Positions 1-42,486 of a stretch of DNA of 42,486 nt are shown one piece after another. Position 1 is the first letter of the stretch; every line of letters starts with the position of its first letter. The position numbers and the translations under genes were made by a program. The stretch lies in IMG/VR virus record IMGVR_UViG_3300043162_000032, positions 1 to 42,486 of that record, one strand, 5' to 3'. The notes below the pieces were generated by a model, which worked only from the letters and a program-made list of their open reading frames with translations, did no database searches and was not told the origin of the DNA. The DNA is from a virus.

Positions 1-99
1 GCGGGATATCAAGCTTGCCGTGTCAGGCGTCTCCGGCCGGGAGATCACCGCTCGCGACGTGGCAACCTTCAAGCCGCGCCAGGACGAGGACGCGAAGAC
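1..99. repeat. Terminal direct repeat, copy 1 (closure overlap)
   Basis: Bases 1-99 are identical to 42388-42486. An exact 99-bp repeat at the two ends is typical of an assembled circular or circularly permuted genome, where the overlap equals the assembler word length. It lies inside the portal reading frame, which continues in frame across the join. I therefore read it as a closure artefact and not as physical terminal repeats, although short true repeats cannot be excluded. Confidence 0.9.
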
Positions 100-1969
100 G
101 GCCGAGGTGTGGCGGGAGTGGGACCGCTACTGCCTCCAGGAGGCCAACAGCGAGCAGATGGACTCGGAGGCTTTCAGAAAGCTTTTCATCGAGAATTACG
201 CCTGGACGCAGTGGCGCATGAACTACGACGAGTCCCCGCAAGGCCGGATGGAAAACGAGACGCTCGACATCTGGGACATGCTGTGGGACCCCACGGCGCG
301 GAAGAAAAACCTCTTGGATCGCATGTGGGACGCCTGGGGCGGCTATATCGGGATCGACGACTACCTGATGATGCTGCCGAAGGAGCAGGACCGAATCAAA
401 GAGCTGGAGCACATGGACAAGATGGGCTTCGGCGATCCCAAGCAAAAGCCCACCTCGCGCTGGCCGTGGCTGCACCGGACGAAGGGCAATTACTTCTCGA
501 CCAAGCACCGGGAGGTCTTCGCGATCGATTATGAGTGGAAAGAGCGCGCACCGGCCTACGACGTGCTCGTGCCGCCCGGTATCTCGCCGTCCTCCGTCTC
601 GCCCGAGGATTTGCAAGACCTCCTCCAGCAGCAGCAGCAGGCCCAGCAGGCGCAGCAGCAGTACGAAATGGCGATGCAGCAGGCGCAGGCGACCGGCCAA
701 GACACCTCGCAGCTCCAGCCGCCGCCCCCTCCGCCACCGCTCCCTGCGCCCGAGATGAAGCGTCTTTCGGAGGACGACTTCCGGCAATTCGAGCTGGATT
801 ACGCGGACTTCCTCTCGTCGCAGCCCGACGTGGCCGAGCAGCTCCAGCTCGACCCAACTCCGGCCTACAACGGCCCCGCCGACGGCGTGCACCGCTGGCG
901 CTTCCGCCGCGCGCTGGTCGTCGGGCGCCGCATCGTGAAAATGTGGGAGCTGAAGGAGGGCCAGTTCTCGCGCCAGTGCATGACCGCCGTTCCCTACGAT
1001 CGTCCCGAAGGCCGCGACTTCATTGGCCTGGTGGACGACATGAAGGACGCGGCGCGCTTCAAGAACTACCTTTACAGCATGGGCGTCTCTCTCCTCCAGC
1101 GTTCCCACAAAGGGACGATGATCTATAAGCCCGGCTACTTCGATGACGAGGCCGACGCGGAGAAGCGGCTGGCGCAGCCGTTCGCGATGATCAAGGCCGG
1201 GGCGCAAGCGGACCTGGAAAATGGTATCCGGGAACTGGAAACCAACACCTATCCGCAGGGCTTCGACAAGTGGCTCGCGGAGGCGGACACGGCGGTGTGG
1301 CGCACCTCGGGCATGAACCCTCAGACGCTCGGCTCGCTGCCCGACGCGCGCCGCGTCTCCGGCACGGTGTTCTCGGCCCTCACCTCGGCGAGCATGGTCG
1401 TGCTGGCGGAGTTCTTCGACTCCTTGCGCCTCCAGAAGAAGACAGCCGGGCGCCTGCGCATGCGAATGACTCAGGTTTATTTCACCACCCAGGACGTGCA
1501 GGCAGTGGTGGGCGATTTCCTCGCGCAATTCGTCCCCGACGAGGAGCACTGGCAGAACATCAGCGAGCGCCAAATCATCGTCGAGGAGGGGCCGGCGGGC
1601 GAGAGCGACAAGGAAGAGGCGTGGGACTTCGGCACGCGACAGGGGAGCTGGGACAAGCTTCTGGCGGAAGGCAAGATGCCGCTTGAGGTCTACGTGTCGA
1701 TGATCCCCGACCGCTGGCTGCCGCAGTCGATGAAGCAAAAGTGGTTGCAGTGGGCGGACGACGAGAACAAGCCACCAGCACCGAAGCCGCCGGCTCCTCC
1801 CGTCGAGTCGATCAACTACAAGGACGTGGCGGCGACGAACCCGACGGCGGCCGACGCCATGCTCCAGCGCGGCGGCCTGCCGACCGGCCCACCGAGCAAC
1901 GATCCCGCCGGCGCCGCGGCGGTTGGTGGCCCTCCGGGGCAACCGCCGCCCTCTGGCGGTCCCGGATAG
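2..1969 (+). CDS. Portal protein, P22-like (3' part; gene starts at 42158)
   Basis: This is the main part of the portal, the dodecameric ring through which DNA enters and leaves the capsid. The frame is open from base 2 and joins the 5' part at 42158, giving about 732 aa, close to the 725 aa of P22 gp1. The GTG at 20 is internal. Position between large terminase and scaffold, the conserved-looking stretch around KRPIFTMRDIKLAVSG and the length support the call. Bases about 610-760 encode a Gln-rich then Pro-rich insertion that looks like a flexible loop. The C-terminus is Pro/Gly-rich and lacks an obvious long barrel helix. It ends 12 bases before the scaffold start. Confidence 0.88.
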   Translation, partial: RDIKLAVSGVSGREITARDVATFKPRQDEDAKTAEVWREWDRYCLQEANSEQMDSEAFRKLFIENYAWTQWRMNYDESPQGRMENETLDIWDMLWDPTARKKNLLDRMWDAWGGYIGIDDYLMMLPKEQDRIKELEHMDKMGFGDPKQKPTSRWPWLHRTKGNYFSTKHREVFAIDYEWKERAPAYDVLVPPGISPSSVSPEDLQDLLQQQQQAQQAQQQYEMAMQQAQATGQDTSQLQPPPPPPPLPAPEMKRLSEDDFRQFELDYADFLSSQPDVAEQLQLDPTPAYNGPADGVHRWRFRRALVVGRRIVKMWELKEGQFSRQCMTAVPYDRPEGRDFIGLVDDMKDAARFKNYLYSMGVSLLQRSHKGTMIYKPGYFDDEADAEKRLAQPFAMIKAGAQADLENGIRELETNTYPQGFDKWLAEADTAVWRTSGMNPQTLGSLPDARRVSGTVFSALTSASMVVLAEFFDSLRLQKKTAGRLRMRMTQVYFTTQDVQAVVGDFLAQFVPDEEHWQNISERQIIVEEGPAGESDKEEAWDFGTRQGSWDKLLAEGKMPLEVYVSMIPDRWLPQSMKQKWLQWADDENKPPAPKPPAPPVESINYKDVAATNPTAADAMLQRGGLPTGPPSNDPAGAAAVGGPPGQPPPSGGPG

Positions 1970-1981
1970 CAAGGAGAGGTC

Positions 1982-3145
1982 ATGGCCTACGAAGAGCCGG
2001 AGTTTGACGAAGACGAACGGGAAGAAGGCGAGGGCGCCGAGCCCAGCGAGGGCGATGGCGGCGAAACCGAGGCAGCCCGCGAGGCGCGGGAAGACGCGGA
2101 GGAGGCCGCGCACGAAGCGCGCCGCGGCACCCGTGGAGAGGCCGGCGAGGGTGCATCACCGGCGCCGGCCAGCAACGCTGCAGCGCCCGGCAGCCCGGAG
2201 AGTAACCCCTTCTGGTCGGTGTTGCCCGCCGCCTACCAGCAGGCGGTCAAGAGCGGCACCGTCACCGTCGAGGCCGCGCTCTCCCGCCACATGGAGAACC
2301 AGCGGCAGCACCTCTCGCGCATCCACGGCAACAACGAGCGGCTACAGCGCGAAATCGAGGCCACGCGCCAGGCGGCCGAGCAGGGGGGCGCGAAGACGGC
2401 GGCGCGCCTCGACCGGCTGCTCGGCGCGCTGGGCGTGGCCGATCCCGTCGCGGCCACCGGCCAGATCCCGGCCGCCGAGGACGACCTGGCCGGGCACCTG
2501 GTGGGGCGCCTGGGGCAGATCGAGGGGCGCCTCGAGGCCGGCCAACAGGAGGCGGCGCGCGCAGCCGAGGAGATGCAGCAGCGCGTCTACGTCGAGCGCG
2601 AGGCCGATGCCATCGAGGCGTACTCGGCTGCGCACTATGAGGCCACGGTCCAGCAATTCCCCGACTACGACCAGGCGGAGGCGTTCCTGGTCAACCGCGC
2701 CTTCTCGGCCGAGCTGATGCGCCTGACGGACCAGTTTCCGGGAGCCACGCAGGAGCAGCTGCGCCAGGCGGCAGCGCAAAGCATCCTCGCCACGTCGGCG
2801 GAGCTCCAGCGCCAGGCGCGCCGCAACGGCACGTCGCTGCCAGCGGCGGTCTACAACGCGGCGCGGCAGAATGGGTGGGGAGGCCAGCAGCAGGTCCAGC
2901 AGCAGCAGCCGGCGCGCCCGACACCGGCGCAGCAGAGGATGGCCGCCCAACGCGAGCTGCGCGGCGCCTCGCAGACGATCGCCGGCACGGCACCGCGGGT
3001 GGCGCCCCCGTCGGAAACGCAGCTTCTCGACGAGATCCTCAACTTCACCGACGAGGAGTTCGAGGAGCTTTTCGAGGGCGACGACAACCGGGCGGCCGAG
3101 AAGCATTTCAGGGCGCTATTGCAACCCTACTCGCATCCGGGGTAG
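1982..3145 (+). CDS. Probable scaffolding protein
   Basis: This 387-aa protein directly follows the portal, where P22-like phages carry the scaffold that guides procapsid assembly. It starts at ATG after AAGGAGAGGTC. The first 40 residues are very acidic (Glu/Asp runs). The middle, roughly residues 90-210, is Ala/Gln/Glu-rich and likely coiled coil. The last 40 residues form a compact acidic then basic tail (LLDEILNFTDEEFEELFEG near the end), where P22-type scaffolds keep their coat-binding hairpin. No catalytic motif is visible. The call rests on composition and position. Confidence 0.65.
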   Translation: MAYEEPEFDEDEREEGEGAEPSEGDGGETEAAREAREDAEEAAHEARRGTRGEAGEGASPAPASNAAAPGSPESNPFWSVLPAAYQQAVKSGTVTVEAALSRHMENQRQHLSRIHGNNERLQREIEATRQAAEQGGAKTAARLDRLLGALGVADPVAATGQIPAAEDDLAGHLVGRLGQIEGRLEAGQQEAARAAEEMQQRVYVEREADAIEAYSAAHYEATVQQFPDYDQAEAFLVNRAFSAELMRLTDQFPGATQEQLRQAAAQSILATSAELQRQARRNGTSLPAAVYNAARQNGWGGQQQVQQQQPARPTPAQQRMAAQRELRGASQTIAGTAPRVAPPSETQLLDEILNFTDEEFEELFEGDDNRAAEKHFRALLQPYSHPG

Positions 3146-3320
3146 GATGCCCTGGCTCGGGGTGCAATGCGGTCACCCTCTCAGACGCGCGGGCTTCCCG
3201 GCGCGAGGGCGAAACGGGGAGCTTGAAAGCGATGTGGCTGGCAATCCCTGCGGGGACCTGCGTCCGACGCGGCGCCTCAGCGCGAGCCACGACTGAGGCA
3301 CTTACTAAAGGAGGCTCGAC
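3146..3320. other. Non-coding gap before the lysis-type cassette
   Basis: This 175-base gap contains a small hairpin across the scaffold stop (GCATCC loop GGATGC, 3134-3151) and a TTGAAA at 3223 without a convincing -10 box. It ends with a strong ribosome site, AAAGGAGG, serving the GTG at 3321. The gap may mark a transcription or processing boundary between head genes and the following cassette. I see no clear terminator U-tract. Confidence 0.4.
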
Positions 3321-4451
3321 GTGGACACCGAGCAAAGCCTGGTTTCATCCCTCGCCAATCTCCTGGGCGTGCGCGCTCCGAAGCGCATCCCCAACACCTT
3401 CGTTGCCGGCTCGTTCGTCGAGGCCGGAGAGCTGTGGCCGGCTGGCCCAGCCTCCGACTACTCGACGGCTGCCATCGCAGCGCTCGCGCGCGGCGCCCTC
3501 AACGGCTCGTCCTGGAACTGGATCATGCTGGCGCTGGTGTGCTCGCTCGCCTCGAAGAGCCCCAGCGCCGACGCGTCCTGCCAGGGATGGCTCGGCCAGC
3601 AGAAGGCCAGCTACGGCTGGATGGGCGCCGAGATCGGCACCCGAGACGAAGGCTACTGGTATTTCCACCTCGTGAGCGCCTTGGTGATGTTCCGGCTCGG
3701 CTCCGCCGGCCTGAAGATGGTCGTCGGCGAATGGCTCGACCTCTGGGCCTTCTGGGCGCGCAGCGGTGCGCCGATCTGCGGGCAGCGGTCGGCGGTGCCG
3801 GGACTCGACGCCTACATGTTGGTGGACGAGACGGCGGATTACCTGCGCGGCGGTCCGCTGCCGGGCACCTCGCCGCCGACGATCGACCGCCTGCTCCTGG
3901 CGGCCGTCGCGATGGAGCTGGCGCAGCTCCGCGCCCGCGTCCCCAACAATCCCGCCTGGAAGACGGCGACGCCGGTCACCTTCTACGTGGCACCGGGCGC
4001 GGCGATGGTCGTCCTCGGCGCCAACCTCGACAGCAATACGCTGCCGGTTCTCTGCGGCTGCAGCATCAATTCGATCTCGCCGGCGCGCGCTCGCTCCTGG
4101 GCGCCCACGCCGCCGTGGGGCGCCGTTGGCAAGGATGGCGTGGTGACTCGCATCCGCGAGCAGGGCGACGGCGCCCGCTGCGTCGTCTCCGGCGGTCTGG
4201 CACGCTACACCAGCTCGCTCTTCGCGAACGTCCTCATCCCCGTCCCCGCCGGCGCAAAGGTCTACGTCCTCGGTACGGGCTCGACTGCGGCGCTGGGCGA
4301 CTCGGCCCCGGCGCCGCTCAAGCCGTTGCCGCCGCCTCCGGTCACGGCTGGCACGCCGGCTCCGGCGAAGACCGGGGGCGCCGGGTGCATGCTGCCGCTG
4401 CTCCTGTGGGTGGTTTTGGCCGCGGCGCTGGTGGCGAGGATCTGGCTGTGA
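3321..4451 (+). CDS. Tail-anchored protein of unknown function
   Basis: This 376-aa protein starts at GTG with AAAGGAGG upstream. Residues 1 to about 190 are mostly helical, with aromatic-rich segments such as EGYWYFHLVSALVMFRLG. Residues 210-310 look beta-rich. A Pro/Ala linker follows, and then one hydrophobic segment (about 354-374, MLPLLLWVVLAAALVARIWL) forms the extreme C-terminus. That layout implies a soluble domain held to a membrane by a C-terminal anchor; there is no N-terminal signal. It overlaps the next gene by GTGA and heads the cassette that contains the endolysin, so a role at the cell envelope during lysis is possible. I do not recognise the family. Confidence 0.7.
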   Translation: MDTEQSLVSSLANLLGVRAPKRIPNTFVAGSFVEAGELWPAGPASDYSTAAIAALARGALNGSSWNWIMLALVCSLASKSPSADASCQGWLGQQKASYGWMGAEIGTRDEGYWYFHLVSALVMFRLGSAGLKMVVGEWLDLWAFWARSGAPICGQRSAVPGLDAYMLVDETADYLRGGPLPGTSPPTIDRLLLAAVAMELAQLRARVPNNPAWKTATPVTFYVAPGAAMVVLGANLDSNTLPVLCGCSINSISPARARSWAPTPPWGAVGKDGVVTRIREQGDGARCVVSGGLARYTSSLFANVLIPVPAGAKVYVLGTGSTAALGDSAPAPLKPLPPPPVTAGTPAPAKTGGAGCMLPLLLWVVLAAALVARIWL

Positions 4452-4645
4452 ACCCATCGGACCCGGAAACCGGCTGGTGGTGGCCGTCCAACAGTCGCAA
4501 GGCGCACTATTTCGGCGCCGATCGCCGATCGCTTTGCGGGAGGTGGGCAGCCCTCGGCCCGGGCCTCACCTTCGAGAAAGAAGCGGGGAGCTGGCGGCCC
4601 GTCTGCGCCGAGTGCCGCCGCAAGCTGGATCGAGGCGCGACATGA
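4448..4645 (+). CDS. Small putative zinc-binding protein
   Basis: This 65-aa protein starts at a GTG overlapping the previous stop and ends in the ATGA that starts the endolysin, so it is translationally coupled on both sides. It is Trp-rich near the start and carries one early Cys (CGRW) and a late CAEC pair followed by a basic tail, a layout compatible with a short zinc ribbon. Function is unknown. The tight coupling suggests it belongs to the lysis-type operon. Confidence 0.6.
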   Translation: MNPSDPETGWWWPSNSRKAHYFGADRRSLCGRWAALGPGLTFEKEAGSWRPVCAECRRKLDRGAT

Positions 4646-5298
4646 CCACCCTCCTTGCCTGGCTGCGCTCCCTCCTGGCCCAGCTCTTCAGCCAGCCGGC
4701 GGAGCCGGCGCAGGAGGAGGTAGGCGCCGCGGCGCAGGAGGAGGTAGGCGCCGTGGTGGCGCGCGGCAACGTGGTGGTGCCGCTGCCTCCTGGCACGGCG
4801 CCGGCCCCGCTCGCCGCTGCGATTCCGCCGCCGGCCAGTGGTCCGCGCCAGATCAACGCTGCCGGGCTGGCGCTGGTCAAGGAGAGCGAGGGACTGCGGC
4901 TCGCGGCCTACCAGGACGGCGGCGGGGTGTGGACGATCGGGTACGGGCATACCGGCGCCTACCCGTCGCGGGTTGCCCCGCTTGGCGGTTGGCCCGCTGG
5001 GGCGGTTGCGGCCGGCCAGTCGATCACGACCGAGGAGGCGAACCTGCTCCTCCTTTTGGATCTTGGGGTCGCCGAAGCGGCGGTGAGCTCCGCGGCTCCG
5101 GGACTTACCGACAACCAGTTTGCCGCGCTTGTCGATTTCACCTTCAACCTCGGCGCCGGTGCCCTTCGGCAGCTCCTTGCGCACGGCCTGGATCAGGTGC
5201 CGACGCAGCTCCTGCGCTGGGATCACGTTGGAACGACGGTCGAGCCGGGACTGCTGGTGCGCCGGCAGCGGGAGGTGGCGCTATGGCAAGCGACGTGA
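4642..5298 (+). CDS. Endolysin, T4-lysozyme/GH24 type
   Basis: This 218-aa muramidase would cleave the MurNAc-GlcNAc bond of peptidoglycan at the end of infection. The T4 triad is visible with the standard spacing: Glu83 in KESEGL, Asp92 in AYQDGG and Thr98 in VWTIGYGHT. The downstream LTDNQFAALVDFTFNLGAGAL helix is typical of the family. An extension of about 70 residues precedes the catalytic domain. It begins with an amphipathic or weakly hydrophobic stretch (TLLAWLRSLLAQLF) and then a repeated QEEVGA segment and a Pro/Ala linker. The N-terminus might act as a membrane-targeting segment, but it is short for a SAR signal. It overlaps the next start (ATGG at 5283). Confidence 0.9.
   Translation: MTTLLAWLRSLLAQLFSQPAEPAQEEVGAAAQEEVGAVVARGNVVVPLPPGTAPAPLAAAIPPPASGPRQINAAGLALVKESEGLRLAAYQDGGGVWTIGYGHTGAYPSRVAPLGGWPAGAVAAGQSITTEEANLLLLLDLGVAEAAVSSAAPGLTDNQFAALVDFTFNLGAGALRQLLAHGLDQVPTQLLRWDHVGTTVEPGLLVRRQREVALWQAT
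4706..4753 (+). repeat. Perfect 24-bp tandem duplication inside the endolysin gene
   Basis: Two identical 24-bp units, 4706-4729 and 4730-4753, encode consecutive QEEVGA-containing octapeptides in the linker ahead of the lysozyme domain. The duplication keeps the frame and looks recent because the copies do not differ. Confidence 0.9.
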
Positions 5299-5519
5299 AG
5301 CCCGAGATGATCATGGTGTGGGAGGTGAGCCCAGGGTACAACGGCGCCGACTATGCGATCATCGGAGATCGCGCCGCGGCTGGCGCCTTTGTGGCGGAAC
5401 AGGCCGAGATGCTATGGGACGGCGGCGCCCTTGCGGCGACCACGCCAGGACCCGTTGTGAGGGTCCGCTGCTACGAGATGCCAAAGGCCGATTTCGAAGA
5501 GTTGGTGGAGGAGGATTGA
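5283..5519 (+). CDS. Small acidic protein, unknown
   Basis: This 78-aa protein starts inside the end of the endolysin gene and shares its stop with the next start (TGATG at 5517). It is acidic, with aromatic and hydrophobic residues spread along it (MIMVWEVSPGYNGADYAIIG) and no membrane segment or metal motif. It is probably a single small alpha/beta domain. Context places it in the lysis-type operon; the function is unknown. Confidence 0.6.
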   Translation: MASDVKPEMIMVWEVSPGYNGADYAIIGDRAAAGAFVAEQAEMLWDGGALAATTPGPVVRVRCYEMPKADFEELVEED

Positions 5520-5896
5520 TGAACCTCCGCTGGCTCTCCCCCGCCCGCGCCCTCTTGCCTGGCGCCCTGCGCGCCCCGGAGGACGACTGCGCCCCCGCGC
5601 CCTTCCTCGCCAGCGAGCCTGGCGGCGCGAGCGACCCCTTGATCTGGCTCGTAATCCTCCTCGTGCTCATCCTGGCCAGCCTGTGGATCGCGGCCGGCTT
5701 CTTCGGGCTGCCGGCCGCGCAGTGGTTCTGCGACCATGCCCTGAACAGCGCCGCAGCTGTGCTGGGCGTCGTGGTGGGGCCGCTCCTGGCCTATCGGAGC
5801 TTCAACAAGCGCACGGCGGCCAAGGTGGCAATCGCCCAGGCTGGACAAGCCCAGGCGCCGGCCAGCGTGACGGTGGCGACCGAGGTGAAGGCGTGA
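5519..5896 (+). CDS. Two-TM membrane protein, holin candidate
   Basis: This 125-aa protein has hydrophobic segments at about residues 41-63 (LIWLVILLVLILASLWIAAG) and 77-92 (AAAVLGVVVGPLL), followed by a basic stretch (YRSFNKRTAAK) and an Ala-rich tail. Two membrane helices, small size and a position just after the endolysin fit a class II-like holin that forms lesions in the inner membrane. Holins lack a shared sequence motif, so this is inference. It ends in GTGA, coupled to the next membrane protein. Confidence 0.55.
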   Translation: MNLRWLSPARALLPGALRAPEDDCAPAPFLASEPGGASDPLIWLVILLVLILASLWIAAGFFGLPAAQWFCDHALNSAAAVLGVVVGPLLAYRSFNKRTAAKVAIAQAGQAQAPASVTVATEVKA

Positions 5897-6651
5897 TCGC
5901 CTCGCCCCCCCCTGCCCCCTCCTGGACGGCGCACGCCATCGGCGCCGCCAAGACGCTCCTGCACCTCTCTGGTGCCGGGCTCCTGATCGCGGCCCTGGTG
6001 GCCGTGCTCTGGATTGGCAGCTCCTTCGCCGACCGCCTCCGACGCAAGGAGGCCGCAGCCCAGCCGGCCGTGATCGTGGCCCAGCCCACCAAGGAGCAGG
6101 CGCAGGTCAAGACCGTGGTGGTGACTCGGCCTTTCCGGGTGGACAGCCTCACCCCCAAGCAAGAGCTTCAACTCGAGATGAAATACCATCTGCCGATCGG
6201 GACCCTGCGGCCCGGCGGCGTAATGAATGCCGGAGAGCCGGGTTCAAGTCCCGGCCTTTCTCCCTCCGGGGGGATTGGTGGTGCAGGTGGCAGCACACCG
6301 GCAGCTTCACCCTCGTCGCTCGCCGCGCTCCCCGAGCAGAAGCTTCCCAAGCTGCCTTACGGCGGCACGGCGCTGCCCACCGAGGACGCGCAGGGCGCCT
6401 TCTCTCTTCTCATCAAGCCCAGCCCGCGCCCCTGGCTACAGGCCGGCGGCCTCCGGCGCCTGGGGGTGCAGTGGGACCCGATCCTGAAGACCCTTGGGGG
6501 CTTCGGCGAGCAGGACTTCTTCAGCCTCAAGGCGGGGAGCCGCGCCATCGTCTTCGGCGTGCGGCCCTTCGTGGATCTGGAATACGCCGCGCTCCCGGGC
6601 CAGAAACAGCTCAACGTCGGCGTGCCGCTCACGGCCGCCGTGGACTTCTGA
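5893..6651 (+). CDS. N-terminally membrane-anchored protein, unknown
   Basis: This 252-aa protein has one hydrophobic helix at about residues 22-43 followed by arginines, so the C-terminal bulk is probably periplasmic. A Gly/Ser/Pro-rich linker (about residues 110-140) leads to a compact C-terminal domain of about 100 residues (KLPYGGTALPTEDAQGAF onward). Two oddities lie inside the gene: a tRNA 3'-half-like sequence in the linker (6216-6262) and one arm of an exact 54-bp inverted repeat (6434-6487) in the C-terminal domain. A spanin-like role in lysis is possible from topology alone. Confidence 0.6.
   Translation: MIASPPPAPSWTAHAIGAAKTLLHLSGAGLLIAALVAVLWIGSSFADRLRRKEAAAQPAVIVAQPTKEQAQVKTVVVTRPFRVDSLTPKQELQLEMKYHLPIGTLRPGGVMNAGEPGSSPGLSPSGGIGGAGGSTPAASPSSLAALPEQKLPKLPYGGTALPTEDAQGAFSLLIKPSPRPWLQAGGLRRLGVQWDPILKTLGGFGEQDFFSLKAGSRAIVFGVRPFVDLEYAALPGQKQLNVGVPLTAAVDF
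6216..6262 (+). other. tRNA 3'-half-like fold inside a coding region
   Basis: The plus strand can fold like the 3' half of a tRNA. A 5-bp stem with a 7-nt loop (6216-6232) is followed by a 5-nt spacer and a textbook T-arm, CCGGG TTCAAGT CCCGG (6238-6254). Seven bases, CCTTTCT, then occupy the acceptor position. The anticodon-loop position 33 is not T, and no matching 5' half or D-arm precedes it, so this is not a functional tRNA gene. It may be a tRNA-derived fragment or chance in GC-rich linker DNA. Confidence 0.35.
6434..6487 (+). repeat. 54-bp inverted repeat, copy 1
   Basis: This segment is the exact reverse complement of 35065-35118. Here it encodes part of the C-terminal domain of the membrane-anchored protein (from about residue 181). 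Flanking bases on both sides do not match, so the identity is exactly 54 bp. Confidence 0.95.
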
Positions 6652-7071
6652 ATGAAACCCGATGAGGCGCAGCGCAAGGTGCTTGCCGCGGTCGGCAATC
6701 TCAGCGAGGAAGCATTCGATGAGCTGGTGGGGGATGCCGGTTTCGAGGCAACGTGCGTTGCCGTCGGCCTCTCCTCTGGTCCGGGTTGGGGGCGCTTCGT
6801 CCCGCACCGCCTCTTCCAGGCGTGGCAGCAGCTTCTCTTCCGCTGCCGAATCGCTCGACGCTGGTTGCGAGATCCCGCCTATCGTGCGGAGCGGCGCACT
6901 CTCCGTTACCAGCTCCAGCTCGCCGGCTGGAACGCCCGCAAGCGATACTGGCGGAAGCACCCCGGCGACAACCCCTACAAGATCGGCACGAATGCCGGCG
7001 CCGACGCTGCCGAGCGTGCCGGTGAGGAGAAGGCGTGGCGGCGGTACAAGCGCCGCCACGGCCTCCCTTGA
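6652..7071 (+). CDS. Basic protein of unknown function
   Basis: This 139-aa protein starts directly after the preceding stop. The first 50 residues are mildly acidic and helical. From about residue 60 it becomes rich in Arg, Trp and Tyr (RRWLRDPAYRAERRTLRYQL, then ARKRYWRKHPGDNPYKIG) and ends in a basic tail. Nucleic-acid or membrane-surface binding is plausible from charge. It is the last gene before the capsid promoter region. Confidence 0.6.
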   Translation: MKPDEAQRKVLAAVGNLSEEAFDELVGDAGFEATCVAVGLSSGPGWGRFVPHRLFQAWQQLLFRCRIARRWLRDPAYRAERRTLRYQLQLAGWNARKRYWRKHPGDNPYKIGTNAGADAAERAGEEKAWRRYKRRHGLP

Positions 7072-7437
7072 TCCTATCTTGGACGCACACCTGACGGCCT
7101 GGCGATCCGTGCTCAGGGGGCTACCCAAAGGGGCGGCGGGAGCCCCTGCCAAGAAAGCCGCTCGGGACCGCAACGGTGAGGCCTCTAGCTGATCCCTGCG
7201 CCCGAGCGGCACTCCATCATCTTGACGGCGCCGCTTCGCCGGCCGTAGACTTCCCCCTGTCGTAGTCCCTGCGCGAGACGCGCACCTCGAAGCACCGTAG
7301 CAGCCCCACCGCCCGCCTCTGCCGGGCAGCCACAAATCGCAGAGCATTCGGGCGGGCCGCCTGCACGAGGCCCAGGAGAAGGACCGGCGCACGCGCGTCC
7401 GGCCTGACACTGGAAACCCCTCTGCGGAGGTGGCCTC
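7072..7437. other. Non-coding leader region upstream of the capsid gene
   Basis: This 366-base gap carries no convincing gene. It contains a GGGGCT/AGCCCC hairpin (about 7118-7146), then a perfect 10-bp inverted repeat (GCCGCTCGGG at 7157-7166 with CCCGAGCGGC at 7201-7210), and a promoter-like TTGACG/TAGACT pair. About 180 bases of leader follow, ending in GCGGAGGTGG ahead of the capsid ATG. The hairpins lack a U-tract. They may separate the lysis-type genes from the capsid transcript, or protect mRNA ends. Confidence 0.5.
7222..7251 (+). promoter_or_regulatory. Candidate sigma70-like promoter for the capsid gene
   Basis: TTGACG at 7222-7227 and TAGACT at 7246-7251 are separated by 18 bp. 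The implied start near 7258 leaves a leader of about 180 nt before the major capsid gene. An extra promoter here would let the capsid be made in excess of upstream proteins. Confidence 0.4.
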
Positions 7438-8604
7438 ATGGCCGAGTTCTACAGCATCACCGACCCAGCGACCAACAAGCTGTGGGCGAAGCAAATGTGG
7501 CGCGTCTTCCGCAAGGCAGATGCGATCTGGGACCCCAAGTACGAATTCGTCGGCAAGGACCCGGAGAACAATCCGATCGTCGAGGTGGACGACTTCGAGA
7601 AGTCCACCGGCGATGAGGTCACCATCTCGCTCGGCTTCCAGTTCGGCGGTGACGGCGTGGTGGGCGACCAGGTGCTCGAGGGCAACGAAGAGGCGCTCGA
7701 CACCCAGCCTTTCAAGTTCAAGATCGACGACCAGGCGCACGGCTGGCGCTCGCGGGGCATCATGTCCCAGCAGCGCGTCAAGTTCGATATCGTCGAAGAG
7801 TCGATGAAGTTCCTCAAGGACTGGTGGAAGACGCGGCGCGCCGTCTGCGCGGTCAACCACCTGGCGAGCAACACCCGCCAGACGAACATGGTCTTCACCG
7901 CGAACAATACCGTGGTGGCGGCCGACAACCAGCACATCTTCCGTCTCGGCGCCGCCGGCGGCCTGGGCGTCGGCGACGATGCCACGGTAGGCGGCGACAC
8001 CACCGCCAAGTTCGACCTCAACATCTTGGCCGAGCTCATCACGGTCGCCGAGTCGCTCCAGGTGCCCATCCGGCCGTGGATCTACAAGGGCAACCCCTAC
8101 TACGGCTACTTCCTGCACCCCTTCAACGTGCAGGATCTCCTCGCCACCGGCACGCAGTGGTACGACCTCATCACGAAGACCCTCCAGGGCGGCAAGGTGG
8201 ACAACAACCCCATCTTCACCCGCGCGATCGGCATGTACCGCAACGTGCTCCTCTTCAGCGAGGCGCATCTGCCGCAGGGCACCAGCAACGCCGGCGTGGC
8301 CGTCGCCAACACGCGGCGCAACGTCTTCTTCGGGGCCGGCGCCCTGGCGCTGGCCTATGGCCGCGCCGAGCGCGGCAACTTCGAGAAGATGCGCTGGCAC
8401 AGCGGCACCTACGACCATGGCCGGAAGTTCTACGGCTCGGCCGGCATGGTGTGGGGCCTGAAGTCCCCCAACTTCTCGGTCAACGGCACGACGCGGCTCT
8501 ACGGCCGGATCGTGGTGACGACCTACACCCAGGATCGTCTCGCGTACACCTGGGGCTCCTCCGTCAACCCCATCACCACCTTCGACCTGGACCAGCACTA
8601 CTAG
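7438..8604 (+). CDS. Major capsid protein, N4-gp56-like
   Basis: This 388-aa coat protein builds the icosahedral shell. It has the features of the N4-gp56/DUF4043 capsid family: an N-terminal ITDPATNKLWAKQMW segment, a central GIMSQQRVKFDIVEESMKFL region followed by a WW-containing helix, and a C-terminal MRWHSGTYDHGRKFYGSAGM part. Length fits that family. The start has a strong GGAGG site and its own upstream promoter candidate. It is followed by a small head protein, as is common. Pairing with a P22-like portal is inferred to give a short-tailed virion. Confidence 0.85.
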   Translation: MAEFYSITDPATNKLWAKQMWRVFRKADAIWDPKYEFVGKDPENNPIVEVDDFEKSTGDEVTISLGFQFGGDGVVGDQVLEGNEEALDTQPFKFKIDDQAHGWRSRGIMSQQRVKFDIVEESMKFLKDWWKTRRAVCAVNHLASNTRQTNMVFTANNTVVAADNQHIFRLGAAGGLGVGDDATVGGDTTAKFDLNILAELITVAESLQVPIRPWIYKGNPYYGYFLHPFNVQDLLATGTQWYDLITKTLQGGKVDNNPIFTRAIGMYRNVLLFSEAHLPQGTSNAGVAVANTRRNVFFGAGALALAYGRAERGNFEKMRWHSGTYDHGRKFYGSAGMVWGLKSPNFSVNGTTRLYGRIVVTTYTQDRLAYTWGSSVNPITTFDLDQHY

Positions 8605-8631
8605 GCCCGGCGAGGAGCGGAGGAAGACGCC

Positions 8632-9105
8632 ATGGCAAACAACTACACCACCATCCCGTTCAACTCGGGCATCTACTACCACCCGACGAACGCCGTCCAG
8701 GATCTCGCACACCAGGAGATCGCCCGTATCTACGGCAACGGCGATGTCGTGCAGCTCGTGCGGCCAGAGCGCGGCCTCAAGGTGACCGGCGCCACGATCG
8801 CCTGGCAGCAGCTCGACAGCAACGGCACGCCGCTGCTCACCGCGACGGCCCGCATGAACAACGGCACCACGCAGGTCAACCTCATCAACCTCACCGCGGC
8901 CCAGCTCGGCGCGGCGGCCGGCGGCGTGCAGGGGCTCAACGTGCCGGCCGGCCTCGGGTTCGTCATCCCGGCGCGCGGCTGGTGGTTCGAGATCATCTTC
9001 AACACGGCACCGGCGACGGGCGCGAGCGGCCAGCTCTACTGGAAGCTCGACGTGACCGGCTACTGCTACGAGGACGAGGACCCGACCGTCCCACCGCCCA
9101 ACTAG
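8632..9105 (+). CDS. Small head protein, possible decoration protein
   Basis: This 157-aa protein lies 27 bases after the capsid gene with a GGAGGAAG ribosome site. It is polar, beta-rich and Asn/Thr-rich (MANNYTTIPFNSGIYYHPTN), with a Trp-rich strand near residue 120 (PARGWWFEIIFNT) and an acidic C-terminus. It has no membrane or catalytic signature. Position right after the coat gene and before a terminator suggests an abundant virion component such as a decoration or head-stabilising protein. Confidence 0.6.
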   Translation: MANNYTTIPFNSGIYYHPTNAVQDLAHQEIARIYGNGDVVQLVRPERGLKVTGATIAWQQLDSNGTPLLTATARMNNGTTQVNLINLTAAQLGAAAGGVQGLNVPAGLGFVIPARGWWFEIIFNTAPATGASGQLYWKLDVTGYCYEDEDPTVPPPN

Positions 9106-9143
9106 GCATCTCCCAGGCAGGGGATTGACCTCGCCCTGCTCTC

Positions 9144-9181
9144 GCCCCGCGGCCGGTTGGCGCCCGCCGCGGGGCTCTTTT
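9144..9181 (+). terminator. Intrinsic terminator after the capsid pair
   Basis: A 9-bp perfect stem, GCCCCGCGG (9144-9152) with CCGCGGGGC (9167-9175), is followed by TCTTTT. It would end or attenuate the capsid/decoration transcript before the tail genes. Confidence 0.75.
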
Positions 9182-9199
9182 CCAGGAGGCGACCCGCCG

Positions 9200-9766
9200 A
9201 TGCCCAGCCCGACGCTCCCCACCTTCATCAGCGGCGAGATCAACAACGCGCCCCACTTCACGCCCGCCGTAGTGCTGACCGGTGGCGTGTTGGGCGAGAA
9301 CGGCCCGGCCCTCCAGGCCATCGGTGGCGCCGTGGACGTGCCGGCCCTCTCGATCGCCGGTAGCGCCATCTCCGCCGCCGCGGTGCAGAGCTTGACCGCG
9401 CCGAGTGCGTCGCCCCAGGTCGCCGCGGGGGCCGTCCCCGCCTCGGCCTTCGGTGGCAGCTACCCGCTCATCACCATGACCCTCGCCGCGGGCTTCACCC
9501 TGACGTTGCCCGCCGCGGCCAGCATCCCCGCCGGCTCCGGCGCCATCTTTGCTTCGGCCCTCGCGCCCACCTCGGGCAACGGCTACGAGGTGGACCCGAT
9601 CGGCACCGACGTCATGCGCGGCCTCGGCTTCACGCCGGCCGCCACCAAGGGCGCCCGCAACACCCAGGCGACGGCGAAGATCGGCGATTCCATCACCCTC
9701 GTCTCCGACGGCGTCGGCGTCTGGTACATCGTCTCCGCCATCGGCACCTGGGCTCGCACGCCGTAG
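9200..9766 (+). CDS. Beta-rich virion protein, unknown
   Basis: This 188-aa protein starts at ATG 9200, chosen because AGGAGGCGACCCGCCG precedes it. An upstream start would overlap the terminator. The N-terminal part is Ala/Val-rich low complexity. The C-terminal half (from about residue 80) looks like a compact beta domain with TMTLAAGFTLTLPAA and GDSITLVSDGVGVWYIVSA, a pattern seen in phage fibre and decoration-like proteins. It lies between capsid and adaptor genes, so a head-surface or head-completion role is likely. Confidence 0.55.
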   Translation: MPSPTLPTFISGEINNAPHFTPAVVLTGGVLGENGPALQAIGGAVDVPALSIAGSAISAAAVQSLTAPSASPQVAAGAVPASAFGGSYPLITMTLAAGFTLTLPAAASIPAGSGAIFASALAPTSGNGYEVDPIGTDVMRGLGFTPAATKGARNTQATAKIGDSITLVSDGVGVWYIVSAIGTWARTP

Positions 9767-9769
9767 GCG

Positions 9770-10567
9770 ATGCCCGGCACCTGGGGCACGCTGGTCCGGG
9801 AGGTCCTGGAGACGGGCAATAAGCAAGCCTCCACGACCGCCGAAGCGGATCGCGTGCAGCGCGCCATCATCGAGGCGCTGGAGCTGTTCCGCTCGCGCAA
9901 CTTCCTGACGCTGGAGGTCTACTGGTCGGTCACTCTCCTGACCCCGGTGCCCAACTACTCCACCACGGTCATTCCCGCCGGGGGCACCGCCGCCAACCTC
10001 ATCACCCCCATCAACATCACCTCGATCGAGGGCCAGAGCATCGACCTCGACCGCGGCGGGAACCCCTACACGCGGTGGCCGCTGACCTTCGTTCCCAACG
10101 AAGAGTTCGACATCTACCGCAGGTACTACAACTACATCAGCCAGCCCGACTACTGGACCTGGTTCAACCAGCAGATCTGGCTCTACCCGGCCCCTGATTG
10201 CACAGGCGATATCGTGCGCGGCCGCGGGGTAATCGACGCCGGCGTGCCGGGGAAGAGCTGGAGCGGCAGCGCCTGGTCCTACACCAAGCCCGCGATCGGC
10301 GGTGCGACCGACGGCGCGCCGATGACCAACGACTACCCCAATCCGGCCAACGGCGAGACGCACTTCTGGCTCGGCGGCGACGGCTACGAGACGCTGCGGG
10401 CCTACGTGCTCTACACCCTCTTCGCCGGCGTGTGGCAGGCGCGCGCGGTCGCCACGGCGGCGCAGAACGCCCTCTACCAGGAGAAGCTCCAGGCGCTCAT
10501 CGAACGCCACGGCCGGGCCAAGGCGGCGCGCCAGGTGCAGCCCTACCGCGGAGAGTACTGGCTCTAG
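9770..10567 (+). CDS. Head-to-tail adaptor, P22 gp4-like
   Basis: This 265-aa protein begins with MPGTWGTLVREVLETGNK and a helix EADRVQRAIIEALELFRSRNF, the usual opening of gp4-type adaptors that bind under the portal ring and close the connector. A central aromatic, beta-rich part is followed by a long C-terminal helix (AQNALYQEKLQALIERHG) typical of these proteins. It is directly followed, without spacing, by the tail hub gene, matching the P22 order gp4-gp10. Confidence comes from the helical ends plus position. Confidence 0.78.
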   Translation: MPGTWGTLVREVLETGNKQASTTAEADRVQRAIIEALELFRSRNFLTLEVYWSVTLLTPVPNYSTTVIPAGGTAANLITPINITSIEGQSIDLDRGGNPYTRWPLTFVPNEEFDIYRRYYNYISQPDYWTWFNQQIWLYPAPDCTGDIVRGRGVIDAGVPGKSWSGSAWSYTKPAIGGATDGAPMTNDYPNPANGETHFWLGGDGYETLRAYVLYTLFAGVWQARAVATAAQNALYQEKLQALIERHGRAKAARQVQPYRGEYWL

Positions 10568-12298
10568 ATGGCTGAGCAACCCGGCGACTGGCTCAGCGCC
10601 ACACTCCAGCTCGGCGAGTGGATGCCCGACCAGTCGGCGTGGGGCAACCAGGACCCCAACTCGACCGACGGCACTGGCCTGGACCTCGCGCAGAACGCCC
10701 TCTGGATGTTCGACCAGTGGAAGGAGGTCCGCGGTCGGATCGTCCTCGGGACGCGCAATTTCAGCGTCGGCACGAATTACATCCCTTGGTCGAGCTTCTG
10801 CGACTTCTGGGGCGAGATCTACGTCGGCACCGGCGAGAGCCGGCTGCTCGGCTGGGGCGAGACGGCGGCGACCTTCGGCGTCTCGGCGGTGCAGGCCGAT
10901 TACTCCCTCGGCGGCGCGGCCTACCCCGCCATCATCCCGTACAACGTCGGCGATCCCCGCTACGTCTCGCCAGGCTGGAGCTTCACCATCTTTGGCCCCA
11001 ACGTGATCGCCGCGTCGAGCGGGGGCGCCTCGGCGCTGCCGCCGGCCATGCAGTACCGCTTGATGAACAGCGGCAACACCTTCGCTCCGGTGGTGGTGAC
11101 GCCGGACGCGCCGCGGTGGGCGTTCATCGGCACCTGCAAGAGCTTCCTCATCGGCGCCAACCTCCTGGGCGGAGGCTCCGGCGCCTACGCCACGGCCGAC
11201 GCCCAGGAATACGGCTGGAGCGCCATCAACGACCCGACCACCTGGACGCCCGACACGACCGGCACCACGCAATGCGGCTTCGCCTTCCTGGCCGACGAGG
11301 ATGGCATCGGGATCACCGGCGCCGCATACTTCGCCGATTTCTTCCTGCTTTTCAAGGACAACGCGATTATCCAGGTGACCTACCAGGGCTCGCCCCTGGT
11401 TTGGAATGAGCAGGTGGTGGCCTCCGGCGCCTTCGGGCTCGGTGCCGGCGCCTGGTCGGCGTCGATCGTCCGGGCGGGCCGCGATGTCTACTACTGGAGC
11501 AAGACCGGGCCGGCCGTCGTGATCGGCGGCCAGTACGTGCAGTTCGTCGGCGAGGGCAAGTTCCGCCGCTACGTCACCGACCAGATCCGCGCCACGTGCT
11601 CCGACCAGGGCCTCGACCCGGTGCGCGGAACGTACATCCCCGACTATCACCAGATCGTGTGGGTGATCTCGAATAGCCGCTTCCCGGCGGTCGGCGGCGT
11701 CCCGACAACCATGTACGTGGTCTACGACATCGCCAGCTACCGGCTCACCTCGTACCAAAAGGGAAGTGACCCGGGCCACGGTTCGATCGTGGCGCCAGGC
11801 GTGGTTGGCGGCTCCATCTGCACGCAGCGCGTCGGCAAGTCGCTCTCGGCGCTCGACCGCCTGCGCATGATCGAGGTGGTCGGCGGCAGCGCTCCGGCGC
11901 TCAATCTGACCGGCTTCACCGACGCGACCTCCTCGCTGCCGATGACGCTGCGCACGAAGATCTGGCACCCCAGTTCCGACCATCTCTGCCTGGTGCAGAA
12001 AATCCGGCTCCAGTGGATCATGGACGCGACGGACAACCCCGCCGGCGGGACGCTCACCTACCCCACCGTCTCCGTCCTCGTCGAGTGGTCGAACGACAGC
12101 CGCATGCTCACCCCCAACTCGACGACGCTCTCGACGGCGAGCCTCGACAGCAACGGCTTCATGATCGCGGCCGAGGTGATGCAGGCGGCTGCCTACTGGC
12201 GCTTCACGGTCACGGTCCCCTCCTTCTCCGCCGCGCAGACGCTCCGGGAGATTTCCTCCCTCGAGGTGCTCTACGTCGAGGACCAGCTGCAGTCGTGA
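10568..12298 (+). CDS. Tail hub, P22 gp10-like, predicted beta-propeller
   Basis: This 576-aa protein follows the adaptor immediately. It is almost wholly beta-rich with recurring short Trp-containing blade-like segments, as in gp10-type hubs that plug the adaptor and carry the tail. The opening LGEWMPDQSAWGNQDPNSTD and the mid-protein FLADEDGIGITGAAYFADFF are typical of the family style. The last 150 residues form a separate beta domain. No enzyme motif is visible. It overlaps the next gene by GTGA. Confidence 0.75.
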   Translation: MAEQPGDWLSATLQLGEWMPDQSAWGNQDPNSTDGTGLDLAQNALWMFDQWKEVRGRIVLGTRNFSVGTNYIPWSSFCDFWGEIYVGTGESRLLGWGETAATFGVSAVQADYSLGGAAYPAIIPYNVGDPRYVSPGWSFTIFGPNVIAASSGGASALPPAMQYRLMNSGNTFAPVVVTPDAPRWAFIGTCKSFLIGANLLGGGSGAYATADAQEYGWSAINDPTTWTPDTTGTTQCGFAFLADEDGIGITGAAYFADFFLLFKDNAIIQVTYQGSPLVWNEQVVASGAFGLGAGAWSASIVRAGRDVYYWSKTGPAVVIGGQYVQFVGEGKFRRYVTDQIRATCSDQGLDPVRGTYIPDYHQIVWVISNSRFPAVGGVPTTMYVVYDIASYRLTSYQKGSDPGHGSIVAPGVVGGSICTQRVGKSLSALDRLRMIEVVGGSAPALNLTGFTDATSSLPMTLRTKIWHPSSDHLCLVQKIRLQWIMDATDNPAGGTLTYPTVSVLVEWSNDSRMLTPNSTTLSTASLDSNGFMIAAEVMQAAAYWRFTVTVPSFSAAQTLREISSLEVLYVEDQLQS

Positions 12299-12681
12299 CC
12301 GTTCCGCAGATCGGCACCTACGCCACCGTGGCGAAGTTCAACAAGCCGGACCCGGCCTCGGACCTGGCGCACAAGAACGCCGTCAACGCCAAGCTCGACC
12401 AGATTCAGGCCGGCAAGGTGAACTGGGTCTATCAGGTGACGCTCCAGACCGGCTCGACCACCACCGTGGTGCCGGGGGACACCGTAACGCCCTCCTGCCA
12501 CGTGTCGCTCGACGCCCTTACGCCCGAGGCTTCCGCCCTCAAGGGTAAGGTGTGGGCGGTGCAGACGGATCGCCTTCCCGGTTCCCCGTCCGGCGCCACG
12601 CAGGTGGGCACCCTGACGCTGGAGCACCCCGTGCTAAACTCCGGGGTGAACGCAGTTTTTCGCCTCAGCGTGAAGGGGTGA
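12295..12681 (+). CDS. Small beta-rich tail-associated protein
   Basis: This 128-aa protein starts at a GTG overlapping the hub stop. A short helical N-terminus (DLAHKNAVNAKLDQIQ) leads into a beta-rich domain with evenly spaced Thr/Val strands. It has no recognisable motif. Coupling to the hub gene suggests a minor tail or fibre-attachment component. Confidence 0.55.
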   Translation: MTVPQIGTYATVAKFNKPDPASDLAHKNAVNAKLDQIQAGKVNWVYQVTLQTGSTTTVVPGDTVTPSCHVSLDALTPEASALKGKVWAVQTDRLPGSPSGATQVGTLTLEHPVLNSGVNAVFRLSVKG

Positions 12682-12685
12682 CGCG

Positions 12686-12904
12686 ATGGCCTGGAGCACC
12701 GACATGGGAGCCGTCCCCAAGGGGCGCCAGGTGCTCATCGCGGTGGTCGATGTGGCGGGCAACCGGGCCTTCGGCCTGGCGACCTACGGCACCGCCGCCG
12801 GCGATCGCTACGTCAACCTTTCGGAGGGCGCGCACCGCAACGGCGCACCGCACTGGCGCCCCTACGCCTGGGACGAGTTGCCAACCCTGCCGGAGGTCCA
12901 ATGA
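12686..12904 (+). CDS. Small conserved-looking phage protein, unknown
   Basis: This 72-aa protein has AAGGGGTGACGC before the ATG. The sequence MAWSTDMGAVPKGRQVLIAV followed by a Trp-rich end (PHWRPYAWDELP) resembles a class of short phage proteins found beside tail genes, but I cannot give a function. It overlaps the following gene by four bases. Confidence 0.55.
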   Translation: MAWSTDMGAVPKGRQVLIAVVDVAGNRAFGLATYGTAAGDRYVNLSEGAHRNGAPHWRPYAWDELPTLPEVQ

Positions 12905-13470
12905 ATCACGCGCCCAACAACGGCCAGGTGCACGCGCCGGCCGCCACCGTCCAGCAAGCGCCGCTGCCCGGCGACTGCCTGCTCGGCCATCTGCCGCCGC
13001 AGGCCGCCATCGCCTCCTGGGAGCAGTTCCGCCCGTACCTCGCCGAGGCGCTCGAATGGGGCGACGGGCGAGAGACGGAGGCAAGCCTTTTCGCCAAGAT
13101 CGTGCACGGCCAGAACCTTCTCTTCGCGGTGCTCCAGGCGCCGCGGGTGCTTCTCGCCGGCGGCATGCAGGCCGGCCAGCCGCGGCCGGTGGGCATCGCC
13201 TGCCTGGAGCTATCGCTGGACGGCGCCACGTGCAACATCGTGGCGCTGGCCCTCCACGGCGAGAAGGAGTTGTTCCCGTCGGTGATTCGCTTCCTGCGGC
13301 AGCTCCTTGGGCCGGTGATCTGGTTCGAGTGCTACTCGCGGCGTCCCGGCATGGAGCGCTTCCTGACCGGCCACGGCTGGCGCCAGGAGGGCGCGCCGCC
13401 GGCCGATGCGCCGGAGGACTTCAAGCGCTTCGTGATCGGGCGCCCCTACGGAGGGATGCCCATTCCCTGA
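12901..13470 (+). CDS. GNAT-like virion-cluster protein
   Basis: This 189-aa protein has a Pro/Gln-rich first 25 residues, a helix pair, and then a beta-strand/helix order reminiscent of GNAT acetyltransferases: PVGIACLELSLDG, a basic helix, WFECYSRRPGMERFLTGHGW at about 140-160 and a final strand. In this superfamily the FLTGHGW-like end packs beside acetyl-CoA. The usual pyrophosphate loop is not evident, so it may be a non-catalytic relative. Phage tail clusters often carry such proteins. It shares its stop with the next start. Confidence 0.5.
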   Translation: MNHAPNNGQVHAPAATVQQAPLPGDCLLGHLPPQAAIASWEQFRPYLAEALEWGDGRETEASLFAKIVHGQNLLFAVLQAPRVLLAGGMQAGQPRPVGIACLELSLDGATCNIVALALHGEKELFPSVIRFLRQLLGPVIWFECYSRRPGMERFLTGHGWRQEGAPPADAPEDFKRFVIGRPYGGMPIP

Positions 13471-13979
13471 TGCCCGAAGCCCTCGCCGCCGCACCCGCAC
13501 ATGCCCTCTCGCCGCTCCTGCCGCCGGCGCTCTTCGCCGTCCCGGTGGCCGCGGTCGAGGCGGCGCTGGCGCGCCTGCCGCAGCTCGACATGCCAGTGCG
13601 CCACTTCTTCCTGCCGGGGCTCTTCGCCCGCGAGCTGACCATCCCCGCCGGAACCCTCCTGACCGGGCGCCGCTACCTCGTCCCGCACCTCTTCATGGTG
13701 TCGGCGGGCCAGATCACGGTATGGGGTGACGGCGTGGCGCCCGCAGTCCTCGAAGCTCCCTTTACCGCGCACGGATCGCCGGGCACGCGGCGCATCGGCT
13801 ACGCGCATCGCGAGACGGTGTGCACCACGATCCTGGTGCACCCCTCGAAAGAGCGCGATCCGGACAAGGTGCTCGACATGTGGACGGAGATTCCCCCGTT
13901 GCCCGCGGAGCTGATCGGCGCGCCGATTCCCGCTGGCCTGCGGCAGCTCCTCCTCGAGGAATGGAGCGCCGCGCTTTGA
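13470..13979 (+). CDS. Cupin-like small protein
   Basis: This 169-aa protein starts in TGATG. It has a double-stranded beta-helix style core: FFLPGLFARELTIPAGTLLT, RYLVPHLFMVSAGQITVWGD and APFTAHGSPGTRRIGYAHRE, with His residues where metal-binding cupins carry theirs. A C-terminal helix follows. Similar proteins occur in phage tail clusters and may stabilise the particle or bind a ligand. Function is unproven. Its end overlaps the next gene by 19 bases. Confidence 0.6.
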   Translation: MPEALAAAPAHALSPLLPPALFAVPVAAVEAALARLPQLDMPVRHFFLPGLFARELTIPAGTLLTGRRYLVPHLFMVSAGQITVWGDGVAPAVLEAPFTAHGSPGTRRIGYAHRETVCTTILVHPSKERDPDKVLDMWTEIPPLPAELIGAPIPAGLRQLLLEEWSAAL

Positions 13980-15736
13980 GGCTGCACCCTGACGGCGCCG
14001 GCCACTGCGAGACGGCGGCCATCGTCGCCGCGGTGGTGGTTGCCGGCGGCGCCGCCTACGCGGCGAGCAAGAACGCCTCGACGGCGAACGCGGCCAGGCA
14101 GGCCGCGGCGGCGCCGACGACGCAGACCACCACCTCCTCCAACACCTCGACCCGCGGCACGCCCCAGGTGCAGGCTGCGGACGCGAGCGCGCTGACCGAC
14201 GCCAACACTCTGTACGCCAACCTTGCCGCCAAGGGCGGCGCGCTGGAGCACGGTACCAGCGGCGCCTCCAAGCAGAGCGTGGCCCTCGGCAACCAAGCGT
14301 ACGACCTGGCGCAGCAGCCGGTGGCGAACCTCGCCGCGGGCGAGAATTACGTGAGCTCCGTCCTCGGCGGGGGCGACTCGCAGCTGCCGACGCTGGCGGA
14401 CCTGCCGCCAAACCTCCAGGCCGACGTGAATGGGGGCACCCTCACCCTCTCCCAAGCGATCGCCCAGGCGATCAAGAACCGGCCCGCGTTCGCCGCGCAA
14501 TACGGCGCTGCCGTGGCGGCGGCCGGCGGCCCGGAGAGCGCAGCCTCGGCGGCCCTCGCCTACAACCCGGTGGCGCAGGCGCTCTACAACCAGGTGACTT
14601 CGCCCACCGGGACGATTGCTACCGAGAACAACCAGCTCCAGCAGTTCTACCAGCAGGGCGGCGGTTCGACGCCGGCCGGGCTCGGCAACTTCGCGCAGAC
14701 GGGCATCATCCCGGACGCGACGGACCCGAACAGCCCGCTGGGCGCCTACGAGAACGCCTTGCTCGCTGGCAACGGCGGTCCCGGCGCGCTCGGCACCTAC
14801 GACCAGAACGTGCTCTCCGGCGGCATGCTCAACCCCTCGACGAACCCGGCCCTGGCCGGCGTCATCACGGGCATCCAGAACGCCGAGCAGCTCGACCTCA
14901 ACAAGCAGATCGGCGCTCTCACCGGCCAGGCCAACAAGATGGGGATGTACGGCAGCTCTGGCTTCGCCGTGGGCGAGGGGGCGCTCGACGCCCAGGCCGA
15001 CCAGCTCGACAACGCCGCGATCAGCGCCGCCGAGGAGGCCGAGTACAACGAGGGCATCCAGCAGCAGGAGACGACCGCCGGCCAGCTCTCGACCCAGGAG
15101 CAGGCGGCGGCCTCCGACGAGAACAGCGCCAACCAGGCGGCGCTCTCGGCCGGCACGACCCTCCGCGGGCAGAACCTCTCGGCTCTCGGGCAGATCAGCG
15201 CCAACAACGCCACCGGCCTGGGCGTCCAGCAGAACCTCTCCGGCCAGCTCGGCCAGGCGCAGCAGACGGCCGTGGGCGAGATCGGGCAGCTCTCGGCCGA
15301 CCAGCTCGCTCCGATCACCGGCGCGGCCAACATCACCCAGGCGAACGACCGGACGAACGAGCAGGCCGGCGCCGTCAATGCGCAGGTATCGCTCAACAAC
15401 GCGAACGCCCCGGAAACCGCGCTCAACAACTACCTGTCGCAGCTCAACCTTCTGGGAGGCCAGGACACCAGCACCACCAACAACTCGACGACGGGATCGA
15501 CCCACGACGTGAGCGCGACGGGCGCCACCGACCCGACCGCCGCAGCGATCACCGGCGGCCTCGGCGGCGCGCTGGGTGCCTACGGCCTGGTGAGCAACTC
15601 TACCGGCGGCAATCTGACCGGCGCGCCGGCGCCCGGCAGCCCAGGCGGCGTCAACAACCCGCTCAACCTGACCACGACCGCCCCGAGCATCTACGCCACC
15701 AACCCTACTACCGGCCTCACCTACGATCCCGGTTAA
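13961..15736 (+). CDS. Probable internal virion / DNA-ejection protein 1
   Basis: This 591-aa Ala/Gln/Asn/Thr-rich protein has a hydrophobic segment near residues 19-36 (AAIVAAVVVAGGAAYAAS), a Thr/Ser linker, then a long helical body rich in Gln and Ala and a Gly/Asn/Thr-rich tail. Such low-complexity helical proteins with one hydrophobic stretch, placed after the tail genes, are typical of ejection proteins that leave the virion and line the DNA channel (P22 gp7/gp20/gp16 position). ATG 13961 is close to GAGGA. A TTG at 13976, overlapping the upstream stop as TTGA, is an alternative start. Confidence 0.65.
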   Translation: MERRALRLHPDGAGHCETAAIVAAVVVAGGAAYAASKNASTANAARQAAAAPTTQTTTSSNTSTRGTPQVQAADASALTDANTLYANLAAKGGALEHGTSGASKQSVALGNQAYDLAQQPVANLAAGENYVSSVLGGGDSQLPTLADLPPNLQADVNGGTLTLSQAIAQAIKNRPAFAAQYGAAVAAAGGPESAASAALAYNPVAQALYNQVTSPTGTIATENNQLQQFYQQGGGSTPAGLGNFAQTGIIPDATDPNSPLGAYENALLAGNGGPGALGTYDQNVLSGGMLNPSTNPALAGVITGIQNAEQLDLNKQIGALTGQANKMGMYGSSGFAVGEGALDAQADQLDNAAISAAEEAEYNEGIQQQETTAGQLSTQEQAAASDENSANQAALSAGTTLRGQNLSALGQISANNATGLGVQQNLSGQLGQAQQTAVGEIGQLSADQLAPITGAANITQANDRTNEQAGAVNAQVSLNNANAPETALNNYLSQLNLLGGQDTSTTNNSTTGSTHDVSATGATDPTAAAITGGLGGALGAYGLVSNSTGGNLTGAPAPGSPGGVNNPLNLTTTAPSIYATNPTTGLTYDPG

Positions 15737-15748
15737 TAAGGCATTTCT

Positions 15749-16102
15749 ATGGGATTTTTATGGCATAAAGACCGGCTTTCGTTCACCGTTCCCGCAGCCG
15801 CGGTGCTCGCCTTTTGGGCCGACGATCGCGCGAAGGCGGTCGCCGGGCTCCCGGATTACGAGGAGGCGGAGGAGTTTCTGCGCAAGATGGTCGGAGAGGC
15901 GGTGGAAGCCGCGATCGTCCTTCGGCGAGAACAGCCGGCGCTTGCCGGGGAGGCGCTCCAGGAGGCGGTAGAGGATCGCGTGAAGGACGTCTTCTCCGGG
16001 CTGCTCGCGGCCGCCTATGCGCGTCGCGCCTCGCTCGCCGAAGAAATCTATAAGTGCGCCTGCGCCAACGGCTTTAGCCCGAAAGGGGAGCCGGCAAACT
16101 GA
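15749..16102 (+). CDS. Small helical protein between ejection genes
   Basis: This 117-aa protein is mostly helical and acidic in the middle (DYEEAEEFLRKMVGEAVEAA), with a short hydrophobic N-terminal part and a late Cys pair (YKCACAN). The start region around 15736-15775 is noticeably more AT-rich than its surroundings. It may be a minor ejection or chaperone-type component. It overlaps the next gene by one base. Confidence 0.55.
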   Translation: MGFLWHKDRLSFTVPAAAVLAFWADDRAKAVAGLPDYEEAEEFLRKMVGEAVEAAIVLRREQPALAGEALQEAVEDRVKDVFSGLLAAAYARRASLAEEIYKCACANGFSPKGEPAN

Positions 16103-17748
16103 TGCTCGGCGCCTACCGTGGACTGCCCGCTGCGGCGGGAGGGGATGCCGATGCCGACCCCGGCACGTTCGATCCGAACGCCCCGCCGGACCCGTCGCTC
16201 CTCGCCGGCGTGCCGCCTGCCGACCCGGCGAGCGCCGGCGGCGTGGACCCGGCGATCCTTGCCGCCCTCGCGGGCGCGGGAGCCCCGACGCCGCTTGCGC
16301 CCGACGATCCCGCGTCCATCCTCGCGGCCATGGGAGGGGGAGCCTCCGCGGCGCCTGCGACCCTCCCTGGTGCGCCGGACGATCCCACCGCGGTCCTGGC
16401 GGCGCTCACCGCCGGCGCCTCGCCGGGAGCAGCGCCGAGCACCGACCCCTCGGCCATCCTGGCCGCCCTGGCCGCGCCCGGCGCCGCCGCGCCCCCTCCC
16501 GCGAGCCTCTCGCCGCCGGGTTTTACCGCCCCTCCGCCGGCCGCCGCGGCTCCTCCGGCGGGCGGAGGGTTCACAGCGGCGGCGGTTCCAAGCGCGGGGG
16601 TTCTCGGAGCCATCGCCGGACGGATCGGTAACCTCGGCTACAGCGTACCGCCAGGCGGCAACGAGGCCGCGTTGCGCCAAGGGATGATCTCCGCCGGCGC
16701 CACCATGATGGCGAACGCCAGCCGGCCGGTGGCGGAGGGTGGCGGCTTCGGCGCCCTGGGGACCGGCCTTGCGGCTGGGCTGGCCGGCGTGGACAACTCC
16801 CTCAAGCAGCAGCAGGCGGCCTCGGAGCAGAGGGCGAAGGACGCCTTCGCCGCGGCCAAGGAGCAGGCGACACTCCAGATGGAGCAGCAGCGCCTTGACG
16901 CCGAGAACGTCGCGCGCGCCAGCGCCGACAAGTTGCGGGTGGCTCAGGAGCAAAAGCTGGCCCTCGCCGAGAAGGCGCAGCAGGTCGCCGACCAGAAGGA
17001 CGCCGAGAGCCGGGTAGCCGCGCTGAAGACGGTGGACGACGCCGGCAAGAGCAAGATGCTCCTTGCGATGATGGACGCGCCGAAGGCCGACTGGTGGAAG
17101 GCGTACCAGGCGATCATGGCCGAGCCGAAGCTGCAGCTCCATGAGGTCGCCGGCGTGGGGCTCGTGGGCGTCAAGCCCGACGGCACCACGGCTACGCTGG
17201 TGCCGGAAATCCGCAAGCCGGAAACGGACCTCTTCACCCCCCTCGTCAACCCGCAGACCGGCGAGGTGAATGCGTTCGACCGGCGCTCCGGCAACGTGCT
17301 GCCGACAGGGGGCAACGCAGGACCGCGCGGGCAGGGCACCATGGACCACGATGCGGCGGCCGCGGTGCGCCTCCTCTCGGGCCAGGTGCCAAACGCGGAC
17401 CCCGACTTCATCAACAGCTTCAAGGTGACAAAGCCCGGACCCCCGAAGACCGTCACCGATGCCGATGGCAATACGACCACCCAGCCGAGCCAGATCCTCG
17501 ACGGCCAGGCGTCCATCGCCAAGTACAAGCAGCTCTACGGCGGCACGCCTGCCTCTGCCGCTGCGGCGCCGGCGGCTGCCAGCCGCACCCCGCCGCCGAT
17601 CCCGCCGGCCGTGGCCGCGCAGGCCGCCACCATCCTCTCCGGCCCAGGCGGCGAGGCGGCGCTGCGCGCCCAACTCGCACGGAAGTTCGCCCCGGCCGAT
17701 GTCAACCGGATCGTGGCCGCGGCGCAGGGCGCCGTGACAGGCTACTGA
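16102..17748 (+). CDS. Probable DNA-ejection protein 2 with short repeats
   Basis: This 548-aa protein opens with a Pro/Ala-rich region holding four degenerate copies of a motif like DDPASILAALAGGA (about residues 50-130). A long coiled coil follows (about 230-310, Lys/Gln/Ala/Glu-rich). Then comes a mixed domain containing HEVAGVGLVGVKPDGTT and a Pro/Ala C-terminus. Placement between two other large virion proteins fits the set of three ejection proteins in P22-like phages. No enzymatic motif is evident. Confidence 0.6.
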   Translation: MLGAYRGLPAAAGGDADADPGTFDPNAPPDPSLLAGVPPADPASAGGVDPAILAALAGAGAPTPLAPDDPASILAAMGGGASAAPATLPGAPDDPTAVLAALTAGASPGAAPSTDPSAILAALAAPGAAAPPPASLSPPGFTAPPPAAAAPPAGGGFTAAAVPSAGVLGAIAGRIGNLGYSVPPGGNEAALRQGMISAGATMMANASRPVAEGGGFGALGTGLAAGLAGVDNSLKQQQAASEQRAKDAFAAAKEQATLQMEQQRLDAENVARASADKLRVAQEQKLALAEKAQQVADQKDAESRVAALKTVDDAGKSKMLLAMMDAPKADWWKAYQAIMAEPKLQLHEVAGVGLVGVKPDGTTATLVPEIRKPETDLFTPLVNPQTGEVNAFDRRSGNVLPTGGNAGPRGQGTMDHDAAAAVRLLSGQVPNADPDFINSFKVTKPGPPKTVTDADGNTTTQPSQILDGQASIAKYKQLYGGTPASAAAAPAAASRTPPPIPPAVAAQAATILSGPGGEAALRAQLARKFAPADVNRIVAAAQGAVTGY

Positions 17749-20700
17749 GTGAGCGATCCCTTCTCGGCCTACGCGGGGCAGCTCTACGGGCCTGCGCCCG
17801 CGGCGCCGGCACCCACCGCGCCCTCCGACCCGATCTCCGCCTACGCCGCGCAGCTCGCAGCGCAGCCGGCTGCCGACCCGGACCCCGACTTCGGCAACGT
17901 GCAGGGGCGCTCCAGCTCGACCGCGCCCTCGGCGCCGAGCGGGCGGTTCGCCAGCCTCGGCGCCGGCATCGCTGCGGCCGGCGGTCAGCCCGGACTCGGC
18001 AGCGTTCCGCCGAGCAGCGCTCTCCAGGACGTGCTCCAGCTCGCCAAGATCACCGGCCAGGGCGCAGCGGGCACCGCGGGCTCGGTGCTGGCCGCAGCCG
18101 AGCGCCTGGGTGGCCCCGGCGGCTTCGGCCAGGTGAGCGACGGTGACCTCCAGGGCATCCTCGCTGCGGCCGCGCTGCCCGGCGCCCCACCCGGCGCCGC
18201 TGCGGCCATGAGCAGTCCGATCGCTCGCGGCAGCCAGGCGCTTCAGCAGGGCGCGCAGGCGAGCACCGAGCAGTATCTCAGTCAGGACCCCGGCTCGCCG
18301 CTGCGCCAGGCGGCGGCCTTCGGCGCCAACGCCGCGGGCCAGGTCGGCCCCACCACCCTGATGCCCCTCGCCGGCGGCGAGGCCGCGGGCGCCCTGGCCG
18401 AGCCGTACCTCGAGCAGCTCGCCCTCCGCGCGCCGGTCACGGCTCGGCTCCTCGGGATGGGCGCCAAGCTCGCCGGCGCCGGCGCGGAGGGGACGGCCTT
18501 CGGCATCGGCAACGCGGACCCCGACCGCCCTCTGATGGACCAGCTCCCCGAGATCGCCCAGCAGGCTGCCATCGGGGCCGGCACGGCTGGCCTCGTCGAG
18601 GGCCTGCGGGCCATCGGGGACGCGCGAGCGCCAGTGGCGCGGCCCGATGCCGCGGCAATCCCCTCCCTCGCGCCTGCGGGGCCGCCCGAGGGCTTCTCCG
18701 CCGCTCCGGTGGACCCGAAGCTTGGCTACGCGATCGACGACCGCTCCACGCCCGGCTCAGCGGCGCGCACGCTGGGCGCAGTGGGCGACGGCGGCTCCGG
18801 GGAGCTGGACTACCACCGCGCCGCCGGCGGCGGGTTCATCCCGACCGACCTACGCGTGCCGCCGGACGCTCCGCCAGAGGTGGCGCGGGCGTTGTACCAG
18901 GCGGCTGCCGAGATCGAAGGGCCGCACGCCGGCGACCTGGCGCCCGACGGGCCGGTGCAGGCGGCTTCGGCGGCAATCCGGCAGACCGACCCCGATGTCT
19001 TCGGCGACTACCGCGCGACGGTGCCGGCGCTCACCTCCGAAGAGCTGGCGGCCTTCACGCCGGGCACTTCGGATGCCGTGGGCTCGCCGGCCAACGCCGA
19101 CCTGGTGCAGGCGCTCGGTGACCGGGCGCCCTGGCCGGCCGACGCGCCGCCGCCGGTGGCCCGCGCCTTCCCCACGTACCGGGACCCGGCCGAGCTGGCC
19201 GAGACGCGGGCGGCGATCCCGCTCCGGGTGCCGTCCCTCGAGGAGATGCAGGAGCGGATGGTGGAGAGGCAGGCACCCGCCGCCCCGCCCGATGCGCAGC
19301 TTCCCGGCGCTGGGGGCTGGGGTGCCTCGTGGAACTTCACCCATGCCGTGAGCCCCGACGGCTCCCGCATCCCGATCGCGGGGCCAGAAGCCTTCGGCGA
19401 TACCGGGACGCTGGCGGCGGCGGGGATGAGCCCGGAGGCGCGGCAGCAGCTCTACGAGGCGCGGCAAAGCCTCCTTGATGGACAGGACCGCGCCGGGCTC
19501 TACGATCCGACGGTCGGCAACTGGTTTAGCCCAGACCTGGCCCGCGTGGCGAGGATCGCCCAGGACAGCGCCGCCGGCCACGGTCCGCTCTGGTACGTGG
19601 ACCTGCCGCGGGCGCGGGCCGCCGAGGTAGAGGTGGTGCCGAACGGCGACTCCGCGCTACCGCCAACCCTCTCCGCTCAGGCGCGGCCGCTGACTGCAGA
19701 CACGCCGGCTCCGGCGCCCGATGCCAAGCGCTACTTCCGCACCGTCCCGCCGGAGGAGGCGCGGGCGCGCGCCGCCGGCAGCTGGCCCGAAGACCCCGCG
19801 CTGAAGGCCGCGCGGCTGCGGCACCTGCAGGCGACGGACGCCCGCTTCCAGGCGGCCGGGCGCGGCCCGCTGTACGGCGACGATTCGCCGGTCATCCAGC
19901 GGGTGAAGGCGGCGCTCCTCAACGGCGCCATTGGGGACCCGGAACTGGCCGAGCGCGTGACGAACCACGCGGACCCCCAGGTCCGGGCCATAGGCGATGC
20001 CGTCGGATCGGTGGCGCCCACGCTGGAGCCCCTGCGCCGCGGCGCGGCCGCCGGCGAGCTGGCGCCGCTTGGCATCCAGGATGAGCTTCGCGGCGCCCTC
20101 GCGCGCGTGGCCGACCCCTCCCGGCCGGCGCCGCGCGATCCCACGACGGCGGCGATCGGCGACCTGATGCGCGACAACGCCGCGCACCCCGAGGAAATCG
20201 CCAAGGGTCTTCACCGCTACGCCGAGCTGCACCTGCTGGCCGACCGCGAGGCGCCGATCGCCAAGGAGGAGCTGGCGCGGGCCGCTTTCGACCCGGCGGA
20301 GCGCCAGCGGGCGGGCCAGATCATCCCGCTCGAGGAGAGTACGCCGGTGTCGCTGCCGGCCAAGCCGAAGCCGATCATCGGCAAGCCCGGCGAGCAGGGC
20401 TTCATCTCGCTGTCGTCGCGCGGCCAGCGCTTCGGCACCAGCTCGCCGCTCTCCCGCTGGTTCTCGGTGGACGGCAAGTTTGCCGCGATGGGCGACGACC
20501 TGCGCGGGTTTACCAAGGCTGCCGTCAACACCAAGGACTTCAACCTGCTGGCGAGAAGCGGCCAGATCACCGCGGAGGTGCGGGACTTCGGAGGCGCCTT
20601 CGATCGCTACTACCAGGCGATGCGGAAGGTGGACCCCGCCGTCGAGCGCGGGCCGCTCCTCGATCACGCCATGTCCTACCTTCGCGGCGAGACGGACGGC

Positions 20701-23181
20701 GCCGACCTGCCGCGGGACCTGCGCCTGGCGACCGACGCGATGCGCCGCGGCTACGACGCCAACACCGACCGCATGCTCTCGACGCCTGGCTTCATCGGGC
20801 CGTCGATGAAGGAGACGCTCGAAGCCAACCGCGGCACCTACGCTGCGCGCACCTTTGAGCGCTACACCAACCCCGATGCCTGGGCGAAGAAGGTCTTCGA
20901 GGACCCGCGCGAGAAGTGGCGCCTCGACGCCTTCACCGAGTGGGCGATGGGCGAGCACCCGGAGTGGACGGAGGACAACGCCCGCGGCTACGCGCGGCAG
21001 CTGCTGCTCGACGATCCCGGCGCGCTGCGCGACACCGTAGCGCTCCAGAAGGGGAACATCGGCAGCCAGGGCCGCGAGAACCTCATCCGCCGCATCGGCG
21101 CCGGCGCCACGGACGAAACCAGCGAGGGGCTCTTCGGCGCTGGCCTGCCGCGGCAGATTGATGACCTCCTCGGCCTGCACCGCGACCCCGCCATGAGCTA
21201 CCAAATAGGAGCGATGCGCGCGGCGCGGGACCTCGAGGTCTACGACCTGCACATGAAGCTGCTGGCGAAGGACCAGCAGATCGCCGCGTCCGGTGGGCGC
21301 CCGCTCTTCACCCTCCAGCCGACCGAGGATGGTCCGTTGCGCATCGGCGGCAATGGCCCCCTCAAGAACCTGCACACGTCGCCCGAGGTCGCTGCGGTGA
21401 TCCGCGGAACCGACTCGACCAGCGGCAAGCAGGCGCTGTGGCTTCGGTCGCTCCTGACCGCGAACGGCTACTGGAAGACCGGCGTAACGGCGCTCAACTT
21501 CCCGGCGGCGCCGCTGCGAAACCTCCTCTCTTGGCACATGCAGTACCTCGCGGGGGGGCACTTCACCGAGGCCATGCCAGGCGTGCCGGAGGTCGATATC
21601 GCGCGCCACATGCCCATGCTGGTGGAGGCCAACCTGGGGACCAAGTACGGGGCGATCCTGAAGCTGCAGAACGCCCTCCGCGAGTCGATCCAGACCGCCG
21701 ACGGCGCCGGGCTCCGGGAGCAGACTCTTGCGGCGCGAAGGGCCGAGATCTACAAGCTGCGCGAGCTGGGGGTGCTGGGGCAGAGCACGATGCGCGCCGA
21801 CCTTGAGGCGTACAACCCGCTGGAGCACGGTGGCCCGAAGGCGGCGCAGAACGTGGTGCGCAACCTCGGCGCCGCCTGGTCGATCGAGCACGACGGCGGT
21901 AAGCATCTCTACTGGCGCGCCGAGCGGTCGAACCTGGCCTGGGCCAACCCCTCAATGGCGCCGGAGCTCCTGGACCAGCTGGCGGCCGAGCGCACCCGCG
22001 CCGCCACGCCCACGCGCTCCGAGGTGGTTCCGGCGGCGCGCGCCATGCGGGCCAACCCCTTTGTCGGCCCTTTCCCGAGCTGGCACGCGGAGAGCGTCCG
22101 AAACACGCTCAACAACCTGCGCATCGGGCTGACCGACCTGGCCGACGACAACCCGCGCATGAAGGTGCTCGGCGCCAAGCGCCTAGCGGGCCTGACCGTC
22201 GCGAGCCTGGTACGCTACGGCGCCATCCCCGCCGTCGCTTCCTGGCTCTTCAACACGGACGAGCGCCACGTAGACGCGCTCCGCAAGCTCATGCCCGAGT
22301 ACTACCGCAACACGGTGGCGGTGGTGACCAGTCGGGCGGGCGGCCTCATCCGCTACCTCAGCCTCTCGCCCTACATGCCGCAGTCGAGCTGGCAGGACGC
22401 GGTGGACGCGGTGCTGCGGGGTGTGCATGAACATCAGCCGGTGGATGGCCTGATCGATGGAATTTCGGAGTGGATGAACCACTTCATCGACCCCGAAGCG
22501 ATCGCGAAAACGGGCATCGATCTCGCCTATAATCAGCAGCGCCGCGGCTCGCTGCTCGACCAGGCCATGAACCCGCTTCGCACGCACCCGCGCACCCTGC
22601 AAGGCCCCCCCGTCTACCTCGAAGGCGCCGGCGCTGCGACGGCAGCGCCGCAGGCCGGCGCCTTCCTCTGGCGCAACCTGGCGCCCGGCGCCGCCCGCGA
22701 GGGAGAGCGGATGGCTCGCGCGAGCGGGGACTTCGGCCTCTCGAACGTCAACGCGCGGGGCAAGCAGTACAACATGAGCGACGAGGAGGCGTCCCTGGCC
22801 GGCATTCGCTTCTCGACTATCGACGCCAACGCAGCGCTGGCCTCGACGGGCCACGATCTCAACCAGGCGATCACCGACAGCAAGGGCTACTACTCCCAGC
22901 AGCGCAGCCAGTCGCAGAACGACCCGCGCACGGCGCTGGAGGCCAAGGGCGCGGCGAACGCCAAGTACAAGACGGCGTGGGACGAGGCCGCGGACAAGGT
23001 GCAGGCGGCGCGCCAGCTCGGCGTGCCGGACGGTGCCATCTTCGGCAACCTGGTGCGCTCCGGCCTGCCGCCGCGGGTCGCGCGACAGGTGATGGCTGGC
23101 CAGTTCCAGCCGCTCACGCTCACGAAACCGTACCGGCCGCCCCGCGATCTCGTCGGGGAGGGGATGGAGGGACTCCAATGA
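17749..23181 (+). CDS. Giant internal virion / ejection protein (1810 aa)
   Basis: This is the largest gene, 1810 aa, starting at GTG within TGAGTG. Residues 1 to about 880 are Ala/Pro-rich low complexity with short ordered islands. One island (about 580-625) reads GNWFSPDLARVARIA then GPLWYVDLPRA, resembling beta-barrel domains of large polyvalent phage proteins and some ADP-ribosyltransferase-like folds; this is a weak match. Residues about 880-1810 are denser and mostly helical, with a short hydrophobic stretch near 1480-1500. I see no lytic transglycosylase signature. Position last in the tail/ejection cluster suggests a protein injected with the DNA, comparable to giant inner proteins of other podoviruses. 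Confidence 0.7.
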   Translation: MSDPFSAYAGQLYGPAPAAPAPTAPSDPISAYAAQLAAQPAADPDPDFGNVQGRSSSTAPSAPSGRFASLGAGIAAAGGQPGLGSVPPSSALQDVLQLAKITGQGAAGTAGSVLAAAERLGGPGGFGQVSDGDLQGILAAAALPGAPPGAAAAMSSPIARGSQALQQGAQASTEQYLSQDPGSPLRQAAAFGANAAGQVGPTTLMPLAGGEAAGALAEPYLEQLALRAPVTARLLGMGAKLAGAGAEGTAFGIGNADPDRPLMDQLPEIAQQAAIGAGTAGLVEGLRAIGDARAPVARPDAAAIPSLAPAGPPEGFSAAPVDPKLGYAIDDRSTPGSAARTLGAVGDGGSGELDYHRAAGGGFIPTDLRVPPDAPPEVARALYQAAAEIEGPHAGDLAPDGPVQAASAAIRQTDPDVFGDYRATVPALTSEELAAFTPGTSDAVGSPANADLVQALGDRAPWPADAPPPVARAFPTYRDPAELAETRAAIPLRVPSLEEMQERMVERQAPAAPPDAQLPGAGGWGASWNFTHAVSPDGSRIPIAGPEAFGDTGTLAAAGMSPEARQQLYEARQSLLDGQDRAGLYDPTVGNWFSPDLARVARIAQDSAAGHGPLWYVDLPRARAAEVEVVPNGDSALPPTLSAQARPLTADTPAPAPDAKRYFRTVPPEEARARAAGSWPEDPALKAARLRHLQATDARFQAAGRGPLYGDDSPVIQRVKAALLNGAIGDPELAERVTNHADPQVRAIGDAVGSVAPTLEPLRRGAAAGELAPLGIQDELRGALARVADPSRPAPRDPTTAAIGDLMRDNAAHPEEIAKGLHRYAELHLLADREAPIAKEELARAAFDPAERQRAGQIIPLEESTPVSLPAKPKPIIGKPGEQGFISLSSRGQRFGTSSPLSRWFSVDGKFAAMGDDLRGFTKAAVNTKDFNLLARSGQITAEVRDFGGAFDRYYQAMRKVDPAVERGPLLDHAMSYLRGETDGADLPRDLRLATDAMRRGYDANTDRMLSTPGFIGPSMKETLEANRGTYAARTFERYTNPDAWAKKVFEDPREKWRLDAFTEWAMGEHPEWTEDNARGYARQLLLDDPGALRDTVALQKGNIGSQGRENLIRRIGAGATDETSEGLFGAGLPRQIDDLLGLHRDPAMSYQIGAMRAARDLEVYDLHMKLLAKDQQIAASGGRPLFTLQPTEDGPLRIGGNGPLKNLHTSPEVAAVIRGTDSTSGKQALWLRSLLTANGYWKTGVTALNFPAAPLRNLLSWHMQYLAGGHFTEAMPGVPEVDIARHMPMLVEANLGTKYGAILKLQNALRESIQTADGAGLREQTLAARRAEIYKLRELGVLGQSTMRADLEAYNPLEHGGPKAAQNVVRNLGAAWSIEHDGGKHLYWRAERSNLAWANPSMAPELLDQLAAERTRAATPTRSEVVPAARAMRANPFVGPFPSWHAESVRNTLNNLRIGLTDLADDNPRMKVLGAKRLAGLTVASLVRYGAIPAVASWLFNTDERHVDALRKLMPEYYRNTVAVVTSRAGGLIRYLSLSPYMPQSSWQDAVDAVLRGVHEHQPVDGLIDGISEWMNHFIDPEAIAKTGIDLAYNQQRRGSLLDQAMNPLRTHPRTLQGPPVYLEGAGAATAAPQAGAFLWRNLAPGAAREGERMARASGDFGLSNVNARGKQYNMSDEEASLAGIRFSTIDANAALASTGHDLNQAITDSKGYYSQQRSQSQNDPRTALEAKGAANAKYKTAWDEAADKVQAARQLGVPDGAIFGNLVRSGLPPRVARQVMAGQFQPLTLTKPYRPPRDLVGEGMEGLQ

Positions 23182-23507
23182 CAGAGCACCGCAGCGCCGG
23201 CCACGGCTTCAACCTCAACACGCTCTTCATCGCCGTGAGCCTCGTGGCAATCCTCTGGGGCGGGGCGTGGGAGGGTGGCAGGATCATCTTCGCGGTTGGG
23301 CAAAAGGCGGCGGTGCTGGAGGGGAGGCTGGACGACATGGGACGCCAGCTCGTTGCGCTGCGCGCCGCGGCCGCCGATGATCGCGCGGCCTCGAAAGACG
23401 CCATCTCGGGACTGATCCGCAAGCAGGATTTGCTCGGTTTCGAGGTGGGAGAGATTCGCCTGGTGCTGGCTCGCGCCGGACTTGATCCGGGAAGGAGAAG
23501 GCAATGA
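23178..23507 (+). CDS. Membrane protein with coiled coil (lysis candidate)
   Basis: This 109-aa protein has one membrane helix at about residues 13-31 (LNTLFIAVSLVAILWGGA) and a soluble helical part with heptad-like spacing (VLEGRLDDMGRQLVALRAAA). It overlaps the genes on both sides by four bases. It shares topology, but not obvious sequence, with the protein two genes downstream. Holin, antiholin or inner-membrane spanin are options; no motif decides. Confidence 0.55.
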   Translation: MTEHRSAGHGFNLNTLFIAVSLVAILWGGAWEGGRIIFAVGQKAAVLEGRLDDMGRQLVALRAAAADDRAASKDAISGLIRKQDLLGFEVGEIRLVLARAGLDPGRRRQ

Positions 23508-23809
23508 GCAACGGACATGTGTGCTGCATCCTGGGCGTGTGCTGCCCGCCGCCGGCGCAGGAGAAAGCGCTTGAGGCATTCCTTGATGCGAACTGCTACT
23601 TCGCCCCCGACAGTATTGTGTCTTCTGCAGATGTGGCCAGGCTCATCCTCGGGAAGTTCGACCTCGCGCCGAAGGGAGCGGGGGCGCATCTCGTGGGCAT
23701 TGCCAAGTCCGCATCCCTGGCCGGTAAGGACGGCGCTGATATGGAGCAGGCCGCCGTGGACGGTATCGCTGATCTCTACGCCCCGATCCTGGCCGAGCCG
23801 GCTCCGTGA
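23504..23809 (+). CDS. Cys-rich N-terminus small protein
   Basis: This 101-aa protein begins MSNGHVCCILGVCCPPPAQE: two CC pairs separated by four residues, followed by PPP. The rest is helical with another Cys near residue 31. The CC-x4-CC layout suggests metal binding or disulphides. There is no lipobox and no clear signal peptide. It lies between two membrane/coiled-coil proteins with overlapping ends, so the three probably act together. Confidence 0.6.
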   Translation: MSNGHVCCILGVCCPPPAQEKALEAFLDANCYFAPDSIVSSADVARLILGKFDLAPKGAGAHLVGIAKSASLAGKDGADMEQAAVDGIADLYAPILAEPAP

Positions 23810-24141
23810 CGGCGCGCCGCCCGGTTCCCGGCGAGGGCGAGCTCTCCACCTACCAGCGCTTCCGCGACCGCCTTCTTCTCGGCCTCGCGGCCGTGGTGGT
23901 CATGCTCATGGGTTTCTTCGTGCGCCAACTCGCCGCCGACAACGAGGCGCAGCGCGCGGCGATCACCATGGAAATCAGTGCGGTCCGCGGGGAGATCATG
24001 GAGGTGAGGAACCGTTTGACGGCCGACCAGGTGGCCAGCAGCGGGCAAACCGCAGCCGTCGCCGCGCAGGGGGCTGAAGCCCTCCGGCGCCTGGACGGGA
24101 TCGATAAAAAGCTCGACGCGATGACCGCGGCGAGACGGTAG
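23806..24141 (+). CDS. Membrane protein with coiled coil, last late gene
   Basis: This 111-aa protein starts at GTG overlapping the previous stop. One membrane helix is at about residues 23-39 (LLLGLAAVVVMLMGFFV), preceded by Arg-rich residues. It is followed by a helical tail with Glu/Arg/Ala heptads (ITMEISAVRGEIMEVRNRL) to the end. The arrangement N-in/C-out with a long periplasmic coiled coil fits an inner-membrane spanin, but no outer-membrane partner is visible. Confidence 0.55.
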   Translation: MTARRPVPGEGELSTYQRFRDRLLLGLAAVVVMLMGFFVRQLAADNEAQRAAITMEISAVRGEIMEVRNRLTADQVASSGQTAAVAAQGAEALRRLDGIDKKLDAMTAARR

Positions 24142-24149
24142 GTGCGCAG

Positions 24150-24192
24150 CCGAAGGCGGGAGGCGCGCGGGTCGCAGCCGGCGCGCCTTCGG
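24150..24192. terminator. Hairpin between converging transcripts
   Basis: A 9-bp perfect inverted repeat, CCGAAGGCG (24150-24158) with CGCCTTCGG (24184-24192), sits in the only space between the end of the plus-strand late genes and the end of the minus-strand early operon. It has no U-tract on either side, so it may act by RNA stability or need a factor. Bases 24193-24219 hold nothing else visible. Confidence 0.45.
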
Positions 24193-24219
24193 TTCGGTAG
24201 GGTCTGGGGTGGGAGCGAC

Positions 24220-24507
24220 TCAGGCGGGAGACTGCGGGGTGGGAGCGGTGGGCTCCCTCGGGGTGGGGCGACAGCGGCGAAGCACGTGGCCGGGAAACTT
24301 GTAGTTCTTTATCCAAGGCCAGAGAGTCGGCATTGTCGCTGGCTCCAAGTTCCATATCGTCATCGGGGGCCCGCCGCTCGCGAGGCGAACGACCGCGCCC
24401 TCCGTGAAAACGGGAAGCTCCTCGGGAAGGAATCGTCCCCTGCGGCGCCGGGGCCCGCGCCTGGGCTTCGCCTCGCAATCTTGAACAAAGACCTCGGGGG
24501 TGCTCAC
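24220..24507 (-). CDS. YodC/DUF2158-like small protein
   Basis: This 95-aa protein starts at GTG overlapping the helicase stop (GTGA). After a basic run (KPRRGPRRRRGRF), residues about 34-51 read FTEGAVVRLASGGPPMTI. This matches the consensus of the YodC/DUF2158 family (GDVVxLKSGGPxMTV), a small beta-barrel of unknown function common in phages and proteobacteria. The C-terminal half is unusual and ends Pro/Thr-rich. As the last gene of the recombination operon it is likely an early protein. Confidence 0.6.
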   Translation of the reverse strand: MSTPEVFVQDCEAKPRRGPRRRRGRFLPEELPVFTEGAVVRLASGGPPMTIWNLEPATMPTLWPWIKNYKFPGHVLRRCRPTPREPTAPTPQSPA

Positions 24508-26114
24508 CTGGGGGCGGCCTCCTCGCCCGCGCGAAGGTCGGGCGCAGCCTTGATCTCGGCCGTCGGCCGCCAGGCGTTGTTGGCGATGGCCGTGATGACC
24601 TCCGTGGCACGATCGTAGCTCACCTGCGGGTTGAGCCCATAGCGGGCCAGGAGGCCGGCCTGCTTGAGGGTGCAAAGCCCCTGCTCGCGGCGGGCGTGGA
24701 GCGCGGAAATCATGTCGCTCGCCGTGGCCCTCTCCAGGTTTTCCGCCTCCTTCACGCCCCAGCGAGTGAGGAGGCCAACCTGGGCCGTGGTCGCGCCGGC
24801 GCCGCCCTGCCGGCCAGGCCGGGCGACGACGCCGGCGAGCAGCAGCTGCTCGTCCAGGCGGGTGAGCTTGAACCGCACCGGCCGCTTGTGGAGGTCGCGC
24901 TGAAGCTCCTCTTGGGTGACATCCAGCTCGCCCTGCCGCATCGCCTCGAGCGCGTCGATCGGCCCCTTGCGCGCGGCGCGCATCGCCTTCGAGCGCACGT
25001 TTTCGTTCTCCCCTCCGTCGAGGATGTCGAGGCCGCAGACGAGCTTGTGCCGGCCGGCGTTGCCGGTGATGTCGAGGAGCAGGCAGTCGCTCTTTCCGGG
25101 GAAGAGGCGCGTCCCGCGGCCCGCCATCTGGGCGTAGAGGCTGCGGCTCTTCGTCGGCCGCGCCATGATGATCGCGCCGATGCAGGGGATGTCCACGCCC
25201 TCCGTGAGCACGCCGACGTTGACCACGAAGCGCAAGCGCCCCTCGGCGAAGTCGCGTAGCGTGCGCTTCCTCTCGTCCGGCGGGGTGGTGCCGAGCACGA
25301 CCTTCGCTGAGCCGGGGAGCCGATCGTCGAGGTTGGCCGCCAGCAGCTCGGCGTGGCGCACCGTGGCGGCGAAGATGAGAGTAGGGCGCCCCTCGCACTG
25401 CTCGGCCGCCACCTTGACCACGCCGGCCACGCAGCGAGGCTCTTCCATGGCGTTGCCCAGCTCGGTGTCATCGAGGTCACCGTGGTGGACGTGGACGGCC
25501 GAGAGGTCCAAGGACTCGATCTCGACCAGGTAGACGGACAGCCGGGAGAGCCAGCCGTCGGTGATCGCGTCGCGCAGCTCGTAGGCGAAGGCCACAGACC
25601 CGAAGATCTTGCCCAGCGCGGCGCCGTCGTGCCGGTCCGGCGTGGCGGTGACGCCGAGCTTGTGAGCCGGCGCGAAGTGCTCGAGGATGTTTCGGTAGCC
25701 GACGGCCGGAGCGTGGTGTGCCTCGTCAACCACCACCAGGCCGAAGGTGCCGCGGTCGAAACGGGCGAGGCGTTCGCCGCGCAGGGATTGAACCGACGCG
25801 ACCACCACGTCCTCCCCGTGGCTGCGCTCGGCCGCCTTTTCGATGCCTACGGAGGGCCAGCGTACCGCGGCGAGCTGATCGTGAATCTTCTGGGCGCCTT
25901 GCCGGATCAGCTCTTCCCGGTGGGCGAGAACGAGCACGCGCTCGCCCCGCTGCACCCTTTCGGCGATCAGCGAGGCGAAAACGACTGTTTTTCCGCAGCC
26001 GGTGGGTAGCACGAGCAGCGTCGAGTGCGGGGGCTCGGCCAGCGCCCGCCGGATGCCCGGCCAGGTGTCCTTCTGGCCCTGGAGGGCGGCGAGCTGATAG
26101 GGACGCAGGTTCAT
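24504..26114 (-). CDS. Superfamily 2 DEAH-box helicase
   Basis: This 536-aa ATP-dependent helicase has motif I PTGCGKT (residues 37-43), motif II DEAH (130-133), motif III TATPD (156-160) and motif VI QMAGRGTR (329-336), with the LIFAATVRHAE segment at the start of the second RecA-like domain. A C-terminal extension of about 170 residues carries two short repeats (GLLTRWGVKEAENLERAT and GLLARYGLNPQVSYDRAT). These look like helical DNA-binding modules. It starts at ATG 26114, overlapping the upstream stop. With the adjacent RecT-like and YqaJ-like genes it probably serves phage recombination and replication restart. Confidence 0.9.
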   Translation of the reverse strand: MNLRPYQLAALQGQKDTWPGIRRALAEPPHSTLLVLPTGCGKTVVFASLIAERVQRGERVLVLAHREELIRQGAQKIHDQLAAVRWPSVGIEKAAERSHGEDVVVASVQSLRGERLARFDRGTFGLVVVDEAHHAPAVGYRNILEHFAPAHKLGVTATPDRHDGAALGKIFGSVAFAYELRDAITDGWLSRLSVYLVEIESLDLSAVHVHHGDLDDTELGNAMEEPRCVAGVVKVAAEQCEGRPTLIFAATVRHAELLAANLDDRLPGSAKVVLGTTPPDERKRTLRDFAEGRLRFVVNVGVLTEGVDIPCIGAIIMARPTKSRSLYAQMAGRGTRLFPGKSDCLLLDITGNAGRHKLVCGLDILDGGENENVRSKAMRAARKGPIDALEAMRQGELDVTQEELQRDLHKRPVRFKLTRLDEQLLLAGVVARPGRQGGAGATTAQVGLLTRWGVKEAENLERATASDMISALHARREQGLCTLKQAGLLARYGLNPQVSYDRATEVITAIANNAWRPTAEIKAAPDLRAGEEAAPR

Positions 26115-26239
26115 GGCTTGAACCGGGAGAGGACGCGCATGCGCTCTCGCAGGATCTCTCTCACTTCGGCGAAGACTCGGTGCGCCTGGCGCGCTGACCC
26201 ATCGACGGCGCTTACGAGGGTCACAGTCACAACGATCAC
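26111..26239 (-). CDS. 42-aa micro-protein coupled to the helicase
   Basis: GTG at 26239 has a good ribosome site (GGGGAGG, six bases away) and the frame ends in the ATGA that starts the helicase. The product begins MIVVTVTLVSAVDGSARQAH and continues as a basic helix. Overlapping junctions on both sides support it as a real gene. Function is unknown; it may mainly serve translational coupling. Confidence 0.5.
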   Translation of the reverse strand: MIVVTVTLVSAVDGSARQAHRVFAEVREILRERMRVLSRFKP

Positions 26240-26355
26240 GGCAACCTCCCCTGCGCAGGCTGCGCATGCTTGCCCGCGAGGAAGCCGCGGACGATCGCCA
26301 GCTCCGGCGCGCTCAGCTTCAGCTTGTCTGGCACCGGGATCTCGTTTTGCCACAC
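26236..26355 (-). CDS. 39-aa micro-protein nested at the RecT end
   Basis: GTG at 26355 follows GGAGGGCGA and the frame ends in GTGA at 26236, overlapping the next micro-gene. It overlaps the last 37 bases of the RecT-like gene. The short product contains KLKLSAPELAIVRGFLAGKH, a plausible amphipathic helix. Start choice and coupling are good; function is unknown. Confidence 0.45.
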   Translation of the reverse strand: MWQNEIPVPDKLKLSAPELAIVRGFLAGKHAQPAQGRLP

Positions 26356-27356
26356 TCGCCCTCCAGGTTGAGCGACGCCGGCTGCTCGCCCTCGGCGCGC
26401 GCCTTCGCGTCCTCGTTGATTTCGGTGAGGAGCTCGTCGTAGAGGTGGGCGGGGAGGGCGTCGACGGGGGCGCCGAAAGCCGCCGCGGCCCAGGCGCAGA
26501 AGGCGGACCACCCGTTCTCGCCATGGCCGCCGAAGCCGGTTTCGTGCGCCCGGGTCCGAAGGGCGACGAACTGGTCATCGCTGAGCAGTTCCCCGGGGGC
26601 TGCACCCGCCAGCTCCTCCTCCATGGCCTTCGTGCCAGCGCGGTACGCCCGCGCCCGCCGTTTCGCCCGTTCGATCACCTTGCCGGCGCTCGCCTCGATC
26701 ACGCCGCCTGGCGCCTCCGGCGTCACGTCGATCGCCGCGGTCTCGATCAGCTCGTCCTTGGTGTACAGCCCCGCCAGCACGTCCCCGTAGACGGCGCGGG
26801 CCAGGTTCGTTTTGGCGCGGGCGCGCAGCATGGCGGCGGGGTTCTTCTGCCAGTTTTCCTTGGTGAGCAGCCCGGCGATCTTGGCGTCCTCGATCGTGTA
26901 GCTGAGGATGACAGGCTTCGGCTGCCCCTTGCGCTGGGTGCTGTAGGTGGCCTTGGTCGCGCTCGAGTCCTCCAGCATGAAGTATTCGGCCGCCCCGCTC
27001 CGCTCGACGAGGCCGTAGAGCAAGTCGGCGGCGTAGGCCACCTGCGGCCCCTTGGAGGAGTCGAAGGGGTAGATCAGCTCGATACTTCTCATCACGGTCA
27101 GGCCGCGCTCCCGCCCGCGCCACAGCACCAGCAGAACGGTGTTCGGCTGGTTGCGGTAGATCGTCGGGGCGATGGGCGACCGCGCGATCAGCTCGGAGAT
27201 GCGCACGAGGCCCGGGAGGTCGGTGGGCTCGAAATCGAGGGGCGAGAGCGCTACGTCCTGGCCGTCGCGTCGCAGGGTGGCGATCTCGCCGACGAATGCC
27301 TCGCGGCTGGCGAGGTTGGTGCCGGGGTCCGACTCGGCCTTCACGGGGGCGCTCAA
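26319..27356 (-). CDS. RecT-like single-strand annealing protein
   Basis: This 345-aa protein has the RecT/Bet-type order: an N-terminal strand region, a central DLLYGLVERSGAAEYFMLED segment, and the diagnostic helix-rich stretch ILSYTIEDAKIAGLLTKENW then PAAMLRARAKTNLARAVYGD. The latter two resemble the conserved MxxKTAxRxxxK-type region of RecT proteins. The acidic C-terminal third is unusual and may bind partners. The start is TTG at 27356 with AAGGAG just upstream, overlapping the previous stop as TTGA. Next to the YqaJ-like exonuclease it would anneal strands during recombination. Confidence 0.75.
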   Translation of the reverse strand: MSAPVKAESDPGTNLASREAFVGEIATLRRDGQDVALSPLDFEPTDLPGLVRISELIARSPIAPTIYRNQPNTVLLVLWRGRERGLTVMRSIELIYPFDSSKGPQVAYAADLLYGLVERSGAAEYFMLEDSSATKATYSTQRKGQPKPVILSYTIEDAKIAGLLTKENWQKNPAAMLRARAKTNLARAVYGDVLAGLYTKDELIETAAIDVTPEAPGGVIEASAGKVIERAKRRARAYRAGTKAMEEELAGAAPGELLSDDQFVALRTRAHETGFGGHGENGWSAFCAWAAAAFGAPVDALPAHLYDELLTEINEDAKARAEGEQPASLNLEGECGKTRSRCQTS

Positions 27357-28288
27357 ATGGTCTCCTTCTCGGGCAGCATGGCGGAGAGAAGCTCCCGGAC
27401 GCTTAGCGTCCAGGAGCCGCCGGCGGCGTCGGCGGCGGCGGCGGCGGCGCGGGCGGCGGCGCGGGCGGCGGCGCGGGCGGCGTCGTCGGCGGCGGCGTCG
27501 CGGGCGGCGGCGCGGGCGGCGTCGTCGGCGTCGGCGGCGCGGGCGGCGGCGTCGGCGGCGCGGGCGGCGGCGCGGGCGGCGTCGTCGGCGCGGGCGGCGG
27601 CGTCGGCGGCGGCGCGGGCGGCGGCGTCGGCGCGGGCGGCGGCGCGGGCGGCGTCGCGGGCGGCGCGGGCGGCGCCGGCGGCGGCGCGGGCGGCGTCGTC
27701 GGCGCGGGCGGCGGCGTCGGCGGCGGCGGCGTCGGCGGCGGCGGCGTCGGCGGCGGCGTCGGCGGCGGCGCGGGCGGCGGCGTCGGCGGCGCGGGCGGCG
27801 GCGTCGGCGGCGCGGGCGGCGCGGGCGGCGGCGCGGGCGGCGTCGTCGGCGGACGGGCGGTCGATCACGGGCGCCAACCCCTCCAGCGAGACCGCAAGCG
27901 CGTCAAGCCCTGCAGCGCGCAGGGCGCGGGGCGCGGCCTTGCGGCAGGCCCAGTCTGCTGCGGCGTAGGCGCGCTCCATCATCTTGCCGTCGCCGGCGGT
28001 GCCGAGCGCTACCAGAACGAACGGCAAGAGCACTTCCGTGCGCCGCTTGTCGCTCTCCCAGTGGTGCGCGTCGTTGAGTGTACGAAACACGCCGCCAAAC
28101 TCGGGCGACATGCACTCGGGAACCAGGTCGCGCACGTGGCCGTAGCGCGCGAAGTGGGCCGCCTCCATCACGCAGTTGCCTGGATTCCGTTCGCCGTGAG
28201 AGCCGTGGCTGAAGGGCACCTCCGCGGCGCGCCGGAGGAGGCGCTCCCTGACCATCTCGACAGTGACGACCTCGATCTCTTCGTTCAT
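27353..28288 (-). CDS. Phage protein with long Ala/Arg/Asp repeat
   Basis: This 311-aa protein couples to its neighbours by ATGA and TTGA overlaps. Residues 1-143 form a folded domain with NCVMEAAHFARYGHVRDLVP, GGVFRTLNDAHHW and GTAGDGKMMERAYAAADWAC, a pattern I recognise from a family of phage and actinobacterial proteins of unknown function. Residues about 145-289 consist almost only of Ala with Arg and Asp in units such as ADAAARAADAAARA. A short C-terminal segment (GSWTLSVRELLSAMLPEKET) closes it. The repeat should form one very long charged helix or bundle. Position between exonuclease and annealing protein hints at a link with recombination, but this is inference. Confidence 0.7.
   Translation of the reverse strand: MNEEIEVVTVEMVRERLLRRAAEVPFSHGSHGERNPGNCVMEAAHFARYGHVRDLVPECMSPEFGGVFRTLNDAHHWESDKRRTEVLLPFVLVALGTAGDGKMMERAYAAADWACRKAAPRALRAAGLDALAVSLEGLAPVIDRPSADDAARAAARAARAADAAARAADAAARAAADAAADAAAADAAAADAAARADDAARAAAGAARAARDAARAAARADAAARAAADAAARADDAARAAARAADAAARAADADDAARAAARDAAADDAARAAARAAARAAAAAADAAGGSWTLSVRELLSAMLPEKETI
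27420..27855. repeat. GC-rich degenerate hexamer repeat coding for Ala/Arg/Asp
   Basis: About 435 bp consist of permuted GCGGCG, GCGGGC and GTCGGC units with almost no other bases; adenine and free thymine are nearly absent. On the minus strand it encodes the poly-(Ala/Arg/Asp) region. On the plus strand it leaves long spurious open frames. Such DNA is prone to slippage, so its length may vary between virions. Confidence 0.9.
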
Positions 28289-29292
28289 ACCTTCCCCTTT
28301 CGGAGGACTCGAAACTCGGTGGGCGCCACCTCGTAGCCGGCGCGGGATTGGTGCTTGTAGGTGTACTTGGCGCGAGCGACGCCGCCCGCGGTGAAGATGG
28401 CCGTCGTCGCGTCGCCGATCGCCTCGCGGAGACGGTTTTCCAGGAGCTTGACCAGCTCCTCGGCGTCCTTCAGCTCCAGCTTGGCGCCCTCCAGGCGGTG
28501 CGCGTCGTCGGCCAGGCCGATATCCTCCAGCGTGATCGTCTCGCCGCGGTCTCTGGGGTGCAGGCGCTTGAGAGCCCGCGTGCAGCTCGGCGAGGCGTCC
28601 ACGGGCGGCGGCACGTCAGCCTGCACGTGATCGACCCAGAAGCGCTCCTCCTCCTCAAGGAGCAAGTCCATCAGCTCGGCGTCGGGCTCGACGTGGTAGA
28701 GGCGGAAGTCGCCGAAGCCGATCCAGGCCGCAATCCACGCCTCGCTCCAGCCGCCTACGTGCATCTGATGGTGGACCTGGGCGAGCGCGTAGCTGGAGGG
28801 AGCGCTCTGCCAGTCATCGGCGGCGAAGGATTCGACCGTTTTCACTTCGACGGGCCCACGAATCGTCGAAAAATGGGGCGTGTCGGCCGATGCCGCCGCC
28901 AGGTCGGGGGTGGCAGACCGGAAGTCACGTATGAAGCCCACCACCTCGGGCGCCAAATGCTCGACATCGCCGTCGAAGTTGGCGGCGATGTAGCGATTGG
29001 GCCACACCACGAGCCGGGGGTCGCGGTGGCGGATTTCGGTGATTGCCGGGTGTTCCAGGTAGTGCCCTACCCGGAACCGCAGCGCCAGCTTCTCGTCCGG
29101 CTCCTCCTCCTCCAGCCGCCCCGTCTTCTCGGCCCACAGCGCATAGAGGCTCTTCGAGCTGGTAGACTCGGCCTGATGACCGAGCCCGAGGATGACCGGC
29201 GCATCGGAGCTGCCGAGCGTCTTGCGGCGCGCGGCGAGCCAGGAGGCGCGATCGGGGTAGGAGACGACGGTGGGGACGGAAGGCTCGATCAT
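28285..29292 (-). CDS. YqaJ/lambda-type exonuclease
   Basis: This 335-aa nuclease shows the YqaJ/lambda-exonuclease pattern: GSSDAPVILGLG (residues 27-38), a Glu in GHYLEHPA (80), FDGD with Asp108, the catalytic EVKT (149-152) and the QVHHQM motif (172-177). The last 110 residues form a helical extension ending in a beta-rich tail. It would resect double-stranded ends 5' to 3' and load the RecT-like protein. ATG 29292 is preceded by GGAG and overlaps the upstream 48-aa gene; its stop overlaps the next start. Confidence 0.85.
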   Translation of the reverse strand: MIEPSVPTVVSYPDRASWLAARRKTLGSSDAPVILGLGHQAESTSSKSLYALWAEKTGRLEEEEPDEKLALRFRVGHYLEHPAITEIRHRDPRLVVWPNRYIAANFDGDVEHLAPEVVGFIRDFRSATPDLAAASADTPHFSTIRGPVEVKTVESFAADDWQSAPSSYALAQVHHQMHVGGWSEAWIAAWIGFGDFRLYHVEPDAELMDLLLEEEERFWVDHVQADVPPPVDASPSCTRALKRLHPRDRGETITLEDIGLADDAHRLEGAKLELKDAEELVKLLENRLREAIGDATTAIFTAGGVARAKYTYKHQSRAGYEVAPTEFRVLRKGKV

Positions 29293-29435
29293 GAGGGCCA
29301 CTCCAAGAAGCCGTTCTCGCGTAGCCATTGCGCCCACGCGCACCGCGCCCGGGTCATCCACGCCCTGAGATCGCGGGCCGGCCACCGGGCGAGGCAGCGG
29401 GAGATGTGAAGGCGTAGTGCGTCGTCAAGTTCCAT
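29289..29435 (-). CDS. 48-aa leader gene of the recombination operon
   Basis: This short frame begins MELDDALRLHISRCLARWPA and is rich in Arg, Trp and Leu, predicted as two helices. It is the first gene after the operon promoter and ends in ATGA at the exonuclease start. No clear Shine-Dalgarno site precedes its ATG, so it may be made from a nearly leaderless mRNA. Function is unknown. Confidence 0.5.
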   Translation of the reverse strand: MELDDALRLHISRCLARWPARDLRAWMTRARCAWAQWLRENGFLEWPS

Positions 29436-29441
29436 GCCGTG

Positions 29442-29470
29442 ACGATATGCCCCTATTAGGGGGCTGTCAA
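29442..29470 (-). promoter_or_regulatory. Early leftward promoter with operator-like palindrome
   Basis: On the minus strand, TTGACA (29470-29465) is followed after exactly 17 bp by TATCGT (29447-29442). The spacer contains the perfect odd palindrome CCCCTA-T-TAGGGG (plus strand 29450-29462), placed where a bound repressor would block polymerase. It faces the recombination operon, whose first ATG is at 29435. Confidence 0.7.
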
Positions 29471-29487
29471 TACCCAAAGGAGAATCG

Positions 29488-30330
29488 ATGACCAACCCCA
29501 CTCCTCCGCAGAATCCGCTCGGCCCATGGCTCGCGACGCAGCCCGCACCGGGCGCCCTCCTGGGCGGCCTTCCCGACCCTCGGCCGCTCCTCAAGACCGA
29601 GTGGCTCCTCGCCGGCGAAACCCTCGGCGGAAGCGGCACCTTCGATCCTACCAAGCCCCTGGTCTTCGGCACCGCGGCGGAGATCGCGGCGGCCGAGAAT
29701 GCTCGGTACGGCGCGGGCTTCTCCTCCAACTTCGGTGTGGTCAATGGCGAGGGCAAGAACCTCGACATGACCGCGCTCTACAACGCGGAGGGTTGGGAGC
29801 TGCCGCCGTCGCAGCAGGACTTCATGGATGCCCAGGTGGTGGTGGGCGCGGCCGCCGCAATCCAGCAGGCGCAGGGGGTGACTCCGGCGACCCAGGCGGC
29901 GGCCGCAACCGCCGCGCAGCAGGCCGCGGTGGCCCACCAGGCCGAGCTTCGCGCGCAGTGGCTGGCCAACCCCACCGGGCCGCGTCCGGCCGGCCTGGCG
30001 GTCACGCCGGGCGTGCTGGAGCTGTGGGGGCCGATCTTCTCCGTGTCGGTCCCCAAGGCGGGGCAGAGCGGCACCGGCGTGCCGAACGTGCTCAACTCCC
30101 AAGCGGGCTGGTTCAGCTTCCCCGGCACGCCGCTCGCTCCCCAGGTATTTGTGAGCGTGCAGGATCTCAGCAAGCCCGGCGGGCCGCCCTCCTGGTGGGT
30201 GAGCTACGGGGGCGCGACGGACCAGGGGTTCGCGCTCCAGGTCACCAACAACGTGACCGGGCTGACCCACACCTACACGCATCCGCAGGGGAGCATCCTG
30301 GGGGTGGTGGACACGGGCACTTTCGCGTAG
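29488..30330 (+). CDS. Isolated plus-strand gene in the early region, unknown
   Basis: This 280-aa protein has a strong AAAGGAG site before its ATG. The N-terminal third is Pro/Gly/Thr-rich, the middle is a long Ala/Gln helix (residues about 115-155) and the C-terminal third is beta-rich (VFVSVQDLSKPGGPPSWWVS, then LTHTYTHPQGSILGVVD). It stands alone on the plus strand between two sets of minus-strand early genes. It is closed by its own bidirectional terminator, a layout typical of a moron or accessory gene. No good plus-strand promoter is visible in the 52-base upstream gap. Confidence 0.65.
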   Translation: MTNPTPPQNPLGPWLATQPAPGALLGGLPDPRPLLKTEWLLAGETLGGSGTFDPTKPLVFGTAAEIAAAENARYGAGFSSNFGVVNGEGKNLDMTALYNAEGWELPPSQQDFMDAQVVVGAAAAIQQAQGVTPATQAAAATAAQQAAVAHQAELRAQWLANPTGPRPAGLAVTPGVLELWGPIFSVSVPKAGQSGTGVPNVLNSQAGWFSFPGTPLAPQVFVSVQDLSKPGGPPSWWVSYGGATDQGFALQVTNNVTGLTHTYTHPQGSILGVVDTGTFA

Positions 30331-30337
30331 ACGTGGA

Positions 30338-30371
30338 AACGCCCCGGCGATGCGGTGCCGGGGCGTTGTTG
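30338..30371. terminator. Bidirectional intrinsic terminator
   Basis: An 11-bp perfect stem, AACGCCCCGGC (30338-30348) with GCCGGGGCGTT (30357-30367), has an 8-base loop and is followed on the plus strand by GTTGTCTT. It lies between the plus-strand 280-aa gene and the oppositely directed 126-aa gene, so it can stop transcripts from both sides. Confidence 0.8.
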
Positions 30372-30374
30372 TCT

Positions 30375-30755
30375 TCAGCGCAGGAAGAGTGCTGCGGCCG
30401 GCGGACAGCCCGGCTTGGGGTGCTTCTTCGAGCACCATTTCGCTTCGGCGGGAGTTGCGGCGGCCAGGACGAAAAGGAGGAGGAGGAGGCCGCACCAGGT
30501 GGCGATGACGCGATGGCGCAGGTCGTGGCCGGCGTGGCAGCGGTGCGGCTGGGCGGGGCCGGCGTGCCCTTCGGCGTCGTGCCCCCCTACCAGAGAGCAC
30601 ATGAGTACGCGAGCTCCTGCCCCCGAGCCGGCGACCTGAGCGTTGCTGCAGCGGTCCTCCTCGGGAACGCAGAAATCCGGAGAGCGGCGGTCCGCCTGCA
30701 CATATGCGGCGAGCTCGCGGAGCTTTTCTGCGATGTGCTCATTGAGGCTTTGCAT
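30375..30755 (-). CDS. Small early protein with C-terminal membrane segment
   Basis: This 126-aa protein has GAAGGAGACGAAC before ATG 30755. The first 45 residues form an acidic/polar helix (SLNEHIAEKLRELAAYVQAD), the middle is His/Cys-containing, and residues about 86-106 are hydrophobic (WCGLLLLLFVLAAATPAEA). A basic Cys/Pro tail follows. The hydrophobic part ends in Ala-x-Ala, so a signal-like cleavage or a fusion of two overlapping coding units is possible. It is transcribed in the early leftward block; function is unknown. Confidence 0.5.
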   Translation of the reverse strand: MQSLNEHIAEKLRELAAYVQADRRSPDFCVPEEDRCSNAQVAGSGAGARVLMCSLVGGHDAEGHAGPAQPHRCHAGHDLRHRVIATWCGLLLLLFVLAAATPAEAKWCSKKHPKPGCPPAAALFLR

Positions 30756-30821
30756 GTTCGTCTCCTTCGTGTGTCGAGCTTGAGCGCTCGCGGTGACGCC
30801 GGCCGGAGCCGGCGCCAGGGC

Positions 30822-30986
30822 TCAGAGGGTGTAATCCGCGACCAAGGTTCCGGTCGCGCGATCGAAGAATTGCACACTGTGCGAGCCCGATAGGTAGGCG
30901 GGGCCGTGGACGGATCGCTGGCGCCGCGTTCCAGGATGGCGCTTGTGGAGGCGGTTGATTTCGGCGGTGATCTGTGTGTGCGTCAT
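30822..30986 (-). CDS. 54-aa early protein, unknown
   Basis: This small protein has AAAAAGGAGATCGACC before its ATG and lies directly downstream of the early promoter at 31052-31024. It reads MTHTQITAEINRLHKRHPGT, then a basic and aromatic segment ending in a strand (VQFFDRATGTLVADYTL). Size and promoter strength fit an abundant early protein. No family is recognised. Confidence 0.6.
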   Translation of the reverse strand: MTHTQITAEINRLHKRHPGTRRQRSVHGPAYLSGSHSVQFFDRATGTLVADYTL

Positions 30987-31003
30987 GGTCGATCTCCTTT
31001 TTC

Positions 31004-31053
31004 GTTGGCTGCGATCTGAGGGCATGATAGGGCATCGATAGGCCCCTGTCAAG
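31004..31053. repeat. 50-bp direct repeat, copy 1 (early promoter)
   Basis: This sequence is identical to 31480-31529, 476 bp away. It spans the complete minus-strand early promoter, from just before -35 into the start of the untranslated leader. Similarity continues beyond the exact repeat on the upstream side, where a plus-strand promoter and start region are also duplicated in decayed form. Confidence 0.95.
31024..31052 (-). promoter_or_regulatory. Early leftward promoter, inner copy
   Basis: On the minus strand, TTGACA (31052-31047), a 17-bp spacer and TATCAT (31029-31024) form a near-consensus sigma70 promoter driving the 54-aa and 126-aa genes. The TGA stop of the upstream 138-aa gene lies inside the TTGACA box, so the promoter begins exactly where that gene ends. 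Confidence 0.8.
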
Positions 31054-31465
31054 TGGCATCTTGCGGGGTGCGCCGACGGGATGGTACGATGCGCCGCTGG
31101 AGGTACCGCCACATGCCAAAGGGTGTCTTTGCCGCCAGTACGATCGTGTAGTCCGTGCCGGGATTGGCGCAGTAGAGGCGCGCCTGCATTTTCTCCGCGT
31201 CTTCGAGCGTCAAGCTCCAGCCGACCACCCATTCAGCATCATCTTTCGAGGCCACGATGTTGTAGAGCTCGGTGGCTGCGCGATAGGTGTTCTGGGCGTA
31301 GGGGCCTTGGGCGATACGCTCCGGGGAGGCGGGGCGAATCGTCTCGCCGTTGTCGCTCACCGGCGCGCCGGCCTCGGCGCAGTACGCGGCCAACGCCTCG
31401 CTCGGGCTCTCGGCGTCGTACAACCCCATGTCGAGTCCGGCTTCGTTTATGATCTGGTAGAGCAT
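31049..31465 (-). CDS. 138-aa early protein with fossil control DNA at its end
   Basis: The start ATG at 31465 has AAGGAGG five bases upstream and follows the outer early promoter. The protein begins MLYQIINEAGLDMGLYDAES and has an EALAAYCAEAG helix, a layout seen in small phage proteins without known function. A second alpha/beta part ends in YTIVLAAKTPFGMWRYLQRR. The last 20 or so codons run through DNA homologous to the rightward regulator's promoter and start site, read in reverse. The natural C-terminus has therefore probably been replaced. Confidence 0.65.
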   Translation of the reverse strand: MLYQIINEAGLDMGLYDAESPSEALAAYCAEAGAPVSDNGETIRPASPERIAQGPYAQNTYRAATELYNIVASKDDAEWVVGWSLTLEDAEKMQARLYCANPGTDYTIVLAAKTPFGMWRYLQRRIVPSRRRTPQDAT

Positions 31466-31479
31466 TGCACCCTCCTTGG

Positions 31480-31529
31480 GTTGGCTGCGATCTGAGGGCA
31501 TGATAGGGCATCGATAGGCCCCTGTCAAG
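31480..31529. repeat. 50-bp direct repeat, copy 2 (early promoter)
   Basis: Exact copy of 31004-31053, carrying the outer early leftward promoter. This copy adjoins the intact array of GCTAGC sites and the functional-looking regulator promoter. Confidence 0.95.
31500..31528 (-). promoter_or_regulatory. Early leftward promoter, outer copy
   Basis: TTGACA (31528-31523), a 17-bp spacer and TATCAT (31505-31500) on the minus strand drive the 138-aa gene and possibly everything to the left. The -35 box lies 25 bp from the first hexamer of the operator array, so one regulator could act on both divergent promoters. Confidence 0.8.
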
Positions 31530-31552
31530 GAGTATCTTGCGGAGTGTCGCTT

Positions 31553-31591
31553 GCGAGCATCTTGCTAGCGCCGCGCTAGCACTTTGCTAGC
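31553..31591. promoter_or_regulatory. Phased operator array of GCTAGC palindromes
   Basis: Perfect palindromic hexamers GCTAGC start at 31564, 31575 and 31586, and a one-mismatch copy (GCGAGC) starts at 31553. All are spaced by exactly 11 bp, one helical turn. The array ends two bases before the -35 box of the regulator promoter. Short palindromic half-sites in phase are what ribbon-helix-helix repressors bind cooperatively, and the next gene encodes such a protein. Confidence 0.75.
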
Positions 31592-31592
31592 C

Positions 31593-31623
31593 TTGACGCG
31601 GCCGCGCGCAGGGATGCTACAAT
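31593..31623 (+). promoter_or_regulatory. Rightward promoter of the regulator gene
   Basis: TTGACG (31593-31598) and TACAAT (31618-31623) are 19 bp apart, longer than ideal, but the -10 is extended (TGC before TACAAT), which tolerates a weak -35. The start falls near 31630, giving a leader of about 16 bases before ATG 31646. GGAGGT lies at 31635-31640. Confidence 0.65.
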
Positions 31624-31645
31624 GCGCCCCCATTGGAGGTCCCAC

Positions 31646-31849
31646 ATGCCAAAGATGGCCCAGATCAGGGTGTACATCCCGCACCAGACTCTTGTGGCGC
31701 TCAACCGCCGGGCGGCCAGCGCCGGTATCACGCTCTCGGAGGTGGTGCGGCTGACGCTGCGTGCCGGCCTGAGCGGTCGGAGGGGCGATGTGCTGCCTGC
31801 GGCGCCCGATGCCGAAGCTGCCCCGCTGGAAGCGGCGCCGGCCGCCTGA
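31646..31849 (+). CDS. Ribbon-helix-helix DNA-binding regulator
   Basis: This 67-aa protein has the compact CopG/Arc-like fold pattern: a strand at residues about 5-11 (AQIRVYI), helix A at 12-25 (PHQTLVALNRRAAS) and helix B at 29-42 (TLSEVVRLTLRAGL), then an Ala/Pro-rich tail. In this family the strand inserts in the major groove of a short palindrome as a dimer, and dimers stack on phased sites. The GCTAGC array directly upstream is the obvious target, implying autoregulation and control of the divergent early promoter. ATG 31646 is chosen for its GGAGGT. Confidence 0.8.
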   Translation: MPKMAQIRVYIPHQTLVALNRRAASAGITLSEVVRLTLRAGLSGRRGDVLPAAPDAEAAPLEAAPAA

Positions 31850-31858
31850 GCCGGCGCC

Positions 31859-32983
31859 ATGGGCGAGCGATTCCGCAAGATCGACCCCCGGATTTGGAAT
31901 GACGCCCGCTTCGGGGCGCTTTCCGACGACGGGCAACTCGCATTCATTTTCCTGCTGTCGCACCCCGCAATGACCACGCTCGGCGGGATGCGCGGCACCG
32001 CCGATGGCTTGGCGGCCGAGAAGGGATGGGCGGCGCAGAGGATGCGCCGTGCGCTGCTCGAGCTGTCGGTGGTCGGCCCCGGTCACGAGTTCGCCATGGT
32101 CGAGCACTGGCCCCTTCTGATCGCGCTTCCCCGCTTCCTGCGCTACAACCCCCCCAACGGCCCCAACGGCGTCACCCTGGCCTGGCCGGCAGCTGTTCCT
32201 CTCCTGCCGGAGTGCCTTGGCCGCCACCGCGTAGTGGCGCGCGCCATCGCCTGCGTGGAGTCCTTGAGCGAGAAGTTCAGAGCTGATCCGGGCGTCCAGG
32301 CTGCCTTGGATGCCATGCGCCTCACCATCCAGCATGCCAAGCCTGATGGCGTGGGACATGCCATGCCACATGCCATGTCGGACGGCATCGACCATGGCCT
32401 CTCGCGCGAGGGAGCTGGGAGCTGGGAGCTGGGAGCTGGGAGCTGCCTTACACCCCCTGACCCCCCTCGGCTTCCGGGGATGGCATCCGACATGGCATCC
32501 CCCTCGGCGCCGGCCAAGCGCCGGAGCGCGCGCGACCAACCGCTCCGATTGCACCGGGACCCCGAGCTGACCTGGCGCATCGAGCAGTGCTGGGAGCATG
32601 CCTGCGAAGCCCGCCGCAGGTTCTACCGCTCCGTCAACGGCGCCGCCGGGCCGCCACCGACGCTCACCCCAGCGATCCGCGACGCCATCGCCGCGGCGAT
32701 CGAGCTCCACGACAGCGCCCTCCTCGGCGCCGACCAGCGCGACGCCTGGCTCGCTGCCTCCAAGCCCTACGCCGCCGGCGTAGGGCTTTTCCTCGACCCG
32801 TGGATGACCGGCGAGCACAAGGACAACGACCTGCGCAACGGCGGCAAGCGCTACCTGGAGCCGGAGAGGGCCTGGTTGCCGCAGAAGGGCAAGCCCGACC
32901 CGGTAGGGCGCTTCGCCGAGCTTTGCTTCGACCAGCGAGCCGCTCGACAGGCCGCAGCGGCCGCCAAGGAGCCGACGCCATGA
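31859..32983 (+). CDS. Replication initiator-like protein (lambda O-like layout)
   Basis: This 374-aa protein begins with a winged-helix type domain found in many phage replication proteins: KIDPRIWNDARFGALSDDGQ, then FIFLLSHPAMTTLGGMRGT and LPRFLRYNPPNGPN (to about residue 105). Residues about 150-215 are low complexity (Met/His/Ala/Pro and a GAGSWEL heptad) because the DNA carries iteron-like repeats. A helical C-terminal domain follows (about 225-365). A DNA-binding N-terminus, repeats in mid-gene and a partner-binding C-terminus is the layout of lambda O. It starts 9 bases after the regulator gene and overlaps the next gene. Confidence 0.7.
   Translation: MGERFRKIDPRIWNDARFGALSDDGQLAFIFLLSHPAMTTLGGMRGTADGLAAEKGWAAQRMRRALLELSVVGPGHEFAMVEHWPLLIALPRFLRYNPPNGPNGVTLAWPAAVPLLPECLGRHRVVARAIACVESLSEKFRADPGVQAALDAMRLTIQHAKPDGVGHAMPHAMSDGIDHGLSREGAGSWELGAGSCLTPPDPPRLPGMASDMASPSAPAKRRSARDQPLRLHRDPELTWRIEQCWEHACEARRRFYRSVNGAAGPPPTLTPAIRDAIAAAIELHDSALLGADQRDAWLAASKPYAAGVGLFLDPWMTGEHKDNDLRNGGKRYLEPERAWLPQKGKPDPVGRFAELCFDQRAARQAAAAAKEPTP
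32310..32500. other. Candidate replication origin (iteron cluster)
   Basis: Within the initiator gene, the core ATGCCA (or its complement TGGCAT) recurs near 32310, 32334, 32358, 32363, 32370, 32483 and 32495, with a related CATGGC at 32393. The copies at 32480-32500 form a 12-bp direct repeat. A heptamer array lies in the middle. Clustering of short repeats at the domain junction of an initiator gene parallels lambda ori inside O. There is no marked AT-rich stretch here; the nearest begins at 33507. Confidence 0.5.
32410..32444 (+). repeat. Five tandem GGGAGCT heptamers
   Basis: Five exact copies of GGGAGCT follow each other without a break. Because 7 is not a multiple of 3, the protein repeat has a 7-residue period (GAGSWEL). 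Gain or loss of a single unit would shift the initiator frame, so the copy number is constrained unless changed in threes. Confidence 0.95.
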
Positions 32984-33291
32984 GCACCGAGGAGTCCCGC
33001 TGCCGCTGCGCGGTGCCCACAGGCTGCTGGGGCAACCACGGCTGGCACTTCTACCGCTACGATCAGCAGCGGCTCGCCGCCGACGCCGCGCAGCGGATGC
33101 GCGAGGAGGGCCTCGTCGGCTCGCCGGCGGAAGCGCAGCACCGGCAGCGGCTCAGCGATCAGCTCCGTACCTACCTCGGCGTAGCGGTCGCCTACGCTCC
33201 CTGCCCGGCGTACCGGGCCGCGATCTCGCGCCAGCGGGATGCGCAGCGCGGTACGGCGGCGACGAAGGGCCAACGACGGCTGGAGGGGTGA
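32980..33291 (+). CDS. Small Cys-containing protein, unknown
   Basis: This 103-aa protein is coupled to the initiator gene by ATGA. It opens with CRCAVPTGCWGNHGWHFYRY, a Cys/His group that could bind zinc, followed by a basic/acidic helical region (ADAAQRMREEGLVGSPAEAQ) and a basic tail. Its place after the initiator suggests a replication or host-takeover role, not demonstrable from sequence. Confidence 0.6.
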   Translation: MSTEESRCRCAVPTGCWGNHGWHFYRYDQQRLAADAAQRMREEGLVGSPAEAQHRQRLSDQLRTYLGVAVAYAPCPAYRAAISRQRDAQRGTAATKGQRRLEG

Positions 33292-33506
33292 TGTGGGACT
33301 TCGGGATGGTTCGCAGGCTCTATGCGCTCGATGGTCGCTACCCCCCCCTGCCGGAGGGTTCCATGGCGGCACTGAGTGCTGAGTTCCCGGATGTGCGCCG
33401 AGCCAGGCGGGCGCTTGCCGTGCTCGAGGCGGCAGCGGCGCGTGACGCCCGGCGGGTTAGTCCGCGTCTCCCACCGGCGACGACTGATCCCCAGAAACGC
33501 GGTTGA
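33291..33506 (+). CDS. Small basic helical protein, unknown
   Basis: This 71-aa protein starts at ATG 33291 (a GTG at 33288 would add one residue) with GGAGGGG just upstream. It reads MWDFGMVRRLYALDGRYPPL and is Ala/Arg-rich later, mostly helical. It is the last gene before the AT-rich island, and its stop overlaps a TTGACA hexamer. Confidence 0.55.
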   Translation: MWDFGMVRRLYALDGRYPPLPEGSMAALSAEFPDVRRARRALAVLEAAAARDARRVSPRLPPATTDPQKRG

Positions 33507-33657
33507 CATAATAGCGCTTATCAGACGTTGCGACGATAAACCCAATGCCGTCAACAACTTACAACGATCAGTCGTTGCGCGATCATTACGCTGTGACTGA
33601 AAACGATGCGCAGATTGCAGTTGCATTGCAGTCTAGCCAATACTGAAGGGGGGGTAT
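33507..33657. promoter_or_regulatory. AT-rich non-coding island with dyads and repeats
   Basis: About 150 bases are strikingly richer in A and T than the rest. They begin beside TTGACATAATAGCGCTTATC and contain the perfect inverted repeat CAACGA-TCAG-TCGTTG, several GTTGCG/AACGAT copies in both directions, and a TTGCAG-TTGCAT-TGCAG cluster near the end. No open frame fits. It could be a duplex-unwinding element of the origin, an operator region or a promoter. No -10 at proper spacing from the TTGACA is clear. Confidence 0.55.
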
Positions 33658-33932
33658 TTGCCCACGCCGACTCAGCCCCAGAAATCTAACCCCTCAGGCG
33701 AACCCCTCGTCCGCACGGGGGCCGACCGTCGCTGGTACGATCAGCCGGTGCTCGAATCTCCGCCGGAATCCCCGGAATCGCCGAGAGCCGCAAGGCGCCG
33801 CGAACGGAAAGCCCGTTCTTGCCACCCAGCTTCGAGCGTAAGCCCCGATCTCGACCGACCCGCCACTCCGGTATGTCTTTCCGCCGATCGTCGCTCCTAG
33901 GCCCCGCCGGACGCGGAGAAAGGGCATCGCCC
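33658..33932. other. Non-coding stretch before the HNH gene
   Basis: These 275 bases hold a GAACGG/CCGTTC hairpin near 33800 and a TGGTACGAT extended -10-like sequence near 33733, but no well-supported gene. Short frames on both strands are Arg/Ser/Pro-rich and lack ribosome sites. Function is unknown. Confidence 0.4.
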
Positions 33933-34319
33933 ATGACGCAGCACATCCCGAATCCGCCGCTCGGCCCCTACGACAGGCAGGACTCCCGCGGCAGGGTGCG
34001 GACGTTCCTGGGCCTCGGGCACCCCTACGCCAACTCGGCAGGCTGGCAGTGGCGCAGCCGGCTGGTGGTGATGCAGGCCCTGGGGCGCCGTCTCGGCCCC
34101 ATGGAGCACGTCCACCACGTCACCCGGAACCGCGCCGACGACCGGCTGGAGCAGCTCGAAGTGCTGGCGTGCGAATACCACCAGCGGCTGCACGCGTTTG
34201 CGGTGTCGATCTACCGCCAGCGCGATGGCCGCTGGGGCCTCGTGCCGGAACCGGCGACGTTCGATTGGCCGCGAGCGGGAGCGGTTCTCGGGCCGGCGGC
34301 GCGGCAGGGGGGGGGTTGA
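33933..34319 (+). CDS. HNH endonuclease
   Basis: This 128-aa protein carries an HNH-type core at about residues 57-87: MEHVHHVTRNRADDRLEQLE followed by ACEYHQRLH, with the HH pair, central Asn and downstream His that coordinate metal. The short N-terminal part (GLGHPYANSAGWQWRSRLVV) is typical of phage HNH proteins that sit as free-standing genes and may be homing endonucleases. The preceding non-coding stretch fits an intergenic insertion. Confidence 0.8.
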   Translation: MTQHIPNPPLGPYDRQDSRGRVRTFLGLGHPYANSAGWQWRSRLVVMQALGRRLGPMEHVHHVTRNRADDRLEQLEVLACEYHQRLHAFAVSIYRQRDGRWGLVPEPATFDWPRAGAVLGPAARQGGG

Positions 34320-34356
34320 CGCCGAAAGCGGCGCCCCGGTACAGTGAGCGTCCACC

Positions 34357-34554
34357 ATGGCGAAGCTCACGAGCAAGGAGCGCAGCGCCCTCCCCGCCGG
34401 CGATTTCGGGGGGCCGGACCGCAGCTACCCGATGCCCGACGTGAAGCACGCCGAGAACGCCAAGAGCCGCGCGTCGCAATTTGCCGACCCGGCGCTCAAG
34501 GCAAAGATTTTCGCCAAGGCCAACGCCATCATCGCTCGGCGAGGCAAGGGCTGA
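34357..34554 (+). CDS. Small conserved phage protein (DUF6582-like)
   Basis: This 65-aa protein reads MAKLTSKERSALPAGDFGGP, then RSYPMPDVKHAENAKSRAS and a basic helical end. This is a familiar small family in phages and prophages, with the KxRxALPxxxFxxPxRSYPxxDxxHAxNA pattern, of unknown function. It shares its stop with the next start (TGATG). Confidence 0.7.
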   Translation: MAKLTSKERSALPAGDFGGPDRSYPMPDVKHAENAKSRASQFADPALKAKIFAKANAIIARRGKG

Positions 34555-34835
34555 TGCCCCGCGCGGCGAAAGCACCCGACGCTCAGCCGCACCCCTCCGG
34601 TCACGTCTTCGACGAGACGGAGGGCCGGTGCCTCAGGTGCGGCTGGCACTTCCGCATGCACAACGTTGCGACCGGCGGCGGCCACACCCTGCCGCTGCCG
34701 CAGTACCGGCAGACCGAGCGCGACCCCTGGACCAGCGTGCGCCAGAACCTCAACCTGCCGCCGCAGTGGCCGCGGTGCCCGGCGGTCGATCAGGCAGCCC
34801 CCGCCGCGCCGGTACCGCTCGAGGACTTGGAGTGA
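34554..34835 (+). CDS. Small zinc-binding-like protein
   Basis: This 93-aa protein contains GRCLRCGWHFRMHN at about residues 23-36, a CxxC plus His/His arrangement able to bind zinc, followed by an aromatic/Pro-rich tail. It is coupled on both sides (TGATG and GTGA). Function is unknown. Confidence 0.6.
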   Translation: MPRAAKAPDAQPHPSGHVFDETEGRCLRCGWHFRMHNVATGGGHTLPLPQYRQTERDPWTSVRQNLNLPPQWPRCPAVDQAAPAAPVPLEDLE

Positions 34836-34936
34836 TCTGGCTCGTCCTCGGCCGGCTCGCGCTGCTCGCCTTCGTGATCGGCTGTGTCGTGCTCCAGATC
34901 CACGCCTTCCGCCACCCCGAGGACGGCCAGTCGTGA
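34832..34936 (+). CDS. 34-aa single-pass membrane peptide
   Basis: GTG 34832 overlaps the previous stop and the frame ends in the GTGA that starts the nuclease gene. The product is almost one membrane helix (IWLVLGRLALLAFVIGCVVL) with a short polar tail. Overlaps on both sides argue that it is translated. Its role is unknown. Confidence 0.5.
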   Translation: MIWLVLGRLALLAFVIGCVVLQIHAFRHPEDGQS

Positions 34937-35418
34937 TCGCCCATCCTCGCGAGGAGATGAGCGCCGAGGAGTTCCGGCGCAAGTACCGGACGATCCCGGC
35001 GCGGCGCTCCAGCGGCCCATCCGTCGGCGAAGAGACGCTGGCCCGCGAGCTACTGGCCTTCGCCTCAGGATCGGGTCCCACTGCACCCCCAGGCGCCGGA
35101 GGCCGCCGGCCTGTAGCCGTCGCCTCCGATGGCGCGGATTGGGAGCTTGGCACCTTCGTCCGCGAGTACTCGTTTCACGTGGAACGTCGGTGGCGCTTCG
35201 ACTTCGCGTGGCCCGCGCGGAAACTCGCCGTCGAGGTGGAGGGCGTCACCTACGGCGAGAAAGGCGGCCGCCACCAGCGCGCTGCGGGCCTCGAGGGCGA
35301 CTGCGAAAAGTACAACGCCGCCGTGCTGCTCGGCTGGCGGGTTCTCCGCTTCACGCCGCGGCAGATCAAGCGCGGCGAAGCGCTCCCGGTGATCGAGCGA
35401 GCCCTGCGCGGCGCCTGA
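34933..35418 (+). CDS. PD-(D/E)xK endonuclease (DUF559/Vsr-like) with an insert
   Basis: This 161-aa nuclease has the core RRWRFDFAWPARKLAVEVEG, with Asp90 and Glu101-x-Glu103 as likely metal ligands and Glu35 in GEETLARELL as the upstream acidic residue. His114 follows, then the CEKYNAAVLLGWRVLRFTP segment typical of DUF559/Vsr-like enzymes. Residues 45-62 are encoded by the second arm of a 54-bp inverted repeat in perfect codon register. They form a Gly/Pro/Ala linker not expected in this family. The catalytic residues remain, so activity may be kept. It starts at GTG overlapping the upstream peptide. Confidence 0.75.
   Translation: MIAHPREEMSAEEFRRKYRTIPARRSSGPSVGEETLARELLAFASGSGPTAPPGAGGRRPVAVASDGADWELGTFVREYSFHVERRWRFDFAWPARKLAVEVEGVTYGEKGGRHQRAAGLEGDCEKYNAAVLLGWRVLRFTPRQIKRGEALPVIERALRGA
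35065..35118 (-). repeat. 54-bp inverted repeat, copy 2
   Basis: Exact reverse complement of 6434-6487, lying exactly on codons 45-62 of the nuclease gene. The alignment with codon boundaries and the linker-like peptide suggest that this copy was inserted here and that 6434-6487 is the source. Confidence 0.95.
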
Positions 35419-35421
35419 GCC

Positions 35422-35724
35422 ATGGCCCTCACGCCCCCCTTCGATCCCCTCGCGGGCCAGGACAGCCGCCGCTTCTTCGATGGCGGCGTCGTCCCCGACG
35501 ATTGGCGCGCCGTCACCTTCGACACCGACCTGACCGATCACGTGGTCGGCCTCTACGTCGGCGCCGGCGGCAACATCTCGGTCTACATGTGCCAGGCGCA
35601 GAGCGGTAGCTCGCCGGTGACGATCGTCGGCGCGGTCACCGGCTCGATCATTCCCGGCCGGTTCCGCGTCGTCAATAGCGCCGGCACGACCGCCTCCAAC
35701 CTCATGGCGCTGCTCTTCCTGTGA
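35422..35724 (+). CDS. Spike-base-like small tail protein
   Basis: This 100-aa protein resembles the spike base protein family of phages and gene transfer agents. It has a DSRRFFDGGVVPDDWRAVTF opening, then VVGLYVGAGGNISVYM, a strand pair, and SIIPGRFRVVNSAGTTASNL near the end. It is predicted all-beta and probably forms a trimeric connector between tail and receptor-binding spike. It opens the receptor-binding module. Confidence 0.7.
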   Translation: MALTPPFDPLAGQDSRRFFDGGVVPDDWRAVTFDTDLTDHVVGLYVGAGGNISVYMCQAQSGSSPVTIVGAVTGSIIPGRFRVVNSAGTTASNLMALLFL

Positions 35725-35891
35725 GCCCGCTGGGCACAGGCGTTGCGGTCGGGCTCTCCGTCGGCTCGCACCATAACCTCGACGGCCTCGGGGGCGGAAC
35801 GCCGCCCGGCGCCGACATGGAGCTGATCGACGACAACGGCGCCGACCTCGAGCTGCTCGCCGACTCCGGTTCCGATACCGAGCTCCTCTGA
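35721..35891 (+). CDS. Short acidic tail-module protein
   Basis: This 56-aa protein starts at GTG overlapping the previous stop. A Gly-rich first half is followed by two imperfect acidic repeats (MELIDDNGADLELLADSGSD), a pattern common in tiny proteins beside spike-base genes. It is likely a minor component of the fibre attachment or a folding helper. Confidence 0.55.
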   Translation: MSPLGTGVAVGLSVGSHHNLDGLGGGTPPGADMELIDDNGADLELLADSGSDTELL

Positions 35892-37189
35892 TGGCGAACG
35901 CCACCATCCCGGGGCTGGCCGCGATCGCCGCGCCCCTCGCCGCCACCGATCTTCTCTCGGTGCGCCGCGGCGCCCAGACTCGCAACGAGAAGGCGCAGAT
36001 GACGGACCTGGCCGCCGCGCTCGGCGCCGCCGGCCCAGCGCCGCTCGCCGGCTACGGCACCGTGACTTCGGTCGGCCTGACGACGCCTTCGTGGCTTGCT
36101 GTGGCCGGCTCCCCGATCGTCGGCGCGGGCACTCTCGCTCTCGGACCTGCCGCGAGCCAAGCCGGCGGTCAGGTACTCGCCACCCCCGCGAGCGGCTCCG
36201 GGACGGTCACACCGCGAACGCTTGGCGCGCAGCATCTCGCGGGAGCCGGCGCCACCTCGGCGCTTCTCGGCGCCGTCAAGCTCGCCGGCGACCTCGCCGG
36301 GACCGCCAGCGCGGCTGCAGCGCCGGTCGTGGGCGGCTGGCAGGGGCAACCCCTCGACCCGACCACCATGGGCGCGCCCGCCTCCGGCAACGTCCCCACC
36401 TGGTCAGGCTCGGCCTGGGTGGCGCAGGCGCCGGCCGCCGGCGGTGGCCTCTCGAACCCGCTTGGTGCCGGCAGCCTCGGAGCGGCGTCGCTCCAGCTCG
36501 TTGCCGCCGGCGACGGCCTCTACCAACCGGCCTCGCACGTTGTCGGCATCCAGGCGGCCGGCCTGGACGTGATGCGCCTGGCCGCCGTTGCGTCCGCGGT
36601 CAACTACCTCGCCGCCACGGCGGCCGCCACCGGCAATCCGCCGCAACTCGCCGCCGCGGGTTCCGACACCAACATCGCGCTGCTCCTGGTGCCGAAGGGC
36701 ACCGGCGTCGTGGGCTTCTTCGGCGCCGGGAGCGGCTACGCTGGGCTGAAGCCCCGCTCCGGCTTCCCCTACCAGATGCAGGTGTCGGACGGCGCCGGCT
36801 CCAGCCGGCAGCCCCTCTGGGTGGGCGGCGTCGGCGTCGGCGGCACAGTCGATAACTTCTCGGCCAACGACGCCTGGGTGACGCAGACCGGGGGCAATGA
36901 AGCCAACTTCCGGGCACGCTCTACCGGCGGCTTCGGCTGGACCGTCGGCGCGGACGCCAGCCAATCTCCAGATACCCAGCTCACGCGGCCAGCCGCGGGC
37001 GTCGTCTCGATCGATGATGCCACCTACGGTGACGCAGCGGGCCAGATCAAGGCGGCCTGCACCACCGGCTCCGGAACCGTCCTCGGCCTGGGAGCGAATT
37101 GCCCAGCCACCACCCTTACCGCCCCAGCCACCTGGCTCAAGGTCACCACCCAGGCCGGTGCGCAGGGCTACGTCCCCGTCTACGTCTAA
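35891..37189 (+). CDS. Tail fibre / spike protein
   Basis: This 432-aa protein begins MANATIPGLAAIAAPLAATD, a typical phage fibre opening. It then shows fibre-type segments: TVTSVGLTTPSWLAVAGSPI, GAVKLAGDLAGTASAAAAPV and LDPTTMGAPASGNVPTWSG. The C-terminal 200 residues form a Gly/Ala-rich beta region ending in TLTAPATWLKVTTQAGAQGY, which probably carries receptor binding. It couples to the preceding gene through TGATG. It is the main candidate for host recognition. Confidence 0.75.
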   Translation: MANATIPGLAAIAAPLAATDLLSVRRGAQTRNEKAQMTDLAAALGAAGPAPLAGYGTVTSVGLTTPSWLAVAGSPIVGAGTLALGPAASQAGGQVLATPASGSGTVTPRTLGAQHLAGAGATSALLGAVKLAGDLAGTASAAAAPVVGGWQGQPLDPTTMGAPASGNVPTWSGSAWVAQAPAAGGGLSNPLGAGSLGAASLQLVAAGDGLYQPASHVVGIQAAGLDVMRLAAVASAVNYLAATAAATGNPPQLAAAGSDTNIALLLVPKGTGVVGFFGAGSGYAGLKPRSGFPYQMQVSDGAGSSRQPLWVGGVGVGGTVDNFSANDAWVTQTGGNEANFRARSTGGFGWTVGADASQSPDTQLTRPAAGVVSIDDATYGDAAGQIKAACTTGSGTVLGLGANCPATTLTAPATWLKVTTQAGAQGYVPVYV

Positions 37190-37200
37190 GGGAGATTCCC

Positions 37201-37455
37201 ATGGCCGGAAGCATACTGGATGTCACTCTCGATTACACCGTCGCCGACCCAGCCGGCAACGGGCAGCCCTCGGCCGAGCTGATCTACACCGACCCTGACA
37301 CCAGCAGCGTGGTCCGGTCCGGTCACTTCATCGGCGTCCACGGCGGCGGTCCGCTCAACTTCCGCATCGTCCAGGGCAACCCGTCGCCCAGCGACACCGC
37401 CGGCTCGGTCTACGAGCTGAACGACCAGGGTCGCATCAACGAGGTCCCGACGTAG
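37201..37455 (+). CDS. Small beta-rich protein after the fibre
   Basis: This 84-aa protein has GGGAGATTCCC before its ATG. It is polar and beta-rich (MAGSILDVTLDYTVADPAGN, then VVRSGHFIGVHGGGPLNFRI). Position suggests a fibre accessory or decoration; the function is unknown. Confidence 0.55.
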   Translation: MAGSILDVTLDYTVADPAGNGQPSAELIYTDPDTSSVVRSGHFIGVHGGGPLNFRIVQGNPSPSDTAGSVYELNDQGRINEVPT

Positions 37456-37458
37456 GCC

Positions 37459-37671
37459 ATGGCCGACCTGCGGATCAGCCAACGGGACGCGCAGGCGATC
37501 CTCAACTTCCTGGCTCGCCACCAGGCGGAAACGCTGCACCTGATCGATGCGATCGCCAGCGCCCCGTTGGCTGATCCGCCGGCGCCGCCCGCGCCGCCGA
37601 TGGGAGGCTCCATGCCGGTGGATACCCAGGCAGTGGCGGCCGCGCAGCGGGCAGCTCTTGGCAACGGCTAA
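37459..37671 (+). CDS. Small helical protein in the tail module
   Basis: This 70-aa protein starts four bases after the previous stop. A helical half (QRDAQAILNFLARHQAETLH) precedes a Pro-rich and Ala-rich end. It overlaps the start of the next gene. It may be a coiled-coil assembly factor for the fibre, but that is a guess from shape. Confidence 0.5.
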   Translation: MADLRISQRDAQAILNFLARHQAETLHLIDAIASAPLADPPAPPAPPMGGSMPVDTQAVAAAQRAALGNG

Positions 37672-38086
37672 CCGGTGGGCGCCGTGGATCGAGCCCTTCA
37701 TCCCCGCAACCGGGGGAACCGTCGCGATCAACTCGACGACGCCGACCACTCTCGGGGGGGCGTCCGTCACCTTCGTGCCGCACGTCAACACCCGCGTCGC
37801 GATCCCCTGGCAGATCCTTGCCTACGCCACCTCCAACGGTTCGGTCGGGCTCGTCGTGCAGCTCCTCGTCAACGGGGTGCCGAACACGCAGGAGCTCCAG
37901 TTCTTCATGCCGACGCTCTCGGAGGTCGAGCCGGGCTTCAAGATGGTGTCGGTCGATCTCCTCGCGCTCACCAGCTACGAGCTCCAGCTCCAGGCGGCGC
38001 TCGGCGCGAGCGGAGGCGCCTACGCCATCAACGCCACCTATACCGGCATCGGCCCGATGATCGCCATGCCAAACCTGCACTCGTAG
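37658..38086 (+). CDS. Beta-rich protein, probable fibre-associated
   Basis: This 142-aa product uses TTG 37658 as the best available start, overlapping the end of the previous gene; no ATG or GTG lies at the right place. It begins ATANRWAPWIEPFIPATGGT and consists of regularly spaced strands (ASVTFVPHVNTRVAIPWQIL, SYELQLQAALGASGG), as in small jelly-roll head or tail decorations. The start is uncertain but the frame is clearly protein-like. Confidence 0.55.
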   Translation: MATANRWAPWIEPFIPATGGTVAINSTTPTTLGGASVTFVPHVNTRVAIPWQILAYATSNGSVGLVVQLLVNGVPNTQELQFFMPTLSEVEPGFKMVSVDLLALTSYELQLQAALGASGGAYAINATYTGIGPMIAMPNLHS

Positions 38087-38112
38087 TACACTGACCGCGA
38101 GAGGAGAACATC

Positions 38113-38346
38113 ATGGGTCCAGGCGGTGACGGTGGTGGCGGCAAGGCGGGTGACTTCACGGGGCCGGAGCAGTCGCCGGCGATCGACGGCACGAAGCCCT
38201 GGAAGGGCTCCGTCGGCTTCGAAGGCGTCAAGCCGACGCACCCCTACGGCGAGCTGAAGTTCAACGACCTGCCCGGCGGCCGCGCGCCGAAGCCCGACAG
38301 CTCGGGCAACGGCGATAACGACGACAGCCGGCGGCGCCCCAAGTAG
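38113..38346 (+). CDS. Small Gly/Pro-rich protein, unknown
   Basis: This 77-aa protein has GAGAGGAGAACATC before ATG. It is low complexity (Gly, Asp, Pro, Lys) without a predicted fold and ends in a basic run. It lies between fibre-associated and packaging genes; a flexible virion peptide is possible. Confidence 0.5.
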   Translation: MGPGGDGGGGKAGDFTGPEQSPAIDGTKPWKGSVGFEGVKPTHPYGELKFNDLPGGRAPKPDSSGNGDNDDSRRRPK

Positions 38347-38357
38347 GAGGCCCTGCG

Positions 38358-39302
38358 ATGCTCTCGCGCTACCAGAAGAGGAACGGAGTGGGGCAAGCCG
38401 CGCAGCAGCCGGCGGCGCTCCAGCTTCAGGGCCAGGGCGGCGGCGGCGCTTCGCCTCCCTCGGCGGCGCAGCTCGGCACCATCCAGCAGATCGCCGCCAC
38501 GCAGGGTCCGGCCGCGGCTCAGGCCCATATCGCCGCCACCATGGGTCCTGGCGCGGCACAGGCCGTCCAGGGCGCCCTCCCTGCCGCCATCCAGAGCCGT
38601 GCCACCAATATCGTGCAGAACAAGGTCGGGCAGGCGCCGAGCGTGCCGCAGACCGGCCGCACCGTGCAACCCATGGCGCCAGGCGGCACGGCGCCCACCG
38701 TCGGTCGCACGATGCAGCAGCTCGCCGGACAAGCGCCTGGGCAGGCCACGGCCAGCAACGGCGTGCAGCAGGCTGCCTCGCAGCTCCGGCCGCCAAGCGC
38801 TCCCCTCGCATCGGCCGGCGGCGCGCAGATGGGCGGCTACGGCGCTGCAGCGACCCAGGCTGGCGCCTCGCAATTCGCCGGAGCCGGCAGCGGCGTACCG
38901 CAGAGCTTCGCCGCTCCCGGCGGCGCGCAGGCCGCGCAGGCCGCGACCGCCACGCAAGGAGCGGCCGGCGGTGCTTCTCCCCAGACGTTCGGCGGCATGC
39001 AGCAGGCCGCGACCGCGATCCAGGGCGCGGGGGGGGGCGGAGCCCCGCAAACCTTCGGCGGAACGCAGCAGGCCGTGAACGCCATCAGCGGCGCCGGCGG
39101 CACGCCTCAAACCTTCGGCGCGAACCAGGCCGCGGCGACCGCCTTTGGCGCCAGCCAGGGCGACGCCATGCGCCAGGCGATCGTGGCATCGTTGCAGAAC
39201 GCGCAGCCGAAGCCCGGCGCCGCGGCGAGTCCGCCGGCCACGCTCGGTGTCCAGCCGCGCCCCGGAGTCGGCCCGATCGCCGCCGGTCCCCGGATGATGT
39301 AG
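38358..39302 (+). CDS. Gln/Ala/Gly-rich repeat protein
   Basis: This 314-aa protein is made of Ala, Gln, Gly and Pro. From about residue 200 it has three to four imperfect copies of an 18-20 residue unit (PQTFGGMQQAATAIQGAGG and variants), and earlier Gln-Ala runs. It has no hydrophobic membrane segment. Such sequences occur in phage ejection or internal proteins and in flexible fibre stalks. It stands immediately before the small terminase, unlike the main ejection cluster. Confidence 0.55.
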   Translation: MLSRYQKRNGVGQAAQQPAALQLQGQGGGGASPPSAAQLGTIQQIAATQGPAAAQAHIAATMGPGAAQAVQGALPAAIQSRATNIVQNKVGQAPSVPQTGRTVQPMAPGGTAPTVGRTMQQLAGQAPGQATASNGVQQAASQLRPPSAPLASAGGAQMGGYGAAATQAGASQFAGAGSGVPQSFAAPGGAQAAQAATATQGAAGGASPQTFGGMQQAATAIQGAGGGGAPQTFGGTQQAVNAISGAGGTPQTFGANQAAATAFGASQGDAMRQAIVASLQNAQPKPGAAASPPATLGVQPRPGVGPIAAGPRMM

Positions 39303-39314
39303 GCTGGCGCCCTC

Positions 39315-40061
39315 ATGCGCCGGCCGCCGCCCGACTGGACGAGGGAGAAGATCGCGGAGCGGCTCGCCGCCGGCGAGAGCGTCGTCGCGGTCCTCGATTC
39401 GTTCCTCGCCGCCTCCCCGAAGAAGAGCCGCTCCGCCTTTGCCGCCGACCTTGAGCGCTGGCGGAAGGAGGATGGCGCTTTCGCCGCGCTCCTGGGTGCC
39501 GAGACTGGCGCGGCGCCAGCCCCTCCGGCGCCGCGGGTCGAGGTGCTCCTGGATTCCCTCCTCGGCACCTTTGGCGAGCTTGCCGCTTGGCAGCAGGATT
39601 GCCTCCGCGTCTACGCCCGCACCAAGAGCAAGCTCGCCGCAGTCGCCGCGTGTCGGCTGCCCGACGGCTCGCCACTCTCGATGACTGCCTTGAACCGCCG
39701 CATCCTCCAGGGCGGTTCCGACTTCGAGCCAGCCCTGGCCGCGGCCTTCGAGGAGGTCGAGGCGATGTTCGTGGCGCAGGCCGAGGACCGGGTATGGGAG
39801 GAGCTGGACATCGCCCACCAGGCGGCGCTCCTCTCCGGCGACGCCCGCACGGCGCTCTGGGGGCAGCTCGAAGTGCTGGCGCGCCGCGGCGCACGGCAGG
39901 GCTGGCAGAAGAACGAGCGGCGCGAGATCGCAGGTTCCGTCGACCACAAGCACACGCTCTCGATCGAGCAGGCCGCCAACGCGGCAGCTGACTTCTCGAA
40001 GCGGTTCCTCAACCGGCCGGTGCCGGTGGTGCTCATCCCGGAGGAGGTCGCGCCATCATGA
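39315..40061 (+). CDS. Terminase small subunit (probable)
   Basis: This 248-aa protein precedes the large terminase, separated from it by two tiny genes. The N-terminus has a helix-turn-helix-like region (DWTREKIAERLAAGESVVAV). The centre continues with LAAWQQDCLRVYARTKSKLA and SMTALNRRILQGGSDFEPAL, in the style of terminase HTH proteins. An acidic helical part and a C-terminal segment (HTLSIEQAANAAADFSKRFL) that could contact the large subunit follow. It would recognise the packaging site. Confidence 0.65.
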   Translation: MRRPPPDWTREKIAERLAAGESVVAVLDSFLAASPKKSRSAFAADLERWRKEDGAFAALLGAETGAAPAPPAPRVEVLLDSLLGTFGELAAWQQDCLRVYARTKSKLAAVAACRLPDGSPLSMTALNRRILQGGSDFEPALAAAFEEVEAMFVAQAEDRVWEELDIAHQAALLSGDARTALWGQLEVLARRGARQGWQKNERREIAGSVDHKHTLSIEQAANAAADFSKRFLNRPVPVVLIPEEVAPS

Positions 40062-40222
40062 AATGCAGTAGTTGCGGAAATCCACTCCTGGCCGCGGGCA
40101 TATTCCCCGGAGGCGCCCCCGCCTGCATAGAATGCACCTTCATGCTTGGGGCCGCTTACGTTTATTCCTTTCGCCGATACTGCGCGAAGTTCCCCTTGCG
40201 CGCGGAGGAGATCGCGTCGTGA
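40058..40222 (+). CDS. 54-aa zinc-ribbon-like protein
   Basis: ATG 40058 overlaps the terminase stop as ATGA. The product has CSSCG near the start and CIEC about 20 residues later, a complete four-Cys zinc ribbon, followed by an aromatic basic tail. This patch of DNA is less GC-rich than its surroundings. Function is unknown. Confidence 0.6.
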   Translation: MKCSSCGNPLLAAGIFPGGAPACIECTFMLGAAYVYSFRRYCAKFPLRAEEIAS

Positions 40223-40431
40223 CGCCATGTTGCGGCTGGCGCCGGTGCGCGGCGTTGCCCCACATCTGGCTCGCCATCCTCATCTGTCAGCTTGAAATGG
40301 CGATTTTGCGACGACGACTCACCCTCGGAAAGGACGGCTTGGCCTGGCTGTATGTGATCGGGTGGTTGTCTTCGTTCCGGCGCCTCCTGGAGGACACCTC
40401 ATTTGCAATTCTTCTCGGGCGCCGCGAATGA
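40219..40431 (+). CDS. 70-aa putative membrane protein
   Basis: GTG 40219 overlaps the previous stop and the frame ends in the ATGA that starts the large terminase. Two moderately hydrophobic segments (LPHIWLAILICQL and AWLYVIGWLSSF) are separated by Arg/Lys residues. The coupling supports translation; the function is unknown and the frame could serve mainly to couple translation. Confidence 0.45.
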   Translation: MTPCCGWRRCAALPHIWLAILICQLEMAILRRRLTLGKDGLAWLYVIGWLSSFRRLLEDTSFAILLGRRE

Positions 40432-42161
40432 GGCACACCGTCGCCGTCTCCGCCTATCCGGGCCTCGTGGCCCCGCAGGAGATCGCCCTCCCTGTCTCTC
40501 TGGGCGAGTACGGGGAGCTGTGGCGGGATCTCGAAGCCATGCGCACCAGCGGCAGAAAGCAGGAGTGGGCCGCCAACATGCGCCTCTGGAGCGCCGCGGA
40601 CCACTACTTTCTGCTGCGCTTCGTCCTCATGGCCGGCCGGACCGCCTGGTCGAAGCACCGCAACGAGCCGCACTTCCAGCATGAGGCGCACCTCGGCCTG
40701 GCCCGACGCATCCAGTTCGGCGACCCCGACAACGCGGTGCTGATCGGCGCGCGCACCTTCGGCAAGAGCACGCACCTGATCGCCGACGACGTGCGCCACA
40801 AGCTCAACGACCAGAACGATGCCTCCACCTGGTTTTCGCTGACCGGCAAGCTCTCCGAGAAGAAAATCGCCGCCATCCAGCGCGAACTCGAGGAAAACCA
40901 GCTCCTCATCGGCCTGTGGCCGGACCGCTTCTGGCGCAATGCCGAGGAGCGCCCCAGTTCGGTCAAGTGGAGCCAGCGGGACGGCCTGTCGATCAAGCGG
41001 ACCACGACGCGGCCGGAGCAGAGCTTCGAGGCGCACCCCTTCGAGCGCTCGCTGCCTACCGGCACGCACCCCGATGGCCGGTACTACGACGACATCGAGG
41101 GCGACGCCAGCGACGACCTGGACGACCGCTGGGTATCGTCGCAGCGGCTCCACAGCGACAATCCGCGCCGCCGGGTGACGGGCACCTACTACCGCACGAA
41201 CGGCATGATGGTGAAGCTTGGGATGAGCACGGACCGCGGCGGCTACGGCCTCGAAACCTGGCTCTACCCCGGCGAGGATCTGAGCCGGCCGGAGCCCAAC
41301 CGCGACCTGGCCGGCCCGCTCGGCGGCACGCCCGCCAACAGCTTCAGCCGGGAGGCGCTCTGGGCGGAGCTGGCGCTGACCGGCGGCGCGCGGCGCGACG
41401 AGGAAACCGGCGAATGGAGGATGACCGGCAACAAGCTCGCCCGCCGCGACTACAGCAAGCAGATCGCCTGCGATCCGACGGCGGCGGACACCGGGAAGCT
41501 CAACTGGTCGCTCATCAAGCGTTACTCTCCGATCGAGCTGGCCCGCTGGCGGCGGTATTCTACGGCCATGATCTGCGCCGACCCGTCGCGCGGCATCGAG
41601 GACCCCACGGTGATCTGGGTGTGGCTTCTGACGCCGGAGCGGCACTTCCTTTGGGTTGACGGCGAGATGAAAATGCTCGCCCCGCGCGCCCGCATGGCCC
41701 TCGTCTTCCAGGTCTGCGCGAAGTGGCAGGCGATCGCGCAGCAGACGCAGCTCCGTATCGAGAACTTCGGCGCCTCGGAAGCGTACGAGCGCCAGGTCGA
41801 GCACCACGAGGCCGAGGGCTTCGTCATCGATACGATCAACTGCCACGACACGCGGAAGAGTAAGATTGCCCGCGCCTACGACCGCTGGCAGCCGCCGGCC
41901 GCCGACGGAAGGGTTTACTTCCCGGAGGAGATGCGGCGCGAGGACGAGAACGGCAACATGATCGACCTCGTCGCCTACTTCAAGGAGCGCGAGTGGGACC
42001 CCTTTCCGCAGCCGCACACGGACAACATGCTCGACGCCGGCGGCTTGGCGTGGGAGGCCGAGGAGCGCGTAGGGCCGCTCCCCTGGCCGGCGCCGCGGCG
42101 AGAGAAGCGGCTGGCGCCGGATAGCGAAGCGGCCGGGTTCGCTGGAGCGGGGGTCTTGTGA
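40428..42161 (+). CDS. Terminase large subunit
   Basis: This 577-aa packaging motor has an ATPase with Walker A GARTFGKS (residues 107-114) and Walker B with catalytic Glu in YYDDIEGD (219-226). The C-terminal nuclease domain opens with ICADPSRGIEDPT (Asp385) and contains further acidic residues, with NMLDAGGLAWE near the end as the last metal ligand. The motor cuts concatemers and pumps DNA through the portal. ATG 40428 is chosen for its overlap with the upstream stop. The next gene, portal, starts at GTG inside its stop. Confidence 0.9.
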   Translation: MRHTVAVSAYPGLVAPQEIALPVSLGEYGELWRDLEAMRTSGRKQEWAANMRLWSAADHYFLLRFVLMAGRTAWSKHRNEPHFQHEAHLGLARRIQFGDPDNAVLIGARTFGKSTHLIADDVRHKLNDQNDASTWFSLTGKLSEKKIAAIQRELEENQLLIGLWPDRFWRNAEERPSSVKWSQRDGLSIKRTTTRPEQSFEAHPFERSLPTGTHPDGRYYDDIEGDASDDLDDRWVSSQRLHSDNPRRRVTGTYYRTNGMMVKLGMSTDRGGYGLETWLYPGEDLSRPEPNRDLAGPLGGTPANSFSREALWAELALTGGARRDEETGEWRMTGNKLARRDYSKQIACDPTAADTGKLNWSLIKRYSPIELARWRRYSTAMICADPSRGIEDPTVIWVWLLTPERHFLWVDGEMKMLAPRARMALVFQVCAKWQAIAQQTQLRIENFGASEAYERQVEHHEAEGFVIDTINCHDTRKSKIARAYDRWQPPAADGRVYFPEEMRREDENGNMIDLVAYFKEREWDPFPQPHTDNMLDAGGLAWEAEERVGPLPWPAPRREKRLAPDSEAAGFAGAGVL

Positions 42162-42486
42162 GCGCCTACGAAGACCCGCAAGAGACAGATCCCGATGATC
42201 TGATCGAAACCGCGAAGAAAAAGGTTCTCAAGCACCTGGAGGAGCGCATCTCCGACGCCGCCAAATGGATCGAGCCCATGTGGCGCCGCGCCGAGGAGAA
42301 CCAGCGCTTCATGAACGAGGACCGCTACCAGTGGGACCCGGCCGATTATAAAGCGCGCCGCGACAGCAAGCGCCCCATCTTCACCATGCGGGATATCAAG
42401 CTTGCCGTGTCAGGCGTCTCCGGCCGGGAGATCACCGCTCGCGACGTGGCAACCTTCAAGCCGCGCCAGGACGAGGACGCGAAGAC
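42158..42486 (+). CDS. Portal protein, P22-like (5' part; continues at base 2)
   Basis: The portal begins at GTG 42158, overlapping the large terminase stop, and reads MSAYEDPQETDPDDLIETAK. A helical segment with ERISDAAKWIEPMWRRAEEN follows, typical of the clip/stem side of P22-like portals. The frame reaches the window end and resumes at base 2, so the bases from 42388 on are the same codons as at the start. The joined gene is 2,199 nt. Confidence 0.88.
   Translation, partial: MSAYEDPQETDPDDLIETAKKKVLKHLEERISDAAKWIEPMWRRAEENQRFMNEDRYQWDPADYKARRDSKRPIFTMRDIKLAVSGVSGREITARDVATFKPRQDEDAK
42388..42486. repeat. Terminal direct repeat, copy 2 (closure overlap)
   Basis: Identical to bases 1-99; marks the circular join within the portal gene. 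Confidence 0.9.

Follow-up and report, generated by a model that had tools for sequence, protein, structure and literature searches.

A phased array of palindromic hexamers beside a small ribbon-helix-helix gene: a probable tandem operator in the early region of a phage

Introduction

Ribbon-helix-helix (RHH) proteins form dimers of twofold symmetry that read a short palindrome with the ribbon, neighbours positioned 10–12 bp apart share a face of the helix, and most of the characterised RHH regulators are autorepressors. Among phages, one example is presented by Arc and Mnt of P22, which belong to a secondary immunity region that accompanies a CI/Cro-type switch. Among plasmids, an example is pMV158, in which the gene for the RHH autorepressor CopG is found directly ahead of the gene for the replication initiator, RepB. 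Small viral regulators of this fold are also known from Archaea: F55 of the Sulfolobus virus SSV1 is a lysogeny regulator that controls the early genes and its own gene through tandem-repeat operators, and AvtR of AFV6 covers the region between two divergent promoters, spreads along it, and both activates and represses (PMC5569661). As to multiple sites, neighbouring dimers of RelB of Escherichia coli cooperate on the four hexads of relO (PMC2812701), and ParR of plasmid R1 requires two or more 11-bp repeats (PMC9426499).

Here we describe a phage locus that resembles these systems in different respects. The window (the whole stretch of DNA that was analysed, 42,486 bp) contains four hexamers in 11-bp phase next to a gene for a 67-aa RHH protein, P0001. 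We read this array as a cooperative tandem RHH operator, with P0001 as its ligand, serving autorepression of the RHH and replication genes and possibly affecting the divergent leftward promoter, and we give this reading a probability of approximately 0.68. The actual evidence consists of the array, the RHH identity of the protein, the order of the genes, and the recurrent association of such arrays, with 11-bp phasing, with other RHH genes. Literature searches on GCTAGC or TGCTAGCA in connection with RHH operators yielded cloning sites or unrelated text only.

The Array and Its Surroundings

A sequence scan of the whole window places GCGAGC at 31553-31558 and GCTAGC at 31564-31569, 31575-31580, and 31586-31591. 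The spacing is exactly 11 bp for all four hexamers, with GCGAGC in phase with the three copies of GCTAGC, and the positions and the strict phase given in the preliminary description are thus exact. Tandem RHH operators have half-sites repeated at a constant 8–12 bp on one face of the helix, and the array presents four such sites at 11 bp, palindromic hexamers of this kind fitting the site expected for an RHH dimer. The GCTAGC hexamer occurs three times in the window, always within a single 28-bp stretch (the probability of three given copies all falling within 28 bp is approximately 1e-6), and even its CTAG core is found only 10 times in these 42,486 bp of 70% GC DNA, three of the 10 being inside the array. 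No other palindromic hexamer of the window recurs three times at a constant spacing of 10–12 bp, and any such run was encountered in 3, 8, and 5 of 300 simulated genomes (Markov orders 2, 3, and 5, respectively), or 1–3%. The spacers, ATCTT, GCCGC, and ACTTT, are all different, and the hexamers are kept, which is the expectation for protein sites rather than for a satellite. The features of the region are as follows.

31004..31121, strand not assigned: partial duplicate of the divergent region, array absent; copy of P_L at 31052-31024, 94% identical
31049..31465, minus strand: 138-aa gene served by P_L, no assigned function
31500..31528, minus strand: P_L, divergent leftward early promoter; TTGACA at 31528-31523, TATCAT at 31505-31500, spacer 17 bp, 11 of 12 consensus positions
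31553..31591, strand not assigned: putative phased operator array, 39 bp, four palindromic or near-palindromic hexamers (exact scan, 11-bp spacing)
31593..31623, plus strand: P_R, promoter of the RHH/replication operon; -35 TTGACG at 31593-31598, extended -10 TGC TACAAT at 31615-31623 (TACAAT at 31618-31623), spacer 19 bp, by eye
31636..31641, plus strand: Shine-Dalgarno sequence GGAGGT of the RHH gene, read from the sequence
31646..31849, plus strand: RHH gene (P0001), 67 aa, protein presumed to bind the array (sequence, PHROG, and fold matches)
31859..32983, plus strand: replication initiation/DnaD-like gene, second in the rightward operon (phrog_25711, E = 9e-17)

The array is positioned between the near-consensus P_L, whose -35 element is 24 bp away, and P_R of the RHH gene, whose -35 element is separated from it by one base, not by two as originally described. 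P_R is missing from the promoter scan, whose spacer range is 16–18 bp. P_L drives small leftward genes that have no assigned function; further left, on the same strand, are genes for a RecE exonuclease, a RecT annealing protein, and a helicase, a transcript shared with the P_L genes not being established. The gene between RecE and RecT contains a long GC-rich tract of 9/12-bp repeats (GGCGGC; 27400-27830), encoding an Ala/Asp/Arg repeat. On the rightward side, the replication gene has weaker matches to a DnaD-like loader and to replication-initiation families; it has lambda O/primosomal relatives, and it contains a tandem 7-bp repeat, GGGAGCT, at about 32410-32445, placed like the origin iterons of the lambda O type.

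This early layout is lambdoid, with the RHH gene in the Cro slot, as the first rightward early gene, ahead of the replication initiator. In the Paracoccus phage KLEP18-1, a distant relative (capsid 32% identical), the same slot is occupied by a putative transcriptional regulator, Cro-like by eye. Searches of the phage record with the PF00589, PF00239, and PF01381 profiles, with positive controls, detected no tyrosine integrase, serine resolvase, or HTH_3 (CI/Cro-type) gene, so that the HTH_3 repressor pair and the integrase of a CI/Cro-type immunity switch are not found in this record, in agreement with the preliminary description, which saw neither a CI/Cro pair nor an integrase.

The duplicated segment carries its near-copy of P_L 476 bp away from P_L, with neither the array nor the -35 element of P_R. 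It retains a -10-like TGGTACGAT and a relic of the start of the RHH gene (GGAGGT...ATGCCAAAG, with ATGCCAAAG at 31113), through which the 138-aa leftward gene reads, and the stop codon of this gene falls in the -35 element of the duplicated promoter. As this copy of P_L lacks the array, not all early promoters are under the array, and the copied promoter would escape control.

The 67-aa Protein

P0001 is predicted to be an RHH protein, each single score being weak but the sequence, PHROG, and fold matches agreeing. Its sequence match in PDB is the VapB26 antitoxin (E = 0.013), and its best PHROG match is the Arc-like repressor phrog_2639 (E = 0.0023). Of the elements of the RHH fold, a short N-terminal strand and two helices, the AF2 model of the monomer has the helices, at 13-26 and 30-44, following an extended N-terminal segment (core pLDDT 83–89), in which the strand itself was not called. 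The Foldseek matches are mostly RHH proteins (VapB26, CdbA, Arc, CopG, Rv0298, AmrZ, SvtR), none below E 0.06. In Pfam, no family scored above its cut-off, and Arc and PF22513 were absent at E up to 0.5. P0001 also does not belong with the FitA-like antitoxins, defined by PF22513 and an adjacent PIN toxin, the next gene being the replication initiator. The concordance among VapB26, phrog_2639, AF2, and Foldseek supports the early assignment of a 67-aa RHH gene next to the array.

As judged by sequence, P0001 appears to be an orphan. BLAST of phages, plasmids, 17 array-bearing records, and 398 Pseudomonadota genomes returned no ortholog above noise, and capsid-based searches recovered distant phages only, whose genomes have no comparable GCTAGC arrays except for one intragenic 11-bp pair in MW202512. 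The sole candidate relative in IMG/VR was rejected as a chance match inside a replication-protein gene.

Phased Hexamers at Other RHH Genes

Three GCTAGC hexamers at 11 bp were found in 25 stretches of IMG/VR and in 76 stretches from the 84,980 genomes searched, many of the latter stretches being satellites, and the satellite repeats were left out of the argument. In a spacing control with three GCTAGC in IMG/VR, 10, 11, and 12 bp gave 4, 25, and 21 stretches, respectively, the 12-bp stretches being for the most part repeats whose spacers are identical, a pattern to be expected of in-frame coding repeats. Raw counts alone are therefore no proof of a preference for 11 bp, and the argument rests on footprints.

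An RHH profile, built from family members and run over 14,078 ORFs of the array loci, identified convincing array-adjoining RHH genes in a phage (L032) and in a MAG (L058), and a third case, in Cupriavidus laharis (L075), was added by inspection. P0001 and the L032 protein are themselves members of the profile, so their own scores are not independent, while the result for L058 is. In the MAG, the array is located 9–10 bp before a gene for a FitA-like RHH antitoxin (PF22513, E = 2e-17), with a PIN toxin gene (PF01850, E = 8e-12) after it, and the leader includes two further degenerate sites, GCTTGC and GCCAGC, in phase with the array. In C. laharis, the array is 12 bp before an RHH gene with a weak Pfam match (PF07878, E = 0.004). 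In the L032 phage, an array with 10-bp spacing lies between two divergent RHH-like genes, and the RHH protein has no relative in IMG/VR besides itself. In both the Cupriavidus genome (6.1 Mb) and the L058 genome (2.8 Mb), the array is the only site of the form GCTAGC-N4/5-GCTAGC.

One footprint comes from the Cupriavidus gene and its five orthologs (87–58% identity): all six Burkholderiaceae copies possess three hexamers at exactly 11 bp upstream of the start (GCTAGC, ACTAGC, GCTCGC, ACTTGC, ACTTAC, ACTCAC, or GCTCAC), with the spacers, the outer hexamers, and the surroundings diverged. More distant homologs have other motifs upstream. Another footprint comes from the FitA-like antitoxin, 29 homologs of which, with the seed excluded, contain 11 GMTAKC-like pairs at 11 bp, versus 0.4 in shuffles, none of 500 shuffles reaching 11; as GMTAKC was picked after inspection of the upstream sequences, this count supports the phasing but is not a blind test of it. 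The window's degenerate GCGAGC is in keeping with the hexamer tolerance seen in these footprints. Taken together, the footprints and the loci identify GCTAGC-like hexamers in 11-bp phase as a recurrent form of RHH operator, and these independent loci, along with the phylogenetic footprint, support the association of RHH genes with phased arrays that was first noticed in the window, where the array stands between two early promoters that diverge. As to the leaders of the FitA-like genes, they display phased palindromic hexamers (GATATC, GATAGC, GCTAGC, GATAAC, GACAGC), for the most part at 11 bp, which suggests that the operator code changes along with the protein.

Arrays were also encountered in other settings. 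In Microbacterium testaceum (L100, 4748-4880), a dense GCTAGC cluster precedes a gene for a ParA-type ATPase, whose small partner protein looks RHH-like at its C-terminus, though weakly (E 0.11); this cluster is possibly a partition centromere. A 41-kb contig of Oerskovia merdavium (NZ_JACSQF010000028.1, 2943-6783) has phased GCTAGC arrays at four genes, each 18–32 bp ahead of the start codon; these genes apparently form a regulon, and the 40 kb of the contig that were examined yielded no recognisable RHH gene. A Bradyrhizobium prophage of 39.8 kb (G012, L131/L132, matching Bradyrhizobium uaiense) has 11-bp-paired GCTAGC at four places, one of which precedes a replication-initiation gene, and there is an AlpA-type excisionase/regulator gene 263 bp from an array; no clear RHH gene was recognised in this prophage either. 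Four unrelated phages (L133, L006, L012, L021) have a GCTAGC array associated with a replication/primosomal gene, lying ahead of it, inside it, or at its end. A similar array, ggGCTAGCaccggGCTAGC, is found in six loci of Rhodoferax, Giesbergeria, Rhodocyclaceae, and others (L069, L070, L082, L083, L095, L127), in L069 14 bp before an integrase-like gene.

Proposed Mechanism and Alternatives

We propose that four RHH dimers would occupy the array, each inserting its two-stranded ribbon into the major groove at one palindrome (GCTAGC or GCGAGC), and that they would line up along a single helix face, 11 bp from one to the next, and bind cooperatively. The ligand would be the 67-aa protein, encoded 55 bp downstream of the array. 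Once accumulated, the protein would fill the array and block RNA polymerase at P_R, as a filled array, ending immediately before the -35 element, should do. Repression of both the RHH gene and the replication initiator would follow, a negative autoregulation as in CopG-RepB, and a second effect, either activation or repression, may be exerted on the leftward early genes via P_L. P0001 would thus take the job that Cro performs in lambdoid phages. Binding of P0001 to the array, its cooperativity, and the sign of regulation are what we infer from the evidence listed at the outset. Filament-like binding, suggested in the preliminary description, and a lysis/lysogeny switch would go beyond this evidence. 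Counting against the proposal are the searches that turned up no ortholog of P0001 in its own lineage, the arrays of the Bradyrhizobium prophage and the Oerskovia contig, with no clear RHH gene nearby, the position of the array upstream of both -35 boxes, which activators also use, the 19-bp spacer and by-eye call of P_R, and the duplicated P_L without an array.

The position of the array and the P_R spacer also bear on a mainly activating operator, in which dimers at about -39 to -77 would recruit RNA polymerase to P_R, P_L, or both at low protein, with repression only at saturation. The array covers neither a -10 element nor a start site, the long P_R spacer suggests a promoter that could need help, and the archaeal AvtR exerts both effects from the region between divergent promoters (PMC5569661). 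However, at the best comparison loci the arrays are over the leader just before the gene start, which is a repressor position. As autorepression also prevails among the characterised RHH regulators, we consider a mainly activating role unlikely.

The array could also represent origin iterons or initiator sites for the replication-initiator product or a partner, the RHH gene being coincidental or a copy-number regulator. It is one gene ahead of the replication gene, and the four unrelated phages mentioned above have theirs at replication/primosomal genes. This is nevertheless improbable: the array of the window is sandwiched by two promoters, with no adjacent AT-rich stretch, the loci of C. laharis, where the array is conserved, and of the MAG have RHH genes and no replication gene, and the 7-bp repeats inside the replication gene make a likelier iteron set. 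Still less probable is binding by a phage- or host-encoded regulator of another fold, with the RHH protein acting elsewhere; this would suit the arrays of the Bradyrhizobium prophage, with its AlpA-type gene, and of the Oerskovia contig, whereas several unrelated genomes have RHH genes no more than 60 bp from arrays, and the 11-bp phasing recurs in the leaders of RHH antitoxins. Chance, or a functionless simple 11-bp tandem repeat, has in its favour that many bacterial matches to the same pattern are satellite-like, with identical spacers; it can practically be dismissed, the window having differing spacers, kept hexamers, and no GCTAGC elsewhere.

With the array read as a cooperative RHH operator, an orphan 67-aa phage protein becomes a testable regulator with a defined target, and the locus suggests that in a phage of lambdoid layout the early switch could be operated by an RHH protein standing where Cro would. 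The signature of palindromic hexamers in 11-bp phase has located RHH-adjoining loci in unrelated genomes, and it could help in assigning operators to further RHH proteins. A broader proposal is more doubtful and is offered tentatively: that GCTAGC-like palindromes (G-A/C-T-A-G/T-C, 11 bp) are a widespread, undescribed RHH operator code in phages, antitoxins, and possibly partition systems, and, at the same time, that in this bacterial podovirus-like phage the entire CI/Cro switch has given way to a single RHH protein and its one four-site array.

Comparison with Known Systems

RelB-relO is different from the window in its 12-bp half-sites, its [A/T]TGT[A/C]A hexads, and in RelB being an antitoxin with a toxin as co-repressor (PMC2812701). 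ParR-parC shares with the window an RHH protein and tandem 11-bp repeats (PMC9426499), but parC is a partition centromere operating with ParM filaments, and no ParM/ParA ATPase gene adjoins the array of the window, its neighbours being the RHH gene, the replication initiator, and two small leftward genes. The FitAB-type operators also have 11-bp-phased GMTAKC-like hexamers, GCTAGC being one form, but P0001 has neither a toxin partner nor a FitA-like Pfam match.

Arc and Mnt are, as P0001 would be, phage RHH repressors, and the fold search ranked Arc among the best matches of P0001, but the P22 system has no four-site palindromic array. AvtR is likewise an RHH regulator with a divergent promoter region, but it is archaeal, has two fused RHH motifs per chain, and has eight genomic sites. 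F55 is, as proposed here for P0001, a small viral RHH protein regulating through tandem-repeat operators, but SSV1 is an archaeal virus, its repeats are of the form ATAGATAG, and the sites are at several promoters, versus one array in the window. CopG-RepB has the same order of genes, and CopG is a fold match of P0001, but that system controls plasmid copy number from another operator. Overall, the array joins the known class of tandem RHH operators, being of an ordinary kind in an unusually clean form, and the new placement of an RHH regulator as a substitute for Cro is plausible.
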